DNA from: Streptococcus sp. 1643
GTDB lineage: Bacteria; Bacillota; Bacilli; Lactobacillales; Streptococcaceae
Assembly (NCBI RefSeq): GCF_006228325.1
Contig: NZ_CP040231.1
Span: forward strand, 817,001 to 881,000
Reading direction: 5' to 3'
DNA: 64,000 nucleotides
Shown one piece after another: positions 1 to 64,000 of this stretch. A program made the translations under genes and the position numbers. The notes beneath the pieces were generated by a model. It did no database searches. It was not told where the DNA came from and saw only the letters and a list, made by a program, of their open reading frames with translations. Position 1 is the stretch's first letter. Each line of letters begins with the position of its first letter.

Positions 1-1374
<1,374 letters not shown>

Positions 1375-1383
1375 GAGTTTGTC

Positions 1384-1929
1384 ATGGAATTTGAAGAAAA
1401 AACGATTAGTCGGAAGGAAATCTATCAAGGTCCTATTTTCAAACTAGTACAAGACCAGGTGGAACTACCAGAAGGAAAGGGGACTGCCCAACGTGACTTG
1501 ATTTTTCACAATGGAGCTGTTTGTGTACTAGCTGTGACAGCCGAAGACAAAATCGTTCTCGTTAAGCAATATCGGAAAGCCATCGAGGCTGTTTCTTATG
1601 AGATTCCCGCAGGAAAACTGGAAACTGGTGAAAATGCAGATCCAATGGCAGCTGCTCTTCGGGAATTGGAAGAAGAGGTTGCCTACACAGCTAAGTTAGA
1701 ACTCTTATACGATTTCTATTCTGCAATTGGTTTTTGCAACGAAAAATTGAAACTCTACCTTGCAAGTGATTTGACTAAGGTAGATAATCCTCGCCCACAA
1801 GATGATGATGAAACCTTGGAAGTTTTAGAAGTAAGCCTAGAGGAAGCCAAGGACCTGATCCAGTCAGGTCATATCTGTGATGCCAAGACCATTATGGCGA
1901 TTCAGTACTGGGAACTACAAAAGAAATAG
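1384..1929 (+). CDS. Nudix hydrolase, ADP-ribose pyrophosphatase type (NudF-like)
   Basis: A 181-residue Nudix protein of the ADP-ribose pyrophosphatase branch, which cleaves ADP-ribose-like nucleotide sugars to AMP plus sugar phosphate. The Nudix box is visible around residues 79-103 (AGKLETGE followed by RELEEEV). It departs from the textbook box: two extra residues lie between the first Glu and RE, and the usual closing Gly is Ala. The C-terminal half carries [14 protein letters not shown], typical of ADPRases. It sits between glmU and macP with short gaps, so co-transcription is likely. The exact substrate cannot be read from sequence. Confidence 0.88.
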
Positions 1930-1940
1930 AGGAGCAACCC

Positions 1941-2252
1941 ATGGGAAAACCTTTATTAACAGACGAAATGATTGAACGTGCCAACCGTGGTGAGAAAATA
2001 TCAGGACCACCTCTTAAAGATGATGAGGAAACAAAGATCCTACCAACGTCTTCACAACATTTTGGTTATTCACGTTCTAGAGACCACGGTTTTAGTCAAG
2101 ATACCTTAACAATCGAAGTAGAGCCAACGATTCATAAGAGTCGCCGCATTGAGAATACCAAGAGAAATGTTTTTAATTCGAAACTCAATCGCATCTTGTT
2201 TGCAGTCATCCTACTTTTGATTTTGTTAATTTTAGCGATGAAACTCTTGTAA
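1941..2252 (+). CDS. macP: MacP, membrane cofactor of class A penicillin-binding protein PBP2a
   Basis: A 103-residue protein with a long charged cytoplasmic N-terminus and one C-terminal membrane segment (about residues 85-103, a Leu/Ile-rich stretch after KLNRI). In S. pneumoniae MacP is the substrate of kinase StkP and activates the peptidoglycan synthase PBP2a, and the gene lies between the Nudix gene and mtnN as here. The candidate phosphorylated Thr is T31 in DDEETKIL. Start ATG follows GAGGAGC. Identification rests on the characteristic N-terminus ([17 protein letters not shown]) and gene order. Confidence 0.85.
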
Positions 2253-2267
2253 TTGAAAGGACTTGAA

Positions 2268-2960
2268 ATGAAAATTGGAATCATTGCTGCTATGCCAGAA
2301 GAACTCGTATATTTGACTCAGAATTTGGATAAACCTCAAGAAATCCAAGTCTTAGGAAATACATACTACACAGGCTCTGTTGGCAATACAGAAGTCGTTC
2401 TAGTTCAGAGTGGGATTGGAAAGGTCATGTCGGCTATGAGTGTAGCTATTCTAGCTGACCATTTCCAAGTAGAAGCCATCATCAATACAGGATCTGCTGG
2501 TGCTCTTGCTGAAGGGATTGCTGTTGGAGATGTAGTGATTGCGGATAAGTTGGCTTATCATGATGTGGATGTGACTGCTTTTGGCTATGCTTATGGCCAA
2601 ATGGCTGGTCAACCTCTTTACTTTGAATCAGATAAGAACTTTATCGCTAGGATTAAAGAAAACTTATCTCAGTTAGAACAGACTTGGCACCTAGGCTTGA
2701 TTGCTACAGGGGACAGTTTTATAGCTGGAGATGATAAGATTGCTAGTATCAAATCCCACTTTCCAGATGTTCTAGCTGTTGAGATGGAGGGTGCAGCCAT
2801 TGCACAAGCGGCTCAGGCTCTTAATTTACCGTTCCTAGTCATTCGTGCTATGAGTGACAATGCCAATCACGAAGCCTCTATCTCTTTTGATGAGTTTATT
2901 ATCGAAGCTGGACGTCGTTCTGCCCAAGTCTTACTAGCCTTTTTAAAGGCCTTGGATTAA
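2268..2960 (+). CDS. mtnN: 5'-methylthioadenosine/S-adenosylhomocysteine nucleosidase
   Basis: MTAN (Pfs) hydrolyses methylthioadenosine and S-adenosylhomocysteine, recycling methionine and purines and supplying the precursor for LuxS. The 230-residue product has the family start (MKIGIIAAMPEEL), the substrate-binding EMEGAAIAQ segment and the catalytic Asp region RAMSDNAN. A TTG at 2253 is in frame, but the GAAAGG ribosome site at 2255-2260 fits ATG 2268, which also gives the usual family start. It is the last gene of the glmU-nudix-macP-mtnN run. Confidence 0.96.
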   Translation: MKIGIIAAMPEELVYLTQNLDKPQEIQVLGNTYYTGSVGNTEVVLVQSGIGKVMSAMSVAILADHFQVEAIINTGSAGALAEGIAVGDVVIADKLAYHDVDVTAFGYAYGQMAGQPLYFESDKNFIARIKENLSQLEQTWHLGLIATGDSFIAGDDKIASIKSHFPDVLAVEMEGAAIAQAAQALNLPFLVIRAMSDNANHEASISFDEFIIEAGRRSAQVLLAFLKALD

Positions 2961-2968
2961 GCGAAAAT

Positions 2969-2997
2969 TTGACAGTTTATCTAGCTTATGATAAGAT
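2969..2997 (+). promoter_or_regulatory. Promoter of rocS
   Basis: TTGACA at 2969-2974, a 17-bp spacer and TAAGAT at 2992-2997 with an extended -10 TG. This sigma-70 type promoter lies 39 bp before rocS and separates it from the upstream operon. Confidence 0.8.
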
Positions 2998-3036
2998 TTA
3001 AATAAAGAAAAGCTAGAAAACGTTTCAGAGGATATT

Positions 3037-3531
3037 ATGAGTATTGAAATGACCGTCAGTGAGATTGCAGAGGTCTTGGGACTATCTCGTCAAGCAATCA
3101 ACAATCGTGTCAAAGAACTTCCAGAAGAGGACACGAAAAAAAATGACAAAGGTGTAACTGTAGTTACTCGAAGTGGCTTGATCAAGCTAGAAGAAATCTA
3201 CAAAAAAACGATTTTTGAAGATGAACCAGTCAGTGATGATGTCAAACAACGTGAACTGATGGAAATCTTGGTCGATGAGAAAAATGCTGAAATTCTTCGC
3301 TTGTACGAGCAGCTCAAGGCAAAAGATCGCCAGTTATCAGAAAAAGATGAACAGATGCGTATCAAAGACCGCCAGATTGCTGAAAAGGACAAACAGTTGG
3401 ACCAACAGCAACAGTTGACTCTTCAAGCGATGAAGGATCAAGAAACCTTGAAACTCGAGTTGGACCAAGCAAAAGAAGAAGTCCAAGCAACCAAAAAAGG
3501 CTTTTTTGCTCGCCTTTTTGGAGGAAAATAA
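3037..3531 (+). CDS. rocS: RocS-like regulator of chromosome segregation
   Basis: A 164-residue protein with three visible parts. The N-terminal helix-turn-helix covers about residues 1-60 (VSEIAEVLGLSRQAINNRVK). A long coiled coil covers about 70-150, with KDRQLSEKDEQM-type heptads. A short amphipathic C-terminal helix (KKGFFARLFGGK) probably binds membrane. This architecture and the position after mtnN match pneumococcal RocS, reported to bind DNA and ParB and to protect the nucleoid during division. It has its own promoter at 2969-2997 and a terminator after it. A plasmid Rep-related HTH protein is the alternative label a search might give. Confidence 0.82.
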   Translation: MSIEMTVSEIAEVLGLSRQAINNRVKELPEEDTKKNDKGVTVVTRSGLIKLEEIYKKTIFEDEPVSDDVKQRELMEILVDEKNAEILRLYEQLKAKDRQLSEKDEQMRIKDRQIAEKDKQLDQQQQLTLQAMKDQETLKLELDQAKEEVQATKKGFFARLFGGK

Positions 3532-3573
3532 AGAAGCTGTTTGGGTTACTCACTAACCTAATGGCTTCTTTTA
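3530..3573 (+). terminator. Terminator after rocS
   Basis: AAAGAAGC (3530-3537) pairs with GCTTCTTT (3564-3571). An inner GGGTTA/TAACC pair tightens the loop, and a T-rich run follows. Confidence 0.75.
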
Positions 3574-3612
3574 TTATTTATAGTTTAGTTTGGGTAGTAA
3601 TTGAGGTAAATA

Positions 3613-4206
3613 ATGGAAAAATTAAGAGATTATATCGCCTTTGATTTGGAATTCAATCAACACGAGGGGGTTACCCATTTAATTCAAGTATCAGCAGTCT
3701 GCTATCAAGATGGACAAGAAAGTGCTGCTTTTGATTCTTATGTTCATACTACAGCCCCATTGAAGAGTTTTATCAATGGTTTGACTGGGATCACAGCTGA
3801 AACCTTGAAAGATGCGCCAAAAGTAGAACAAGTTTTAAAGGACTTTCAAGCATTTGTTGGCGACTTACCTATCGTTGGTTACAATGCAGCTAAGAGTGAT
3901 TTGCCTATTCTCTTGGAGCATGGTATTGATTATCGTGACCAGTATAAGGTTGATCTATATGAGGAGGCTTTTGAACGCCGTAGTTCTGACCTACACGGCA
4001 TAGCCAATCTTAAATTACAAACTGTTGCAAATTTTTTAGGCTTTCACGGGAAATCTCATAACAGTTTAGAAGATGCCCGCATGACGGCGCGTGTTTACGA
4101 AGCTTTTTTGGAATCGGATGAAGGAAAGCTATTCATAGAAAACCAAAGCAGTTTTTCTATGAATAATCCTTTCGATGGCTTAGATTTATCCCAATTTTTA
4201 GACTAG
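3613..4206 (+). CDS. DnaQ-like 3'-5' exonuclease (DEDDh)
   Basis: A 197-residue stand-alone exonuclease of the DnaQ/epsilon superfamily, which degrades single-stranded or mismatched 3' ends. The DEDDh motifs are visible: Exo I AFDLEF, Exo II around GYNAAKSDLPIL, and Exo III H-N-S-L-E-D with the His four residues before the Asp. It has no polymerase or helicase domain, so it may act in repair, RNA turnover or as an accessory proofreader. The gene follows the rocS terminator and ends 8 bp before the next start, which suggests co-transcription with the phosphodiesterase. The cellular substrate is unknown. Confidence 0.85.
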   Translation: MEKLRDYIAFDLEFNQHEGVTHLIQVSAVCYQDGQESAAFDSYVHTTAPLKSFINGLTGITAETLKDAPKVEQVLKDFQAFVGDLPIVGYNAAKSDLPILLEHGIDYRDQYKVDLYEEAFERRSSDLHGIANLKLQTVANFLGFHGKSHNSLEDARMTARVYEAFLESDEGKLFIENQSSFSMNNPFDGLDLSQFLD

Positions 4207-4214
4207 GAGTGCCT

Positions 4215-5978
4215 ATGAAACCTGAAAAACCTAAAAAGCTAGGTTTTAGGAAGATATACTATAACCTAGATAAGATTTTATTTCTATTTTTCTTGATATT
4301 TATGATGGTTGAGTTTGTCTGGCTACCATTAAATTCGTGGATTGCTGGCATTCTTCTGAGACAAACCGGTTATTTGTTTATCTCCTACAATAACTTTTGG
4401 GCGATTATACAAGGCTCGCCTTTTATCAGTTTAGCCTTTCTCATCTTAATTGCAATCAATCTCCTGGTTGCCTATTTCCAGATTTGTCTTTTGTTTATCG
4501 GGGCTCGTCACCTTCTCTATCATGAAAAGAGAACTTTAATTGAGTACAGTAGAAAAGTATTTCACCAGAGCTTTCTATTCGTTAAGCGATTGAGCTTTTG
4601 TAAGATGGCCTTTGTCTTTTTTTACATTGCTTTGCTTTTCCCGTTCATCCGTAAGATTTTAAAAATCTACTACCTCAACAAGATTATTATTCCTGATTTT
4701 ATTGTGAATTATTGGGAAGGTAAGCATTGGCTGGTAGGTCTGATGATCATAGCATCCGCTTGGATCTTTCTCTACATCTCTGTCCGATTTATGTTTGCCC
4801 TTCCTAAGATTCTCTTTGAAAGAAAGACCGTAAGAGAAAGTGTGAAATATAGTCTCCAAAAGACAAAGAAAAATGTCCTTTTCTTCTCTTGGCATCTCTT
4901 ACTCATTATCATTAAAACCTATCTTTTCTTCTTTGGTTTGCTAATTCCTTTGCTTTTTGCGCAAGCAGTGATGGATAATCTCACTCAAAAAGAATCCTTG
5001 ATTCTCGGTGTGATTAATTTTGTCTTGATTAAAAATTTCCATTACATGACCCTGACTTATTTCCTAGTGAAGTTTGTTTCCTTCCTGACAGGAGAAGAGT
5101 TGGAGATCATGCCAAGGAGAAAGAAAGATCATCTGATGAGATGGGGTGTTATGGGGTGTGCAAGCATCTTCTTTGCCATAGAAGGCTACGTTTATCTGGA
5201 ATCTCCGGATACCAATACACCTTTAGTGATTTCGCACAGAGGAGTAAGTAATAAAAATGGTGTTCAAAATACTGTGCAGTCTTTAGAAAAAACAGCTCAG
5301 CTAAAACCAGATCTCATCGAAATGGATGTGCAGGAAACGAAAGACGGTCAGTTCGTGATGATGCACGATGCTAACCTAAAAAATTTAACAGGTATTAATG
5401 CTACGCCGCAAGATTTGACTCTGGATGAATTAACAAATACAGATATTTATGAGAATGGTTATCAAACAAAGATTTCAAGCTTTGATGCCTATTTAGAACG
5501 AGCAAATGCTTTAAATCAAAAATTGCTGATTGAGATTAAGACCAGTAAAAAAGATAGTCCGCAAATGATGGACCATTTCCTCGAAAAGTACGGAGCGACT
5601 ATCAAGAAATATGGACATCAGATGCAATCACTAGACTATCATGTGATTGATAAAGTGTTGACTTATGATTCTGAAATTCCAGTTTACTTTATTCTTCCCT
5701 ATAACAGTATCTTCCCAAGAACCAAGGCAACGGGTTACACTATGGAGTACTCGACTTTGGATGAATACTTTGTCAATAAACTCTGGACAACCGATCAGAG
5801 GCTCTATGTTTGGACCGTAAATGGTTCGGAGGCATTTGATAAAGCAGTTCGTCTCGGCGCAGATGGCATGATTACTGATGATCTTGAAATGGTCCAGTCA
5901 CAAGTCACAATGGCTCAAGACGATCCAGAATATACGGAATTACTCTTAAAGAAAGTAATGGAATTCTTTGATTTCTAA
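4215..5978 (+). CDS. Membrane glycerophosphodiester phosphodiesterase (GDPD)
   Basis: A 587-residue protein with an N-terminal membrane module (about six hydrophobic segments within residues 20-330, the GPDPase membrane domain). A C-terminal GDPD catalytic domain follows, from about residue 338. Metal-binding and catalytic residues are visible in ISHRG, IEMDVQ and MHDANLKNLTG. The expected reaction releases glycerol-3-phosphate from glycerophosphodiesters, probably from lipid or teichoic-acid turnover at the membrane. GTG at 4209 overlaps the AGGAG ribosome site, so ATG 4215 is chosen. The physiological substrate is inferred only. Confidence 0.88.
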   Translation: MKPEKPKKLGFRKIYYNLDKILFLFFLIFMMVEFVWLPLNSWIAGILLRQTGYLFISYNNFWAIIQGSPFISLAFLILIAINLLVAYFQICLLFIGARHLLYHEKRTLIEYSRKVFHQSFLFVKRLSFCKMAFVFFYIALLFPFIRKILKIYYLNKIIIPDFIVNYWEGKHWLVGLMIIASAWIFLYISVRFMFALPKILFERKTVRESVKYSLQKTKKNVLFFSWHLLLIIIKTYLFFFGLLIPLLFAQAVMDNLTQKESLILGVINFVLIKNFHYMTLTYFLVKFVSFLTGEELEIMPRRKKDHLMRWGVMGCASIFFAIEGYVYLESPDTNTPLVISHRGVSNKNGVQNTVQSLEKTAQLKPDLIEMDVQETKDGQFVMMHDANLKNLTGINATPQDLTLDELTNTDIYENGYQTKISSFDAYLERANALNQKLLIEIKTSKKDSPQMMDHFLEKYGATIKKYGHQMQSLDYHVIDKVLTYDSEIPVYFILPYNSIFPRTKATGYTMEYSTLDEYFVNKLWTTDQRLYVWTVNGSEAFDKAVRLGADGMITDDLEMVQSQVTMAQDDPEYTELLLKKVMEFFDF

Positions 5979-5980
5979 GA

Positions 5981-6012
5981 AAAAAAGAGAAACATCTGTT
6001 TCTCTTTTTTTG
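5981..6012. terminator. Bidirectional terminator between GDPD gene and ebfC
   Basis: A perfect 13-bp stem (5981-5993 with 5998-6010) and a 4-nt loop, with A-rich and T-rich flanks. It lies between convergent genes and can stop transcription from either side. Confidence 0.85.
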
Positions 6013-6016
6013 TGGA

Positions 6017-6316
6017 TTAGAAAGGCAATTTTCCAGCGAAAGCACCGAGTTTCTTCTTAGTCGTTTCATCAATTTGTTCAAGTGCTGCGTTAATTGCTTG
6101 CGCAGTCATGTCAGAAAGGGTTTCGAGATCTTCTGGATCTACAACTGCTGGGTTGAAGTCAATGTTGACAACTTTTTTGTCACCAGTTAAGGTCGCTTGG
6201 ACAAGGTCTTGTGCAGATTTTCCAACAAATTCCATGGCAGCGAGTTCTGCTTGGCTTTGTTCCATTTGTTTTTGAAGTTTTTGTGCTTGGCGCATCATGT
6301 TTTGCATGTTCATCAT
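6017..6316 (-). CDS. ebfC: YbaB/EbfC family nucleoid-associated protein
   Basis: A 99-residue YbaB/EbfC protein ([17 protein letters not shown] at the N-terminus, GAFAGKLPF at the end). Family members form dimers that bind DNA and are often encoded near dnaX/recR. Length and ends look complete. The first 20 bases of the gene are the target of the neighbouring integrated element, which ends exactly at the ATG. The native upstream region, with its ribosome site, now lies about 10 kb away at 16381-16400. Translation today must use AAAGGA at 6332-6337 from the element, 15 bases before the start codon. Confidence 0.93.
6297..6316. repeat. Left attachment site (att) inside ebfC start
   Basis: The 20-bp sequence ATGTTTTGCATGTTCATCAT is repeated exactly at 16361-16380. 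Read on the minus strand it is the first 20 bases of ebfC, so integration leaves the coding sequence intact. Confidence 0.9.
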
Positions 6317-6337
6317 AAGATTTTTAAGATTCCTTTC

Positions 6338-6354
6338 GTATAAAGAGTTTATAC
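6338..6354. repeat. Inverted repeat between integrase and attachment site
   Basis: GTATAAA-GAG-TTTATAC is a perfect 7-bp inverted repeat 22 bp inside the left end. It could be an integrase or excisionase arm site, or part of the promoter now driving ebfC. Function is inferred only. Confidence 0.5.
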
Positions 6355-6392
6355 CCTATTTATGTGTTTTATGTGCCTAATTTTGCCTTATT

Positions 6393-7544
6393 TTAAAAAT
6401 TATCAAAGGCAGAGGCGAGTTCTTGTTGCTGTTCAGGGAATAAATGAGAGTAAACATTTATCGTAGTAGTTATAGAACTGTGTCCTAATCTTTTCATCAA
6501 CGTAAAAAAGATGTAGTCTTTTCCTTCTCCATTACGTAATCCCTGTGAAATAAGAAAAGCAGCGTGAGAGTGTCTAAAATCGTGATTACGAATTAGCTTT
6601 AAATTTTTTGGTAAACGTTTCTTGAATAAAACTCTAAAATTAGATACTTTTGGAGCAGTTAAAACTTCAGGACTAGTTTGATAAATTTGAAAACTATTTA
6701 CATTTTGACTAAACTCTTTCAGTAGTTCATGTTGTCTGTTTTTCCATTCCTTTAACTCATTTACAAAGTTTTCGTGAATATATATTCTACGATTTGACTG
6801 TGTAGTTTTTACTGAGCCAATATAGACTTGTTTATTGCGATAATACGCTGAGTATTTAACATCAATATATTTTTCATCAAGGTTTATCTGTTCCCAAGTC
6901 AAAGCGAGCGCCTCACCCATACGTAAACCAGTATACATCAATACCCGATACAAAAGTTGGAAAGTGTATTCATGTTCTTCAAAAAGTGAATCAAATTCTT
7001 TAAATTGTTCAGGTGTATAGTATTCCATTTCATTATGTTTGTTCGGCAAACGCCTTAATCCGTCGCAAGGGTTGTCTTGTCGAATACGATTGGCTATTGC
7101 AACATCAAACATTTTATGGACAAAAATCATTTGCTGATTAACGTGAGAATTAGATAGGCATCCACCTTTTTTACTGGGTTGACATTTAAGCCAGTTTCTA
7201 TACTCTTTGATTTCGTTTAGGGAAACATTTCGCATATCTGCGTTTTTAAAGTATCTGGATAGGTACACTCGATAGTAAGAATTTTGACTATCTATTGTTC
7301 CTCGTTTATTCCCTCGAAGTTCATCTTCTTCTTGAACGAGCGAGTACAGATACGAAACAGAAATTTTATCTTTATGAGTTACTTGATGTAGCTTATTGAT
7401 ACGATAATCAGCCTCATATTGTTCAGCTTCTTTACGTGATTTTAAATCAGATTTTCTGTGACGCTTTTGAAGACCAGTTATTGCATCATAGCCATCACTA
7501 ATATCAACCCTCCATTTTTTATTTTTTTGTTTAGTTACTACCAT
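6393..7544 (-). CDS. int: Tyrosine-family site-specific integrase
   Basis: A 383-residue tyrosine recombinase. An N-terminal arm-type DNA-binding region (KKWRVDISDGYD...) is followed by a SAM-like core-binding domain and the catalytic domain. The active-site set is visible: Arg in TGLRMGEALALTW, the H-x-x-R box in HDFRHSHAAF, His in LGHSS and the Tyr nucleophile in TTTINVYSHLF. The longer in-frame start at 7583 is rejected, because GGAGG at 7554-7558 fits ATG 7544. It lies at the left end of the element, 77 bp from the attachment repeat, and overlaps the upstream gene by 14 bp. Confidence 0.95.
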   Translation of the reverse strand: MVVTKQKNKKWRVDISDGYDAITGLQKRHRKSDLKSRKEAEQYEADYRINKLHQVTHKDKISVSYLYSLVQEEDELRGNKRGTIDSQNSYYRVYLSRYFKNADMRNVSLNEIKEYRNWLKCQPSKKGGCLSNSHVNQQMIFVHKMFDVAIANRIRQDNPCDGLRRLPNKHNEMEYYTPEQFKEFDSLFEEHEYTFQLLYRVLMYTGLRMGEALALTWEQINLDEKYIDVKYSAYYRNKQVYIGSVKTTQSNRRIYIHENFVNELKEWKNRQHELLKEFSQNVNSFQIYQTSPEVLTAPKVSNFRVLFKKRLPKNLKLIRNHDFRHSHAAFLISQGLRNGEGKDYIFFTLMKRLGHSSITTTINVYSHLFPEQQQELASAFDNF

Positions 7545-7845
7545 ACTGGGTTTCCTCCCTATTAGCAGTATCTTCATGTACATTATACATTATATCATTT
7601 TTTAAATTCAATTCAAAACCAAGTATATCTTCTACTATTTTCATTGGTACTCGACCAACACGTTTATTTTTATACCATTGAAAACCTTTATTAACAAGAA
7701 TAAGTTTAGCCTGCTTTATTATTTTTTTTGATTGTGATTCTGAATATCCAGTCATGTTCATAACATCAATCTTATTTACAAGTGCAAAAGTTGTAGTATT
7801 AGAGTTTGATAATCTATTTTGTTTTGTAGTTTGTTTAAATTGCAT
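7531..7845 (-). CDS. DUF3173-like small DNA-binding protein, probable excisionase
   Basis: A 104-residue basic protein. Its core (KIDVMNMTGYSESQSKK through GRVPMKIVEDILGFEL) resembles DUF3173 proteins found directly upstream of integrases in streptococcal conjugative and mobilizable elements. An HTH-like fold and excisionase role are inferred from that position. The start is set at ATG 7845 because AAAGGAG lies a few bases upstream, rather than the longer frame from 7884. The gene overlaps int by 14 bp, implying coupled expression. Confidence 0.72.
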   Translation of the reverse strand: MQFKQTTKQNRLSNSNTTTFALVNKIDVMNMTGYSESQSKKIIKQAKLILVNKGFQWYKNKRVGRVPMKIVEDILGFELNLKNDIMYNVHEDTANREETQYGSN

Positions 7846-7900
7846 ATTATACTCCTTTAGGAAATTATGATATAATAGCAACAACAGAGGTAGTTGTTGA

Positions 7901-9283
7901 CTATTTTTGTTGAGTATTTTGGTTATCTTTGTTACTTTGTTCGGTGTCAGAGATAACCTTTTTTTTGTTCCATTGCATATTGCGAATAATAGTTTTTATT
8001 AGAATATCGATAGATTCGTTAACTGTAACTTGTTTATCTTGCGAAAAATCATATGAAATAAAAGGAGGCAATCCCCAAGGGATTTCTTCTTCATTAAAAA
8101 TTTCTTCTAATTGTTTTGTTGGGATTGATAATGTTGCACTATCATCATCTAGTTTAATTAAATAATCAATTCTACGATTAAATTGTCCTACATCTTCAGT
8201 AATATTTCCTTTTGCAATTGCAAAAAAATCAATAGGTTGTTTGGTACTTGTAATGATAATGACTTTTGCTGACCCCATTTTGTTATGATATCGCGCTGAT
8301 ATTGGACTAATCATAAAAGGATCGAGTAGTTTTAACCAATCAGATACAGTTAAACTGTCTCCTCTGATGTCATCAAGAAACAAAATTTCTTGACTATTAT
8401 ATTCATCAAAAGCATTAGTTGATGCTGTGACGCAGGAATCCCAAGTTTGTCCGAAATTTAAAGCTACATTTTGTAATAACGTTATCAGCTTCTTGCTGTA
8501 TTTTGTTTTTCCAACCCCACTTTTAGCAGTAACAAATAAAACTGTTTTCTTGAAGCTTCTTGCTTCAAGTTCTGCAATAGTCCTATAACTTTTTCGCTCT
8601 CCTACGGTATCTAAAGCTTCATTTATTTTTCGCTTATGTTGTCCATAGATAGCGTAATAATCATTCGTAAGCAAAATATTACTTTTGGTTATTTCTCCGG
8701 ACAATATCTTTTCAATTAACCAATCAATACTAAGATCTGTTTCCTTAGCTTTTTTGGTTGCACGACCTTTAACCCATGTTTCCATACATCTATGATAAAC
8801 GCTAGCGTAGTTTTCACCTTTTACAGTAACAACTTCGTCTGGTTTGTATTGATATTTACTCTCGTCCTTCGCATGGACTAAGTAGGCTAAACAATTATCA
8901 TATCCGTATCGACCAGACTTTAGTTTTTCTAGATATTGAGGTTCAACCCCAACAGCTAGAGCTATTCTGTTTAGTGATGCTCCTTTTTCAAACTTAAAGA
9001 GAAAATGAATATGTTCAGCTTTCTTTTTGATTACATTTTTCATCAATTCTTGATTCCAAACGTTTATCTCGTCTTTATCGTGTTTGATTCCGTAAGCCTC
9101 TTTAACAGTAATATCAGCTTTATTTAGTTTATCAGTGACTATCTCAAGTAGGGGGCGGATATTACTTTCATCTCTAGCCTTTTTTAAAGCTGTTTTATCT
9201 TGCCAAGTTTTCCAGTGTTCATCTTCCAGTTGTTGGACCAGCATGATAGCAGTTAGGTTTGCGTCTTTTTTATTTTTGTTCAT
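7901..9283 (-). CDS. rep: Rolling-circle replication initiator / putative relaxase: HUH endonuclease plus SF3-type helicase
   Basis: A 460-residue protein with two parts. The N-terminal half resembles plasmid RepB (Rep_2): the metal-binding HxH is H91-I-H93, and the nicking Tyr is probably Y144 or Y146 in KYQY. The C-terminal half is a superfamily-3 helicase-like ATPase with Walker A AKSGVGKT (residues 253-260) and Walker B ILFLDD. Rep_2-helicase fusions replace classical relaxases in some streptococcal mobilizable elements, so this protein may drive both replication of the excised circle and transfer. A strong hairpin at 9393-9424, upstream of its start, is the obvious nick-site candidate. 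SD AAGGAG precedes the ATG. Confidence 0.85.
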   Translation of the reverse strand: MNKNKKDANLTAIMLVQQLEDEHWKTWQDKTALKKARDESNIRPLLEIVTDKLNKADITVKEAYGIKHDKDEINVWNQELMKNVIKKKAEHIHFLFKFEKGASLNRIALAVGVEPQYLEKLKSGRYGYDNCLAYLVHAKDESKYQYKPDEVVTVKGENYASVYHRCMETWVKGRATKKAKETDLSIDWLIEKILSGEITKSNILLTNDYYAIYGQHKRKINEALDTVGERKSYRTIAELEARSFKKTVLFVTAKSGVGKTKYSKKLITLLQNVALNFGQTWDSCVTASTNAFDEYNSQEILFLDDIRGDSLTVSDWLKLLDPFMISPISARYHNKMGSAKVIIITSTKQPIDFFAIAKGNITEDVGQFNRRIDYLIKLDDDSATLSIPTKQLEEIFNEEEIPWGLPPFISYDFSQDKQVTVNESIDILIKTIIRNMQWNKKKVISDTEQSNKDNQNTQQK

Positions 9284-9562
9284 TATTAAGAACTCCTTGT
9301 TTTAATTATTCTTCTAACTATTCCCTAGATAAATCAAGAGAACTAATTTTTATAATTCGCTCAAATACTTGATATTCCTAGGTTTTTGAATATGCACGGC
9401 ACTTGACAAGCCCAGTGCCGTGCACGCGTTAGACATAGTTAGATTTAAAAGTGTTTCATCTTTTTCAAAGATAACCGACCTTATGACTCGTCGGCTTCGT
9501 CATGAATCCATTTGTTAATTCAACAGATTTCTCTAGTTGAAACACAAATGGATTATATTTCA
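9284..9562. other. Structured intergenic region: candidate origin of replication/transfer
   Basis: The region is gene-free and packed with inverted repeats. A perfect 11-bp stem occurs at 9393-9403/9414-9424 (TGCACGGCACT arms, 10-nt loop TGACAAGCCC). A 5-bp CCGAC/GTCGG pair lies near 9475-9494 and an ATGAC/GTCAT pair at 9483-9503. A second perfect 11-bp stem occurs at 9505-9515/9544-9554. It lies directly upstream of rep and downstream of the FtsK-like gene. The GC-rich hairpin in AT-rich DNA is typical of rolling-circle origins. The last stem could simply terminate the FtsK-like gene. Confidence 0.55.
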
Positions 9563-10915
9563 CTATTCTTCAAACCACGGCGTTTCATAGAAGTGTGGCA
9601 CTTCCCACTTTTTACCAGAACCTAAAATCCGAGCTAGTCCCTGACCTTTTCCATAACTTCTTTTAGCCATATCTGCAAAACCAGACATCAGATATTTACG
9701 TTCATCAGCAGAATCGGCAGCACCACCTAACATGATTACAGCATCGGAGCAATTTACACGAGCCAAGGAAGGTAAAAACCCTTCTTTTGTTGCAAACTGA
9801 CTAATAGCAATGATATGAATACCAGCAGAGCCACCAGTCGCAGATAGTCTGTTTATTGCATTGGTCCAGCGTGAAGTTGCTTTTAATGCTTTATCAGTCT
9901 TGTCTAGTGATTCTAATGAAGCATTTAGATTTCCGAGTTCATCGAAGAACAAGCCAATATTTGGCATGTGTTCCATTTCAAGATACTTTTCTTTTCCTGC
10001 TTCATTGATTTTTGAAAGTCGATCATCCATAATGCTACACCAATATTCAGCACGTTCAACAATCTTGGTAGGTTCTGATTGACCGTTAAATTCCTTGACG
10101 TATCGGTCGTATTTAGCAGAATTGTATTCAACTGTCCAACCTTGTAACAACATTAGTTTAGCCAAGTATCGACCAGCTAACACTGATTTCCCTGCTCTTG
10201 TTCGTGCAATGATAGACATCATGGGTACAATATCCGAATGCCATATTAGGTCTTTTGATAGCTTTATTGCATGTGTATCATCGTTTACAAATGGCTTTAA
10301 TGAATCTATATTGTCTTTTACAATCAAACGCTGTGAAGTAAGTGTATCTTCAAAATAGAAGAGAATATAGCTATCTCCAGCGGTTAGTTCGGAGTTGACA
10401 ACAGAGAAACGTTGATATTTACCTGATAGTATTCCAGATACTCGCTGTTCAAACTTTTCACGGTCTGCACGCTCCCAATTAGCGATATTTTCAATGGCTA
10501 TATATCCATCTATTAAGGTTTCATTAACCCAGACAGAAATTTCGGGCATTTCATCTCCGTATCTAGTGGAGTTTGAAAGTTTTAGAACATCGGTTATTTG
10601 TTTATCATTAAATAGTTGTTTCAGTTTTTTAGCCAGTTTTTTTGATTTGCTAGACATTGAAGGTATTGAAATTGTTGATACTTCTTCTCGTTTTGTGAAT
10701 AGAAGAACTAATAGCGATAAAAATATAGCATCTAGTAAGTAGAAGAGCAGTAGCGGTTTTGCAATATACGGTGCCAATATAGAATTTGAAAGACTTATGT
10801 AGAGTAGCAAGCCAGTTATACTGATTGTAACTACAAAAGCTATCAGAGAGATTTGATAGCCTTGTAATTTACAATTAGAAGTTGGTTTGATTCTTCTGAA
10901 TCTACGCTTACGCAT
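9563..10915 (-). CDS. FtsK/HerA-superfamily DNA translocase, TcpA-type coupling protein
   Basis: A 450-residue membrane ATPase. Two N-terminal hydrophobic segments (about residues 20-45 and 50-75) are followed by a motor domain. Its Walker A is atypical, ARTRAGKS, with Ala in place of the first Gly. Walker B is GLFFDELGNL. Proteins of this type in Gram-positive mobile elements couple relaxase-bound DNA to a secretion channel. With Rep it forms the mobilization module; no channel genes are present, so transfer would need a helper element. The start overlaps the upstream small gene by 8 bp. Confidence 0.83.
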   Translation of the reverse strand: MRKRRFRRIKPTSNCKLQGYQISLIAFVVTISITGLLLYISLSNSILAPYIAKPLLLFYLLDAIFLSLLVLLFTKREEVSTISIPSMSSKSKKLAKKLKQLFNDKQITDVLKLSNSTRYGDEMPEISVWVNETLIDGYIAIENIANWERADREKFEQRVSGILSGKYQRFSVVNSELTAGDSYILFYFEDTLTSQRLIVKDNIDSLKPFVNDDTHAIKLSKDLIWHSDIVPMMSIIARTRAGKSVLAGRYLAKLMLLQGWTVEYNSAKYDRYVKEFNGQSEPTKIVERAEYWCSIMDDRLSKINEAGKEKYLEMEHMPNIGLFFDELGNLNASLESLDKTDKALKATSRWTNAINRLSATGGSAGIHIIAISQFATKEGFLPSLARVNCSDAVIMLGGAADSADERKYLMSGFADMAKRSYGKGQGLARILGSGKKWEVPHFYETPWFEE

Positions 10916-11249
10916 TGCGTTGAACCACAGTTACTGAATCAGCAACATACCATCCTACACCACTAGCTGTTGCACCGCCACGTACATTTTTGAATTGAAG
11001 AATTGTACCAAACTTTACTTCAACCTTATTTGATGTTTTGATAGTATATTCAAGATCGTTGTTTGTGTCTACAATTGAATATTTAAATTTTCCATCAATT
11101 TCTTCAATTGAACCAATTGATACAACGTTCAAAACAGGAACAACATCAGTTGTATACTCATTACCTGTTTTCTCGCTAACCATTACTATGGGTTGTGTTT
11201 TTTGTTTGAGAACCTCCTCAAGAGTTCTATTCCAGTTAGTTTTTGCCAT
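10908..11249 (-). CDS. Small conserved element protein, function unknown
   Basis: 113 residues, rich in beta-strand-forming stretches (IVMVSEKTGNEY, KVEVKFGTILQFKN), without membrane segments. Proteins of this size beside the FtsK-like gene are common in Tn916-type and mobilizable elements (YdcP/DUF961-like), but the resemblance here is only in size, position and fold impression. Its last 8 bp overlap the FtsK-like gene and it lies 9 bp downstream of the next small gene, so it is part of one transcript. Confidence 0.65.
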   Translation of the reverse strand: MAKTNWNRTLEEVLKQKTQPIVMVSEKTGNEYTTDVVPVLNVVSIGSIEEIDGKFKYSIVDTNNDLEYTIKTSNKVEVKFGTILQFKNVRGGATASGVGWYVADSVTVVQRNA

Positions 11250-11258
11250 TATTAGTAC

Positions 11259-11552
11259 CTACTTTCTTTTTCTAAGGTCTGAAAAAATTTTTTCCAAACG
11301 AGCTATTAGATAATATTCATTATCAATCCTGCGAACTAGCTCATGATGTGACATAAAATCAATATCTGAGTCATAAGCGATAGATAGAGTTATGAAAGAA
11401 ACAACATCTTGTCCATGCCAGAGCTCTTTTAATTGAGTTGGTACATTTTCAAAATGCCAGTCATTAGTAATATGTTGATAAGCTGTGTTTCCGTAGTTTA
11501 TCAACCTGTAAGCATATAATTTACGAAGCGTCTGCTTCAAGTTTGTAATCAT
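11259..11552 (-). CDS. Small hypothetical protein, first gene of the element backbone operon
   Basis: 97 residues, not recognised. It is basic at both ends (ITNLKQTLRKLYAYRL; SDLRKRK) with an acidic middle, and no signal peptide or membrane helix is seen. AGAGGT lies 7 bases before the ATG. It is the promoter-proximal gene of the minus-strand run that continues to the FtsK-like gene. A role in regulation or replication is possible but unsupported. Confidence 0.6.
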   Translation of the reverse strand: MITNLKQTLRKLYAYRLINYGNTAYQHITNDWHFENVPTQLKELWHGQDVVSFITLSIAYDSDIDFMSHHELVRRIDNEYYLIARLEKIFSDLRKRK

Positions 11553-11608
11553 ATTGACTACCTCTTAACTTTCTAGCTAGCAAGTTCTCCACTAGCAGGA
11601 GATATCGA

Positions 11609-11634
11609 ATAGAAATTCAACTTGTAATTTCTAT
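11609..11634. promoter_or_regulatory. Operator-like palindrome in the divergent promoter region
   Basis: Perfect 9-bp arms ATAGAAATT and AATTTCTAT are separated by 8 bp. The site lies 57 bp before the minus-strand backbone operon and 49 bp before the -35 of the plus-strand cargo gene. This suits a repressor controlling one or both. No repressor of obvious type is encoded in the element, except possibly one of the small proteins. Confidence 0.5.
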
Positions 11635-11659
11635 ATGCTTTAATCATATCACCTAAAAA

Positions 11660-11688
11660 TTGAAAATATAAGGATTGAATGTTATAAT
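11660..11688 (+). promoter_or_regulatory. Promoter of the 378-residue cargo gene
   Basis: TTGAAA at 11660-11665, a 17-bp spacer and TATAAT at 11683-11688 with extended -10 TG at 11680-11681. This near-consensus promoter predicts that the unknown cargo gene is well expressed in the integrated state. Confidence 0.8.
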
Positions 11689-11728
11689 CTTAGCTGAAAT
11701 AATCCGTTTTTTTTTATAGAGGTGTATT

Positions 11729-12865
11729 ATGGTAACTAATTTATTGAAATATTATTTGTCTAATTGTCAGAAACGAATAAATGAACGTATTGAGTTGATA
11801 AATTCTAGAAGAGTATCTTTGAGAAATAGTAGAGATATTAGATATAAGAAACTAAAAAAAATTAGAAATACTCACATTTACAAAAATAAACCAAAAATTA
11901 TAAAAGAAATACGAGAATTAGATTCAGATATACTCGTTGAAAAATTATCACTTACAGTTGCTCAGTCGTTGATTGATAATATTAAATTGAAACCTGATTT
12001 AATTTCAACGTCTTCTATAAAATCAGATGAGGAAAGAATGAGAAGTGAAAATTTAGAATTTAGAACACTTCAAGAATTGTTTTGGGGGGTTGATAAAGAA
12101 TTTACACAAAAAGATAAATTCAATTTCTTTTTGAATTTATTTTTAGATTTGGAAAGTGACGAGGAATATTCTTTTTATATCGAAAAAATATTATTGGATT
12201 ATGTTCCATATGCGAGAGAACTTGCATTTGAACAATATACAGAACATTATAAAAATTATGAATGTATTTTTGAAAATGATTCTAAAAATAATCATGTTGA
12301 TACATTTGCGGAGTCTGTTTATTTATTTTGTCTTTCTGATGTGTCTGAAACAATTTTTGAAAATTTTTTAGAGTTTTTAAGAAGTGATTACACTTATGAA
12401 TCTAAAGACAGTAATGGTCGTTATCAATTAAAAAAAGAAATAATTCATTTTCAAAATTTTGAAGATGCGTTTCGTAAATCAAACAAAGACATACTTGAAC
12501 CGATTCTTAATAAGAATACAAATAATTCACTAGGAAATAGAGCTTATAGTATTTTACTTGATGATTTAAAACTAGGTGATGAGTTAATGATTTTAGATAT
12601 AAGTAGAAGTTCAGAAGAATATGGGTACTATATTACTAGAGCAGAAAAAAATGAAATGGATGTTATGTTGGAATTGTTAGAAGCAAGTGAAGTTTATATT
12701 GAACAATTAGAGAATTTGCAAAAAGATATATTTGGTAATATTGAGCAGGAGTATTTTGATAGTGAGATGTTTTTGATTAAAGCATCACATCGTTTTTCAG
12801 AAGATAGATTTCTAAAGTTATTGGAAATAAAACAAATAGATGAATTTGAAAGCACTGTTAAATAG
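11729..12865 (+). CDS. Unknown AT-rich cargo protein next to restriction-modification genes
   Basis: A 378-residue soluble protein that I do not recognise. The N-terminal 60 residues are strongly basic and helical (LLKYYLSNCQKRINERIELI and following). The rest is acidic and rich in Asn, Glu and Phe, with a predicted coiled-coil stretch near 315-345 (LELLEASEVYIEQLENL). No nuclease, ATPase, methylase or membrane motif is evident. Base composition is visibly more AT-rich than the chromosome, which fits recent acquisition. It has its own near-consensus promoter and a GAGGTG ribosome site. Its place between the mobilization module and an RM system makes a defence role plausible, but this is inference from location only. 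Confidence 0.7.
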   Translation: MVTNLLKYYLSNCQKRINERIELINSRRVSLRNSRDIRYKKLKKIRNTHIYKNKPKIIKEIRELDSDILVEKLSLTVAQSLIDNIKLKPDLISTSSIKSDEERMRSENLEFRTLQELFWGVDKEFTQKDKFNFFLNLFLDLESDEEYSFYIEKILLDYVPYARELAFEQYTEHYKNYECIFENDSKNNHVDTFAESVYLFCLSDVSETIFENFLEFLRSDYTYESKDSNGRYQLKKEIIHFQNFEDAFRKSNKDILEPILNKNTNNSLGNRAYSILLDDLKLGDELMILDISRSSEEYGYYITRAEKNEMDVMLELLEASEVYIEQLENLQKDIFGNIEQEYFDSEMFLIKASHRFSEDRFLKLLEIKQIDEFESTVK

Positions 12866-12914
12866 TTTGTAAACAACATTTTTTTGTGGATTATACTTTA
12901 TCTACGATAATTCA

Positions 12915-12923
12915 TGGTATAAT
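12915..12923 (+). promoter_or_regulatory. Extended -10 promoter of the BcgI-like RM operon
   Basis: TGGTATAAT at 12915-12923 is a full extended -10. The matching -35 position (12895-12900, ACTTTA) is weak. It lies 35 bp before the RM start, which is preceded by ATAGGAG. Confidence 0.65.
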
Positions 12924-12958
12924 AGCATGAAATACTGTCGAAATAGGAGTTTTATTAA

Positions 12959-15013
12959 ATGGCAAAAGGGAAAGCAAAAATTCAATCGGTTGAGCCTATG
13001 GTGGCTGATTTAGTCAATGGTTGGTTGAAATCTTATGATTTAGATTATAAATTAGAACAAGAAACATTAAATTCTGAAATCGATAAGGCTTTATTGGAGT
13101 ATGCTTCAAAGAATGGTGGTAAAGGTGGGAATCGCCCTGATGCAAAATTATTACTACAAGATAAGCACACAGATTATTGGCCGATTTTAATTGAGTATAA
13201 AGGTTATAAAGATAAATTAGAGAAGCTTGATAGCGATGGTCAGGTAGATAATCGAAAGAGTAAGAATGAACCCAATTACTCAAATATTAATTCCTTTGCT
13301 GTTAACGGGGCAGTACACTATGCAAACGCATTATTACATTATACAAGCTATACCAATATTATTTCTATAGGAGTTACTGGATATAAAGATGAGAATGGTG
13401 AAATTCAAACTCAAATCGGTGTCTACTATGTTTCGAAAGATAACTTTGGTATTGGTCAAAAAGTAGATGATTATACTGATCTCTCTTTTTTGAAATCTAG
13501 AAACTTTGATGCCTTTATTGAGAAAGTAAAAGCTTTGGAGTTGACTGCTGAGGAAGCTGAAAAATTAAAAGAGCAACGTGAGAAAGAAATTGATGCAAGT
13601 TTAACTAAACTTAACAATGATATTTATCAAAATGAAAAAGGTTTAGGAGAAAACGACCGTGTGTATCTAGTTGCTGCTTCTATTATTGCTACTCTAGGTG
13701 TACCTGGTAAAGTAAAACCATTAGATAAGGAAGATTTAAAATCATCAACTGAGGAAGAAAATAGAGATGGTGATATTGTTATTCGAAAAGTTAACTCTTT
13801 CTTGAAAGAGAAAAAAATTCCAAAAGCCAAAAAAGAGCTAATCATTCGCACGCTGAAAAATACACTAACTACAGAAAATATCAACAAGCCTGTAAATGGT
13901 GAAAGTCAATTAAAACGAGTATTCAGCAAAATTGTTGACGATTTGGGGATTTACTACAAGATTGGTTTGAACACTGACTTTACTGGAAAACTTTTCAATG
14001 AGATGTATTCATGGTTAGGTTTTACACAAGATAAGTTAAATGATGTTGTTCTAACTCCATCATACGTAGCTACATTATTAGTAAAATTAGCTCGTGTTGA
14101 TAAAGACTCTTATGTTTGGGACTTTGCAACTGGTTCTGCTGGACTTTTGGTATCAGCTATGAATGAAATGCTTAATGACGCCAAAGCTAAAATTACTTCT
14201 CCTGATGAACTATACAAAAAAGAGGCCGAAATTAAAGCTAATCAACTCTTAGGGTTAGAAATCTTATCATCTGTTTATATGCTTGCTGTTCTAAACATGA
14301 TTATGATGGGGGATGGTTCATCAAACATCATCAACGAAGACTCTCTAACACAATTTAATGGTAAGTATGGCTATGGCAAGACTGACGAGAGGTTTCCAGC
14401 GACAGCATTTGTCCTTAATCCTCCATATTCAGCAGATGGCAATGGTATGATTTTTGTTAAACGTGCACTTTCTATGATGGATAAAGGCTATGCATCTATC
14501 ATCATTCAGGGATCCGCTGGTAGTGGTAAGGCTTCTGAAATTAACAAGGAAATATTGAAGTCTAATCGTTTGTTAGCAAGTATCAAAATGCCTATAGACT
14601 TGTTTGTAGGGAAATCTAGTGTTCAGACCTATATCTATGTTTTTCGAGTGGGCGAAGCACACGAAAATGACTATACGGTAAAATTTATTGATTTTACAAA
14701 TGATGGTTATACCAGAAGCAATCGTAAGAAATCTAGTAATAATCTTAGAGATACAGACCATGCTAAAGAAAAGTATCAAGAAGTGGTAGATTTGGTGAAA
14801 TATGGTAAAAGCAAGCTACATTATCTAACAGAATCAGAATACTATGAAGGTAATATTGATGTATCAAAAGGTGATGACTGGAATCAAACCGCACCGATTG
14901 ACTTGAAACCAACACTGAATGATTTCAAGAAAACTATTAGTAATTATCTAGCTTGGGAAGTTTCCAATCTTTTACAAAATCAATCTACTGAAGATGAAAT
15001 GCTGGGAAAATAG
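12959..15013 (+). CDS. BcgI-like restriction-methylation subunit (PD-(D/E)xK nuclease fused to N6-adenine methylase)
   Basis: A 684-residue protein combining both enzymatic activities of an RM system. The N-terminal nuclease shows P60-D61, then E79-Y-K81, the PD-(D/E)xK pattern. The methylase follows, with the SAM motif DFATGSAG near residue 388 and catalytic NPPY at 487-490, of the HsdM/gamma-N6-adenine type. This is the layout of the A subunit of Type IIB enzymes such as BcgI, which needs a separate specificity (B) subunit. The adjacent downstream frame is such a subunit. The gene ends TAG directly after an in-phase GGGAAAA heptamer followed by a stem-loop, so a portion of ribosomes may continue into the S frame. 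Confidence 0.9.
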   Translation: MAKGKAKIQSVEPMVADLVNGWLKSYDLDYKLEQETLNSEIDKALLEYASKNGGKGGNRPDAKLLLQDKHTDYWPILIEYKGYKDKLEKLDSDGQVDNRKSKNEPNYSNINSFAVNGAVHYANALLHYTSYTNIISIGVTGYKDENGEIQTQIGVYYVSKDNFGIGQKVDDYTDLSFLKSRNFDAFIEKVKALELTAEEAEKLKEQREKEIDASLTKLNNDIYQNEKGLGENDRVYLVAASIIATLGVPGKVKPLDKEDLKSSTEEENRDGDIVIRKVNSFLKEKKIPKAKKELIIRTLKNTLTTENINKPVNGESQLKRVFSKIVDDLGIYYKIGLNTDFTGKLFNEMYSWLGFTQDKLNDVVLTPSYVATLLVKLARVDKDSYVWDFATGSAGLLVSAMNEMLNDAKAKITSPDELYKKEAEIKANQLLGLEILSSVYMLAVLNMIMMGDGSSNIINEDSLTQFNGKYGYGKTDERFPATAFVLNPPYSADGNGMIFVKRALSMMDKGYASIIIQGSAGSGKASEINKEILKSNRLLASIKMPIDLFVGKSSVQTYIYVFRVGEAHENDYTVKFIDFTNDGYTRSNRKKSSNNLRDTDHAKEKYQEVVDLVKYGKSKLHYLTESEYYEGNIDVSKGDDWNQTAPIDLKPTLNDFKKTISNYLAWEVSNLLQNQSTEDEMLGK

Positions 15014-15054
15014 ATGCCTCACTCAATCAAAAATTAGCAAATGTTGAGTGGGGC
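15004..15054 (+). promoter_or_regulatory. Candidate programmed -1 ribosomal frameshift signal joining RM and S
   Basis: The zero frame reads ctG GGA AAA TAG, so GGGAAAA (15004-15010) is a canonical X-XXY-YYZ heptamer in the correct phase. After a 5-nt spacer comes a stem: 15016-15026 pairs with 15044-15054 (11 bp including one G-U, loop of 17 nt; 15015 and 15055 can add a further G-U). The -1 frame continues without stop to 16161. Lambda gene G/T uses the closely related GGGAAAG. The fusion would be about 1,067 residues. Frameshifting itself is inferred; the elements are directly visible. Confidence 0.65.
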
Positions 15055-16161
15055 GAATATAGATTAGATGACTTGTTCTCTATTTCAACCTCTCGTGGAT
15101 ATGATGCAGGAAAGATGAATTTTGTTAAAAAGTCAACAGATACTTATGAATTTATTGGTCGAACACAAACCGATTATGGACTTCAAGGATATGTAAAAAA
15201 ATTAGATTCAAAACCAAATAAAGCTCACTGTATTTCAATAAGTCAGATAGGAGCTATTCATGCACAGTTAAGACAAAAAGAATGGTATTCTAGTCAGAAT
15301 ATGTTTATACTGGAACCTAACATTGAAAAATTGTTTAATCAATGGTTGATTGTAGTAATCAATAGAGCTTTATCGAAATATAGTGGGTATTCTAGTTATC
15401 CTACTTTATCTTCGTTGAAAGAGGAGATTATCTTACTTCCAACATGTAACAATCAAATAGACTTTGAATTTATGGAGTCCTTTATAGCGGAGCTAGAGGC
15501 AGAGCGTATAGCGGAGCTATCCGCTTACTTAAAAGTAAGCGGATTGGACAATTATGAATTGTCCGATGAAGAGCTGAAAGCTCTTCAAGATTATGATTCT
15601 ATGGAGTGGAGAGAATATCGTATTGGTAGCCTATTTAGTCGTATCAGTACCAAGAAATTACCTTACAAAGCTAAAGACTTACCAACAGAAGCGATTGATA
15701 ATTACGATTTACCTTGTTTGACTTCTAGCTTTAGAAACCAAGGTTTGAACTATTTTGCTCCAAAAGAAGGGGCAACGATCTTAAAAGATGTGATTTCTAT
15801 TCCATCCAACAGTGATGTGTATAGAGCATATTTCCAGTCAAGAGAATTTACTGTTTTATCAGATGCATATGCTATTAAATGGACTGATGAAGAGCAGAAA
15901 CTATCCAATTACCAGTACCTCTTCATAGTCAGAGCTATCAACAAAGTAACTGACTTACCAATTTATTCTTATAAAATGAAACTTGGTGGCTGGAATGTTG
16001 TTAAAAATAAGAATATTGCTTTGCCAGTTATAAATGATGAAATAGCATTTGATTTCATGGAAATCTTTGCAAGAGCTGTATCAAAATTAGCTATTAGAGA
16101 TGTGGTTCAGTATACAAATAACCGAATTGATGCAACTAAGAAAGTAGTAGCTAAAAACTAA
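15010..16161 (+). CDS. Specificity (S) subunit of the BcgI-like system, -1 frame relative to the RM subunit
   Basis: The frame is open from 14998. The coordinates here begin where a -1 shift would enter it and give 383 residues. The protein has two target-recognition halves with matching beginnings: VEWGEYRLDDLFSIS (from 15046) and MEWREYRIGSLFSRIS (from 15601). They are joined by a helical linker (AELEAERIAEL and following). No ATG, GTG or TTG occurs before TTG 15073. That codon lies inside the first conserved box, has no ribosome site and would remove the WGEYRLDD residues. So normal initiation looks impossible, and expression probably depends on frameshifting from the upstream gene, unless a base was lost. 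A terminator follows. Confidence 0.8.
   Translation: MDASLNQKLANVEWGEYRLDDLFSISTSRGYDAGKMNFVKKSTDTYEFIGRTQTDYGLQGYVKKLDSKPNKAHCISISQIGAIHAQLRQKEWYSSQNMFILEPNIEKLFNQWLIVVINRALSKYSGYSSYPTLSSLKEEIILLPTCNNQIDFEFMESFIAELEAERIAELSAYLKVSGLDNYELSDEELKALQDYDSMEWREYRIGSLFSRISTKKLPYKAKDLPTEAIDNYDLPCLTSSFRNQGLNYFAPKEGATILKDVISIPSNSDVYRAYFQSREFTVLSDAYAIKWTDEEQKLSNYQYLFIVRAINKVTDLPIYSYKMKLGGWNVVKNKNIALPVINDEIAFDFMEIFARAVSKLAIRDVVQYTNNRIDATKKVVAKN
15484..15519 (+). repeat. Two-unit 24-bp direct repeat in the S-subunit linker
   Basis: ATAGCGGAGCTA occurs at 15484-15495 and 15508-15519, a 24-bp period encoding IAELEAER then IAELSAYL. In Type I S subunits such as EcoR124, variable copies of a TAEL repeat in the same linker change the spacing of the recognition sequence, so a comparable role is conceivable here. 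Confidence 0.6.
15510..15587. repeat. Cluster of consecutive perfect hairpins inside the S gene
   Basis: Three hairpins sit almost end to end: 15519-15544 (12-bp stem, 2-nt loop), 15546-15564 (8-bp stem, 3-nt loop) and 15567-15587 (9-bp stem, 3-nt loop). A fourth, overlapping stem of 6 bp is at 15510-15525. They cover the codons for SAYLKVSGLDNYELSDEELKAL, the linker between recognition domains. Confidence 0.8.
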
Positions 16162-16195
16162 TTTTTTAAATTAAACATATTTAAGATATAAAAAA

Positions 16196-16224
16196 AGCAA
16201 CATCGAATTCAGTGTTGCTTTTTT
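16196..16224 (+). terminator. Terminator after the RM-S operon
   Basis: AGCAACA (16196-16202) pairs with TGTTGCT (16213-16219), followed by a run of T. It lies 34 bp after the S stop codon and closes the cargo operon inside the element. Confidence 0.85.
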
Positions 16225-16360
16225 GTACAATCTAGATACTACAGTGACTATTTTTTGACTTATTTTTAAAAATTGAATCTAAATAAAAATAATTTAATAA
16301 ACTATAGAAGCTATAAAAATAACATTTTTAAGATTTAGGTTTCTTAAAAAACTACTACGG

Positions 16361-16380
16361 ATGTTTTGCATGTTCATCAT
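16361..16380. repeat. Right attachment site (att)
   Basis: Exact copy of the 20 bp at 6297-6316. Immediately to its right, read on the minus strand, stand the native ebfC leader bases AAAGGAAACTGTAAACCGCC, which would join ebfC again on excision. The last 137 bp before the repeat contain no gene. Confidence 0.9.
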
Positions 16381-16491
16381 GGCGGTTTACAGTTTCCTTT
16401 TTCTATTATTTTCTTTTTTATTTTATCAATTTTAGGGGCAAAAGTCTATTATTAGTTTTAGATAGCTAACATTAAATTTTCTGACAATTTA

Positions 16492-16520
16492 TTGAAAAAT
16501 GAGGAAATACATGTTATAAT
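16492..16520 (+). promoter_or_regulatory. Promoter of the efe-tat operon
   Basis: TTGAAA at 16492-16497, a 17-bp spacer and TATAAT at 16515-16520 with extended -10 TG at 16512-16513. It lies 47 bp before efeO. No clear iron-regulator palindrome was identified. Confidence 0.8.
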
Positions 16521-16566
16521 AGAGCGTAAAATAAATTCAGGTCTTCTGAACCAATAGGAGTATACA

Positions 16567-17439
16567 ATGAAAAAACTAGGTTTTGTCCTTTTATCTTCAG
16601 CCTTGCTATTGACAGCATGTGCAGTCCGTTTTGAAAAATCAACCGAGACAAATGATTCCTCTAAGGTGACAGCCTTGTCTGAAGACAAGCAAAAAATGCT
16701 GGATAAGGCCACTGCTGACTATAAGACTTTTGTACAAGAGCAAATTGATAAACTTTTGACCGATACTGAGGGCTTTGTTCAACTTTTGAAAGAGGGGAAA
16801 CTGGAGGAAGCAAAGAAAGCTTATCCATTAGTTCGTATGTCTTATGAGCGTTCAGAACCCATAGCTGAGAGCTTTGGTGAGTCAGATGTCAAGATTGACT
16901 TTCGTTTGGCAGACTACGTAGATGAAAATAAGACTGAGGAAGGCTGGTCTGGTTTCCACCGTATTGAGCGTATCCTTTGGGAAGATAATACCACAAAAGG
17001 GACTGAAAAATACGGTGACCAATTGGTCAATGATATTAAGGAATTGAAAGCTAAGATTGCGACTGTAGATGTGGACTACAAGGTTATGTTGACTGGGGCA
17101 GTTGACTTGCTTAATGAAGTAGCGACAAGCAAGATTACAGGTGAAGAAGAAATTTATTCTCATACAGACTTGTATGACTTCCGTGCCAATATTGAAGGTG
17201 CTGAGAAGATTTTCCAACTCTTTAAACCTTTACTAGAAAAATCAGATGCTGATTTAGTTAAAGAATTGGAAGCAGATTTCAAGTCTGTTAATAGCTTGTT
17301 GGACAAACATATGACGGACAAGGAGCACTACAAACTTTATACAGACTTAACAAAAGAAGACACCAAGGAATTGGCTGAAGCCGTGACAAAACTTGGTGAA
17401 CCTCTATCACAAATGGGCAAATTTCTTGATGGAGAATAA
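16567..17439 (+). CDS. efeO: EfeO/EfeM-type imelysin-domain iron-binding lipoprotein
   Basis: A 290-residue exported lipoprotein. The signal peptide ends in the lipobox LLLTAC, with lipidated Cys at about residue 18, and the mature part is an imelysin/M75 domain. The family GxHxxE motif is visible as GFHRIE near residue 119. There is no N-terminal cupredoxin domain, so this is the short EfeM-like form. In EfeUOB systems this protein binds iron outside the membrane and hands it to the EfeU permease. The ribosome site is ATAGGAG, and efeB starts 5 bp after its stop. Confidence 0.9.
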   Translation: MKKLGFVLLSSALLLTACAVRFEKSTETNDSSKVTALSEDKQKMLDKATADYKTFVQEQIDKLLTDTEGFVQLLKEGKLEEAKKAYPLVRMSYERSEPIAESFGESDVKIDFRLADYVDENKTEEGWSGFHRIERILWEDNTTKGTEKYGDQLVNDIKELKAKIATVDVDYKVMLTGAVDLLNEVATSKITGEEEIYSHTDLYDFRANIEGAEKIFQLFKPLLEKSDADLVKELEADFKSVNSLLDKHMTDKEHYKLYTDLTKEDTKELAEAVTKLGEPLSQMGKFLDGE

Positions 17440-17444
17440 GCAGT

Positions 17445-18659
17445 ATGACTAAGAAAGACGAAAATTTTTTTGAGAAAAAAATGGACCGTCGAGAATTTCT
17501 AAAAAAAGCGGGTATTGGAGGTGCTGGACTAGCTCTAGGTCTCTCCGGTGCCTCCGCTTTTTTAGCACCTAGGTTAGACAAGCAGGAAAAAATCTCGTAC
17601 GGTAATGAAAAGATTGACTTTTATGGGAAACACCAAGCGGGTATCACGACCCCTATGCAGAAGAATATTTATTTTGTTGTTCTAGATTTGCATACGACAG
17701 ATAAGGATAAGATTATCCAGTTGTTCAAGGATTGGACGGATTATAGTGCCAAGTTGGTCGAGGGGGAATTGGTTAAAAAAGATGGTCCGAATGCCCTCTT
17801 GCCACCTAGTGACACTGGAGAAACCGTGGGGCTAAATCCTCATCGTTTAACGCTGACTTTTGGTGTATCTGCTAGTTTCCTGAAAAAGATGAAATTAGAG
17901 CAAAAACGTCCTCAACTTTTTAAGGATTTACCTCCCTTCCCAAAAGAGCAACTACGTGAAAAATATACTGGGGGAGATATTGTTATCCAAGCCTGTGCAG
18001 ATGACGAGCAAGTTGCTTTTCATGCTATTCGCAACCTTATCCGTAAAGGGAGAAATGCGGTGATTCTCCGTTGGAGCCAATCTGGTTTTGCTGCTATTGG
18101 AGATCGTCTGGAGACACCACGTAACCTTTTTGGTTTCAAGGATGGAACAGCTAATGTGACCAAAGAGAAGGATTTTGACCGAGTTGTCTGGGCTGATAGC
18201 AAGGACTGGATGGAAAATGGATCCTATATGGCTGTTCGCCGCATCCAGATGTTTCTCGATACTTGGGATCGAACCAATCTTGAAGAGCAAGAAAATACCT
18301 TTGGTCGCTACAAGGAAAGTGGCGCTCCCTTTGGTAAGAAGAATGAGTTTGATGAAGTCGATTTGAGTCTTTTACCAGATGATTCGCATGTTCGATTAGC
18401 CAAAGAGGTAGATAAGCCACTCTTACGACGATCCTATTCATACTCAGATGGCATTGATGAAAAGACTGGACAATTTGACACGGGTTTACTCTTTATTTCT
18501 TTCCAAAAGGATCCAGATCATTTTGTCAAGGTTCAAACCAACCTCGGAGCTACAGACAAGATGAATGAGTATGTAACACACATCGGTAGTGGTCTTTTTG
18601 CCTGCTTTGGTGGAATAGAGAAAGGAGGCTATATTGGTCAGAAATTATTGGAAGACTAA
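17445..18659 (+). CDS. efeB: EfeB, Tat-exported Dyp-type haem peroxidase
   Basis: A 404-residue dye-decolourising peroxidase. The N-terminus is a twin-arginine signal (R15-R16 in MDRREFLKKAGIGG, then a hydrophobic stretch), so it is the expected client of the TatC/TatA pair encoded three genes downstream. The DyP signature GxxDG appears as GFKDG at residues 230-234, and the C-terminal haem-pocket region is HIGSGLFACFGG. In EfeUOB systems the enzyme oxidises ferrous iron or acts on haem. Its 3' end overlaps efeU by 26 bp. Identity is strong; the physiological substrate is uncertain. Confidence 0.93.
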   Translation: MTKKDENFFEKKMDRREFLKKAGIGGAGLALGLSGASAFLAPRLDKQEKISYGNEKIDFYGKHQAGITTPMQKNIYFVVLDLHTTDKDKIIQLFKDWTDYSAKLVEGELVKKDGPNALLPPSDTGETVGLNPHRLTLTFGVSASFLKKMKLEQKRPQLFKDLPPFPKEQLREKYTGGDIVIQACADDEQVAFHAIRNLIRKGRNAVILRWSQSGFAAIGDRLETPRNLFGFKDGTANVTKEKDFDRVVWADSKDWMENGSYMAVRRIQMFLDTWDRTNLEEQENTFGRYKESGAPFGKKNEFDEVDLSLLPDDSHVRLAKEVDKPLLRRSYSYSDGIDEKTGQFDTGLLFISFQKDPDHFVKVQTNLGATDKMNEYVTHIGSGLFACFGGIEKGGYIGQKLLED

Positions 18660-20322
18660 CATTTGTTTCTTGGCTTTATCTTTTCTCTTGCTAGCTATTT
18701 CTCCAGTTAGTGCGAAGGAAAGTCTGAGTTCTTATTTTGTAAAGATTACGGATGCCTCTCAGGCTTTAAAAAATGGAAATCGGGCAGAAGCCAAGGCCCT
18801 AGTTAGAGAAATGGCGATGGATTTTGAAACAGTAGAACATGCTGATTCAGAAGCTGGAAAGGTTGTCAAAGAGAAACTTGCTCTGTCAGGGGAGATTAGT
18901 GAAGAAAATCTGACACAGATTTCATCTGCTCTTCTTGCATTTGAGAAAGAGCAAAATCCGGTAGATCTTGATGCTGAAAAAGAAAAGCTTGTTAGTCGAC
19001 TAAAACCACGTTTTGAGACTTTGGATAAGGCAATTTCTTCCAAAGACATAGAGCAAATTCGAGAAGCCTATAAAAAGATGAATTCCACTTGGACCATCAA
19101 TGAAAGTGTGGTTCGTGATAATAGTACGGCCCATTATGGACGTGTTGAAACAGCTATCTCCTTCTTGCGTAGTAGCATAGAAACTGAGCCTACTGATTTT
19201 AACTCCATCCAGACTTCCTTTGAAGACTTAAAAAAGGCTATTGATGATTTTGTAACTGGAAAAGAAGTCGCAGAAGCATCTTCTGATTTAAGTCTCAAAG
19301 ACGGTATTGCCCTTTTGAAGAAGGCTTTAGAACAATTCCAAGCTGGTGACCAAGCATCAGGAGCAGCTAGTATGAAGGAATTCATCACTATCTGGCCAAC
19401 GATTGAGGGTTCTGTTAGCACGACCAATCCTTCCCTCTATACACGAGTTGAAAGTGAAAGCCCTGTGATTATGGTCAAGGGAAGTGAGAAGGAATATCAA
19501 GAAAAATTAGAAAAACTGATTGCAGATTTATCACAAATTGATACCAGCGCACGTTACAATGCCTTTGATGCTATGCTCATTCTCCTGAGAGAAGGGGTAG
19601 AGGCTCTCTTAATCGTCATGGCCTTGGTGACGACCTTGAAAGCAGCCAAGATGCGTAAAGGACTCAAGTGGGTTTATGGTGGTGCTATCACTGGAATTAT
19701 GGCTAGTCTCCTTATTGCTTTTATCCTGCAAATTGCCTTTCCAGCAGTGACATCAGGCTCCAATCGTGAAATCATTGAAGGATCTGTTGGTATTTTTGCA
19801 GTAGTGATGATGATTTTGATCGGTATCTGGCTTCACAGTAAATCCTCGGTCAAAAAATGGAATGACTTTATGGATTCACAGATGAAAACGGTGACCAGGA
19901 CAGGTTCTTTCATTTCCATGTTTGCTCTTAGTTTTCTAGCTGTTTTTCGTGAAGGGGCAGAGACCATACTATTTTATGTAGGAATTTTACCGAGAATATC
20001 TCATTTTGAGTTTATTCTAGGTATTTCTCTGGCTTTGTTCGTCTTGCTAGTTATCGCATTTCTGATGAATAAGGCGAGTCAATTTATTCTCCCTCACAAG
20101 ATCTTCTTTATCTTGACATGGATGATTTATGCTCTGGCTTTCAAGATGCTAGGTGTTAGTTTGCATGCACTCCAGCTGACTAATATGGCTCCAAATCACT
20201 TAATATCAGGTTTCCCAACGATCGACCTATTGGGTATCTATCCAAGTTGGGAAGGTTTAGGAAGTCAGCTAGTCTTTTTGATAATTGTTTTGGTTGTCAC
20301 ATTGAGACAGGGTGAAAAGTAG
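18634..20322 (+). CDS. efeU: EfeU, FTR1-family iron permease with extracytoplasmic domain
   Basis: A 562-residue protein: an N-terminal signal segment (CFLALSFLLLAISPVSA), a helical extracellular domain up to about residue 305, then an FTR1 permease with seven likely membrane segments. Both REXXE iron-binding motifs are present, REGVE in LLREGVEAL and REGAE in FREGAETILF. The start is TTG 18634, supported by AGGAGG five bases upstream and by the intact signal peptide it yields. It lies inside the end of efeB, which implies translational coupling. It imports iron oxidised or captured by EfeB and EfeO. Confidence 0.92.
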   Translation: MVRNYWKTNICFLALSFLLLAISPVSAKESLSSYFVKITDASQALKNGNRAEAKALVREMAMDFETVEHADSEAGKVVKEKLALSGEISEENLTQISSALLAFEKEQNPVDLDAEKEKLVSRLKPRFETLDKAISSKDIEQIREAYKKMNSTWTINESVVRDNSTAHYGRVETAISFLRSSIETEPTDFNSIQTSFEDLKKAIDDFVTGKEVAEASSDLSLKDGIALLKKALEQFQAGDQASGAASMKEFITIWPTIEGSVSTTNPSLYTRVESESPVIMVKGSEKEYQEKLEKLIADLSQIDTSARYNAFDAMLILLREGVEALLIVMALVTTLKAAKMRKGLKWVYGGAITGIMASLLIAFILQIAFPAVTSGSNREIIEGSVGIFAVVMMILIGIWLHSKSSVKKWNDFMDSQMKTVTRTGSFISMFALSFLAVFREGAETILFYVGILPRISHFEFILGISLALFVLLVIAFLMNKASQFILPHKIFFILTWMIYALAFKMLGVSLHALQLTNMAPNHLISGFPTIDLLGIYPSWEGLGSQLVFLIIVLVVTLRQGEK

Positions 20323-21054
20323 ATGGATACAAAAGAATTGACAATCGTTGAACATCTGGTAGAATTTAGAAAGAGGTTCATTGCTGTTATAGCCTGCTTT
20401 TCTATAGTCTTTTGTGGAGCTTTATTGTTTGCAGATCAGCTCTACTACTATCTAACTCAGTCCTTTAATCAAAAATTGATTGTATTAGGTCCAAATGATA
20501 TTCTGTGGATTTATTTTCGCTTAGCGAGCCTAATGTCCTTTACTATTACTCTACCTTTTACAATTTATCAGATTTGGAGTTTTATCAAACCAGGCTTGAA
20601 AATAGAAGAAGCAAGAGCCATTTTTGCCTATATTCCAGCTAGTTTTATTTGCTTTCTACTTGGACTAGCCTTTGGATTCTACTTTGTAACACCTGCCTTA
20701 CTTCAAGTGCTTTTAGGACTAGGGGAAGGATTATTTGAAACTCAATTAACGGCGCAGAACTACTTAGACTTTGTTTTCCAAACAACTATCCCTTTGGCAT
20801 TCATCTTTGAATTGCCAGTCATCATCGCTTTTTTAACGTCGATTGGCTTGATTGGACCAAGTCTCTTAGTTACCTATAGACGTTATGCCTACTTTATTTT
20901 ATTGGTACTCGCTGTTATTTTGACACCTGCTGATTTTATTAGCGATTTAGCCATGACTATTCCTTTAATCTCGCTCTATGAGCTTAGTATTGCAATTAGC
21001 AAGAGAATAATAAAGAAAAAAATGAAAGGAGAAAAGAATGGGAATTTTACGTGA
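20323..21054 (+). CDS. tatC: TatC, twin-arginine translocase core subunit
   Basis: A 243-residue polytopic protein with about six membrane helices and TatC hallmarks: the N-terminal LVEFRKRF, the periplasmic segment SFIKPGL and, later, FELPVIIAFL. It recognises twin-arginine signals. The ATG directly follows the efeU stop codon, and the last 17 bp overlap tatA. Placement in the efe operon suggests a system devoted to EfeB, as reported for other streptococci. Confidence 0.95.
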   Translation: MDTKELTIVEHLVEFRKRFIAVIACFSIVFCGALLFADQLYYYLTQSFNQKLIVLGPNDILWIYFRLASLMSFTITLPFTIYQIWSFIKPGLKIEEARAIFAYIPASFICFLLGLAFGFYFVTPALLQVLLGLGEGLFETQLTAQNYLDFVFQTTIPLAFIFELPVIIAFLTSIGLIGPSLLVTYRRYAYFILLVLAVILTPADFISDLAMTIPLISLYELSIAISKRIIKKKMKGEKNGNFT

Positions 21055-21208
21055 TATCGGTGCTCCAGGATTGATTATCATCGTTCTAGGTGCGCTCTTA
21101 ATCTTTGGACCAAAACGATTACCAGAACTGGGTGAATCAATTGGTAAAATGCTGTCTGAGTTTAAGAAGGCAGTTAAAGGACTTAGTGACCAAGAACAGG
21201 AAAAATAA
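21038..21208 (+). CDS. tatA: TatA, twin-arginine translocase pore subunit
   Basis: A 56-residue protein: one N-terminal membrane helix (PGLIIIVLGALLIFGPKRLP, with the FGPKRLPELG hinge) followed by an amphipathic helix and a charged tail ending EQEK. AAAGGAG stands 7 bases before ATG 21038. It overlaps the end of tatC by 17 bp in another frame. No TatB is seen, so this is a minimal TatAC system. Confidence 0.93.
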   Translation: MGILRDIGAPGLIIIVLGALLIFGPKRLPELGESIGKMLSEFKKAVKGLSDQEQEK

Positions 21209-21240
21209 TCTATTCCATCTTTTACAAATAAAAACAATAA

Positions 21241-21296
21241 AGTTAGGAACTGTAGTTGTCTAGACAAATTTGAACAGTTTCCTAGCTTATTTTTGT
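21241..21296 (+). terminator. Terminator after the efe-tat operon
   Basis: GTTAGGAACTGT (21242-21253) pairs with ACAGTTTCCTAGC (21274-21286) with one bulge, followed by TTATTTTTG. Confidence 0.65.
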
Positions 21297-21310
21297 ATTC
21301 AAAAAATGCG

Positions 21311-21341
21311 TTTAAGCTTTCTTTAAGGTTTCTATTATATT
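21311..21341 (+). promoter_or_regulatory. CiaR-box promoter upstream of the lic1 operon
   Basis: TTTAAG (21311-21316), five bases, TTTAAG (21322-21327) is a perfect CiaR direct repeat. It is followed 8 bp later by the -10 candidate TATATT (21336-21341). Pneumococcal CiaR drives csRNA genes and one of two lic1 promoters from such sites. Transcription would start near 21348. Confidence 0.8.
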
Positions 21342-21347
21342 CTAAAG

Positions 21348-21500
21348 AACTCTATATTAACCGAACGTTGGACGGATAATATAGAGGATAACCTATTTTT
21401 ATTTCTTAATTTGTTATGGTCTTTACAGATTTAGTAACATATTGTTCACTTTTTACCTTAAATGGTGCGTCGATTAGACTAAATGACGCTCTGTCTTTTC
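21348..21500 (+). ncRNA. Structured leader or CiaR-dependent small RNA (candidate)
   Basis: From the predicted CiaR start, the RNA opens with a hairpin: 10-bp stem 21350-21359/21377-21386, with an inner CCG/CGG pair. A T-rich single-stranded stretch (ACCTATTTTTATTTCTTAATTTG) comes next. A second stem, GCGTC/GACGC near 21467-21491, precedes TCTGTCTTTTC. This could be a stand-alone sRNA that ends at the second stem, or the long leader of the lic1 mRNA. No protein is encoded here. Confidence 0.45.
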
Positions 21501-21520
21501 TTCATGATAAAGATAGATTG

Positions 21521-21529
21521 TGATATAAT
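21521..21529 (+). promoter_or_regulatory. Extended -10 promoter proximal to tarI
   Basis: TGATATAAT at 21521-21529 is an extended -10 about 44 bp before tarI; the -35 is poor. It is a second promoter for the lic1 operon besides the CiaR-type one. Confidence 0.65.
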
Positions 21530-21572
21530 AGATAGTAATGAGTTTTTTAGAATAAACTAAAGGAGAATATAA

Positions 21573-22280
21573 ATGATCTATGCAGGAATCCTAGCCGGAG
21601 GAACTGGCACACGCATGGGAATCAGTAATTTACCAAAACAATTCTTGGAGTTGGGTGATCGACCTATTTTGATCCACACAATCGAAAAATTTGTTTTAGA
21701 ACCAAGTATTGAAAAAATTGTAGTTGGAGTCCATGGAGACTGGGTGTCACACGCTGAGGACCTAGTTGACAAGTATCTTTCTCTTCACAAGGATCGTATC
21801 ATCATTACCAAGGGTGGTGCTGATCGCAATACCAGTATCGAGAAGATTATAGAAGCTATTGATGCCTATCGTCCAATCACTCCAGAAGATATTGTGATTA
21901 CCCACGACTCTGTTCGTCCTTTTATCACACTTCGCATGATTCAGGACAATATCAAACTGGCGCAAAATCATGATGCGGTTGACACAGTAGTAGAAGCAGT
22001 TGATACCATTGTTGAAAGTACTAATGGTCAGTTTATCACTGATATTCCAAATCGTGCTCACCTTTATCAAGGTCAAACACCTCAGACTTTCCGTTGTAAG
22101 GATTTCATGGATTTGTATGGTTCCCTATCTGATCAAGAAAAAGAAATCCTGACGGATGCATGTAAGATTTTTGTTATCAAAGGGAAGGATGTTGCTCTAG
22201 CTAAAGGGGAATATTCAAACCTTAAAATCACAACAGTGACAGACTTGAAAATCGCGAAAAGCATGATTGAGAAAGACTAA
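21573..22280 (+). CDS. tarI: TarI, D-ribitol-5-phosphate cytidylyltransferase
   Basis: A 235-residue nucleotidyltransferase of the IspD/TarI family with the CTP-binding N-terminus AGILAGGTGTRMG and the later DSVRPF segment. With TarJ it makes CDP-ribitol for the phosphocholine-decorated teichoic acids of the mitis group. IspD is the alternative by sequence, but the adjacent tarJ-licABC genes decide for TarI. The ribosome site AAAGGAG precedes the ATG. It is the first gene of a five-gene operon. Confidence 0.92.
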   Translation: MIYAGILAGGTGTRMGISNLPKQFLELGDRPILIHTIEKFVLEPSIEKIVVGVHGDWVSHAEDLVDKYLSLHKDRIIITKGGADRNTSIEKIIEAIDAYRPITPEDIVITHDSVRPFITLRMIQDNIKLAQNHDAVDTVVEAVDTIVESTNGQFITDIPNRAHLYQGQTPQTFRCKDFMDLYGSLSDQEKEILTDACKIFVIKGKDVALAKGEYSNLKITTVTDLKIAKSMIEKD

Positions 22281-22284
22281 GGCT

Positions 22285-23307
22285 ATGATTAATCAAATTT
22301 ATCAACTGACAAAACCAAAGTTTATCAATGTAAAATACCAAGAAGAGGACATTGATCAGGAGAATCATATCCTTATTCGTCCAAATTATATGGCGGTTTG
22401 TCATGCGGATCAACGTTACTATCAAGGGAAACGTGATCCAAAGATATTGGCTAAAAAGCTTCCAATGGCCATGATTCACGAGTCTTGTGGAACTGTTATT
22501 TCCGATCCAACTGGGACTTATGAAGTTGGTCAAAAGGTAGTTATGATTCCCAATCAACCGCCTATGCAGAGTGACAAGGAGTTCTACGAGAACTACATGA
22601 CTGGCACCTACTTCCTATCTAGTGGTTACGATGGCTTTATGCGAGAATTTGTCTCTCTTCCAAAAGACCGAGTCGTTTCTTATAATGATATCGAAGATAC
22701 AGTTGCTGCCATTACCGAGTTTGTAAGTGTTGGTATGCATGCTATGGATCGATTCCTGCATCTTGCTCATAGCAAGCGAGAGCGCATCGCTGTTATTGGA
22801 GATGGTAGTTTGGCCTTTGTGGTTGCAAATATTATCAATTATACCTTGCCAGAAGCAGCGATTATCGTGATTGGTCGCCATTGGGAAAAATTGGAGCTCT
22901 TCTCTTTTGCAAAAGAGTGCTACATCACGGATAATATCCCAGAGGATTTGACCTTTGATCATGGGTTTGAGTGTTGCGGTGGCGATGGTACAGGCCCAGC
23001 TATCAATGACTTGATTCGCTATATTCGTCCACAGGGAACGATTCTCATGATGGGAGTAAGTGAATACAAGGTTAATATCAATACACGAGATGCTTTGGAA
23101 AAAGGATTGTTATTAGTAGGATCATCTCGTTCAGGACGCGTCGATTTTGAGATGGCCATTCAAATGATGGAAGTTAAAAAGTTTGCGAATCGTCTGAAGA
23201 ATATCCTTTATGTTGAAGAGCCTGTGAGAGAAATCAAGGACATTCACCGTGTCTTTGCTACAGACCTTAATACTGCTTTTAAAACAGTATTTAAGTGGGA
23301 AGTGTAG
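22285..23307 (+). CDS. tarJ: TarJ, ribulose-5-phosphate reductase
   Basis: A 340-residue zinc-dependent alcohol-dehydrogenase-family protein that reduces ribulose-5-P to ribitol-5-P, the substrate of TarI. The N-terminal catalytic half contains CHADQRYYQG and the MIHESCG segment. The Rossmann half contains IGDGSLAFVVANII. ATG 22285, four bases after the tarI stop, is preferred over the upstream in-frame TTG, which would add six residues overlapping tarI. Confidence 0.92.
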   Translation: MINQIYQLTKPKFINVKYQEEDIDQENHILIRPNYMAVCHADQRYYQGKRDPKILAKKLPMAMIHESCGTVISDPTGTYEVGQKVVMIPNQPPMQSDKEFYENYMTGTYFLSSGYDGFMREFVSLPKDRVVSYNDIEDTVAAITEFVSVGMHAMDRFLHLAHSKRERIAVIGDGSLAFVVANIINYTLPEAAIIVIGRHWEKLELFSFAKECYITDNIPEDLTFDHGFECCGGDGTGPAINDLIRYIRPQGTILMMGVSEYKVNINTRDALEKGLLLVGSSRSGRVDFEMAIQMMEVKKFANRLKNILYVEEPVREIKDIHRVFATDLNTAFKTVFKWEV

Positions 23308-23323
23308 GAGATGGAGGTTAATT

Positions 23324-24181
23324 GTGGAAAAACTCATCAAAGAAAAAATTTCTTCTTTACTATCTAATGAAGAGGAAGTACTCAGTGTTGAACAGTTGGG
23401 AGGCATGACCAACCAAAACTATTTGGTCAAAACAACCAACAAACAGTATATTGTGAAATTTTTTGGTAAAGGGACTGAAAAACTCATCAATCGTCAAAAT
23501 GAAAAGTACAATCTTGAACTTTTAGAGGATTTAGATTTAGATGTCAAAAATTATCTCTTTGATATTGAGTCAGGGATTAAAGTAAATGAATACATCGAAT
23601 CGGCAGTAACTCTTGATTCAACATCTATCAAATCCAAGTTTGAAAAGATTGCACCAATTTTACAAACCATCCACACTTCAGGGAAAGAATTAAGAGGAGA
23701 ATTTGCTCCTTTTGAGGAAATCAGCAAATATGAATCCTTGATTGAGGGACCTATCCCTTATGAAAACTATGAAGCTGTAAGAAAAGATGTATTTTCACTA
23801 GAAAAGAGATTGGCTGATTTGGGTGTTGATAGAAAGTCCTGTCACATCGATTTGGTACCAGAAAACTTTATCGAGTCACCACAAGGTCGTTTGTATTTGA
23901 TTGACTGGGAATACTCTTCTATGAATGACCCGATGTGGGATTTGGCAGCTCTTTTCTTAGAGTCTGAATTTACAAAGCAAGAGGAAGATGATTTCCTTTC
24001 CTACTATGAAAGTGACAAAACGCCTGTATCACGTGAGAAAATTCGTATCTATAAAATCTTGCAAGATACTATCTGGAGTTTGTGGACAGTGTACAAAGAA
24101 GCTCAAGGGGCTGATTTTGGAGATTACGGTGTCAGTCGTTACCAAAGAGCTGTCGAAGGTTTGACTTATTATGGAGGTTAG
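23324..24181 (+). CDS. licA: LicA, choline kinase
   Basis: A 285-residue choline/aminoglycoside-kinase-fold protein that phosphorylates choline. Catalytic motifs are visible: CHIDLVPENF (Brenner-type H-x-D) and YLIDWEYSSMNDPMWDLA (metal-binding D). The start is GTG 23324, chosen because GGAGG (23313-23317) stands six bases before it and the protein then begins VEKLIKEKISSLL as in pneumococcal LicA. The longer frame from 23249 would run through tarJ. Confidence 0.93.
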   Translation: MEKLIKEKISSLLSNEEEVLSVEQLGGMTNQNYLVKTTNKQYIVKFFGKGTEKLINRQNEKYNLELLEDLDLDVKNYLFDIESGIKVNEYIESAVTLDSTSIKSKFEKIAPILQTIHTSGKELRGEFAPFEEISKYESLIEGPIPYENYEAVRKDVFSLEKRLADLGVDRKSCHIDLVPENFIESPQGRLYLIDWEYSSMNDPMWDLAALFLESEFTKQEEDDFLSYYESDKTPVSREKIRIYKILQDTIWSLWTVYKEAQGADFGDYGVSRYQRAVEGLTYYGG

Positions 24182-24182
24182 G

Positions 24183-25061
24183 ATGAAGAATAAAAATGGT
24201 GTTTCCTTTGGTCTGCTCTCTGGTATCTTCTGGGGATTAGGTCTAACAATTAGTGCTTATATCTTTTCAATTTTTACAAATCTTTCACCTTTTGTGGTGG
24301 CTGCTGCTCATGATTTCTTGAGTATCTTTATCTTGTTAGCTTTTCTTTTGGTAAAAGAAAGAAAAGTTCGTCTTTCGATTTTCTTAAATATTCGAAATGT
24401 GAGTGTAATTATCGGTGCTTTACTAGCAGGACCTATTGGTATGCAGGCCAATCTTTATGCGGTTAAATATATTGGTAGTTCTCTAGCTTCATCTGTATCA
24501 GCTATTTACCCAGCAGTTTCAGTTTTGCTAGCCTTCTTCATTTTGAAACACAAGGTTTCAAAGAATACAGTATTCGGTGTTTTCTTGATTATTGCAGCGA
24601 TCATTGCTCAAACCTACAAGGTTGAACAAGTTAACTCGTTTTACATTGGGATTCTTTGTGCCCTTATCTGTGCTATTGCCTGGGGGAGTGAAAGTGTTCT
24701 CAGCTCCTATGCTATGGAAAGTGATTTAAGTGAAATTGAAGCCTTGTTAATCCGACAAGTAACCTCATTCTTGTCCTATCTTGTGATTGTGCTCTTTTCT
24801 CACCATTCGTTTGCAGAAGTGGCAGATGGGCAGTTACTAGGCCTCTTGCTTGTCTTTGCGGCCTTTAATATGATTTCCTACTTAGCTTATTATATCGCCA
24901 TTAATCGCTTACAACCTGCGAAAGCGACAGGTTTGAATGTGAGCTATGTAGTTTGGACTGTCTTATTTGCAGTGCTTTTCTTGGGTGCACCGCTAGATAT
25001 GCTGACAATCATCACTTCACTTATTGTTATGGCTGGTGTTTATATTATTATTAAAGAATAA
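24183..25061 (+). CDS. licB: LicB, choline transporter of the EamA/DMT family
   Basis: A 292-residue membrane protein with ten hydrophobic segments and two EamA-like halves, typical of drug/metabolite transporters. In pneumococcus LicB imports choline for teichoic-acid decoration. ATG 24183 is selected: GGAGG lies five bases upstream, inside the end of licA, and the licA stop is separated by one base. Confidence 0.9.
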   Translation: MKNKNGVSFGLLSGIFWGLGLTISAYIFSIFTNLSPFVVAAAHDFLSIFILLAFLLVKERKVRLSIFLNIRNVSVIIGALLAGPIGMQANLYAVKYIGSSLASSVSAIYPAVSVLLAFFILKHKVSKNTVFGVFLIIAAIIAQTYKVEQVNSFYIGILCALICAIAWGSESVLSSYAMESDLSEIEALLIRQVTSFLSYLVIVLFSHHSFAEVADGQLLGLLLVFAAFNMISYLAYYIAINRLQPAKATGLNVSYVVWTVLFAVLFLGAPLDMLTIITSLIVMAGVYIIIKE

Positions 25062-25072
25062 AGGAGATTCGT

Positions 25073-25762
25073 GTGAAAGCGATTATTTTAGCAGCGGGCT
25101 TAGGAACTCGTCTACGCCCTATGACTGAAAATACCCCAAAAGCTTTGGTTAAGGTTAATCAAAAACCCTTAGTAGAATACCAAATCGAGTTTTTGAAAGA
25201 GAGAGGAATTGATGAGATTATCATCGTTGTCGGTTACCTCAAAGAACAATTTGACTACCTAAAAGAAAAATATGGTGTCCGTTTGATCTTTAACGACAAG
25301 TATGCTGATTACAATAATTTTTACTCACTTTATTTAGTAAAAGAAGATTTGGCTAACAGCTATGTCATTGATGCAGATAACTATCTTTTCAAAAATATGT
25401 TTCGAAACGATCTTAAACGTTCTACCTATTTTAGCGTTTATCGTGAAGACTGTACCAACGAGTGGTTCTTGGTTTACGGTGATGACTACAAGGTTCAAGA
25501 CATTATTGTTGACAGTAAGGCTGGTCGCATTCTGAGCGGAGTTTCATTCTGGGATGCACCAACAGCAGAGAAGATTGTTAGCTTTATTGACAAAGCTTAC
25601 GAAAGTGGTGAATTTGTTGATCTCTACTGGGATAACATGGTTAAGGATAATATCAAAGAATTGGATGTCTATGTCGAAGAATTAGAAGGAAATAGCATCT
25701 ATGAAATTGATAGTGTAAAGGACTACCATAAGTTAGAAGAGATTTTATCTACCATTAAGTAA
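25073..25762 (+). CDS. licC: LicC, phosphocholine cytidylyltransferase
   Basis: A 229-residue nucleotidyltransferase with N-terminal CTP-binding AIILAAGLGTRLRPMT and conserved TPKALV. It converts phosphocholine and CTP to CDP-choline, the donor used by LicD transferases (not in this window). The start is GTG 25073 with AAGGAG upstream. It is the last gene of the operon; a terminator follows at 25771. Confidence 0.93.
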   Translation: MKAIILAAGLGTRLRPMTENTPKALVKVNQKPLVEYQIEFLKERGIDEIIIVVGYLKEQFDYLKEKYGVRLIFNDKYADYNNFYSLYLVKEDLANSYVIDADNYLFKNMFRNDLKRSTYFSVYREDCTNEWFLVYGDDYKVQDIIVDSKAGRILSGVSFWDAPTAEKIVSFIDKAYESGEFVDLYWDNMVKDNIKELDVYVEELEGNSIYEIDSVKDYHKLEEILSTIK

Positions 25763-25770
25763 GGAAAGAG

Positions 25771-25797
25771 AAGAAGGCTTGGACCTTCTTTTTTTGT
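25771..25797 (+). terminator. Terminator of the tarIJ-licABC operon
   Basis: AAGAAGG (25771-25777) pairs with CCTTCTT (25784-25790) around a 6-nt loop, followed by TTTTT. Confidence 0.85.
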
Positions 25798-25865
25798 GGA
25801 TTTTATAACAAGAGTGTTTGATATTGATTGTATTCTTTAAATGAAACAAAAATTACAAAAAAATG

Positions 25866-25916
25866 AACAAAATAAAACAAAAAATTATTGACAACGATTT
25901 CATATAGTGTTATACT
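25866..25916 (+). promoter_or_regulatory. gatABC promoter with LacR-like and cre-like operators
   Basis: TTGACA (25888-25893), a 17-bp spacer and TATACT (25911-25916) form a strong promoter. A catabolite-responsive element with one mismatch to the CcpA consensus lies on the -35 (25888-25903, TTGACAACGATTTCAT). Just upstream, AACAAAATAAAACAAAAA (25866-25883) is repeated exactly at 37976-37993 before lacR, which suggests a shared DeoR-family operator. Confidence 0.75.
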
Positions 25917-25953
25917 TATAGCATAAAAGATAATTGAAAGAAGGGAAAATGTT

Positions 25954-26430
25954 ATGGGATTAGATCATTTCTTTGACAAAGACCTCGTGTTTTGCTTAGA
26001 AGCGGATAATCAAGAACAACTCTTTGATCAGGTAGCAACCCTGTTGGAAGAACGAGAAATTGTAACTCCAACTTATCGTGAAGCCTTGATCACGCGTGAA
26101 AAGTCATTTCCAACTGGTTTAGATATGGAATTTCTAGGTAAGGACTTGCCAAATGTAGCGATTCCTCATACAGATATTGTTCATAATCTAGCTGAGAAAG
26201 TGGTGGTTGTTCGATTAGAAAAACCAGTAACTTTTCACAATATGATAGCTCCTGATAAGGAAGTAGAAGTATCCCTACTCTTCTTTATCATTAACAACTC
26301 AAGTTCAAGTCAAACAAATATTCTGGCTCAGTTGATGGACTTTTTCACAGGAAATGGACATCTGGAAGATTTATCAAAAATTTCCGAACCAGAAAAACTT
26401 TATGCTTACATTGCTGAAGCAACCGCTTAA
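25954..26430 (+). CDS. gatA: PTS galactitol-family IIA component (probable galactose PTS)
   Basis: A 158-residue PTS EIIA of the fructose/galactitol type. The phosphorylated His is in IPHTDIVHN, near residue 73. It passes phosphate from HPr to the IIB below. Streptococci with a lac/tagatose locus use this permease type for galactose, as described for S. gordonii, so galactose-6-P feeding LacAB is the likely product. Galactitol cannot be excluded. The gene follows a strong promoter with cre and LacR-like sites. Confidence 0.88.
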   Translation: MGLDHFFDKDLVFCLEADNQEQLFDQVATLLEEREIVTPTYREALITREKSFPTGLDMEFLGKDLPNVAIPHTDIVHNLAEKVVVVRLEKPVTFHNMIAPDKEVEVSLLFFIINNSSSSQTNILAQLMDFFTGNGHLEDLSKISEPEKLYAYIAEATA

Positions 26431-26467
26431 TCTTGTCTATTAAAATATAAAATCGGAGGAAATCCAA

Positions 26468-26773
26468 ATGATTAAAATTCTTGCTGCCTGCGGTGCAGGT
26501 GTTAACTCAAGTCACCAAATTAAAAGTGCTCTAGAAGAAGAACTTTCAAACCGTGGTTATGACGTTCACTGTGATGCCGTCATGGTGAAAGATGTAAACG
26601 AAGACCTTATCAAGGGCTATGATATCTTTACACCAATCGCTGCAACTGACCTTGGTTTTGAACCTGGTATTCCAGTAATTGAAGCTGGACCAATCTTGTT
26701 CCGTATTCCAGCAATGAGCGCTCCAGTATTTGACAATATTGAAGCAGCTATCAAAGAACACGGACTAAGCTAA
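26468..26773 (+). CDS. gatB: PTS galactitol-family IIB component
   Basis: A 101-residue PTS IIB with the phosphocysteine loop near the N-terminus (ILAACGAGVNSSHQ, Cys at residue 8). It relays phosphate from the IIA to the sugar in the IIC channel. CGGAGGA upstream is a strong ribosome site. It lies between gatA and gatC in the same operon. Confidence 0.9.
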   Translation: MIKILAACGAGVNSSHQIKSALEEELSNRGYDVHCDAVMVKDVNEDLIKGYDIFTPIAATDLGFEPGIPVIEAGPILFRIPAMSAPVFDNIEAAIKEHGLS

Positions 26774-26829
26774 TTTATTCTTTATCTTGTTAACATTCAT
26801 ATAACTAAAAAAAAACGGGAGGAACTATT

Positions 26830-28305
26830 ATGGATGTCATTATCGAACTAGCCAATAAGATTTTCAAGCCAGTCTTGGAAATGGGTGGTCCTATCATCAT
26901 GCTGATCATCTTGACAGTATTGGCCTTACTATTTGGAGTGAAATTCTCCAAAGCGCTTGAAGGTGGTATTAAACTTGCCATCGCCCTTACTGGTATCGGT
27001 GCCATCATCGGTATGCTCAACGGAGCTTTCTCAGCATCACTTGCGAAATTCGTTGAAAACACAGGTATTCAGTTAAACATCACTGACGTTGGTTGGGCAC
27101 CACTTGCTACGATTACTTGGGGATCTGCCTGGACACTTTACTTCTTGCTTGTGATGTTGATTGTCAACGTTGTGATGCTTGCAATGAAGAAAACGGACAC
27201 ACTTGACGTTGATATCTTTGATATCTGGCACTTGTCAATCACTGGTCTTTTGATCAAATGGTATGCAGACAACAATGGTGTTAGCCAAGGAGTTTCACTT
27301 TTCATCGCAACTGCAGCAGTTGTCCTTGTAGGTGTTTTGAAAATCATTAACTCTGACTTGATGAAACCAACATTCGACGACCTTCTTAATGCACCAAGTT
27401 CATCACCAATGACTTCAACTCACATGAACTACATGATGAACCCAGTTATCATGGTTTTGGATAAGATTTTTGAAAAATTCTTCCCAGGTCTTGATAAATA
27501 TGACTTTGACGCTGCAAAATTGAACAAGAAAATCGGTTTCTGGGGATCTAAATTCTTCATCGGTTTCATTCTTGGTATCGTTATTGGTTTGATGGGGACT
27601 CCACACCCAGTTGCAGGTGTAGAAGGAGCTGATAAATGGGAACTTGTTATTAAAGGTTGGTTGAGCCTTGGTTTGACTGCCGGTGTAGCTTTGGAACTCT
27701 TCTCACTTATCGGATCTTGGTTCATCGCAGCCGTAGAACCACTTTCACAAGGTATTACAAACGTTGCTACTAAACGTCTTCAAGGACGTAAATTCAACAT
27801 CGGTCTTGACTGGCCTTTCATCGCTGGTCGTGCTGAAATCTGGGCTTGTGCAAACGTACTTGCTCCAATCATGCTAGTAGAAGCTGTGCTTCTTTCTAAT
27901 GTCGGTAATGGTATCTTGCCACTTGCAGGTATCATCGCTATGGGTGTAACTCCAGCTCTCTTGGTTGTTACACGTGGTAAATTGCTCCGTATGATTATCT
28001 TCGGAACACTCTTGTTGCCTCTCTTCCTTCTTTCTGGTACTCTTATCGCACCATTCGCAACAGAACTTGCTAAAGGTGTAGGTGCCTTCCCAGAAGGTGT
28101 GAACCAATCTCAATTGATTACTCACTCAACTCTTGAAGGACCAATTGAAAAACTATTTGGTTGGGCAATCGGTAATGCTACAACAGGTGATATCAAAGCA
28201 ATCCTTGGTGCAGCAGTCTTCCTTGTATTCTATGTAGGTATCTTTGCTTGGTATAGAAAACAAATGATCAAACGTAACGAAGAATACGCAGCAAATGCTA
28301 AATAA
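26830..28305 (+). CDS. gatC: PTS galactitol-family IIC permease
   Basis: A 491-residue membrane permease of the galactitol (GatC) family with about ten to twelve hydrophobic segments. Family features are the conserved MNYMMNPVIMVLDKIFEKFFPGL loop region and IAGRAEIWACANVLAPIM. GGGAGGA precedes the ATG. The operon ends at the strong hairpin 28332-28378. Codon usage favours highly expressed codons, suggesting strong induced expression. Confidence 0.9.
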   Translation: MDVIIELANKIFKPVLEMGGPIIMLIILTVLALLFGVKFSKALEGGIKLAIALTGIGAIIGMLNGAFSASLAKFVENTGIQLNITDVGWAPLATITWGSAWTLYFLLVMLIVNVVMLAMKKTDTLDVDIFDIWHLSITGLLIKWYADNNGVSQGVSLFIATAAVVLVGVLKIINSDLMKPTFDDLLNAPSSSPMTSTHMNYMMNPVIMVLDKIFEKFFPGLDKYDFDAAKLNKKIGFWGSKFFIGFILGIVIGLMGTPHPVAGVEGADKWELVIKGWLSLGLTAGVALELFSLIGSWFIAAVEPLSQGITNVATKRLQGRKFNIGLDWPFIAGRAEIWACANVLAPIMLVEAVLLSNVGNGILPLAGIIAMGVTPALLVVTRGKLLRMIIFGTLLLPLFLLSGTLIAPFATELAKGVGAFPEGVNQSQLITHSTLEGPIEKLFGWAIGNATTGDIKAILGAAVFLVFYVGIFAWYRKQMIKRNEEYAANAK

Positions 28306-28331
28306 TTCGCTCCTATAAAATGTAAATTGTG

Positions 28332-28380
28332 AAAACTAGGTTGTTAATTTCCTACATTGGGAGTGGCAACCTAGTTTTTT
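28332..28380 (+). terminator. Terminator between gatC and lacX
   Basis: A perfect 12-bp stem (28332-28343 with 28367-28378), a 23-nt loop, and a T run that forms part of the stem and tail. It separates the PTS operon from lacX. Confidence 0.85.
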
Positions 28381-28412
28381 ATATAAAAATCTAAAAATAG
28401 TTGGAGAATACA

Positions 28413-29309
28413 ATGGTAATTGAAGTAAAATCAGACCAGTTAACGGTCCAGTTTAAAACCTTAGGTGGCGCCTTGTCGTCGCTCAAGAATCGAGAAGGCA
28501 TTGAGTATTTGTGGCAAGGAGATGCCACTTACTGGAGTGGACAAGCGCCAGTTCTTTTTCCAATCTGTGGCTCTTTAAGAGAAGATACAGCCTTCTACAA
28601 TCACGAAGATGGAACGGAGACGAAAGGAAACATTCCTCGTCACGGTTTGGTCCGTAAAAAAGAATTTGACTTAGTTGATCAAACAGAAAACAGCGTAACC
28701 TTTGCTATCGAAGATGATGAGAATACTTATCAAAACTATCCTTATCACTTCCGCCTTGAAATCACTTATCTAGTGACCAGCAAGATTGTTCGTACTCAAT
28801 ACAAAATCTATAATAAAGAAACGAATAAAGTAATGCCATTCTTTATAGGAGGACATCCAGGATTTAATTGTCCTCTACTAGATGGCGAAACTTATGAAGA
28901 TTACTATTTAGAGTTTGAGAAAGAAGAGACTTGCTCTGTTCCACGACCTTTCCCAGAAACAGGAATGTTAGACTTCCAAGATAGAAGTCCATGGTTGGAT
29001 GGGCAAAAAGAATTAGACCTTAGCTATGATTTGTTTAGCACAGATGCAGTGACTTTGGATGAGTTACAATCCAGAACAATTGCCCTTCGTTCTCGTAAGC
29101 ATGAGAAGGGATTAAAAGTGCACTTTGCAGAGTTTTCAAATCTCATCATTTGGTCAACTTTGAATAAGGGACCGTTCATTGCCTTTGAACCTTGGTCTGG
29201 ATTATCAACATCTCTTGAAGAAGGAGATCATTTAGAAGATAAGAAAAACGTTCGTCTCTTAGAACCTGGTCAAGTAGATCAGATTGGCTTTGATATTGAA
29301 ATATTTTAG
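28413..29309 (+). CDS. lacX: LacX-like aldose 1-epimerase family protein
   Basis: A 298-residue galactose mutarotase-like protein of the LacX branch. Sugar-binding motifs are visible: PVLFPICGSLRED, PRHGLVR (His) and GGHPGFNCPL (second His), with a late acidic residue in FEPWSG. Mutarotases interconvert alpha and beta anomers, here probably of galactose or its phosphate released from lactose. TTG 28401 is in frame, but GGAG 28403-28406 fits ATG 28413. Confidence 0.88.
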   Translation: MVIEVKSDQLTVQFKTLGGALSSLKNREGIEYLWQGDATYWSGQAPVLFPICGSLREDTAFYNHEDGTETKGNIPRHGLVRKKEFDLVDQTENSVTFAIEDDENTYQNYPYHFRLEITYLVTSKIVRTQYKIYNKETNKVMPFFIGGHPGFNCPLLDGETYEDYYLEFEKEETCSVPRPFPETGMLDFQDRSPWLDGQKELDLSYDLFSTDAVTLDELQSRTIALRSRKHEKGLKVHFAEFSNLIIWSTLNKGPFIAFEPWSGLSTSLEEGDHLEDKKNVRLLEPGQVDQIGFDIEIF

Positions 29310-29339
29310 ATAAAAAACCACAAAAACAAACATTTACTG

Positions 29340-29403
29340 TTGACTTTTTCTATAAATAGGAGTATATTATGTTTGTAAGCAACAAATGATGTTTGTAACA
29401 AAC
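29340..29403 (+). promoter_or_regulatory. lacABCD promoter with LacR operator repeats
   Basis: TTGACT (29340-29345), a 17-bp spacer and TATATT (29363-29368). Directly downstream lies a repeated ATGTTTGTAA (29370-29379 and 29389-29398, 19-bp period), the second copy followed by CAAACAAATAA. TGTTTG/CAAACA repeats over the start site are what a DeoR-family repressor such as LacR binds. Confidence 0.75.
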
Positions 29404-29595
29404 AAATAATCACTTGTTATATTCTCTTTCGAGGAGAAAGTTTGTTTCTAGGAACTTGATTTCCTGGACTTGGATAAGGTGATATTCATCTCATTCAATC
29501 AAATTTGTCAATAAACTGCTAGAAAATCTTTTGTAGGTAAACTGCTAACTATAAAAGTCTTTACTAGCCTAGAAAAATAAAAAGGAGTATACAAT
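29404..29595 (+). other. Long untranslated leader of lacABCD
   Basis: About 190 bases without a gene between the operator and lacA. It contains an AGGAA-TTCCT type small stem near 29452-29464. It also holds a 10-bp direct repeat TAAACTGCTA at 29512-29521 and 29538-29547. A post-transcriptional role is possible; I see no known riboswitch. Confidence 0.45.
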
Positions 29596-30021
29596 ATGTC
29601 TATTGTTATCGGTGCAGATGCTGCAGGTTTGAGATTGAAAGAAGTTGTGAAAGACTTCTTGGAAAAAGAAAACTTCCACGTTGTGGATGTTACAGCTGAA
29701 GGTCAAGATTTTGTTGATGTGACTCTTGCTGTTGCTGCAGAAGTAAACAAAGAAGAACAAAATCTTGGTATCGTGATTGATGCTTATGGAGCTGGTCCAT
29801 TTATGGTTGCAACTAAAATCAAAGGAATGGTTGCTGCAGAAGTATCTGACGAACGTTCAGCTTATATGACTCGTGGACACAACAACTCACGTATGATCAC
29901 TATGGGTGCACAACTTGTTGGTGATGAATTGGCTAAAAATATTGCTAAAGGATTTGTTAACGGTAAATACGACGGTGGCCGTCACCAAATTCGTGTTGAT
30001 ATGTTGAACAAAATGTGCTAA
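29596..30021 (+). CDS. lacA: Galactose-6-phosphate isomerase subunit LacA
   Basis: A 141-residue RpiB/LacA-family sugar-phosphate isomerase subunit ([39 protein letters not shown]). With LacB it converts galactose-6-P to tagatose-6-P, the first step of the tagatose pathway. It lacks the catalytic Cys present in the LacB partner. AAAGGAG precedes the ATG. It is the first gene of lacABCD. Confidence 0.95.
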
Positions 30022-30051
30022 TTAGATTACAGTAAGAAAGGTAAGTTAAAA

Positions 30052-30567
30052 ATGAGAATTGCAATTGGATGTGACCACATCGTAACAGATGAAAAAATGG
30101 CGGTTTCAGAATTTTTGAAATCAAAAGGATATGAAGTCATCGACTTTGGTACCTATGACCACACACGTACTCACTACCCAATCTTTGGTAAAAAAGTTGG
30201 TGAAGCCGTTACAAGCGGTCAAGCTGATCTTGGAGTATGTATCTGTGGTACAGGTGTTGGTATCAACAACGCTGTCAATAAAGTTCCAGGAGTTCGTTCT
30301 GCCTTGGTTCGTGATATGACAACAGCTCTTTATGCAAAAGAACAATTGAACGCCAACGTTATTGGTTTTGGTGGTAAAATCACTGGTGAATTGCTCATGT
30401 GCGATATCATTGAAGCTTTCATCAATGCTGAATACAAACCATCAGAAGAAAATAAAAAATTGATTGCGAAAATTGAGCACGTTGAAACTCACAATGCTCA
30501 TCAAGCAGATGCAAACTTCTTTACAGAATTCCTTGAAAAATGGGATCGCGGTGAATACCACGACTAA
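30052..30567 (+). CDS. lacB: Galactose-6-phosphate isomerase subunit LacB
   Basis: A 171-residue RpiB-family isomerase subunit with the active-site segment [18 protein letters not shown], carrying the catalytic Cys, and the substrate loop [10 protein letters not shown]. It forms the heteromeric isomerase with LacA. It follows lacA by 30 bp and precedes lacC by 10 bp. Confidence 0.96.
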
Positions 30568-30577
30568 GAGGTGACGC

Positions 30578-31507
30578 ATGATTTTAACAGTCACAATGAA
30601 TCCATCCATTGATATTTCTTATCCTTTGGATGAATTGAAAATTGACACTGTCAACCGTGTGGTGGACGTGACCAAGACAGCTGGTGGTAAAGGTCTTAAT
30701 GTTACACGAGTTCTTTCAGAATTTGGCGATTCTGTTGTTGCTACTGGTTTGGTCGGTGGGAAACTTGGTGAGTTTTTAGTAGAGCATATCGACGATAAAG
30801 TAACGAAACGTTTCTTCTCTATCCGAGGAGAGACTCGTAACTGTATCGCTATTCTCCACGGAGACAACCAAACAGAAATCCTTGAAAAAGGGCCTGAAGT
30901 TCTAGAACAAGAAGGGCAAGATTTCTTGGCTCATTTCGAGCATCTCCTTGACACTGTGGAAGTAGTAGCCATCTCTGGTAGTCTGCCAGCAGGTCTTCCA
31001 GTTGACTACTATGCAAGCTTAGTAGAACTTGCTAATCGCGCAGGAAAACCAGTTGTTCTGGATTGCTCAGGTGCTGCCCTTCAGGCGGTTCTTGAATCAC
31101 CACATAAACCAACAGTAATCAAACCAAATAACGAAGAATTGTCTCAGCTTCTTGGGAAAGAAGTTTCTGAGGATTTGGATGAATTAAAAGAAGTTCTTCA
31201 AGAGCCTCTATTTGCAGGGATTGAGTGGATAATCGTTTCACTTGGAGCAAATGGTGCTTTTGCAAAACACGGTGATACTTTCTACAAGGTAGATATTCCA
31301 AGAATTCAGGTAGTCAATCCTGTCGGATCTGGAGATTCTACTGTTGCAGGTATTTCATCAGGTCTTCTTCATAAGGAAACTGATCAAGAACTCCTCATCA
31401 AGGCCAATGTCCTTGGTATGCTCAATGCTCAAGAAAAGATGACAGGTCATGTCAATATGGCCAACTATCAAGCTTTATATGATCAATTAATAGTAAAAGA
31501 GGTATAA
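30578..31507 (+). CDS. lacC: Tagatose-6-phosphate kinase LacC
   Basis: A 309-residue PfkB/ribokinase-family kinase: N-terminal [14 protein letters not shown], substrate motif [11 protein letters not shown], and the C-terminal PfkB signature with anion hole and catalytic Asp ([13 protein letters not shown]). It phosphorylates tagatose-6-P to tagatose-1,6-bisphosphate. The stop is one base before lacD. Confidence 0.96.
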
Positions 31508-31508
31508 A

Positions 31509-32489
31509 ATGGTTTTAACAGAAAATAAACGTGTACGCTTGCAAAAACTCTCTGACGAGAACGGCATCATCTCAGCTCTTGCCTTTGACCAACGTGGTGC
31601 TTTGAAACGCCTTATGGCGCAATACCAAACAGAAGAGCCAACAGTGGCTCAAATGGAAGAACTCAAAGTCTTGGTTGCAGATGAATTGACTAAATACGCA
31701 TCCTCTATGCTTCTTGACCCAGAGTATGGTCTTCCAGCTACAAAAGCGCTTGATGTCAACGCCGGCCTTCTCCTTGCTTATGAAAAAACTGGTTACGACA
31801 CAACAAGCACCAAACGCTTGCCTGACTGCTTGGATGTTTGGTCTGCAAAACGCATCAAAGAACAAGGCGCTGATGCTGTCAAATTCTTGCTTTACTATGA
31901 CGTAGATAGCTCTGACGAACTCAACCAACAAAAACAAGCTTACATCGAACGCATTGGATCTGAATGCGTGGCGGAAGACATTCCATTCTTCCTTGAAATC
32001 CTCGCTTACGATGAAAAAATCGCTGATGCAGGTTCTGCAGAATACGCAAAAGTGAAACCACACAAGGTTATCGGTGCCATGAAGGTCTTCTCAGACCCAC
32101 GCTTTAACATTGATGTTTTGAAAGTGGAAGTTCCAGTCAATGTGAAATACGTTGAAGGATTTGGTGATGGTGAAATCGTTCATACTCGTGAAGAAGCAGC
32201 AGCCTTCTTCAAAGCACAAGATGAAGCGACTAACTTGCCATATATCTACTTGAGTGCGGGTGTATCAGCCAAACTCTTCCAAGAAACACTTGTCTTTGCC
32301 CACAAATCAGGCGCAAACTTCAACGGTGTTCTTTGCGGCCGTGCAACTTGGGCTGGATCAGTTGAAGCCTACATCAAAGACGGTGAAGCAGCAGCTCGTG
32401 AATGGCTTCGCACAACTGGATTTGAGAACATTGATGAACTCAACAAAGTTCTCCAAACCACAGCGACTTCATGGACTGAACGTGTATAA
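31509..32489 (+). CDS. lacD: Tagatose-1,6-bisphosphate aldolase LacD
   Basis: A 326-residue class I aldolase of the LacD family. It splits tagatose-1,6-bisphosphate into dihydroxyacetone phosphate and glyceraldehyde-3-P, feeding glycolysis. Visible family segments are [24 protein letters not shown] and [13 protein letters not shown], which includes the Schiff-base Lys region. Codon use is strongly biased, as for highly expressed genes. Regulatory LacD.1 paralogues exist in S. pyogenes, but this one lies in an intact lac locus. Confidence 0.95.
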
Positions 32490-32546
32490 GTTTTCCCCCC
32501 TAATCTTAGGAACATTGATCTAAATAAAAAATTTAAAAAAAGTTGA

Positions 32547-32584
32547 ATGTAAAGGTTTACAAAAAAACTGACTTGTGCTATACT
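32547..32584 (+). promoter_or_regulatory. lacT-lacFEG promoter with cre-like site
   Basis: TTTACA (32556-32561), a 17-bp spacer and TATACT (32579-32584) with extended -10 TG. A CcpA-type element with one mismatch (32547-32562, ATGTAAAGGTTTACAA; the central C is G) covers the -35. Confidence 0.75.
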
Positions 32585-32605
32585 TAAATCACAAGTTAAT
32601 ACAAG

Positions 32606-32692
32606 GTGAGTGTTACTAAGTAATATTAGGCATGATCACAGGTGGATTAGAAATCAATAGATTTTCTAGTTCATTTGTGGTCATTTTTTATA
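32606..32692 (+). promoter_or_regulatory. Antiterminator/terminator leader controlled by LacT
   Basis: A terminator stem (32632-32640 with 32676-32684, inner TAGAAATC/GATTTTCTA) runs into a T tract at 32684-32689. The preceding segment, GAGTGTTACTAAGTAATATT, overlaps its left arm and resembles BglG-family RAT sequences. This is the usual layout for LacT antitermination, placed before lacT itself, so lacT would be autoregulated. Confidence 0.75.
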
Positions 32693-32726
32693 CTCATATA
32701 CCTTTAAGAGATAAAAGGAGGTTGCC

Positions 32727-33563
32727 ATGTATCGAATTCTAAACCCAATGAATCACAACGTCTCTCTTGTCAGAAATGACAAGGGAGAAGAAGTGATTGT
32801 GATTGGTAAGGGGATTGCATTTGGAAAGAAGAAGGGGGATTTGATTGCTGAAGAACAAGTTGAGAAAATCTTTCGGATGAAGACAGAAGAGTCCAGAGAA
32901 AACTTTATGGCTCTGCTCAAAGATGTTCCGCTTGATTTTATCACAGTGACTTATGAAATCATTGATAAGCTATCAAAGAAATATCATTATCCGATTCAAG
33001 AGTATCTCTACGTAACCTTGACAGATCATATTTACTGTTCTTACCAAGCTCTAGCACAAGGAAGGTACAAGGATAGTAATCTGCCAGATATTTCCACTAA
33101 GTATCCTGTCGCTTTTCAAATCGCAAAGGAAGCCTTTGACATCTATCGTCAGAAGTTGACAGATCATTTCCCTGAGGATGAAATTATTCGGATCGCTTAT
33201 CATTTCATCAATGCCGAAGGGGAGAATGAAGTTCAAGTGGTTGAGTCGATTGATAAGAGGAAAGAAATTCTCAGGAATGTTGAAGAAGTGCTAAAGGGTT
33301 ATGCAATTCAACGAACCAAAGAGAATAATCATTTCTATGATCGTTTTATGATTCATTTGAATTATTTCTTGGATTATTTAGACAGATCTAGAGATGATAA
33401 CCAATCACTTCTGGATATGGAAGATCACATTAAACAATCCTATCCAAAAGCGTTCGAGATTGGTTCCAAGATTTATGATGTGATTACGCAACATACGGGT
33501 CTTGATTTGTATAAAAGTGAACGAGTTTATCTAGTTCTACATATCCAACGTTTATTGTCATAA
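32727..33563 (+). CDS. lacT: LacT, BglG-family transcriptional antiterminator
   Basis: A 278-residue RNA-binding antiterminator. The N-terminal CAT RNA-binding domain is about residues 1-56 (ILNPMNHNVSLVRND...GIAFGKKKGD). Two PTS regulation domains follow, with conserved His in EYLYVTLTDHI, IRIAYHFINAE, FMIHLNYFL and YLVLHIQRLL. Unphosphorylated by PTS when lactose is present, it should bind the RAT site at 32606-32640 and allow transcription of lacTFEG. GGAGG precedes the ATG. Confidence 0.94.
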   Translation: MYRILNPMNHNVSLVRNDKGEEVIVIGKGIAFGKKKGDLIAEEQVEKIFRMKTEESRENFMALLKDVPLDFITVTYEIIDKLSKKYHYPIQEYLYVTLTDHIYCSYQALAQGRYKDSNLPDISTKYPVAFQIAKEAFDIYRQKLTDHFPEDEIIRIAYHFINAEGENEVQVVESIDKRKEILRNVEEVLKGYAIQRTKENNHFYDRFMIHLNYFLDYLDRSRDDNQSLLDMEDHIKQSYPKAFEIGSKIYDVITQHTGLDLYKSERVYLVLHIQRLLS

Positions 33564-33598
33564 AAATTTAATTAAAAATACATAAGGAGAATTCTATC

Positions 33599-33916
33599 AT
33601 GAATAGAGAAGAAGTAACATTGTTAGGTTTTGAAATCGTAGCCTATGCTGGCGATGCTCGTTCAAAACTATTGGAAGCCTTGAAGGCTGCTGAAGCTGGT
33701 GATTTCGCGAAAGCGGATAGCTTAGTTGAAGAAGCTGGTTCTTGCATTGCTGAAGCACATCACGCGCAAACAAGTCTATTGACCAAGGAAGCAGCTGGTG
33801 AGGATTTGGCTTATAGTGTGACCATGATGCATGGCCAAGACCACTTGATGACAACTATCTTGTTAAAAGACTTGATGTACCATTTAATCGAACTCTACAA
33901 GAGAGGAGTTAAGTAA
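33599..33916 (+). CDS. lacF: Lactose PTS IIA component LacF
   Basis: A 105-residue helical PTS IIA of the lactose/cellobiose family. The phosphorylated His lies in [11 protein letters not shown] near the C-terminus, and [19 protein letters not shown] is the family N-terminal signature. It transfers phosphate from HPr to LacE. Its stop codon overlaps the lacE start by one base. Confidence 0.95.
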
Positions 33917-35610
33917 TGAACAAACTAATTTCATTTATCGAGAAAGGAAAACCTTTCTTTGAAAAACTGTCTCGTAATATCTATCTTCGTGCTATTCGTG
34001 ATGGTTTCATTGCAGGGATGCCTGTTATTCTCTTCTCAAGTATCTTTATCTTGATTGCTTTTGTACCAAACTCATGGGGCTTTAAATGGTCTGATGATGT
34101 TGTTAATCTCCTCATGAAACCTTATAGCTATTCAATGGGGATTCTAGCTCTCTTGGTAGCTGGCACAACAGCTAAGTCATTGACCGACTCAGTAAACCGT
34201 AGCATGGAGAAAACCAACCAAATCAACTATATGTCAACACTGTTGGCAGCGATTGTTGGTTTGTTGATGTTGGCAGCTGATCCGATTGAAGGTGGCTTTG
34301 CGACAGGTTTCCTTGGGACAAAAGGTTTGCTTTCAGCCTTCCTTGCTGCCTTTGTTACTGTAGCAATCTATAAGGTTTGTGTTAAGAACAACGTCACTAT
34401 TCGTATGCCTGACGAAGTTCCACCAAATATCTCACAAGTCTTTAAAGATGTGATTCCATTCACTCTATCAGTGGTTTCTCTTTATGCTCTTGATTTACTA
34501 GCTCGTCATTTTGTTGGTGCAAGCGTAGCTGAATCAATCGGTAAATTCTTTGCACCATTATTCTCTGCTGCTGATGGCTATCTAGGCATTACCATTATCT
34601 TTGGTGCCTTTGCCTTCTTCTGGTTTGTTGGTATTCATGGTCCATCTATCGTTGAACCAGCAATCGCAGCTATTACCTATGCAAATGCCGAAGTCAACTT
34701 GAACCTTCTCCAACAAGGGATGCATGCAGACAAGATCCTTACTTCTGGTACACAAATGTTTATCGTTACCATGGGTGGTACTGGTGCGACACTAGTTGTT
34801 CCATTCATGTTCATGTGGTTGACCAAATCAAAACGAAACCGTGCAATCGGACGTGCTTCAGTAGTTCCAACTTTCTTTGGTGTAAATGAACCAATCTTGT
34901 TTGGTGCACCGCTTGTCTTGAATCCAATCTTCTTTATTCCATTTATCTTTGCGCCAATTGCTAACGTATGGATCTTTAAATTCTTTATTGAAACGCTTGG
35001 CATGAACTCATTTACTGCCAACCTTCCTTGGACAACACCAGGTCCGCTCGGTATTGTTCTCGGTACAAACTTCCAATTCTTGTCATTTGTACTTGCTGCT
35101 TTGTTAATCCTTGTTGACGTAGCCGTTTACTATCCATTCCTCAAGGTTTATGATGAACAAATCCTTGAAGAAGAGCGTTCTGGTAAAGCCAATGATGAAT
35201 TGAAAGAAAAAGTAGCAGCAAACTTCAATACTGCCAAAGCAGATGCGATTCTTGAAAAAGCAGGTGTAGAAACAGCGCAAAACACAATCACAGAAGAAAC
35301 AAATGTTCTCGTTCTCTGTGCAGGAGGAGGTACAAGTGGTCTCCTGGCAAATGCTCTAAACAAGGCAGCTGCGGAGTACAAGGTTCCTGTTAAAGCAGCA
35401 GCTGGTGGCTATGGTGCTCACCGTGAAATGTTGCCTGAGTTTGATCTGGTTATCCTTGCTCCTCAAGTTGCTTCAAACTTTGAAGACATGAAGGCCGAAA
35501 CCGACAAACTTGGTATCAAACTTGCCAAGACAGAAGGTGGGCAATACATTAAACTGACTCGCGATGGAAAAGGCGCTCTTGCCTTTGTTCAAGCGCAGTT
35601 CGAAGAATAA
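33916..35610 (+). CDS. lacE: Lactose PTS IICB permease LacE
   Basis: A 564-residue permease. A IIC domain of about ten membrane segments is followed by a linker rich in charged and Ala residues (about 415-460). The C-terminal IIB domain carries the phosphocysteine loop [17 protein letters not shown], Cys near 472. The IIC contains the substrate segment [17 protein letters not shown]. It imports lactose as lactose-6-P for LacG. Translation is coupled to lacF by a one-base overlap. Confidence 0.96.
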
Positions 35611-35625
35611 AAGGTAAATAGCGAA

Positions 35626-35672
35626 GAAGTGAGATGGAGGAATTCCTCCCAACTCTATCTCCATCTCATTTC
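35626..35672 (+). repeat. Intercistronic hairpin between lacE and lacG
   Basis: A 10-bp stem (35630-35639 with 35659-35668). Its left arm overlaps a perfect 14-bp palindrome GGAGGAATTCCTCC (35636-35649), giving two mutually exclusive folds. There is no U tract, so it may be an mRNA processing or stability element rather than a terminator. Confidence 0.65.
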
Positions 35673-35682
35673 TATTTCTTGA

Positions 35683-37101
<1,419 letters not shown>

Positions 37102-37110
37102 AATTCAACA

Positions 37111-37144
37111 AAAATTCCCCGCCACAAAGGCAGGGGAATTTTTA
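37111..37144. terminator. Bidirectional terminator between lacG and lacR
   Basis: AAAATTCCCC (37111-37120) pairs with GGGGAATTTT (37133-37142) around a 12-nt loop. A and T flanks on both sides serve the convergent genes lacG and lacR. Confidence 0.85.
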
Positions 37145-37918
37145 TGGTTTTGATAAAAGAATGGTTGTTTGTTTTGACAGGTCTTCAAATGTCTCCTGAC
37201 TCAGTTTGGAATCTGAAACGATGGTATCAATTTCTGAGATATTATAGAAATTGTAAAAATCAAACTTATTAAACTTACTGTGGTCTGCCAGTAAGTATTT
37301 TTTATTAGCATTATTCAAGGCGATTCGTTGCGCTTCGCCCTCTTCTTCACTGAAAGTAGCAATTGCCTTATCCTTAATACCATTACAGCTAACAAATGCC
37401 TTAGAAAACTGAAGGTTTGTCAAATCCTGCAAGGTGAGTGTCCCTACAAAAGCACCAGTGATAGAGCGATAATTTCCACCAATCAAGATTAAATCTGTTA
37501 GTTTTCGTTCGTTTAGGATGAGAAAAACAGGAAGACTGTTTGTTACAACACGAATATTATCAATTGGGAGCTCACGAGCAAAACATTCTAAGGTTGTTCC
37601 TGGCCCGATGAAAATAGTTTCACCTTCGTCAATCAAATGGCCGGCAAAACGGCTAATTTCTTGTTTTTCAGCAATCTGCAAGCCTTGTTTTTCAACATTT
37701 GAGCGTTCGTTGTTTAAGAGAGAACCTGTACGAAGTTTTTCAGCGCCACCATGCACACGGACCAGCAAATCCTTGTCTGCTAGTTCTTGTAAATAGCGGC
37801 GAGCTGTCATATCTGACACATCAAGACTCTCCATAATCTCTTTTACAGTAATAGTGCCTTTTGTGTTTACTGCTTCTAGAATACTATCTAGTTTTTCTTG
37901 CTTTAGCATCCTTATCAC
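37142..37918 (-). CDS. lacR: LacR, DeoR-family repressor of the lac/tagatose locus
   Basis: A 258-residue DeoR-family regulator. The N-terminal winged helix-turn-helix covers about residues 6-57 (KLDSILEAVNTKGTITVKEI, then DVSDMTARRYLQEL). The C-terminal effector domain resembles ribose-5-P isomerase (DEGETIFIGPGTTLECFARELP). The known LacR inducer is tagatose-6-P. It is transcribed convergently to the lac genes. The A-rich motif AACAAAATAAAACAAAAA upstream (37976-37993) recurs before gatABC, suggesting autoregulation. Confidence 0.92.
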   Translation of the reverse strand: MIRMLKQEKLDSILEAVNTKGTITVKEIMESLDVSDMTARRYLQELADKDLLVRVHGGAEKLRTGSLLNNERSNVEKQGLQIAEKQEISRFAGHLIDEGETIFIGPGTTLECFARELPIDNIRVVTNSLPVFLILNERKLTDLILIGGNYRSITGAFVGTLTLQDLTNLQFSKAFVSCNGIKDKAIATFSEEEGEAQRIALNNANKKYLLADHSKFNKFDFYNFYNISEIDTIVSDSKLSQETFEDLSKQTTILLSKP

Positions 37919-37975
37919 CTCGATTTCTACTATTATTATCTTACCATAAAACGCTCAATCAATCAAATAGAAAAA

Positions 37976-37993
37976 AACAAAATAAAACAAAAA
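37976..37993. promoter_or_regulatory. Putative LacR operator upstream of lacR
   Basis: AACAAAATAAAACAAAAA is identical over 18 bp to 25866-25883 in the gatABC promoter. It lies 58 bp before the lacR start codon. The function is inferred from this repetition and the AAACAAA-type motifs typical of DeoR-family LacR sites; low complexity weakens the case. Confidence 0.5.
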
Positions 37994-37995
37994 CA

Positions 37996-38033
37996 AAAAT
38001 ATCATGGTTGTTTTAAACAAACCATGATATTTT
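37996..38033 (-). terminator. Terminator after nrdF
   Basis: A perfect 14-bp stem (37996-38009 with 38020-38033). Read on the minus strand, its 3' arm ends in TTTT and is followed by a T-rich stretch, consistent with termination of nrdF transcripts. Confidence 0.8.
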
Positions 38034-38048
38034 GAATGTTTGGTCAAA

Positions 38049-39011
38049 TTAGTCTAAACCGTAGTTGTAATCCTCGTCTTGCATGGCTTCAACTTCACCA
38101 AGGAGGTAACCATTTCCGACTTGAGAGAAGAAGTCGTGGTTAGAAGTTCCTGTTGAGATTCCGTTCATAACGATTGGATTGACATCATCTGCTGAATCTG
38201 GGAAGAGTGGATCTTGTCCTAGGTTCATAAGAGCTTTATTGGCATTGTAACGAAGGAAGGTTTTAACTTCCTCAGTCCAGCCAACACCGTCATAGAGGCT
38301 TTCTGTATAGCCCTCTTCGTTCTCGTAGAGGGTGTAGAGCAGGTCGTACATCCATTCTTTGAGGTTTTCTTGCTCTTCTTCAGGCAATTCGTTAAAACCA
38401 AGTTGGAATTTGTAACCAATGTAGGTTCCGTGAACAGACTCATCACGGATGATTAGTTTAATGATTTCCGCAACGTTGGCCAGTTTGTTGTTACCAAGAT
38501 AGTAGAGTGGTGTAAAGAAACCAGAGTAGAAAAGGAAGGTTTCAAGGAAAACGCTGGCAACCTTCTTTTCAAGGGGGCTACCATTGAGGTAGATTTCATT
38601 GATAATTTCTGCTTTTCTTTGTAGGTAGGGATTAGTGTTGGTCCATTCAAAGATTTCTTCGATTTCAGCCTTGGTGTTTAAGGTAGAGAAGATAGAAGAA
38701 TAGGATTTTGCGTGGACAGATTCCATAAACTGGATGTTGTTGAAAACAGCTTCCTCATGCGGTGTACGGATGTCTGCGCGAAGCGCTTGAACTCCTGTTT
38801 CAGATTGCATGGTATCCAAAAGGGTCAAACCACCAAAGACTTTTCCTACCAAGTCTTTTTCTTTGTTTGATAGTTTTCTCCAGTCGTCTAGGTCATTTGA
38901 CAAGGGGATACGCGTATCGAGCCAGAATTGCTCTGTCAGCTTTTCCCAAGTTGATTTGTCGATGACATCTTCGATGGCATTCCAGTTAATGGCTTTGTAG
39001 TAAGTTTCCAT
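38049..39011 (-). CDS. nrdF: Class Ib ribonucleotide reductase small subunit NrdF
   Basis: A 320-residue R2F protein that holds the dimetal site and tyrosyl radical of the aerobic class Ib reductase. Metal-ligand helices are visible: LDTMQSETG, NIQFMESVHAKSYS (Glu and His) and IIRDESVHGTYIGY (Glu and His). It works with NrdE. It is separated from nrdE by 188 bp holding a terminator and a probable promoter, so it may be transcribed on its own. NrdI, needed to load manganese, is not in the window. Confidence 0.96.
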   Translation of the reverse strand: METYYKAINWNAIEDVIDKSTWEKLTEQFWLDTRIPLSNDLDDWRKLSNKEKDLVGKVFGGLTLLDTMQSETGVQALRADIRTPHEEAVFNNIQFMESVHAKSYSSIFSTLNTKAEIEEIFEWTNTNPYLQRKAEIINEIYLNGSPLEKKVASVFLETFLFYSGFFTPLYYLGNNKLANVAEIIKLIIRDESVHGTYIGYKFQLGFNELPEEEQENLKEWMYDLLYTLYENEEGYTESLYDGVGWTEEVKTFLRYNANKALMNLGQDPLFPDSADDVNPIVMNGISTGTSNHDFFSQVGNGYLLGEVEAMQDEDYNYGLD

Positions 39012-39089
39012 TTGAAATCTCTTTCTGTATGTAATAATGCGATTGCCGAATCATCTCTATTTTATCATAGTCTGAGAAGAGTATCGCAC

Positions 39090-39114
39090 AAAAAGTCGGA
39101 AGCCCGACTTTTTA
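39090..39114 (-). terminator. Terminator/attenuator between nrdE and nrdF
   Basis: AAAAAGTCGG (39090-39099) pairs with CCGACTTTTT (39104-39113) around a 4-nt loop. On the minus strand a T run follows, suggesting that part of nrdE transcription ends before nrdF. Confidence 0.75.
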
Positions 39115-39199
39115 GTTTTTCATAGTATAGATGCTTATTCCAGTCTAATACGGTGATTGAATTACTAATCTGAGAAAATGTGGTTGCTTCAGATAAAAA

Positions 39200-41359
39200 T
39201 TAAATCACACAACTTTCACATTGATTTGCGCCGACTTCTCCACCGTCGTCGGTAAAGGTACGGACGTAGTAGATAGACTTGATACCCTTGTTAAAGGCAT
39301 AGTTACGAAGGATAGATAGGTCACGTGTCGTTTGTTTGTTTTCTTTCTTCCATTCGTAAAGACCTTTTGGAATGTCGCTACGCATGAAGAGAGTGAGTGA
39401 AAGCCCTTGGTCCACGTGCTCTGTTGCAGCAGCGTAAACATCAATCACCTTGCGCATATCCATGTCGTAAGCAGAAGTGTAGTAAGGGATAGTATCTGTT
39501 GACAAACCTGCAGCTGGATAGTAGATTTTACCAATTTTCTTTTCTTGACGTTCTTCGATACGTTGTGTAATCGGGTGGATAGAAGCAGAAACGTCGTTGA
39601 TGTAGCTGATAGAACCATTTGGCGCTACAGCAAGGCGGTTTTGGTGATAAAGTCCATCTGCTTGAACCTTTTCGCGAAGTTCAGCCCAATCAGCAGCACT
39701 TGGAATAAAGACATCTTTGAAGAGTTCTTTAACACGGTCTGATTTTGGAACAAATTCACCAGTTACATACTTGTTGAAGTAGCTTCCGTTAGCATAATCT
39801 GATTTTTCAAAGTTGTGGAAGGTGATACCACGTTCGCGGGCGATATTGTTTGATTCTACCAAGGTCCAGTAGTTCATAAGCATAAAGTAGATGCTAGTGA
39901 ATTCAACAGACTCAGCTGATCCATATTCGATGAGTTGTTGGGCAAGGTAACTATGAAGCCCCATGGCACCAAGACCAAAGGTGTGAGCCAAACTGTTTCC
40001 GTGGTCGATAGTAGGAACAGCTACGATGTGTGAACTATCTGTAACGAAAGTTAAAGCACGAACCATCGCACGGATAGAACGACCAAAGTCAGGTGAAGTC
40101 ATCATGTTGACCACGTTGGTTGATCCAAGGTTACATGAAACGTCCGTTCCCATTTGAAGGAATTCTTGAGCATCGTTGATTAAGCTTGGTTCTTGAACTT
40201 GAAGAATCTCAGAACACAAGTTACTCATGATAATCTTTCCATCAACAGGATTTGCACGGTTAGCCGTATCAATGTTGACGACATAAGGGTAACCAGATTC
40301 TTGTTGCAATTTAGAGATTTCAGTTTCCAAATCACGCGCCTTGATTTTTGTCTTGCGGATATTTGGATTTGCGACCAATTCATCGTATTTTTCAGTGATG
40401 TCAATGTAGTTGAACGGTACACCATACTCAAGCTCTACAGAGTATGGGCTAAAGAGATACATTTCTTCATTTTTACGAGCTAATTCGTAGAATTTATCGG
40501 GCACCACAACTCCAAGTGAGAGGGTCTTAACACGAACCTTTTCATCGGCATTTTCTTTCTTAGTTGAAAGGAAAGAGATGATATCTGGGTGAAAGACATT
40601 GAGGTAGACAACCCCAGCACCTTGACGCTGACCCAATTGGTTAGAGTAAGAGAAGCTGTCTTCGAAAAGTTTCATAACTGGTACGACACCAGAAGCAGCA
40701 CCTTCATAACCTTTGATAGGAGCTCCAGCTTCACGAAGGTTGCTGAGGGAAATTCCCACACCACCACCGATACGTGAAAGTTGAAGGGCTGAGTTGATAG
40801 AACGTCCGATAGAGTTCATATCATCGGTTACTTGAATCAAGAAACAAGATACCAACTCCCCACGACGAGCACGGCCAGCATTCAAGAAGGAAGGAGTAGC
40901 AGGTTGGTAGCGTTGGTGGATGATTTCATTGGCAATATCAGTCGCAATGGCTTTATCCCCGTCTGCAAAGTAAAGTGCATTAAAGAAGACACGGTCTTCC
41001 ATACTTTCAAGGTAATATTCACCGTCATTAGTCTTCAAGGCATACTGGTTGTAAAACTTATAGGCAGCCATGAATGATTTGAATTGGAAGTTTTGATCCT
41101 TGATAAATTGATGCAATTCTTCCAAAAACTCTGGACGGTATTTCTTAAGAAATGCAGTTTCAATGTAGTTGTGTTCAATGAGGTAGTTGATTTTATCAGT
41201 GATTGAATCAAAAACCATGGTATTTGGAACTACATTTTCTTTAAAGAAGGCATCCAAGGCTTCCTTATCTTTATGAAGCATGATTTGTCCATTGACAGGA
41301 CGGTTGATTTCGTTATTGAGACGGAAGTAAGTTACGTCCTCAAGATGTTTTAATCCCAT
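39200..41359 (-). CDS. nrdE: Class Ib ribonucleotide reductase large subunit NrdE
   Basis: A 719-residue catalytic subunit that reduces ribonucleoside diphosphates. Active-site segments are visible: LVSCFLIQV (redox Cys), NLCSEI (thiyl Cys with Glu) and the C-terminal redox pair in the tail CESCVI. It lacks the N-terminal ATP cone of class Ia enzymes. AAGGGA precedes the ATG. It lies downstream of nrdH and is probably reduced by NrdH. Confidence 0.96.
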   Translation of the reverse strand: MGLKHLEDVTYFRLNNEINRPVNGQIMLHKDKEALDAFFKENVVPNTMVFDSITDKINYLIEHNYIETAFLKKYRPEFLEELHQFIKDQNFQFKSFMAAYKFYNQYALKTNDGEYYLESMEDRVFFNALYFADGDKAIATDIANEIIHQRYQPATPSFLNAGRARRGELVSCFLIQVTDDMNSIGRSINSALQLSRIGGGVGISLSNLREAGAPIKGYEGAASGVVPVMKLFEDSFSYSNQLGQRQGAGVVYLNVFHPDIISFLSTKKENADEKVRVKTLSLGVVVPDKFYELARKNEEMYLFSPYSVELEYGVPFNYIDITEKYDELVANPNIRKTKIKARDLETEISKLQQESGYPYVVNIDTANRANPVDGKIIMSNLCSEILQVQEPSLINDAQEFLQMGTDVSCNLGSTNVVNMMTSPDFGRSIRAMVRALTFVTDSSHIVAVPTIDHGNSLAHTFGLGAMGLHSYLAQQLIEYGSAESVEFTSIYFMLMNYWTLVESNNIARERGITFHNFEKSDYANGSYFNKYVTGEFVPKSDRVKELFKDVFIPSAADWAELREKVQADGLYHQNRLAVAPNGSISYINDVSASIHPITQRIEERQEKKIGKIYYPAAGLSTDTIPYYTSAYDMDMRKVIDVYAAATEHVDQGLSLTLFMRSDIPKGLYEWKKENKQTTRDLSILRNYAFNKGIKSIYYVRTFTDDGGEVGANQCESCVI

Positions 41360-41439
41360 AAAATTTCCCTTATCTAATTACAAAAGAAAGGCCTCTAAGT
41401 TAGCCCTAGAAGCAATCTCTTCTGGATGATGTACTAAGA

Positions 41440-41658
41440 TTATGCTAATTGTTTCAGTTTTCCTGGTTGGAAGCCTGAAAAGATTTCAGTTGGTGTTTGG
41501 ATAACAGGAGCAGCGCTGAAACCGAGCTCTTTAACTTGATCGATGTACTCTGGTTGCTCATCGAGATTGATCTCACGATAAGCGACATTGTTGCTGTCCA
41601 AGAAACGCTTGGTCATCTTACATTGGACACAGTTGTTTTTAGAATAAACGGTTACCAT
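41440..41658 (-). CDS. nrdH: NrdH glutaredoxin-like electron donor
   Basis: A 72-residue thioredoxin-fold protein with the redox pair C10-V-Q-C13 and the NrdH-type C-terminus (SGFQPGKLKQLA). It delivers electrons to NrdE. GAGGAG precedes the ATG. It is the first gene of the nrdHE unit, behind a strong promoter and NrdR-like boxes. Confidence 0.95.
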   Translation of the reverse strand: MVTVYSKNNCVQCKMTKRFLDSNNVAYREINLDEQPEYIDQVKELGFSAAPVIQTPTEIFSGFQPGKLKQLA

Positions 41659-41695
41659 TTTCGTAACTCCTCTTTCAAATATAGATTACTTTCTT

Positions 41696-41723
41696 AGTAT
41701 ATCAGAAAAAAAAACTTTGTCAA
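41696..41723 (-). promoter_or_regulatory. nrdH promoter
   Basis: On the minus strand, TTGACA (41723-41718), a 16-bp T-rich spacer and TATACT (41701-41696), 37 bp before nrdH. Confidence 0.8.
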
Positions 41724-41730
41724 ACTTTTT

Positions 41731-41788
41731 AAACTAAATCTTGTGCTAAAAAGTTACAGTTTCAAAAACAAAGCACAATATATAGTGT
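41731..41788. promoter_or_regulatory. NrdR boxes upstream of nrdHE
   Basis: GCACAATATATAGTGT (41773-41788) matches 15 of 16 positions of the NrdR box. A weaker copy (41731-41746, AAACTAAATCTTGTGC, 12 of 16) begins 42 bp away, four helical turns. NrdR represses ribonucleotide reductase operons when dATP is abundant. The boxes stand just upstream of the -35. Confidence 0.8.
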
Positions 41789-41930
41789 TTTGTCGGAGTG
41801 TAAAATTGGGTTTTCATTGAACTATCAAAGTTTATCAAAACAAAAAAACTATATACTGTATATTGGTAAGATAAATAGAAGATTTTCAGCAAGTTATCTG
41901 AAAGGAAATAGAAGAAAGTCCATAAAACAC

Positions 41931-41959
41931 TTGAAAAATAATCTAGAAGGTGATATAAT
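41931..41959 (+). promoter_or_regulatory. ptsHI promoter
   Basis: TTGAAA (41931-41936), a 17-bp spacer and TATAAT (41954-41959) with extended -10 TG. It lies 62 bp before ptsH. Confidence 0.85.
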
Positions 41960-42021
41960 ACAGTCTTGTAAGGGTTATCACATATAATCCAAAAAAGAAA
42001 TAACTAAAGGAGAGTCAAACT

Positions 42022-42285
42022 ATGGCTTCTAAAGATTTCCACGTAGTGGCAGAAACAGGTATTCACGCACGTCCAGCAACATTGTTGGTTCAAACAGCTA
42101 GCAAATTTGCTTCAGATATCACTCTTGAATACAAAGGTAAATCAGTAAACCTTAAATCTATCATGGGTGTTATGAGTCTTGGTGTTGGCCAAGGTGCTGA
42201 CGTTACAATTTCAGCTGAAGGTGCAGATGCTGACGACGCAATCGCTGCTATCACTGAAACTATGGAAAAAGAAGGATTGGCATAA
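42022..42285 (+). CDS. ptsH: Phosphocarrier protein HPr
   Basis: An 87-residue HPr with the phosphorylated His15 in [10 protein letters not shown] and the regulatory Ser46 in [12 protein letters not shown]. It carries phosphate from enzyme I to all PTS IIA proteins, including those of the lac and gat permeases here. In the Ser46-P form it is the CcpA corepressor. AAAGGAGAG precedes the ATG. Highly biased codons. Confidence 0.98.
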
Positions 42286-42290
42286 GGAAA

Positions 42291-44024
42291 ATGACAGAAA
42301 TGCTTAAAGGAATCGCAGCATCTGACGGTGTTGCAGTTGCAAAAGCATATCTACTCGTTCAACCGGATTTGTCATTTGAGACTATTACAGTCGAAGATAC
42401 AAACGCAGAAGAAGCTCGCCTTGATGCCGCTCTACAAGCATCACAAGACGAGCTTTCTGTTATTCGTGAGAAAGCAGTAGGTACGCTTGGTGAAGAAGCT
42501 GCTCAAGTATTTGACGCTCACTTAATGGTTCTTGCTGACCCAGAAATGATCAGCCAAATCAAGGAAACAATCCGTGCGAAGAAAGTGAATGCAGAAGCAG
42601 GTCTGAAAGAAGTTACAGATATGTTTATCACTATCTTTGAAGGCATGGAAGACAACCCATACATGCAAGAACGCGCAGCGGATATCCGCGACGTGACAAA
42701 ACGTGTATTGGCAAACCTCCTTGGTAAAAAATTGCCAAACCCAGCTTCTATCAATGAAGAAGTGATCGTGATTGCGCATGACTTGACTCCTTCAGATACA
42801 GCTCAATTGGACAAAAACTTTGTAAAAGCTTTTGTAACAAACATTGGTGGACGTACAAGTCACTCAGCTATCATGGCACGTACACTTGAAATTGCAGCAG
42901 TATTGGGTACAAACAACATCACTGAAATCGTTAAAGACGGTGACCTTCTTGCCGTTAACGGTATCACAGGTGAGGTTATTATCAATCCAACAGATGAGCA
43001 AGCGGCTGAATTCAAGGCTGCTGGTGAAGCTTATGCGAAACAAAAAGCTGAATGGGCTCTCTTGAAAGATGCTAAAACAGTAACTGCTGATGGCAAACAC
43101 TTTGAATTGGCTGCCAACATCGGTACTCCAAAAGACGTTGAAGGTGTCAATGACAACGGTGCTGAAGCTGTTGGTCTTTATCGTACAGAGTTCTTGTACA
43201 TGGATTCTCAAGACTTCCCAACAGAAGACGAGCAGTACGAAGCTTACAAGGCTGTACTTGAAGGAATGAACGGTAAACCTGTTGTCGTTCGTACAATGGA
43301 TATCGGTGGAGATAAGGAACTTCCTTACTTCGATATGCCTCACGAAATGAACCCATTCCTTGGATTCCGTGCCCTTCGTATCTCTATCTCTGAGACTGGA
43401 GATGCTATGTTCCGCACACAAATCCGTGCCCTTCTTCGTGCGTCTGTTCACGGTCAATTGCGTATCATGTTCCCAATGGTTGCGCTCTTGAAAGAATTCC
43501 GTGCAGCGAAAGCAGTCTTTGACGAAGAAAAAGCAAACCTTCTTGCTGAAGGTGTTGCAGTTGCGGATAATATCCAAGTTGGTATCATGATCGAAATCCC
43601 AGCAGCAGCAATGCTTGCAGACCAATTTGCTAAAGAAGTTGACTTCTTCTCAATTGGTACAAACGACTTGATCCAATACACAATGGCAGCAGACCGTATG
43701 AACGAGCAAGTTTCATACCTTTACCAACCATACAACCCATCAATCCTTCGTTTGATTAACAACGTTATCAAAGCAGCTCACGCTGAAGGTAAATGGGCTG
43801 GTATGTGTGGTGAGATGGCTGGTGACCAACAGGCTGTTCCACTTCTTGTCGGAATGGGCTTGGATGAGTTCTCTATGTCAGCAACATCAGTACTTCGTAC
43901 ACGTAGCTTGATGAAGAAACTCGATACAGCTAAGATGGAAGAGTACGCAAACCGTGCCCTTACAGAATGCTCAACAATGGAAGAAGTTCTTGAACTTCAA
44001 AAAGAATACGTTAATTTTGATTAA
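42291..44024 (+). CDS. ptsI: PTS enzyme I (PEP-protein phosphotransferase)
   Basis: A 577-residue enzyme I: an N-terminal HPr-binding/phosphohistidine domain with [12 protein letters not shown] (active His near residue 189) and a C-terminal PEP-binding barrel ([32 protein letters not shown] with the catalytic Cys). It starts 5 bp after ptsH with AAGGA overlapping the ptsH stop, so translation is coupled. A terminator follows at 44033. Confidence 0.98.
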
Positions 44025-44032
44025 TCGAAAAG

Positions 44033-44062
44033 TCCTTGCAACCCAGTTGCAGGGATTTTTTT
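44033..44062 (+). terminator. Terminator of ptsHI
   Basis: A 10-bp stem (44033-44042 with 44046-44055, one G-U), 3-nt loop, then seven T. Confidence 0.9.
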
Positions 44063-44132
44063 AAGAACTTTCAAGAAAATCTTTCTTATATAAACTCCAT
44101 TCTAGAGAAAGTAGTGGTCAGAACAAAAATAC

Positions 44133-44194
44133 TTAACTGGTTCATAAAATTCTTGACAAGTTGCAAATTTAGGAGTAAACTATTAACCAGTTAA
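44133..44194 (+). promoter_or_regulatory. pht1 promoter with two AdcR-type zinc operators
   Basis: TTGACA (44153-44158), a 17-bp spacer and TAAACT (44176-44181). TTAACCAGTTAA (44183-44194) matches the AdcR motif TTAACYRGTTAA exactly and covers the start site. A one-mismatch copy TTAACTGGTTCA lies at 44133-44144. Expression is therefore expected under zinc shortage. Confidence 0.88.
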
Positions 44195-44266
44195 GTAATA
44201 GAGAGGAGTTTCTGCAATTTAGAAATGAATTGCAAATAGAAATATTAAAAAAGAAAGTGAGTTTCA

Positions 44267-47200
44267 ATGAAAATTAATAAAAAATACCTTGCTGGTTCTG
44301 CGGCAGCTTTAATTTTAAGTGTTTGCTCTTACGAGTTGGGACTGTATCAAGCTAGAACAGTCAAAGAAAATAATCGTGTTTCCTATATAGATGGAAAACA
44401 AGCAGCGCAGAAAACGGAAAATCTGACTCCTGATGAGGTCAGTAAAAAAGAAGGCATCAATGCCGAACAAATCGTCATCAAGATAACAGACCAGGGATAT
44501 GTCACTTCTCATGGAGACCACTATCATTATTACAATGGGAAGGTTCCTTATGACGCTATCATCAGTGAAGAGTTGCTGATGAAGGATCCAAACTACCAGC
44601 TCAAGGACGAGGATATTGTCAGTGAAATCAAGGGCGGTTATGTTATCAAGGTAGATGGAAAATACTATGTTTACCTTAAGGATGCTGCATATGCGGATAA
44701 TGTCCGTACGAAAGAAGAAATCAATCGGCAAAAACAAGAACATAGTCAGCATCGTGAAAGAGGGACTTCAGCAAACGATGGTGCGGTAGCCTTGGCACGT
44801 TCACAGGGACGCTACACCACAGATGATGGTTACATCTTTAATGCATCCGATATCATTGAAGATACTGGTGATGCTTATATCGTTCCTCATGGCGACCATT
44901 ACCATTACATTCCTAAGAGCGAGTTATCAGCCAGCGAATTGGCTGCTGCAGAAGCCTTTCTATCTGGAAAAGGTGGCCAATTAAGTACGGTTGAATACCG
45001 TTCAAGCAGGGGAGAAACAAGATCTAGTGTGAGAACTAGTTCATCTGAAACTCCTCAAAATCCTGCAACAGCTCCGGAGAGCCAAAATGAGGATTTAGCT
45101 AGTCTTCTTCAAGAATTATACGCTTTGCCACTTAGCCAACGTCATGTGGAATCTGATGGATTGGTATTTGACCCAGCACAGATTATAAAACGTACTGCCA
45201 ATGGTGTGGCAGTTCCTCATGGAGATCATTTCCATTTCATTCCTTATTCACAAATGTCTGCTTTGGAAGAAAAATTGGCTCGAAATTTACCAATTGGAGG
45301 TCAGCCAGTTCAAAGTCATTCTGACAATACGAAACCAAGCAGTACAGATAAACCAAGTTCAACACCAAGTTCACCGATTAAATCAAACTTTAATCTCAAT
45401 ACGCAGGCACCAAATCGAGGAACTGGAGGCGCTTATACAACGGATGATGGGTATGTCTTTAGTCCGACAGATGTGATTGAAGATACAGGTGACGCTTTTG
45501 TTGTACCGCACGGCAATCATTTTCACTATATACCTAAGAGTGATTTGTCAGCAGGAGAATTGGCTGCAGCCCAAGCCTATTGGAATGGTAAACAGGGTTC
45601 TCATTCTTCTACAAGCTCAAGTAAATCAAGTAGTGATAATGCTAAACCAGCCCAACCAAGTTTGACAGAGACTCCAAACCTGACTGTCACCCCAACATAT
45701 CATCAAAATCAAGGGGAAGATATCCCAACACTTTTAAGTGAATTGTATGCCAAACCTTTATCAGAACGCCATGTGGAATCTGATGGATTAGTCTTTGATC
45801 CGGCACAAATCATCAAACGTACAGCTAATGGTGTAGCAGTGCCTCACGGAGACCATTATCACTTTATTCCTTATTCACAAATGTCACCGCTGGAAGAAAA
45901 ATTGGCTCGTATGATAGCTATTAAGGGACAAAATGGCAGTGTCTTGTCAAGTGTTACTCCTCTGAAACCAGCCCCTACTACCAAACCTCTAGCACCAGTG
46001 GAAAATAAACCGACAGAATTTGATGTCAACCGGGTTGTTAGAAAAGTTGGTGATGGATATATTATCGAAGATAAGGGCGCTAGTCGTTATGTTCTAGCTA
46101 AAGACTTAGCCAAGGATAAGATTGACGCTATTGAAAATCTCTTGTCTAAGAAAACTCAAGAGACGCATGCCCTAGTTGCGAAGAAAGAAAATGTCGCTTC
46201 TCGTGACCAAGAATTTTATGATAAAGCATATAATTTATTGGCCGAGGCTCATAAAGCCTTGTCTGAAAACAAGGGGCGTACTTCTGACTTCCAAGCCTTA
46301 GACAAATTAGCAGAACGCTTGAATGATGAATCTTCTAATAAAGGAAAATTAGTAGATGATTTATTGGCATTCCTAGCACCAATTACCCATCCAGAGCGAC
46401 TTGGCAAGCCAAATTCTCAGATTGAGTATACTGAAGACGAAGTTCGTATTGCTCAATTAGCTGATAAGTATACAACGTCAGATGGTTACATTTTTGACGA
46501 ACATGATATAATCAGTGATGAAGGAGATGCATATGTAACGCCTCATATGGGCCATAGTCACTGGATTGGAAAAGACAGCCTTTCTGATAAGGAAAAAGTT
46601 GCAGCTCAATCCTATACTAAAGAAAAAGGTATCCTACCTCCATCTCCAGACGCAGATGTTCAAGCAAATCCAACTGGAGATAGTGCAGCAGCTATTTACA
46701 ATCGTGTGAAAGGGGAAAAACGAATTCCACTCGTTCGACTTCCATATATGGTTGAGCATACAGTTGAGGTTAAAAACGGTAATTTGATTATTCCTCATAA
46801 GGATCATTACCATAACATTAAATTTGCTTGGTTTGATGATCACACATACAAAGCTCCAAATGGCTATACCTTGGAAGATTTGTTTGCGACGATTAAGTAC
46901 TACGTCGAACACCCTGACGAACGTCCACATTCTAATGATGGATGGGGCAATGCCAGTGAGCATGTGTTAGGCAAGAAAGACCACAGTGAAGAACCAAATA
47001 AGAACTTCAAAGCGGACGAAGAGCTAGTAGAGGAAACACCTGCTGAGCCAGAAGTCCCTCAAGTAGAGACTGAAAAAGTAGAAGCCAAACTCAAAGAAGC
47101 AGAAGTTTTGCTTGCGAAAGTAACGGATTCTAGTCTGAAAGCTAATGCAACAGAAACTCTAGCTGGTTTACGAAATAATTTGACTCTTCAAACTATGGAT

Positions 47201-47290
47201 AATAATGGTATCATGGCAGAAGCAGAAAAATTACTTGCGTTGTTAAAAGGAAGTAATCCTTCATCTGTAAGTAAGGAAAAAATAAACTAA
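44267..47290 (+). CDS. Polyhistidine triad (Pht) surface protein, long variant
   Basis: A 1007-residue exported protein of the Pht family, which binds zinc at HxxHxH triads on the cell surface. A signal/anchor segment lies at residues 4-25 (KKYLAGSAAALILSVCSYEL). Seven triads are visible: HGDHYH three times, HGDHFH, HGNHFH, HMGHSH and HKDHYH. Ser/Pro-rich linkers separate the repeats, with a helical region near 640-710 and an acidic C-terminus. It differs from the usual five-triad PhtA/B/D by a duplicated central block. Residues about 60-188 are encoded by DNA identical to the next pht gene. I cannot assign the A/B/D letter. Confidence 0.9.
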   Translation: MKINKKYLAGSAAALILSVCSYELGLYQARTVKENNRVSYIDGKQAAQKTENLTPDEVSKKEGINAEQIVIKITDQGYVTSHGDHYHYYNGKVPYDAIISEELLMKDPNYQLKDEDIVSEIKGGYVIKVDGKYYVYLKDAAYADNVRTKEEINRQKQEHSQHRERGTSANDGAVALARSQGRYTTDDGYIFNASDIIEDTGDAYIVPHGDHYHYIPKSELSASELAAAEAFLSGKGGQLSTVEYRSSRGETRSSVRTSSSETPQNPATAPESQNEDLASLLQELYALPLSQRHVESDGLVFDPAQIIKRTANGVAVPHGDHFHFIPYSQMSALEEKLARNLPIGGQPVQSHSDNTKPSSTDKPSSTPSSPIKSNFNLNTQAPNRGTGGAYTTDDGYVFSPTDVIEDTGDAFVVPHGNHFHYIPKSDLSAGELAAAQAYWNGKQGSHSSTSSSKSSSDNAKPAQPSLTETPNLTVTPTYHQNQGEDIPTLLSELYAKPLSERHVESDGLVFDPAQIIKRTANGVAVPHGDHYHFIPYSQMSPLEEKLARMIAIKGQNGSVLSSVTPLKPAPTTKPLAPVENKPTEFDVNRVVRKVGDGYIIEDKGASRYVLAKDLAKDKIDAIENLLSKKTQETHALVAKKENVASRDQEFYDKAYNLLAEAHKALSENKGRTSDFQALDKLAERLNDESSNKGKLVDDLLAFLAPITHPERLGKPNSQIEYTEDEVRIAQLADKYTTSDGYIFDEHDIISDEGDAYVTPHMGHSHWIGKDSLSDKEKVAAQSYTKEKGILPPSPDADVQANPTGDSAAAIYNRVKGEKRIPLVRLPYMVEHTVEVKNGNLIIPHKDHYHNIKFAWFDDHTYKAPNGYTLEDLFATIKYYVEHPDERPHSNDGWGNASEHVLGKKDHSEEPNKNFKADEELVEETPAEPEVPQVETEKVEAKLKEAEVLLAKVTDSSLKANATETLAGLRNNLTLQTMDNNGIMAEAEKLLALLKGSNPSSVSKEKIN
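44444..44832 (+). repeat. 389-bp block identical to 47625-48013 (pht paralogues)
   Basis: Every base of 44444-44832 matches 47625-48013, while sequence on both sides differs. The block covers the first HxxHxH domain and the start of the second. It is the kind of tract left by recent gene conversion. Confidence 0.9.
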
Positions 47291-47292
47291 TG

Positions 47293-47328
47293 AAAAATGA
47301 AAGTCTCAATAAAGAGGCTTTCATTTTT
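47293..47328 (+). terminator. Terminator after the first pht gene
   Basis: A 15-bp stem (47293-47307 with 47314-47328, one G-U), 6-nt loop, with an A-rich left and T-rich right arm. Confidence 0.88.
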
Positions 47329-47350
47329 ATTATGTATATATGTAAAATTC

Positions 47351-47405
47351 TTAACAAGCAATATTAAAAAGAGTAAACTATTAACTGGTTAATTAACCGG
47401 TTTGT
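47351..47405 (+). promoter_or_regulatory. phtD promoter with tandem AdcR-type operators
   Basis: TTAACA (47351-47356), a 17-bp spacer and TAAACT (47374-47379). TTAACTGGTTAA (47381-47392) matches the AdcR motif, followed directly by the partial copy TTAACCGGTTTG (47394-47405). Confidence 0.85.
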
Positions 47406-47447
47406 TATTTTATAGTGAATCAAATATACTTAAGAAAAGAGGAAAGA

Positions 47448-49985
47448 ATGAAAATTAATAAAAAATATCTAGCTGGGTCAGTAGCTACACTTTTTTTAAG
47501 TGTCTGTGCTTATGAACTAGGTTTGCATCAAGCTCAAACTGTAAAAGAAAATAATCGTGTTTCCTATATAGATGGAAAACAGGCTGCGCAAAAAACAGAG
47601 AATCTGACTCCTGATGAGGTTAGCAAAAAAGAAGGCATCAATGCCGAACAAATCGTCATCAAGATAACAGACCAGGGATATGTCACTTCTCATGGAGACC
47701 ACTATCATTATTACAATGGGAAGGTTCCTTATGACGCTATCATCAGTGAAGAGTTGCTGATGAAGGATCCAAACTACCAGCTCAAGGACGAGGATATTGT
47801 CAGTGAAATCAAGGGCGGTTATGTTATCAAGGTAGATGGAAAATACTATGTTTACCTTAAGGATGCTGCATATGCGGATAATGTCCGTACGAAAGAAGAA
47901 ATCAATCGGCAAAAACAAGAACATAGTCAGCATCGTGAAAGAGGGACTTCAGCAAACGATGGTGCGGTAGCCTTGGCACGTTCACAGGGACGCTACACCA
48001 CAGATGATGGTTATATCTTTAATGCCTCTGATATCATAGAAGATACAGGTGATGCCTATATCGTTCCTCATGGCAATCACTTCCACTATATTCCTAAGAG
48101 TGACTTGTCTGCCAGCGAATTGGCTGCTGCAGAAGCCTTTCTATCTGGTAGAAGTGGCCAATCAAATACGCCTACTTACCGCCGTACCAATAACAACAGT
48201 GCTAGCAGCGATGTAGATAGATGGACTCCATCCAATAATAATCAAGGCAACAGCTATACGAACACGAACACAGCTAACAACAGTAGCGACGATAACCAAG
48301 CAAGTCAGAGTGATGAGGATATTGATAGCCTTCTGAAACAACTTTACGCCTTGCCGCTCAGCCAACGACACGTAGAATCTGATGGCCTTGTCTTCGACCC
48401 AGCACAGATTACAAGTCGAACAGCTAGAGGAGTTGCTGTGCCTCATGGGAATCATTACCATTTCATACCTTATTTACAGATGTCTGAATTGGAAGAACGA
48501 ATCGCTCGCATCATCCCGCTTCGCTATCGTTCGAACCATTTGGTGCCGGATTCAAGACCAGAACAACCAAGTCCACAACCGACTCCGGAACCTAGTCCAA
48601 GCCCGCAACCTGCACCAACTCCTCAACCAACTCCAAGCAATCCAATTGATGAAAAATTAGTTAAACAGGTGATTCGAAAAGTAGCTGATGGCTATGTATT
48701 TGAGGAGAATGGAATCTCACGTTATATTCCTGCCAAGAAGCTTTCAGCAGAAACTGCTGCAGCCATTGATAGTAAACTAGTCAAGCAATAAAGTTTAGAT
48801 CATAAACTCGGAGCTAAGAAAACCAACCTCCCATCTGGTGATCAAGGATTTTACAATAAGGCTTATGATTTACTAGCAAGAGTTCATCAAGACTTACTTG
48901 ATAATAGAGGGCGCCAAGCTGATTTTGACACTTTGGATAAACTGTTGGAACGTTTAAATGATGAAAGCAGTGATAAAGTCAAGTTGGTGGATGATATCTT
49001 GGCCTTTCTAGCACCGATTCGTCATCCAGAACGTTTAGGAAAACCAAATGCGCAAATTGCCTACACTGATGATGAGATTCAGGTAGCCAAGTTGGCAGGC
49101 AAGTATACAACAGAAGATGGCTATATCTTTGATCCTCGTGATATCACCAGTGATGAGGGGGATGCCTATGTAACTCCACATATGACCCACAGTCATTGGA
49201 TTAAGAAAGATAGTTTGTCTGAAGCTGAAAGAGCGGCAGCCCAGGCTTATGCTAAAGAGAAAGGTTTGACTCCTCCTTCAACAGACCATCAGAATCCAGG
49301 AAATACGGAGGCTAAAGGAGCAGAAGCTATCTACAACCGCGTGAAAGCAGCTAAGAAGGTGACGCTTGATCGTATGCCTTACAATCTCCAACATGCCGTG
49401 GAAGTTAAAAACGGTAGTTTAATCATTCCTCATTATGATCATTACCATAACATCAAATTTGAGTGGTTTGACGAAGGACTTTATGAGGTACCTAAGGGGT
49501 ATAGTCTAGAAGATCTCTTTGCGACTTTCAAGTACTATGTCGAACATCCAAACGAACGTCCGCATTCAGATAGTGGTTGGGGCAATGCAAGTGACCATGT
49601 TCAAAGAAACCAAAATGGTCAAGCTGATACCAATCAAACGGAAAAACCATCAGAGGAGAAACCTCGGACAGACAAACCTGAGGAAGAAAAGCCTCGCGAA
49701 GAGAAGCCTCAAAGTGAGAAACCAGAATCTCCAAAACCAACTGAGGAGCTGGAAGAAGAATCACCAGAGGAACCAGAAGAACCTCAGGTCGAGACTGAAA
49801 AGGTTGAAGCGAAGTTGAGAGAGGCTGAAGAGCTACTTGCAAAGATCCAAGACTCCATTATCAAATCCAATGCCAAAGAAACTCTCACAGGATTAAAGAA
49901 TAACTTGCTATTTGGCGCCCAAGACAACAATACTATTATGGCAGAAGTTCAAAAGCTGTTGGCATTGCTAAAGGAGAGTAACTAA
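47448..49985 (+). pseudogene. phtD: phtD-like polyhistidine triad gene interrupted by one nonsense codon
   Basis: One frame runs from ATG 47448 to 49985 and would encode 845 residues, the usual PhtD length, but TAA at 48789-48791 stops it after 447 residues. The frame is unbroken on both sides. The family reads KQESL at this point, so a single G-to-T change (GAA to TAA) explains the stop. The 5' part has a signal/anchor segment and three triads (HGDHYH, HGNHFH, HGNHYH). The 3' part has two more (HMTHSH, HYDHYH) and an acidic repeat tail. The promoter with AdcR sites is intact, so a truncated protein with three triads could still be made. The in-frame GTG at 47415 lacks a ribosome site. Confidence 0.9.
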
Positions 49986-50045
49986 ACCTACCCCAATTTT
50001 CTAACTCCTAAAAACAGGATAGGATATATAGAAAAGATAAAATCG

Positions 50046-50087
50046 AAAAATGAGAGCAGAATGTGAGTTCTAGTTCTCATTTTTTTT
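50046..50087 (+). terminator. Terminator after phtD
   Basis: AAAAATGAGA and TCTCATTTTT arms flank a 22-nt loop, followed by more T. Confidence 0.75.
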
Positions 50088-50107
50088 ATGAAAATGTGCA
50101 AAATAAC

Positions 50108-50172
50108 TTGACATATAGTGTAAATAAAGATAAACTATTTACTAGTTAATTAAATGGTTAAATACTAGTTAA
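50108..50172 (+). promoter_or_regulatory. adcAII-phtE promoter with three AdcR-like operators
   Basis: TTGACA (50108-50113), a 17-bp spacer and TAAACT (50131-50136). Three back-to-back AdcR-like 12-mers follow: TTTACTAGTTAA (50138-50149), TTAAATGGTTAA (50150-50161) and AATACTAGTTAA (50161-50172). The array extends to the ribosome site. Confidence 0.85.
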
Positions 50173-50178
50173 GGAGTA

Positions 50179-51099
50179 ATGATGAAAAAAAGAACGATCC
50201 TATTATTGATGGCCAGTTTATTGGCTCTTGTCTTAGGAGCATGTAGTCAAAAAGAAAAACAAGAAGCAAAAGGGATGAAGATTGTAACAAGTTTTTACCC
50301 AATCTATGCCATGGTCAAAGAGGTATCAGGTGACTTGAATGACGTACGGATGATTCAGTCAAGTAGTGGGATTCACTCCTTTGAACCGTCAGCAAATGAC
50401 ATTGCTGCTATCTATGACGCGGATGTCTTTGTCTACCATTCTCATACGCTCGAATCTTGGGCTGGAAGTCTGGATCCTAACTTGAAAAACTCAAAAGTTA
50501 AGGTTTTAGAAGCTTCTGAAGGAATGACTTTGGAGCGTGTACCAGGTTTGGAAGATGTTGAAGCTGGTGACGGCATCGATGAAAAAACACTCTACGACCC
50601 TCACACTTGGTTAGATCCAGAAAAAGCAGGTGAAGAAGCTCAGATTATCGCTGACAAACTTTCGGAGATTGATAGTGCTAATAAGGAAACGTATCAAAAG
50701 AATGCTAAAAACTTTATCGCTAAAGCCCAAGAATTGACTAAGAAGTACCAGCCTATTTTTGAAAAAGCGAGTCAAAAGACCTTTGTTACACAACACACAG
50801 CCTTTTCTTATCTCGCTAAACGCTTTGGTTTGAAACAACTTGGTATAGCAGGGATTTCCCCTGAACAAGAGCCAAGTCCGAGACAGTTGACAGAAATCCA
50901 AGAATTCGTTAAAACCTATAAGGTTAAAACCATCTTTACTGAGAGCAATGCTTCTTCTAAAGTCGCTGAGACCTTGGTCAAATCAACAGGAGTTAGCCTA
51001 AAGACACTCAATCCTTTAGAAGCAGATCCTGAAAATGACAAAACTTACTTAGAAAATCTAGAAGAAAATATGAATGTTCTTGCAGAAGAATTAAAATGA
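50179..51099 (+). CDS. adcAII: AdcAII (Lmb-like) zinc-binding lipoprotein
   Basis: A 306-residue cluster A-I solute-binding protein for the AdcBC zinc transporter. The lipobox is LVLGAC, with Cys near residue 22. Zinc-ligand positions are visible: His in SSGIHSFEPS, His in DPHTWLDP and His in TQHTAFSYLA, with an acidic ligand near the C-terminus. It lacks the His-rich loop and ZinT domain of AdcA. Pht proteins pass zinc to AdcAII in pneumococcus, and the next gene is a pht gene in the same operon. Confidence 0.94.
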   Translation: MMKKRTILLLMASLLALVLGACSQKEKQEAKGMKIVTSFYPIYAMVKEVSGDLNDVRMIQSSSGIHSFEPSANDIAAIYDADVFVYHSHTLESWAGSLDPNLKNSKVKVLEASEGMTLERVPGLEDVEAGDGIDEKTLYDPHTWLDPEKAGEEAQIIADKLSEIDSANKETYQKNAKNFIAKAQELTKKYQPIFEKASQKTFVTQHTAFSYLAKRFGLKQLGIAGISPEQEPSPRQLTEIQEFVKTYKVKTIFTESNASSKVAETLVKSTGVSLKTLNPLEADPENDKTYLENLEENMNVLAEELK

Positions 51100-51112
51100 G
51101 GAGATGATGAAA

Positions 51113-54100
51113 ATGAAGAAGAAATATATTGTAGCAGGATCGGCTCTTGTCCTTTCCCTAAGCCTTTGCATCTATGCATTGAACCAACACCAGGTAGAAG
51201 GAAATAAAGATAATAACCGTGTGTCTTATGTCGATGGGAAGCAAGACACTAAAAAAACAGAGAATCAGACACCAGATCAAGTTAGCAAAAAAGAAGACAT
51301 TCAGGCTGAACAAATTGTTGTGAAAATTACCGATCAAGGTTATGTGACTTCACACGGTGATCATTTCCATTATTACAATGGTAAAGTTCCTTTTGACGCG
51401 ATTTTCAGCGAAGAACTGTTGATGAAAGATGCCAATTATCAACTGAAAGACGCTGATATTGTCAACGAAATCAAAGGTGGCTACATTATCAAGGTTGATG
51501 GTAAGTATTATGTCTACCTAAAAAATGCTAGTCAAGCTGAAAATATTCGTACCAAAGAACAAATTGAAAAACAAAAACAAGGGCATACATCTGACCAAAA
51601 AAATGATTCTAAGGAAGTTGTGGCAGCTAGAGCTCAAGGACGTTATACAACTGATGACGGTTATGTTTTTAACGCTTCTGATATCATTGAAGATACAGGA
51701 GATGCTTATATCGTTCCCCACGGAGGACACTTCCATTATATTCCTAAGAGTGATCTGTCAGCGGGTGAATTAGCTGCCGCAAAGGCTTATTTATCTGGCA
51801 ATAGTTCAGCTCTCAGTCAACCCTTGTCACTGACACCGAATAATGGTGTTTCTGCAGCAGATGATGGTTATGTCTTTAACCCTAATGATATTGTCAGAGA
51901 TACTGGCGATGCTTATATCGTACGACATGGGGACCACTATCACTATATCCCTAAATCATCTCTTAACAATCATCAAGCACAATCTAACACTCCAAGCTTA
52001 GAAAGTCCTTCTAATTCTACACCAAATAATCCGTTACCACATGTTCACCATGAAGAAGAGGAACACGATCATGGTTTTGATGCAAATAGAATTATAAGTG
52101 AAGATTCAGAAGGTTTTGTCATGAGTCATGGTGATCACAATCATTACTTCTTTAAGAAAGATTTGACACCTGAGCAAATCAAGGCAGCACAAGATCACTT
52201 GTACGGAAATAAACATTCAGAAACTAGCCCTGATAACCACATTAGTAAACCAGAAGAACACCATCATGATAACCATGGAAACCATCATGAGGAAGAACAC
52301 GATCATGGCTTTGCAGCAGATCGAGTGATAAGTGAAGATGATAAAGGATTTGTCGTTTCTCATGGAGATCACAACCACTATTTCTTTAAAAAAGATTTAA
52401 CAAAAGATCAGATTAAAGCTGCTCAAGAACATTTAAACAGTCATAAAACTGAGTCTGTTAAACCTCTTGCAAAAGATGTAGAAGCATTTTCTAGAGAGGC
52501 CAGTGACAAAGAAAAAATGGAGTATATTGCTAAGACCTACGGTGTACCGCTAGAAGCCATTCGCATTTCAAATGGATTCTTTGTCTTTGGAAATCCGGAT
52601 CAAGCTTATGATCCAACCCATATCCATCCCTATGCCGTTCGAAAAGAACATGTTCGTATTCCTCTCCAAACTGGAAATCCAGAACTGGATTTCCTAAATG
52701 AACTTTATACGACTGCACTACGTGATGGGGTATCTCCTTATAGTTTGCAAGTAGAAAATGGTAGTTTTGTAATTCCTCACGGAGACCACAATCACTACAT
52801 CAAGGTTCAAACCAAGGGCTATGAAGTAGCTTTGAAAAATAAGATTCCGGCCCTACAATCGACCTATCAACCTGGGGCTTTTGATGAACAAACTGTTCTA
52901 TCTAAAGTGGATCAACTTTTAGAATATAGCAGAAATATTTACAAAGACAAGCCTATCGCACAAAGACAGATTGAATTAGCTTTAGGTCAGTTTACTGAAA
53001 ATATGAAGAAACTAGCAACCAACTCTACGGCAGGTTATCTTGCAACACTTGATCTTTTTGATAAGCAATATATCCATATTGATGAAAGTATCAAACCTGT
53101 TGAAACAAGCGCTCTAGATAAGAAATATCAGGCCTTGATTGATAAAATCAATACACTAGATACAGACTCTTATGGTCTTCCTAAGAAAGAGCTTCTCGTT
53201 CAACTTCAAGAAGCTAAATTAGCTAAAGATGAGGCTGGTTTAGCAGCGGTTGAATCACAACTTCAAGCCTTACAAGACTTTAATGATCGAACAGGTGTTA
53301 CAACTGTAGAATACATCAAGTATTTCTACGAACACGTAAATGATGGTCGTTTGAGTGATGAACTGCGAAATAAAGTAGCTCAGTTGACTTGGACCTTGTA
53401 TCAATCTCAATCCTTCCTTAAGGCAGCAGAATTGAACAAATTATTCCCAAGCATCTATCAGGCAAAACAAGAAGTGGAAGAAGCTTTGAAAGCTCAACCA
53501 ACTACTGCAAAATCAACGCAAACAGTTCTAGATACTGAAAAAGTCGATAATCAAAGTGCCAAAACAGCTATTTATGGCTTCTTGAAAGAATTGTATGGAG
53601 ACTTTATGCCTGAGGAACATGTCAACCATGTTAGCAAGGAACAAGTAGAGAGTCTCCTGAGCAAGGCAAATCAACTCTTGGAACAAATCCAAGAAGAAGG
53701 CATCAAACAATCCTTGGCAGAAGAAGTAGAAAATCTCAAAGCTGCCACAAACAAGGCTGATGCAGACTTGGATGAAGTAAATAGTCAGGTGAAAGACGTC
53801 TTGGCTCGTATCGCTAGCGCCCTTAAACAAGAGAAGGAAAATGCAGAGCAAGATCCTCAGACACTTGTTCTCTATCAAAAACTCTACGATATTCTCATGT
53901 CGCTTCACTCATATTTAGAAAATAATAAGGGTTCTGATGCAGACTTTGATAAGGTTGATGCTCTACTAGATCAGCTATCTGCTAAGAGTAAAGATAAAGC
54001 CGCTTTACTTGAATTGACAAAAGCTATTCTGGTATTAAATCAAGAAATCAAGTCAAAATCAAGCGTCGGTGAAGAAGCAACCCCAGCAAGAAATGCTGAA

Positions 54101-54286
54101 GCAAATAGTGGTAAGACAAGTACTGAAACTGAAACATCAGCAACTGCAGAATCTAACAGCGAAACTGCCAGCGACGAAAACAAACCGAGTAATGCAACAG
54201 ATTCTAAACCATCTGAATCAACTTCAGAAAAGGAAACAACAGAATCTACAACAAGCACTGAAAATCAAGAAAAAACAGTAGAATAA
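51113..54286 (+). CDS. phtE: PhtE-like polyhistidine triad protein
   Basis: A 1057-residue Pht protein with six HxxHxH triads: HGDHFH, HGGHFH, HGDHYH, HGDHNH twice and HGDHNH again near residue 560. It also has His-rich HHEEEEHDHGF-type linkers, the pattern of PhtE. A signal/anchor segment lies near residues 5-24. The C-terminal third is long coiled-coil helix ending in a Ser/Thr/Glu-rich tail. Four in-frame Met codons begin the frame. ATG 51113 is chosen because GAGGAG (51098-51103) is 9 bases upstream, and it also gives the family MKKKYI start. It follows adcAII closely and is probably co-transcribed. Confidence 0.9.
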   Translation: MKKKYIVAGSALVLSLSLCIYALNQHQVEGNKDNNRVSYVDGKQDTKKTENQTPDQVSKKEDIQAEQIVVKITDQGYVTSHGDHFHYYNGKVPFDAIFSEELLMKDANYQLKDADIVNEIKGGYIIKVDGKYYVYLKNASQAENIRTKEQIEKQKQGHTSDQKNDSKEVVAARAQGRYTTDDGYVFNASDIIEDTGDAYIVPHGGHFHYIPKSDLSAGELAAAKAYLSGNSSALSQPLSLTPNNGVSAADDGYVFNPNDIVRDTGDAYIVRHGDHYHYIPKSSLNNHQAQSNTPSLESPSNSTPNNPLPHVHHEEEEHDHGFDANRIISEDSEGFVMSHGDHNHYFFKKDLTPEQIKAAQDHLYGNKHSETSPDNHISKPEEHHHDNHGNHHEEEHDHGFAADRVISEDDKGFVVSHGDHNHYFFKKDLTKDQIKAAQEHLNSHKTESVKPLAKDVEAFSREASDKEKMEYIAKTYGVPLEAIRISNGFFVFGNPDQAYDPTHIHPYAVRKEHVRIPLQTGNPELDFLNELYTTALRDGVSPYSLQVENGSFVIPHGDHNHYIKVQTKGYEVALKNKIPALQSTYQPGAFDEQTVLSKVDQLLEYSRNIYKDKPIAQRQIELALGQFTENMKKLATNSTAGYLATLDLFDKQYIHIDESIKPVETSALDKKYQALIDKINTLDTDSYGLPKKELLVQLQEAKLAKDEAGLAAVESQLQALQDFNDRTGVTTVEYIKYFYEHVNDGRLSDELRNKVAQLTWTLYQSQSFLKAAELNKLFPSIYQAKQEVEEALKAQPTTAKSTQTVLDTEKVDNQSAKTAIYGFLKELYGDFMPEEHVNHVSKEQVESLLSKANQLLEQIQEEGIKQSLAEEVENLKAATNKADADLDEVNSQVKDVLARIASALKQEKENAEQDPQTLVLYQKLYDILMSLHSYLENNKGSDADFDKVDALLDQLSAKSKDKAALLELTKAILVLNQEIKSKSSVGEEATPARNAEANSGKTSTETETSATAESNSETASDENKPSNATDSKPSESTSEKETTESTTSTENQEKTVE

Positions 54287-54289
54287 AAA

Positions 54290-54325
54290 GAAAGGCGAAG
54301 TAGCTAAGCTACCTCGTCTTTTTTA
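54290..54325. terminator. Terminator between phtE and pepT
   Basis: GTAGCT-A-AGCTAC forms the core, extended by GGCGA/CTCGTC pairing with one mismatch, and T/A flanks. It serves convergent genes. Confidence 0.8.
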
Positions 54326-55546
54326 GTCTTTATAAGATACAATGCCAATGATGGTATCCACCGCACGCTCCATAGTCTGAAGGCTGACGTATTCAAAACG
54401 TCCATGCATGTTTTCACCACCAGCAAAGATATTAGGAGTTGGGATCCCCATAAAGGAAATCTTAGACCCATCTGTTCCACCACGAATTGGTTCGATAATT
54501 GGCGTGATTCCCAGATCCTCCATTACGGCTTTGGCAATGGTAACAGGAGTCATGTCTTTCTCAATGACTTCCTTCATATTGTAGTACTGGTCTGTCAGAG
54601 TTAAGGTCACGCGATTATTCCCAAGCTCTTGATTCATCTTGTCAGCGATGGCTTGCATAGCTGCTTTACGAGCTTCAAAGGCATCTTTTTCAAAGTCACG
54701 GATGATGTAGCTTGCACGCGCCTCCTCGACACTACCTGTCACATCCATAAGATGATAGAAACCTTGATAACCATCTGTCAATTCAGGTCGGTCATTCTCT
54801 GGAAGTTGATTATGAAAATCAATCGCTAGCTGAAGGGCATTGACCATCTGTCCTTTAGCAGTACCAGGGTGAACATTGCGCCCTTGGAAATGCAATTCAG
54901 CACCAGCTGCTGAGAAAGTTTCATACTGAAGCTCACCTAGCGGACCACCATCAACAGTATAAGCAAAGTCAACGTTAAAGTCTTCAGCATCAAATTTGTT
55001 AGCTCCAACACCGATTTCTTCATCTGGTCCAAAACCAACTCGAATCTCACAGTGTTTGATTTCGGGATGAGCAGTCAGATATTCAATAGCAGTCATAATT
55101 TCAGCAATCCCTGACTTGTCATCAGCACCCAGCAAGGTCGTGCCATCAGTTGTGATAAGCGTTTGGCCTGGATATTTCTCAAGGCTCTTGAAATCAGCAG
55201 GATCGAGTTTAAATCCAGAATCACCCAAGTCGATAACTCCACCATCGTAATTTTCAATGACTTGCGGATTAACTCCCTCAGCATTAAAATCAGCTGTATC
55301 CATGTGGGAGATGAAGCCAATCTTGCGTGTCAAGCTTGGATCATTAGCTGGTAAGGTTCCAATAGCAAAACCATTTGGAAGGTAGTAGACGTTTTGCAGA
55401 CCGACACGTTTCATTTCAGGAATAAGAACATTGGTCGCAAAATCTACCTGGCTTTGCGTACTTGGAGTAGTAGTAGAGTGTTCATCAGAACGCGTATTGA
55501 CCTTAACGTAGGTCAAGAAACGATCTAAAAGGTTCGGATAAGTCAT
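54323..55546 (-). CDS. pepT: Peptidase T (aminotripeptidase)
   Basis: A 407-residue zinc tripeptidase of the M20 family that releases the N-terminal residue of tripeptides. Metal-ligand motifs are visible: [19 protein letters not shown], the catalytic DEEIG, and [10 protein letters not shown] near the end. The in-frame start at 55567 is rejected: AAAGGAG stands five bases before ATG 55546, giving the standard [10 protein letters not shown] start. In pneumococcus pepT marks one side of the PI-2 insertion site, as it does here. Confidence 0.96.
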
Positions 55547-55567
55547 AAAAACTCCTTTAACAATCAT

Positions 55568-55810
55568 AAAATAGAATGCAAACTTCGGAAAAAACCTTAT
55601 TCTGAAAATTTCATGAATTTTGAAAAAATATAATAATTCAAATTCAATAGACTTTTAAATGAAATTTTGGATATTCTAGAATAAAATATATGCATTGATA
55701 TTTTATGAGATTTTTTTATTCTTTTTTCATTTTACCATAGAATAGTTTGAAAGACAAAGAAGAATCATACTCTTTTATTAATTAACATAATATAAAATTA
55801 ATCATATTAA
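55568..55810. other. AT-rich intergenic region between pepT and the pilus islet
   Basis: No gene seen. This very AT-rich stretch holds the divergent upstream regions of pepT and pitA and probably the left junction of the pilus islet. I found no direct repeat marking the junction. Confidence 0.5.
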
Positions 55811-55839
55811 TTGACACTGCGTGAACTTTATTGTACAAT
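55811..55839 (+). promoter_or_regulatory. Promoter of the pilus operon
   Basis: TTGACA (55811-55816), a 17-bp spacer and TACAAT (55834-55839), about 65 bp before pitA. It is close to consensus; no operator was recognised. Confidence 0.82.
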
Positions 55840-55904
55840 TGTCTTGCAAATGTTTAGATTGATATAACAATAGATTTAAAAGCAAAATAATTAAGGAGAA
55901 TAAA

Positions 55905-58490
55905 ATGAACATTCGCTTCGATTTTAAGAAAGTTCAAATTATTGAGAGCCGTTTAGTTATACTGTTAGCTATTCTCTTTTTGTGTGCTCCTATAAGTCTG
56001 TTAAATGCAGATTCTACTACAGAACCTCAGACAACTCTTCACAAGACAATTACTCCGATATCAGGACAGGATGACAAGTATGAGTTGTCATTGGATATCA
56101 CATCCAAACTGGGAACGGAGACTCAAACGGATCCCTTGGATGTTGTTTTAGTAGCAGACCTCTCAGGAAGTATGAACAAGAGAGATGTTCCTTCTTCTAT
56201 TGGCCGAACAATTACAAGATTGGATGCTTTAAAAAATACCCTTAAAGGAACTCGAAATCGTCAGGGATTAATTGATACGATTTTATCCAATTCAAATAAT
56301 CGGTTATCCATGGTAGGTTTTGGTGGAAAGATTGATAATAAGTTTGCGGAACAAGCATGGAATTCCTACTACCGAAAATGGGAGTGGGGGTATCGGTATT
56401 GGCCGTATGAAGAGAGAACAGCATTTTATGATGGTGTATCCCCATGGGATGATGCGGAAACAATTTTAAATTGGAATAACGATGCTAGTGGTTCAAAGAC
56501 TGCAGTCAGTAATATGAGAATTGCTGGTGGTCAATCAATAGGGACTGAATCAGGAATCGGTACAGGAACCAATATTAGCGCGGGTATTCGTATTGCTAAT
56601 CAATTGATAGATAGTGCAAGACCAAATGCCAAGAAGGTTGTTATTGTTCTATCAGATGGTTTTGCCAATATGTATTACAACGACAGTGGTTATACAGTTT
56701 ATAACTATAATAATCAAGATGGATCAGAAACGGCACCAGATTGGTTCTGGAATAATTTAGATGTATCTATCAATAATCTCGCCTATAGTCTCGCTCCAAA
56801 ACTAGCTGGCTTTTACTCTATTAAGTTTCGTTATTCAAATAATGTCGATAGTATTACCAGTTTGCAGTATTATATCAGGTACCACAATTCTTCTATTCCT
56901 AATGAAATCCTATCCGCAAATAATGAAGACCAGTTACGAGACAGTTTTAAAGATATCACAGATAAGATTTTACCTCTGGGGGTCCACCATGTGACCATCA
57001 AGGATGTTCTTTCTAAGTATGTTCAGTTATTACCTAATGGATCTTCAGATTTTCGTGTCGTTAAAGAGAAAGATGGTAGCAGTGAAACATTAAGCAACGA
57101 GCAAGTAACTTTTGAAACCAAGACAAGCTCAGAAGGATTAGTGGAGGTTACGGCTAATTTTTCTCCTAATTATTCCTTGGAAGATGGCGCTAGATATGTA
57201 CTAAAATTTAAAGTTGCATCTAGTCAAGAAGCTCTAGATGCTATCGCTGGTGATAAAAAATTAGAGGCTGGGGATGCTGAGGGATCCGATGTTAATAAAC
57301 TCTACTCCAATAAAGGAGCTAGTGTCACATATTCTTATGGAATAGGCACCTCTCAAACCAAGATCAAAGATTACTCTGACAAACCAACCTTCAAGCCTTC
57401 AGATCCATTAACGGTTCCAGTGGAAGTTAAGTGGGAAGGTGTTAATGGAAGTAGCACAGTAACAGCTAATCAACCTAAGGCTTTAGATTTTAAATTAATT
57501 CAAAAGAGCAAGAGTGGCGGAACTGACAAGAATGAATATAGGAAAACTAGTGTTGGAGTAAAAGCAGGTGAACTAAGTGAAACTTCCCATTTTGAAAAAG
57601 TAGCTAAGGGTTATCAATATGATCTTATAGCTCCTGATGTTCCCGGTTTTACTAAGGAAGTAAAAAAAGAAGGAACGGACCAATCGCCAACCTTTAAAGT
57701 ATTTTATCGTCAATTACCTAGTTTGACGATAAGAAAGATATTAGTCCCTGAAGATACATCGAATAAGAGTTTTAATATTAACATCGAGCTAACTGATAAA
57801 GAACGAAATCCTATAAATGGTACTTTTGGTGATATCAAAGTTACTAATGGACGTGCACAAATACCATTAACACATAATGCCGAAAAATCTCTAAAATATC
57901 TTCCGTATGGAACACATTACAAGGTTGAAGAAGAAGCGGCATCAACGAATGGTTACCACGTTACATATGAGAATCAAGAGGGTGATCTGAATAAAGACGA
58001 AAGCAGTATTGTCACAAATCACAAGCTTCCAAGTTTATCAGTCACAAAAAAAGTTACAGGCGTATTTGCCAATCTATTAAAATCCTTCAAGATTACCATT
58101 AACATCAGGGATGCTCAGAATAGCCCATTGAATGGAACCTATAATGCAACGGTGAATAATAAAAGAACCTCTCTGCAATTCACGAATGGTCGAGCGTCTA
58201 TTGATCTCAACAAAGACCAAACCATAAAAATTGATGGACTTCCACTCGATAGTCACTATACCGTAGAAGAGGAATCAAACTCTTCGCGTGGATATCAGGT
58301 TTCTTATGAAAATCAAGAAGGCAAGCTGGATGGGGATAAGTCCGCGACAGTCACGAATAATAAGAATAGTGTACCTGAAACCGGAGTTGACTTCCTCAGC
58401 AGTACACTCATGTTAGGAATAATCCTTCCTCTAGGAGGAATCTTCTTTACAATCCTACTCGGATATCTAGTGGTACATAGGAGAAAATAA
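55905..58490 (+). CDS. pitA: PitA, PI-2 pilus ancillary protein with von Willebrand A domain
   Basis: An 861-residue surface adhesin. A signal peptide (to about residue 36) is followed by a VWA domain with the MIDAS DxSxS at D85-S87-S89 (VVLVADLSGSMN). CnaB-type domains come next, with E-box-like YKVEEEA and YTVEEES. The C-terminal sorting signal has VPETG (823-827), a hydrophobic stretch and HRRK. In pneumococcal PI-2 the homologue is often reported as disrupted; here it is complete. It would sit at the pilus tip or base, attached by the sortases encoded downstream. AAGGAG precedes the ATG, and the stop overlaps sipA by one base. Confidence 0.92.
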   Translation: MNIRFDFKKVQIIESRLVILLAILFLCAPISLLNADSTTEPQTTLHKTITPISGQDDKYELSLDITSKLGTETQTDPLDVVLVADLSGSMNKRDVPSSIGRTITRLDALKNTLKGTRNRQGLIDTILSNSNNRLSMVGFGGKIDNKFAEQAWNSYYRKWEWGYRYWPYEERTAFYDGVSPWDDAETILNWNNDASGSKTAVSNMRIAGGQSIGTESGIGTGTNISAGIRIANQLIDSARPNAKKVVIVLSDGFANMYYNDSGYTVYNYNNQDGSETAPDWFWNNLDVSINNLAYSLAPKLAGFYSIKFRYSNNVDSITSLQYYIRYHNSSIPNEILSANNEDQLRDSFKDITDKILPLGVHHVTIKDVLSKYVQLLPNGSSDFRVVKEKDGSSETLSNEQVTFETKTSSEGLVEVTANFSPNYSLEDGARYVLKFKVASSQEALDAIAGDKKLEAGDAEGSDVNKLYSNKGASVTYSYGIGTSQTKIKDYSDKPTFKPSDPLTVPVEVKWEGVNGSSTVTANQPKALDFKLIQKSKSGGTDKNEYRKTSVGVKAGELSETSHFEKVAKGYQYDLIAPDVPGFTKEVKKEGTDQSPTFKVFYRQLPSLTIRKILVPEDTSNKSFNINIELTDKERNPINGTFGDIKVTNGRAQIPLTHNAEKSLKYLPYGTHYKVEEEAASTNGYHVTYENQEGDLNKDESSIVTNHKLPSLSVTKKVTGVFANLLKSFKITINIRDAQNSPLNGTYNATVNNKRTSLQFTNGRASIDLNKDQTIKIDGLPLDSHYTVEEESNSSRGYQVSYENQEGKLDGDKSATVTNNKNSVPETGVDFLSSTLMLGIILPLGGIFFTILLGYLVVHRRK

Positions 58491-59041
58491 TGCTACTTAA
58501 AAAGAAACATAAGAAAACAGTAACACAAGTCAATTGGGATAAGTCTCCGCCGAGTGTATGGGGAGATATCCTCTACTTAGTCAGTAAGCTTCTGATGGTT
58601 GGGTTTGTACTGGCCACCCTTTACTTTTTTGTCTTTGGACTATTGAGATACAATGACGATGGCATGAAGCCAGCCTTAAAAGATGGCGACTTGGTTGTCT
58701 ACTATAGGTTGGATAAACGTTATTCGATTGGTGATCTGCTCGTCTATAGTTATAAGGGCAAGGAAAGAGTGGCGCGTGTCATAGCAACCGAAGGAAGTAC
58801 GATCGATATAAACGAAAATGGTCTCATCATCAATGGTTCTCCTCAACAAGAGCAGGATATCTACAAAGAAACGCTGCTCTATAAGGAAGGGGCTACCTTC
58901 CCAATGAAAGTTCCAGCAGGACAACTCTTTGTCCTCGGAGACAATCGAACAACGGCTGTAGATAGTCGTGCTTTTGGAACCATTCCTATACAGGATACCC
59001 ATGGCAAGGTGGTAACAGTCCTAAGGCGACGGGGCTTTTGA
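58490..59041 (+). CDS. sipA: SipA, signal-peptidase-like pilus assembly factor
   Basis: A 183-residue type I signal peptidase homologue with one N-terminal membrane helix (about residues 27-52). Both catalytic positions are lost. The usual Ser-Met pair is G58-M59 in NDDGMKPAL, and the usual Lys-Arg-Val-Ile is A95-R-V-I. The structural motif GDNR and its follow-on are kept. This matches pilus-locus SipA proteins, described as inactive peptidases needed for pilus polymerisation, so a chaperone role is expected. It is translationally coupled to pitA and ends 45 bp before pitB. Confidence 0.9.
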   Translation: MLLKKKHKKTVTQVNWDKSPPSVWGDILYLVSKLLMVGFVLATLYFFVFGLLRYNDDGMKPALKDGDLVVYYRLDKRYSIGDLLVYSYKGKERVARVIATEGSTIDINENGLIINGSPQQEQDIYKETLLYKEGATFPMKVPAGQLFVLGDNRTTAVDSRAFGTIPIQDTHGKVVTVLRRRGF

Positions 59042-59085
59042 TGATAATTTATGAAAAAAGAAATTTAAAAATAAAAGGAATAATC

Positions 59086-60300
59086 ATGAAAAAAACATTT
59101 TTGAAAAAATTAGTTACTGCAAGTATTGCAGCTGTAACCGCCTTGTCGGTCTTTAGAGGAGTGCCAACATTTGCGGATACAAATGATGATAATCTCGCAA
59201 CAGCTAGAGCAACAGGAGAAAGTGATGCTAAAGTTGCTATAAATAAAACTTTAAAAATTGCCGAAGGAATTACTACACCTAATGCAACTTTTACATTTAC
59301 ATTCACACCTCAAACTGGAACATCATCTAATGGGGCACCATATGAAACTGGAACGAATATTCCAGATCAGAGTGTAACTTTTCGTTCGTCAGATGTCTTG
59401 AAACCGAATGAAGATAGTATAAAAAAAGACACAACTAATATTTTTTATTCTGTTAGATATAATCATGCTGGTGAATATGTTTATAGAGTTGCAGAAAAGA
59501 ATGATGGTTGGCATGCGATTTCCAAAAATGGTACCCCTATTGATTATATGACTTATGATACGCGTACATACGACATGCACGTTATTGTAAAGAATAAGAG
59601 TCGTGAGAATGGGACTTACATTTCATCTGTGTATTTTAAAGAAACCAGTAATACTAATGGCGCAAAAGTAAAACCTTCTACAGGCTCTGAAACATATAAA
59701 TATGATTTATTTAGTAACATCTATCGAAAAGATGCTGGAAAAATTACGGACCCCAATGATCCAAAACCAAATAATCCAGATCAAGCTAACATAGATCCAA
59801 CAGCAAATTCATTAGTTATTAAAAAAGTTGTGTCAGGATCAAGTGCTGATAAGACTAAAAATTTCACTTTCAAACTTACTTTTAAAAAAGCGTCGACTGA
59901 AGAAGCAAGTTCAATTAATGGTAGTATTGATGGAGTTTCCAAAACTTTTGAATATGATAGAGAAACTACAATTACTTTAAGACATAATCAAACTCTTGTA
60001 TTTAAAAAAATTCCAGCTGGTACAAAATATAAATTAGTTGAAGTTAGTTCTCAGGGATATACTGCATCATCAGAACTCAAATCAAATGGTTTAATTAGAA
60101 CACAGAATGGAACAAAATCACAAGATTTTACACAAGAAAACATCCTTATTGGTGAAAAACCAAACGATAACACTATCACAAATAGCTTACCAGACGTTAC
60201 CCCTACTGGTCTCTTGATTGATAACCTTCCTTTCATCTTGATGATTGGTCTTGGTTTGGCTGGATTTGTTGTTTTGTCTAAAAAACGCAGACAAGCTTAG
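59086..60300 (+). CDS. pitB: PitB, PI-2 pilus backbone pilin
   Basis: A 404-residue major pilin. A signal peptide (MKKTFLKKLVTASIAAVTAL to about 33) is followed by two Cna-like domains with Glu-containing E-box regions (YRVAEKN, YKLVEVSS). The sorting signal VTPTG (371-375) comes next, then a hydrophobic helix and KKRRQA. The non-canonical VTPTG matches PI-2 backbone pilins. ATG 59086 has AAAAGGAA upstream; the longer in-frame start inside the sipA end is rejected. Sortases polymerise it by isopeptide bonds. Confidence 0.93.
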   Translation: MKKTFLKKLVTASIAAVTALSVFRGVPTFADTNDDNLATARATGESDAKVAINKTLKIAEGITTPNATFTFTFTPQTGTSSNGAPYETGTNIPDQSVTFRSSDVLKPNEDSIKKDTTNIFYSVRYNHAGEYVYRVAEKNDGWHAISKNGTPIDYMTYDTRTYDMHVIVKNKSRENGTYISSVYFKETSNTNGAKVKPSTGSETYKYDLFSNIYRKDAGKITDPNDPKPNNPDQANIDPTANSLVIKKVVSGSSADKTKNFTFKLTFKKASTEEASSINGSIDGVSKTFEYDRETTITLRHNQTLVFKKIPAGTKYKLVEVSSQGYTASSELKSNGLIRTQNGTKSQDFTQENILIGEKPNDNTITNSLPDVTPTGLLIDNLPFILMIGLGLAGFVVLSKKRRQA

Positions 60301-60316
60301 GCAACTGGTTTGAATT

Positions 60317-61318
60317 ATGAAAATCAAGCGTGAGAAACCAAAAAGGAGTTTGTCTAGGCGTCTGGTCCTTGCTGTAGATGCATTGATGAATCATATCCTG
60401 CTCCTCTTGGCTGCCTTAGTCTTTCTCTTTGGTTTCTACGCCCTTTGGGATGCCAATCAGGTTTATTCTCAGGCTTCATCAAGTGAGTATGAGGCTTATA
60501 GACCTGTTAGTACCAGTGAGAAGGATGAGCTTGCTAGTTTTTCTGGCTTTCACAAGCTACAGCAAGTCAATCCAGAGGTTCTCGGTTGGATCAATGTCTA
60601 TGGCACCAATATCGACTATCCCTTAGTCCAAGCCAAAGACAATGAAAAATACCTGAACAAGGATTCCAAGGGAGAATTTGCAGCTACAGGGGCTATTTTC
60701 CTTGAGGCTCGAAATGAATCCAAGTTCGAAGACTTTAATACCATCATCTACGGTCACCATGTAGAAAATGGGGTTATGTTTGGAGATGTAGCAAAGTTTT
60801 CTGATAAGGAATTTTTTGACCAGCATCGCTACGGCAGTATTTACTATAATGGCGTTGAAAAAGGTCTTGAAATCTTTGAAATGCTCGAGGTGGACGCCTA
60901 TGACTTTAACATCTACGATCCAGGTATTAATGGGGATGATCGGCGCCAAGAATATATCGATCACTTACTCTCGGTTGCCATTCACAAACGAGACATTACA
61001 CTGGGGCCAAATGACCATATCATCCTTCTCAGTACCTGTTTCCTAGACGTAACAAATGGGAGACATATCGTAGTTGCCAAGATTACGGATACGGTTCCAA
61101 AGAACACCTTCCATACGAAAAAATCAAAACCATTCCCATACAGTGTCTTTGATGATTCGTCGCTCGGACGATTTCTCTCATCGATTCCTTTGTGGATATG
61201 GTACATCATCTTGTTTATCTTGCTCTTGCTATTGATCTTCTTGCTCATCATCCTCTACTTGATCTTGCGTCGTAGAAGAGAAGCAAAGGAAGAAGGAGCA
61301 GATACCATTACTGACTAA
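60317..61318 (+). CDS. srtG1: SrtG1, pilus sortase
   Basis: A 333-residue membrane sortase with an N-terminal hydrophobic segment (about 22-45), the catalytic His in IIYGHHV, the catalytic C241 in LLSTCFLD, Arg in NGRHIV, and a second C-terminal membrane helix (about 290-315). In PI-2 SrtG1 polymerises the PitB backbone. It follows pitB by 16 bp; a terminator-like hairpin separates it from srtG2. Confidence 0.92.
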   Translation: MKIKREKPKRSLSRRLVLAVDALMNHILLLLAALVFLFGFYALWDANQVYSQASSSEYEAYRPVSTSEKDELASFSGFHKLQQVNPEVLGWINVYGTNIDYPLVQAKDNEKYLNKDSKGEFAATGAIFLEARNESKFEDFNTIIYGHHVENGVMFGDVAKFSDKEFFDQHRYGSIYYNGVEKGLEIFEMLEVDAYDFNIYDPGINGDDRRQEYIDHLLSVAIHKRDITLGPNDHIILLSTCFLDVTNGRHIVVAKITDTVPKNTFHTKKSKPFPYSVFDDSSLGRFLSSIPLWIWYIILFILLLLLIFLLIILYLILRRRREAKEEGADTITD

Positions 61319-61324
61319 ACTACC

Positions 61325-61368
61325 AATAAAAGAGAAAGGGACAGCCTCTCTTGCTCTTTTATTTTCAA
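61325..61368 (+). terminator. Hairpin between srtG1 and srtG2
   Basis: AATAAAAGAG pairs with CTCTTTTATT, closed by a further AG-rich/CTC-rich inner pair. Followed by TTC only, it may attenuate rather than fully stop transcription into srtG2. Confidence 0.65.
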
Positions 61369-61393
61369 GGCTAGAAAGGAGAAAGAAGGAAAT

Positions 61394-62266
61394 ATGAAAA
61401 CAAATACGAGTCGCAAAATTATAAAGGTCATTCTCTCCCTCTTTCTAGCTTTTTTCTGCCTTTTTACAGCTGATAGAGCTCTTGCGAGCGACTACGATCA
61501 TTATAATCCCATTGAAAAGGATGCCAGCAGTACGGGCTTTGAAACCTTGCAGCATCTCAACAAGGATGTTTGTGGTTGGATTAGCCTCGATGGGACCAAG
61601 GTAGACTATCCCCTCTTGCAGAGTCAGGACAATGTCAAATACCTTGACCGAAATGCCTTTGGTGATTATACTGTGTCAGGTTCTATATTCCTAGACTATC
61701 GTTTCAATCCCAACTTTACTGACTTTAACACCATCATCTATGGTCACTCCATGGCTTCTGGAGCTATGTTTGGGGAGATCCAAAAATTTGCGGATCAAGA
61801 TTTTTTTGAAAAGCATCGCTATGGCTCTATCTACTACAATGGTCGAGAACGTGGTCTGGAGATTTTTGGGATTTTAGAAGTGGATGCCTATGACACGGAG
61901 ATTTACCGAACTTTGAGTTCCAACGATGAGGAACACCAGGCCTACTATCAATATCTGCTAAGTAAAGCCAAGTACAAGCGAGATGTCTCCTTGACCTCAA
62001 CGGACAAGATTGTTTTGTTAAGCACCTGTTTCCTTAATATTACCAACGGAAGACATATCCTCTTAGCTAAAATAACGGATGCACCAGTAAAAGCAGCCCA
62101 GGATAAAAGTGGGGAAGCAGTAGGAACACGGTATTTCGATCAAGGGATTCCAACGCATTGGATTTATATCCTTGCCTTTCTTCTCCTGATTATCGTTATT
62201 TTACTCCTTGTCGTTATCATCCTAATCATAAGGCGAGATAGAAAGACAAAAGAACAAAAGAAATAG
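61394..62266 (+). CDS. srtG2: SrtG2, second pilus sortase
   Basis: A 290-residue sortase with a signal/anchor segment (about 10-30), the catalytic His in IIYGHSM, C212 in LLSTCFLN, Arg in NGRHIL and a C-terminal membrane helix. It is a clear paralogue of srtG1 (matching YDTEIY, STCFLNITNGRHILLAKIT regions). The role of SrtG2 in PI-2 is less clear than that of SrtG1; ancillary attachment is a possibility. GAAAGGAG precedes the ATG by some bases. Confidence 0.9.
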   Translation: MKTNTSRKIIKVILSLFLAFFCLFTADRALASDYDHYNPIEKDASSTGFETLQHLNKDVCGWISLDGTKVDYPLLQSQDNVKYLDRNAFGDYTVSGSIFLDYRFNPNFTDFNTIIYGHSMASGAMFGEIQKFADQDFFEKHRYGSIYYNGRERGLEIFGILEVDAYDTEIYRTLSSNDEEHQAYYQYLLSKAKYKRDVSLTSTDKIVLLSTCFLNITNGRHILLAKITDAPVKAAQDKSGEAVGTRYFDQGIPTHWIYILAFLLLIIVILLLVVIILIIRRDRKTKEQKK

Positions 62267-62297
62267 TAGACGTCGGAAGCGTTTACTATTTTTTTCT
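62262..62297 (+). terminator. Terminator of the pilus operon
   Basis: An 11-bp stem (62262-62272 with 62280-62290, one G-U) overlaps the srtG2 stop codon and ends in seven T. Confidence 0.88.
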
Positions 62298-62343
62298 TTC
62301 ATGATAGAATAGATAGTGAAAATAATATCATAAGGATGATAAC

Positions 62344-63438
62344 ATGAAAAAAGCTATATTAATGATGACCTTTGGATCTCCAGAGGAGATTAGTTTTGAA
62401 GGAGTAGCAGAATTTTTTACAAATATTCGTCGTGGTGTTAGACCTCAAGACCACGAGATTCAGACCCTCTATGACAACTACGTCCTTATCGGTGGGACGC
62501 CCTTGCAACAGATTACAAGGGAAGAAGTTGCTTTAGTAAGAGAAAGCTTAGGGGAGGAGTACGGTATCTACTTTGCCAATAAGTTTTCCCGTCCCTTTAT
62601 CCCAGATGTGATCAAGCAGATGGAGTCTGATGGTATTGAAGAATGTATTTGTTTGATTTTGGAACCTCATTATTCTTTTTACTCAGTCATGGGGTATGAA
62701 AAGTTTTTGGAAAGCCAGCAGATCCGATTTTTAGTTATTAAGGACTGGTATCAGCAACAGCCTTTGCTGGACTTCTGGACAGATGAGATTAGAAAAATTT
62801 TACGAAACCATGTGGGAGAAGAATCTTTCAAGGTAATCTTTTCAGCTCACAGTGTTCCCATTTTAGCCTTGGATTATGGAGATCCTTATATCGATCAGAT
62901 TTTCGATAATAGCAAGCTCATTGCTGAACAAATCGGCCTAACAGCCGACCAGTATACCAATACTTGGCAGAGCGAAAGCGATATTGGAATTCCTTGGATC
63001 AAGCCAGATGTCTTAGAATATTTACGAGAACAAAAGCAACATCCAGAGCATTATATTTTTGTCCCGATTAGTTTTATCAGTGAGCACATCGAAGTCCTTT
63101 TTGATAATGATGTGGAATGTTATGAGTTGTGTCAAGAATTAGGTGTCACCTACCATCGTCCACCTATGCCCAATACGGATAGCCGTTTAATTGACGCTTT
63201 AGTTGCTACTGTAAGAGCCAATGAACACAAAGAATTTAAAGCTTTTCTCCCAGAAGAAGAAACCTTTGATGAGTTAGCACCTTCAGCAACTACAAAGGAC
63301 ATCATGGAGGAGACAAACGACCTTCAGATGCCAGAATTTGTCAAAAAACTCATTGAGAAAAAAGGCCGTGAAAATGTCAAGATGCCTTACTTAATTAAGA
63401 AAATGCTCGAAAAAGCTGGGAAGTTACCAAAAGAGTAA
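62344..63438 (+). CDS. hemH: Ferrochelatase HemH (coproporphyrin/protoporphyrin type)
   Basis: A 364-residue ferrochelatase: N-terminal MTFGSPEEI, active-site His in IFSAHSVPI and acidic metal-route residues in [18 protein letters not shown]. It inserts iron into porphyrin. No other haem-biosynthesis gene is in the window, so it probably acts on acquired porphyrin. In pneumococcus it marks the right flank of PI-2. ATG 62344 follows ATAAGGAT; a TGATAGAAT extended -10 lies just upstream. Confidence 0.93.
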
Positions 63439-63444
63439 AGAAAA

Positions 63445-63473
63445 AAAGGATTTAGCTTTAAGCTAAATCCTTT
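63445..63473. terminator. Bidirectional terminator between hemH and mscL
   Basis: AAAGGATTTAGCT and AGCTAAATCCTTT arms form a 13-bp stem with a 3-nt loop, in a poly-A/poly-T setting between convergent genes. Confidence 0.88.
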
Positions 63474-63480
63474 ATCTGTT

Positions 63481-63867
63481 TTATTTTTTCTCAAGAAGAG
63501 CTTTGATTTCTTGAAGAACTTCAAGTTCAGTTGGAGCAGCAGGTGCTTCCTCAACCACTTCCTCTTTCTTGCGAAGGTTTTGCGCTTTTTCCATAGCTTT
63601 AATAACGAAGAAAAGCACAGTACCTACAACGAGAAAGTTGATAATAGCACTCAAGAATTTACCATATGTAACACCATTCCATGCAAGCTCAGCGATGTTT
63701 TGTACTTTCGCAGCTTCCAAAGCTGGGTTCAATAGAAGTGGAGTGATGATATCGTTAACAAATGAAGTAACGATAGCACCAAATGCAGAGGCAATGATCA
63801 CACCGACAGCGAGGTCAACGACATTACCACGAAGCAAGAATTCTTTAAGATCCTTTAACATTTTCAT
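63481..63867 (-). CDS. mscL: Large-conductance mechanosensitive channel MscL
   Basis: A 128-residue channel subunit with the conserved N-terminus (FLLRGNVVDLAVGVIIASAFG, pore helix 1), a second membrane helix (about residues 66-86) and a charged C-terminal helix. It opens under membrane tension to release solutes on hypo-osmotic shock. The GGAA-type ribosome site lies just upstream of the ATG. Confidence 0.96.
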   Translation of the reverse strand: MKMLKDLKEFLLRGNVVDLAVGVIIASAFGAIVTSFVNDIITPLLLNPALEAAKVQNIAELAWNGVTYGKFLSAIINFLVVGTVLFFVIKAMEKAQNLRKKEEVVEEAPAAPTELEVLQEIKALLEKK

Positions 63868-63893
63868 AAATTCCTTTCCTAATTTTCTAATTT

Positions 63894-63922
63894 ATTATAT
63901 CCTAAATTGTGACAAAAAGCAA
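63894..63922 (-). promoter_or_regulatory. mscL promoter
   Basis: On the minus strand, TTGCTT (63922-63917), a 17-bp spacer and TATAAT (63899-63894), 27 bp before the start codon. Confidence 0.72.
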
Positions 63923-63950
63923 CTTGAACGCTCAAAGTGGTCAGTTGCTC
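63912..63950 (-). terminator. Terminator of a gene beyond the right edge
   Basis: AGCAACT/AGTTGCT arms (7 bp), an 18-nt loop, then TTTTT on the minus strand. It would end transcription of a minus-strand gene starting outside the window, and it overlaps the mscL -35. Confidence 0.6.
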
Positions 63951-64000
63951 CCTTTAAAAATATAGATTTTACTGAAAATATAGTTTAAAATGATGATCAA

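Follow-up and report, generated by a model that had tools for sequence, protein, structure and literature searches.

A BcgI-like restriction-modification locus in Streptococcus sp. 1643 with a conserved signal for probable programmed -1 frameshifting into the specificity subunit

How is a specificity subunit translated when its frame offers no plausible start codon? The question arises at a restriction-modification locus in the window, the whole 64,000-nt stretch of Streptococcus sp. 1643 DNA analysed here, in which a nuclease-methylase gene (RM) is followed by a specificity frame (S) shifted by -1. Comparison of the locus with its homologues suggests that it is very probably a BcgI-like (Type IIB) system whose S is made by programmed -1 ribosomal frameshifting. 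Coordinates are collected in the table.

The RM protein matched the PADLOC Type IIG model REase_MTase_IIG (PDLC03616) over residues 7-676 (E 4.1e-236) and PF02384 (N6_Mtase; E 7.5e-21), and the sole domain match for its nuclease part, VRR_NUC, was under its cut-off. In the alignment of 43 RM proteins, K81 was invariant and P60 and E79 were at least 90% conserved within P60-D61...E79-Y80-K81, which we take to be a PD-(D/E)XK-like motif. D388 and G392 of DFATGSAG, presumably methylase motif I, were also invariant, as were N487, P488 and P489 of NPPYS, which we assume to be a further methylase motif. S matched PF01420 (Methylase_S; E 1.3e-18) in two stretches as well as Specificity_II, and a model of S first halves matched both halves of every one of the 91 S proteins that were 320 aa or longer. 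The locus therefore has the composition of a Type IIB system, that is, one RM chain with nuclease (by a domain match below its cut-off) and N6-adenine methylase, and an S with two TRDs. The Type IIG, N6_Mtase and Methylase_S matches and the conserved nuclease-like and methylase residues support the BcgI-like identity proposed in the first-pass annotation, which had been made from the letters of the window. No sequence match to RM or S was found among PDB chains at E 0.001. The ORF at 11729-12865 was rejected as a partner gene, because among the loci examined it was present only in its own genome and in one 95% relative.

Table. Features of the RM/S locus in the window.
Feature	Position	Strand	Basis
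RM subunit (nuclease + N6-adenine methylase), 684 aa, zero-frame product	12959..15013	+	ORF, PF02384, PADLOC
PD...EYK residues, presumably nuclease (P60-D61...E79-Y80-K81)	13136..13201	+	conservation in RM alignment
Presumed methylase motif I region, DFATGSAG, residues 388-395	14120..14143	+	conservation in RM alignment
Presumed methylase motif NPPYS, residues 487-491	14417..14431	+	conservation in RM alignment
SD-like element position (GAGGA in many relatives)	14990..14994	+	GAG enrichment, anti-SD energy
Slippery heptamer G_GGA_AAA, in phase	15004..15010	+	read directly; slip site in 108/124 loci
S subunit, -1 frame, two TRDs; predicted C-terminal part of 1067-aa RM-S	15004..16161	+	PF01420, Specificity_II
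RM stop codon TAG directly 3' of heptamer	15011..15013	+	conserved position
5' arm of putative stimulatory hairpin, 5 nt 3' of heptamer	15016..15027	+	fold, covariation
3' arm of hairpin; also codes conserved VEWG of S	15043..15054	+	fold, covariation
TTG, first canonical start in S frame, inside first conserved S box	15073..15075	+	read directly
Second TRD half of S, begins SMEWREYRIGSLF	15600..16158	+	two Methylase_S stretches; first-half model

The RM ORF ends in ctG GGA AAA TAG, so that GGGAAAA is read as X_XXY_YYZ in the RM frame. Direct reading confirmed the in-phase heptamer just before the RM stop, as well as the earlier claim that the -1 frame leads into S: it stays open between 14998 and its stop at 16161, and a conceptual RM-S fusion comes to 1067 residues, as first estimated. 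The junction thus has an in-phase heptamer, a structure a few nt 3' of it and a longer -1 ORF, as in known frameshift genes; the related motif G_GGA_AAG is described as one of the three most efficient in E. coli (PMC4066793). Ribosomes that do not slip would stop just after the heptamer and release free RM, and a fraction would slip on X_XXA_AAR and read on through S, yielding fused RM-S. Slippage would be stimulated by the hairpin 5 nt 3' and, in many relatives, also by an SD-like sequence 10 nt upstream.

We surveyed 124 loci, each with a distinct RM protein. In 108 of them a slip site precedes an S in the -1 frame (86 GGGAAAR, 20 AAAAAAR, and two imperfect GGAAAAG in L003 and L070), 11 more distant loci (at most 49% identity) have a separate S, and five are in-frame fusions. 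A phylum was named for 71 of the 108 slip-site loci, which cover 12 phyla and include many MAGs. By its conservation, the slip site at the RM/S junction is not a chance observation. The relatives of 90-95% identity (L082-L085) all carry GGGAAAA-TAG, not the continuous gene that the first-pass annotation had named as evidence against itself. Homologues with a separate S and no heptamer, the other such case, do exist, but only at the distances given above, so that the claim stands for near relatives; none of these 11 has a GGGAAAR or AAAAAAR heptamer in phase within the last 14 codons, and they are not uniform in the overlapping ATG (L089 and L128 differ). The survey also bears on whether a recent frameshift mutation or an assembly error split a single-chain RMS gene, leaving a pseudogene. 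In-frame RMS fusions exist (P0051 here; AloI and TstI in the literature), but the same kind of frame break recurs at the same place in 108 loci, together with compensatory hairpin changes, and the genome is assembled into one contig, with 99.98% completeness. This explanation was rejected by the conservation as having next to no probability, and is tenable only for single broken loci.

The RM stop adjoins the heptamer in 87 of the 108 slip-site loci and lies 3 nt further on in 19, 12 nt further on in one and 24 nt in another; it is TAG or TAA in 98. All 86 GGA loci have G immediately before the slip codon and all 20 AAA loci have A, although this base closes codons for different residues (L, S, E, V, P, A, T). 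Runs of seven A at 13 of the 108 sites and six A at 7 would suit slippage of RNA polymerase rather than of the ribosome. However, just three or four A follow GGG at 86 sites, the bacterial cases described involve A or T runs of about nine (PMC5009743), and the hairpin and SD-like element are ribosomal stimulators. On the strength of these 86 sites, transcriptional slippage was rejected as a general mechanism, and we regard it as extremely improbable.

As a side test, it was predicted that AAG is avoided as the last slip codon where the host has an additional lysine tRNA with anticodon CUU. We searched 69 genomes with two tRNA patterns, which covered 70 of the 103 slip-site loci that come from whole genomes, and limited the counts to genomes with some lysine tRNA found, 8 genomes having given none by either pattern. 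Among GGG-type and GGAAAAG loci, AAG was found in 6 loci with and 15 without the CUU tRNA in the host, and AAA in 22 with and 6 without (p 0.001, with phylum as a confounder); the counts for all heptamer types were 12 and 15 for AAG and 27 and 7 for AAA (p 0.007, likewise confounded). The CUU tRNA was present for all six streptococcal AAAAAAG loci tested. Because of these exceptions, the confounder and the 8 genomes, the association was not relied on.

A 5-nt spacer and a stem follow the heptamer, as annotated at first, but the stem has 12 bp and the loop 15 nt instead of 11 bp and 17 nt. The predicted fold has -18.1 kcal/mol (z -4.7), and none of 200 shuffles was equally stable. Across 82 junctions, 95.9% of 984 cells were paired, versus 33-47% when the pairing was slid, and 54 double-change cells indicated compensatory changes (0 of 500 shuffles). 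Codon choice followed the pairing: Leu was CTY in 81 of 82 cases in the stem and in 11 of 80 in the loop, Glu was GAG in 49 and GAA in 0 in the stem, and GAG in 17 and GAA in 50 at the next Glu. CTC occurred with GAG in 30 junctions and with AAG in none. As judged from these alignments, the synonymous constraint is bound to the paired bases of the hairpin arms. Distinct hairpin sequences occupy the same position in distant clades (L090, L106, L114, L132). With a 55-nt folding window, z was above -2 in 5 of 105 loci (L088, L090, L091, L094, L099). With 75 nt, the hairpins of L090, L091 and L099 were strong and L088 reached z -2.5, and z lay between -1.4 and -1.9 in L092, L094, L003, L047 and L104. 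The junction thus shows the evolutionary conservation with covariation expected of a frameshift gene, and its alignment came out as the first-pass annotation had predicted: the heptamer is kept in phase, spacer and stem are conserved, and synonymous sites are constrained. The stem shows compensatory changes as well. Rfam contained no family at the junction; the one match listed, Spy779816 on the opposite strand, was dismissed as sub-threshold, with 22.1 bits where the gathering score is 67 (E 0.2).

In dnaX, an SD-like element lies about 10 nt upstream of the slip site. In our loci the anti-SD energy had its minimum 10 nt upstream of the slip site, at the SD-like position. The codon there was GAG in 40 and GAA in 9 of the 86 GGG-type loci, whereas these RM genes overall contain 818 GAG and 2712 GAA codons (p 1.6e-17). 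The dnaX-like signal is thus strong for the group across loci and weak in the window, where the sequence is GAAGA.

The S frame has no ATG, GTG or TTG before the TTG inside its first conserved box (RLDDLF), as had been claimed, and this TTG is probably not the real S start. Type I-like M-S coupling would place an S start at or near the stop in the S frame, and here none precedes 15073. Nevertheless, S might be translated separately, by termination-reinitiation at the RM stop (from ATGA or from an AUA/GUA codon at heptamer +6) or from the TTG, with heptamer and hairpin merely tuning the coupling. EcoKI M and S are described as translationally coupled (PMC3510504), and S is separate in the 11 more distant relatives. 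Between -30 and the conserved W, 42 of 106 slip-site loci have some ATG, GTG or TTG in the S frame, 9 of them as ATGA, a possible coupled start in which ATG overlaps a TGA stop, and 33 as other starts. Against this, the remaining 64 have none, and the RM stops are mostly TAG or TAA. At 16 nt from the +6 codon, the SD-like element is more distant than the usual spacing rule allows for initiation, and a hairpin directly 3' should hinder initiation. Coupling also leaves the G/GGA versus A/AAA rule unexplained. Separate translation of S is thus quite improbable, and frameshifting remains our reading.

Natural versions of the slip-site system are carried by E. coli. In six E. coli records, the S start is placed 68-74 nt after the RM stop in four and S is annotated as a pseudogene without N-terminus in two, and a phage record annotates the S start 179 nt after the RM stop. 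If frameshifting is true, S subunits of the slip-site branch are misannotated, and clones made from such annotations would not contain the first conserved S box.

What would the frameshift be for? All 99 slip-site loci with a readable S have two TRDs, and 112 of 116 in-frame fusion proteins have one, the other four (P0051, P0193, P0227, P0230) having two. Four of the five in-frame fusion loci code one TRD only (L086, L065, L081, L117). L125 has its first TRD joined to RM in frame, and its second is coded elsewhere. Among the matches listed for a two-TRD query, two-TRD in-frame fusions were rare (4 of 120) and one-TRD fusions common. Two TRDs with a slip site and mostly one in fusions fit the known 2RM:1S ratio, because frameshifting would yield RM and RM-S; one RM-S and one free RM would combine into the known (RM)2S unit, in which each TRD has one catalytic chain. 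This link between TRD number and expression mode gives independent support to the stoichiometric idea raised at first, and the role itself may be a 2RM:1S one. From the slip site, its phase, the covarying hairpin, the lack of an S start in most loci and the two TRDs, we infer slippage itself, its efficiency (near 50% if the ratio is exact) and the assembly.

Frameshifting could instead be real but have as its main function the tethering of S to RM in cis, or a low supply of S on entry into a new host, with the 2:1 ratio secondary. A fusion fixes the partner and would stop S mixing between systems, and an EcoKI M-S fusion is reported to function in vivo (PMC3510504). However, an in-frame fusion would be an equally good tether, yet those with two TRDs are rare, and we consider this alternative unlikely. 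The four that exist suggest that free RM is dispensable in some members. We favour, with some reserve, the reading that frameshifting is standard in a large Type IIB branch and provides one free RM and one RM-S per complex. The 1RM:1TRD rule would then have two solutions, frameshifting with two TRDs or in-frame fusion with one, with repeated switching between them.

Our literature searches, outside supplements, REBASE and GeneTack, brought up no restriction system for which expression by frameshifting has been demonstrated. If our reading is true, frameshifting is a widespread expression mode of a bacterial defence enzyme, beyond the transposase and dnaX examples. The slip signal, kept across many phyla, would explain how both parts are made in the right ratio, and so provide a simple means of setting 2RM:1S. 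It is also relevant to the puzzle posed by single-chain Type IIB enzymes with 1RM:2TRD.

Among known systems, BcgI and BsaXI (Type IIB, A2B or (RM)2S) are alike in having an RM with nuclease and N6 methylase, a two-TRD S and an expected 2RM:1S ratio. Their RM and S are described as two polypeptides (PMC3874165, PMC11997821, PMC4027205), whereas here S has no plausible start and is predicted as RM-S. AloI, CjeI and TstI, single-chain Type IIB enzymes, carry RM and two TRDs per chain like the predicted frameshift product and P0051, but every chain is a fusion with 1RM:2TRD, whereas free RM is also predicted here; how such enzymes act has been called a mystery (PMC3874165). HaeIV-like single-chain enzymes, thought to be homodimers, have one TRD per chain like the in-frame L086, L065, L081 and L117 (a likeness of layout), and need no frameshift because RM and TRD are already 1:1. 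EcoKI hsdM/hsdS (Type IA) also changes frame between M and S, with a 1-nt overlap and translational coupling in place of a slip signal, and an engineered EcoKI M-S fusion, once purified, was reported to need extra M for activity (PMC3510504). In NsoJS138I, likewise a restriction system, a -1 frameshift at a gene junction was considered and tested: the suspected site GCAAAAA lies in a C-protein/REase fusion, and no frameshift product was seen in E. coli (PMC3850674), a case that counts against our reading. A parallel in signal is the dnaX cassette, with its X_XXA_AAR heptamer and downstream hairpin and, as in many of the relatives here, an SD-like element (PMC5600365); it makes two products 1:1 (PMC5009743). 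The shifted product is shorter in E. coli dnaX, whereas here it is longer, as in the reversed dnaX layouts described in the same source (PMC5009743).

The first-pass annotation had claimed that an in-phase GGGAAAA precedes the stop codon of the restriction-methylase (RM) gene, and the end of that gene bears this out. Its reading of the specificity (S) frame as lacking a start also held, since no ATG, GTG or TTG occurs in the frame, open from 14998, upstream of TTG 15073. The predicted stem-loop and its 5-nt spacer stood, with the size corrected from 11 bp and a 17-nt loop to 12 bp and a 15-nt loop. This hairpin folds at -18.1 kcal/mol (z -4.7), and none of 200 shuffles was equally stable. N6_Mtase and the PADLOC Type IIG enzyme model both hit the RM part, and Methylase_S hits the S part in two stretches. 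The genome is a single contig of 1.90 Mb.

Features of the RM/S junction and its surroundings
Feature	Position	Strand	Description
ORFs beside the RM locus	7901-11552	-	resemble a replication initiator and an FtsK-like protein (translations read)
ORF, 378 aa	11729-12865		just 5' of RM
RM ORF	12959-15013	+	ends ctG GGA AAA TAG
S in -1 frame	open from 14998, stop at 16161	+	read from sequence
Slippery heptamer GGGAAAA	15004-15010	+	phase right for simultaneous -1 slip
Hairpin, 12 bp, 15-nt loop	starts 5 bases 3' of heptamer	+	fold
Inverted repeat, then T run	16190-16225		directly 3' of S; looks like an intrinsic terminator (by eye)

The replication-initiator-like and FtsK-like neighbours suggest a mobile element. 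RM residues 1-126 share 95% identity with a protein of Streptococcus satellite phage Javan305. The 378-aa ORF had no match in Pfam, NCBIfam or PADLOC at E 0.001, and among the collected loci it was present only in its own genome and in locus L082 (96%).

Homologous RM/S loci were collected by scanning the GTDB species genomes (of 198 relatives there, the best 80 were taken), by a family search (matches in 52 of 335 genomes; 30 fetched as loci), by a viral scan (8 loci) and by further searches (L119-L133), 133 in total. Nine were dropped: five with an RM protein identical to that of another locus (L002, L004, L032, L116, L118), three with a match beginning past residue 120 (L120, L126, L131) and one fragment short of the junction (L133). 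The final count therefore covers 124 loci, with the class set by eye for L114, whose N-terminal extension mimics a fusion, and for L069 and L055, whose slip site is whole and whose S is broken further on.

Alignment of homologous junctions had been proposed as a check on heptamer, phase, spacer, stem and third-position constraint. Heptamer and phase were kept, with a slip site and S in the -1 frame in 108 of the 124 loci. GGG-type sites accounted for 88 (GGGAAAA 61, GGGAAAG 25, GGAAAAG 2) and AAA-type sites for 20 (AAAAAAA 13, AAAAAAG 7). The RM stop directly followed the heptamer in 87, came one codon later in 19, and lay 12 nt and 24 nt later in one each. A phylum was named for 71 of the 108 hosts, 12 phyla altogether, many hosts being MAGs in which single rare phyla may be contamination. 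The third base of the codon before the slip codon was G in 86/86 loci with GGA next and A in 20/20 with AAA next. The residue encoded there varies, and protein selection alone would not demand this fixed base. Both loci with the imperfect GGAAAAG (L003, L070) belong to hosts with lysine tRNA UUU, and a pattern search found no CUU there.

Stem and spacer were conserved as well. The 82 junctions of the close group (identity at least 70% plus L115, omitting AAAAAAG loci, L041, L048, L055 and cut-short junctions) aligned without gaps. The 12 hairpin pairs were kept in 95.9% of cells, and sliding the 3' arm by 1-3 columns lowered this to 33-47%; both sides had changed in 54 cells, a number reached by 0/500 shuffles, and RNAalifold, unprompted, predicted 10 of the 12 pairs. 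The arms encode S residues (A-S/P-L-N and V-E/K-W-G), so coding could confound this covariation, and codon choice served as an internal control in 82 loci (the close group without L041, L047, L055, L069, L076 and AAAAAAG loci). With relatedness ignored in all three tests, leucine was CTT/CTC in 81/82 loci in the 5' arm versus 11/80 in the loop (p 1e-32); glutamate was GAG 49, GAA 0 in the 3' arm versus GAG 17, GAA 50 just outside (p 2e-18); and the arm codons paired as CTC+GAG 30, CTC+AAG 0, CTT+GAG 19 and CTT+AAG 31 (p 2e-9). Synonymous codon choice follows the arms. Among 105 slip-site loci, 55-nt folds gave z < -2 in 100 and z < -3 in 88, the exceptions to the former being L088, L090, L091, L094 and L099. 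In 75-nt folds L090, L091 and L099 were strong, and L092 (z -1.5) and L094 (z -1.4) were weak, with 6/100 and 8/100 shuffles equally stable, respectively. Hairpins of quite different sequence stand at the same place in distant clades (L090, L106, L114, L132).

Possible start codons in the S frame were surveyed in 106 slip-site loci (L055 and L069 left out). No ATG, GTG or TTG was found between -30 and the conserved W in 64; 33 had other such codons, mostly a TTG or ATG within the hairpin loop, and nine had ATGA, an ATG formed with the TGA stop, where coupled initiation may act in addition. A separate S in another frame characterized 11 of the 124 loci (L089, L105, L107-L110, L121, L127-L130; identity at most 49% in all). 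In nine of these, an S-frame ATG overlaps the RM stop or precedes it by at most 11 nt; in L089 the ATG lies 16 nt past the stop, and L128 has no ATG in this region but only a TTG. None of the 11 carries an in-phase GGGAAAR/AAAAAAR heptamer in the last 14 codons.

Upstream, codon -14 was GAG in 40 of 86 GGG-type loci (GAA 9, others 37), an excess over GAG 818 versus GAA 2712 across the same RM genes (p 1.6e-17). Anti-SD pairing energy had its minimum at this codon and a second, weaker one on the heptamer. The SD-like element, weak in the window (GAAGA), ends 10 nt upstream of the heptamer, the same distance as in dnaX. Its distance to the codon at heptamer +6 is 16 nt, which by the spacing rule is too long for initiation there.

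Of 5426 complete E. coli genomes, 29 matched a query that covers the end of RM together with S. The phage record and the six E. coli records inspected fall into two types: GGGAAAG-TAA in five, and A_AAA_AAG with one extra codon ahead of TAA and a hairpin in two; in the annotation of all seven, S is begun late or given as incomplete. The second type (L139, L141) thus has the heptamer of dnaX at this junction. With a stimulator, C_CC.A_AA.G, G_GG.A_AA.G and A_AA.A_AA.G are described as the most efficient E. coli motifs (PMC4066793).

The observation itself, namely slip site, phase, hairpin and S in the -1 frame, is confirmed, and programmed -1 frameshifting is very probably the best explanation of these sequence features. 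In the literature searched, no restriction system was reported to be expressed by ribosomal frameshifting, nor did one turn up in the main texts of two bacterial surveys (PMC3711429, PMC4066793) and in part of a review (PMC5009743). The family may be listed unremarked in a survey supplement or in REBASE. One study considered frameshifting for a C-protein/REase fusion and detected no product of it in E. coli (PMC3850674).

S was readable in 99 of 106 slip-site loci, the other seven running off the contig. It was at least 320 aa in 91, and both halves matched a model of first halves in 91/91; in eight it was broken or split, and S-like sequence corresponding to what is missing follows downstream, for the most part in a different frame (L033, L036, L071, L075, L095, L103 and L123 among the short or split cases). 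The five in-frame fusion loci of the 124 each have one target-recognition domain (TRD) in the fused chain, and four lack S-like sequence in the stretch of up to 1500 nt downstream; the fifth, L125, has its first TRD joined in frame to RM and its second in another frame. On a quick tree, six rows labelled fused (L114 wrongly among them) need six separate changes, so fusion seems to have arisen repeatedly. Among the 120 matches listed for a two-TRD in-frame fusion query, four exceeded 1010 aa, two were 926-1010 aa, 110 were 790-925 aa and four were of RM length; among the 120 listed for RM, 114 were of RM length (ending GK 111, KK 2, later stop 1), five were 853-868 aa and one was 1055 aa. Proteins of at least 790 aa among the matches listed for either query, whose rows are not independent, had one TRD in 112/116 and two in 4/116, and these four two-TRD fusions are real exceptions.

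Frameshifting would yield two products, RM and the RM-S fusion chain, and one of each could assemble into (RM)2S. The natural variation in TRD number fits such an assembly, and a stoichiometric role for the frameshift is likely. As described for known systems, BcgI-like Type IIB enzymes have a 2RM:1S composition (PMC3874165; PMC4027205), BsaXI is (RM)2S (PMC11997821), and a purified EcoKI M-S fusion forms an active restriction enzyme once restriction subunits and extra M are present (PMC3510504).
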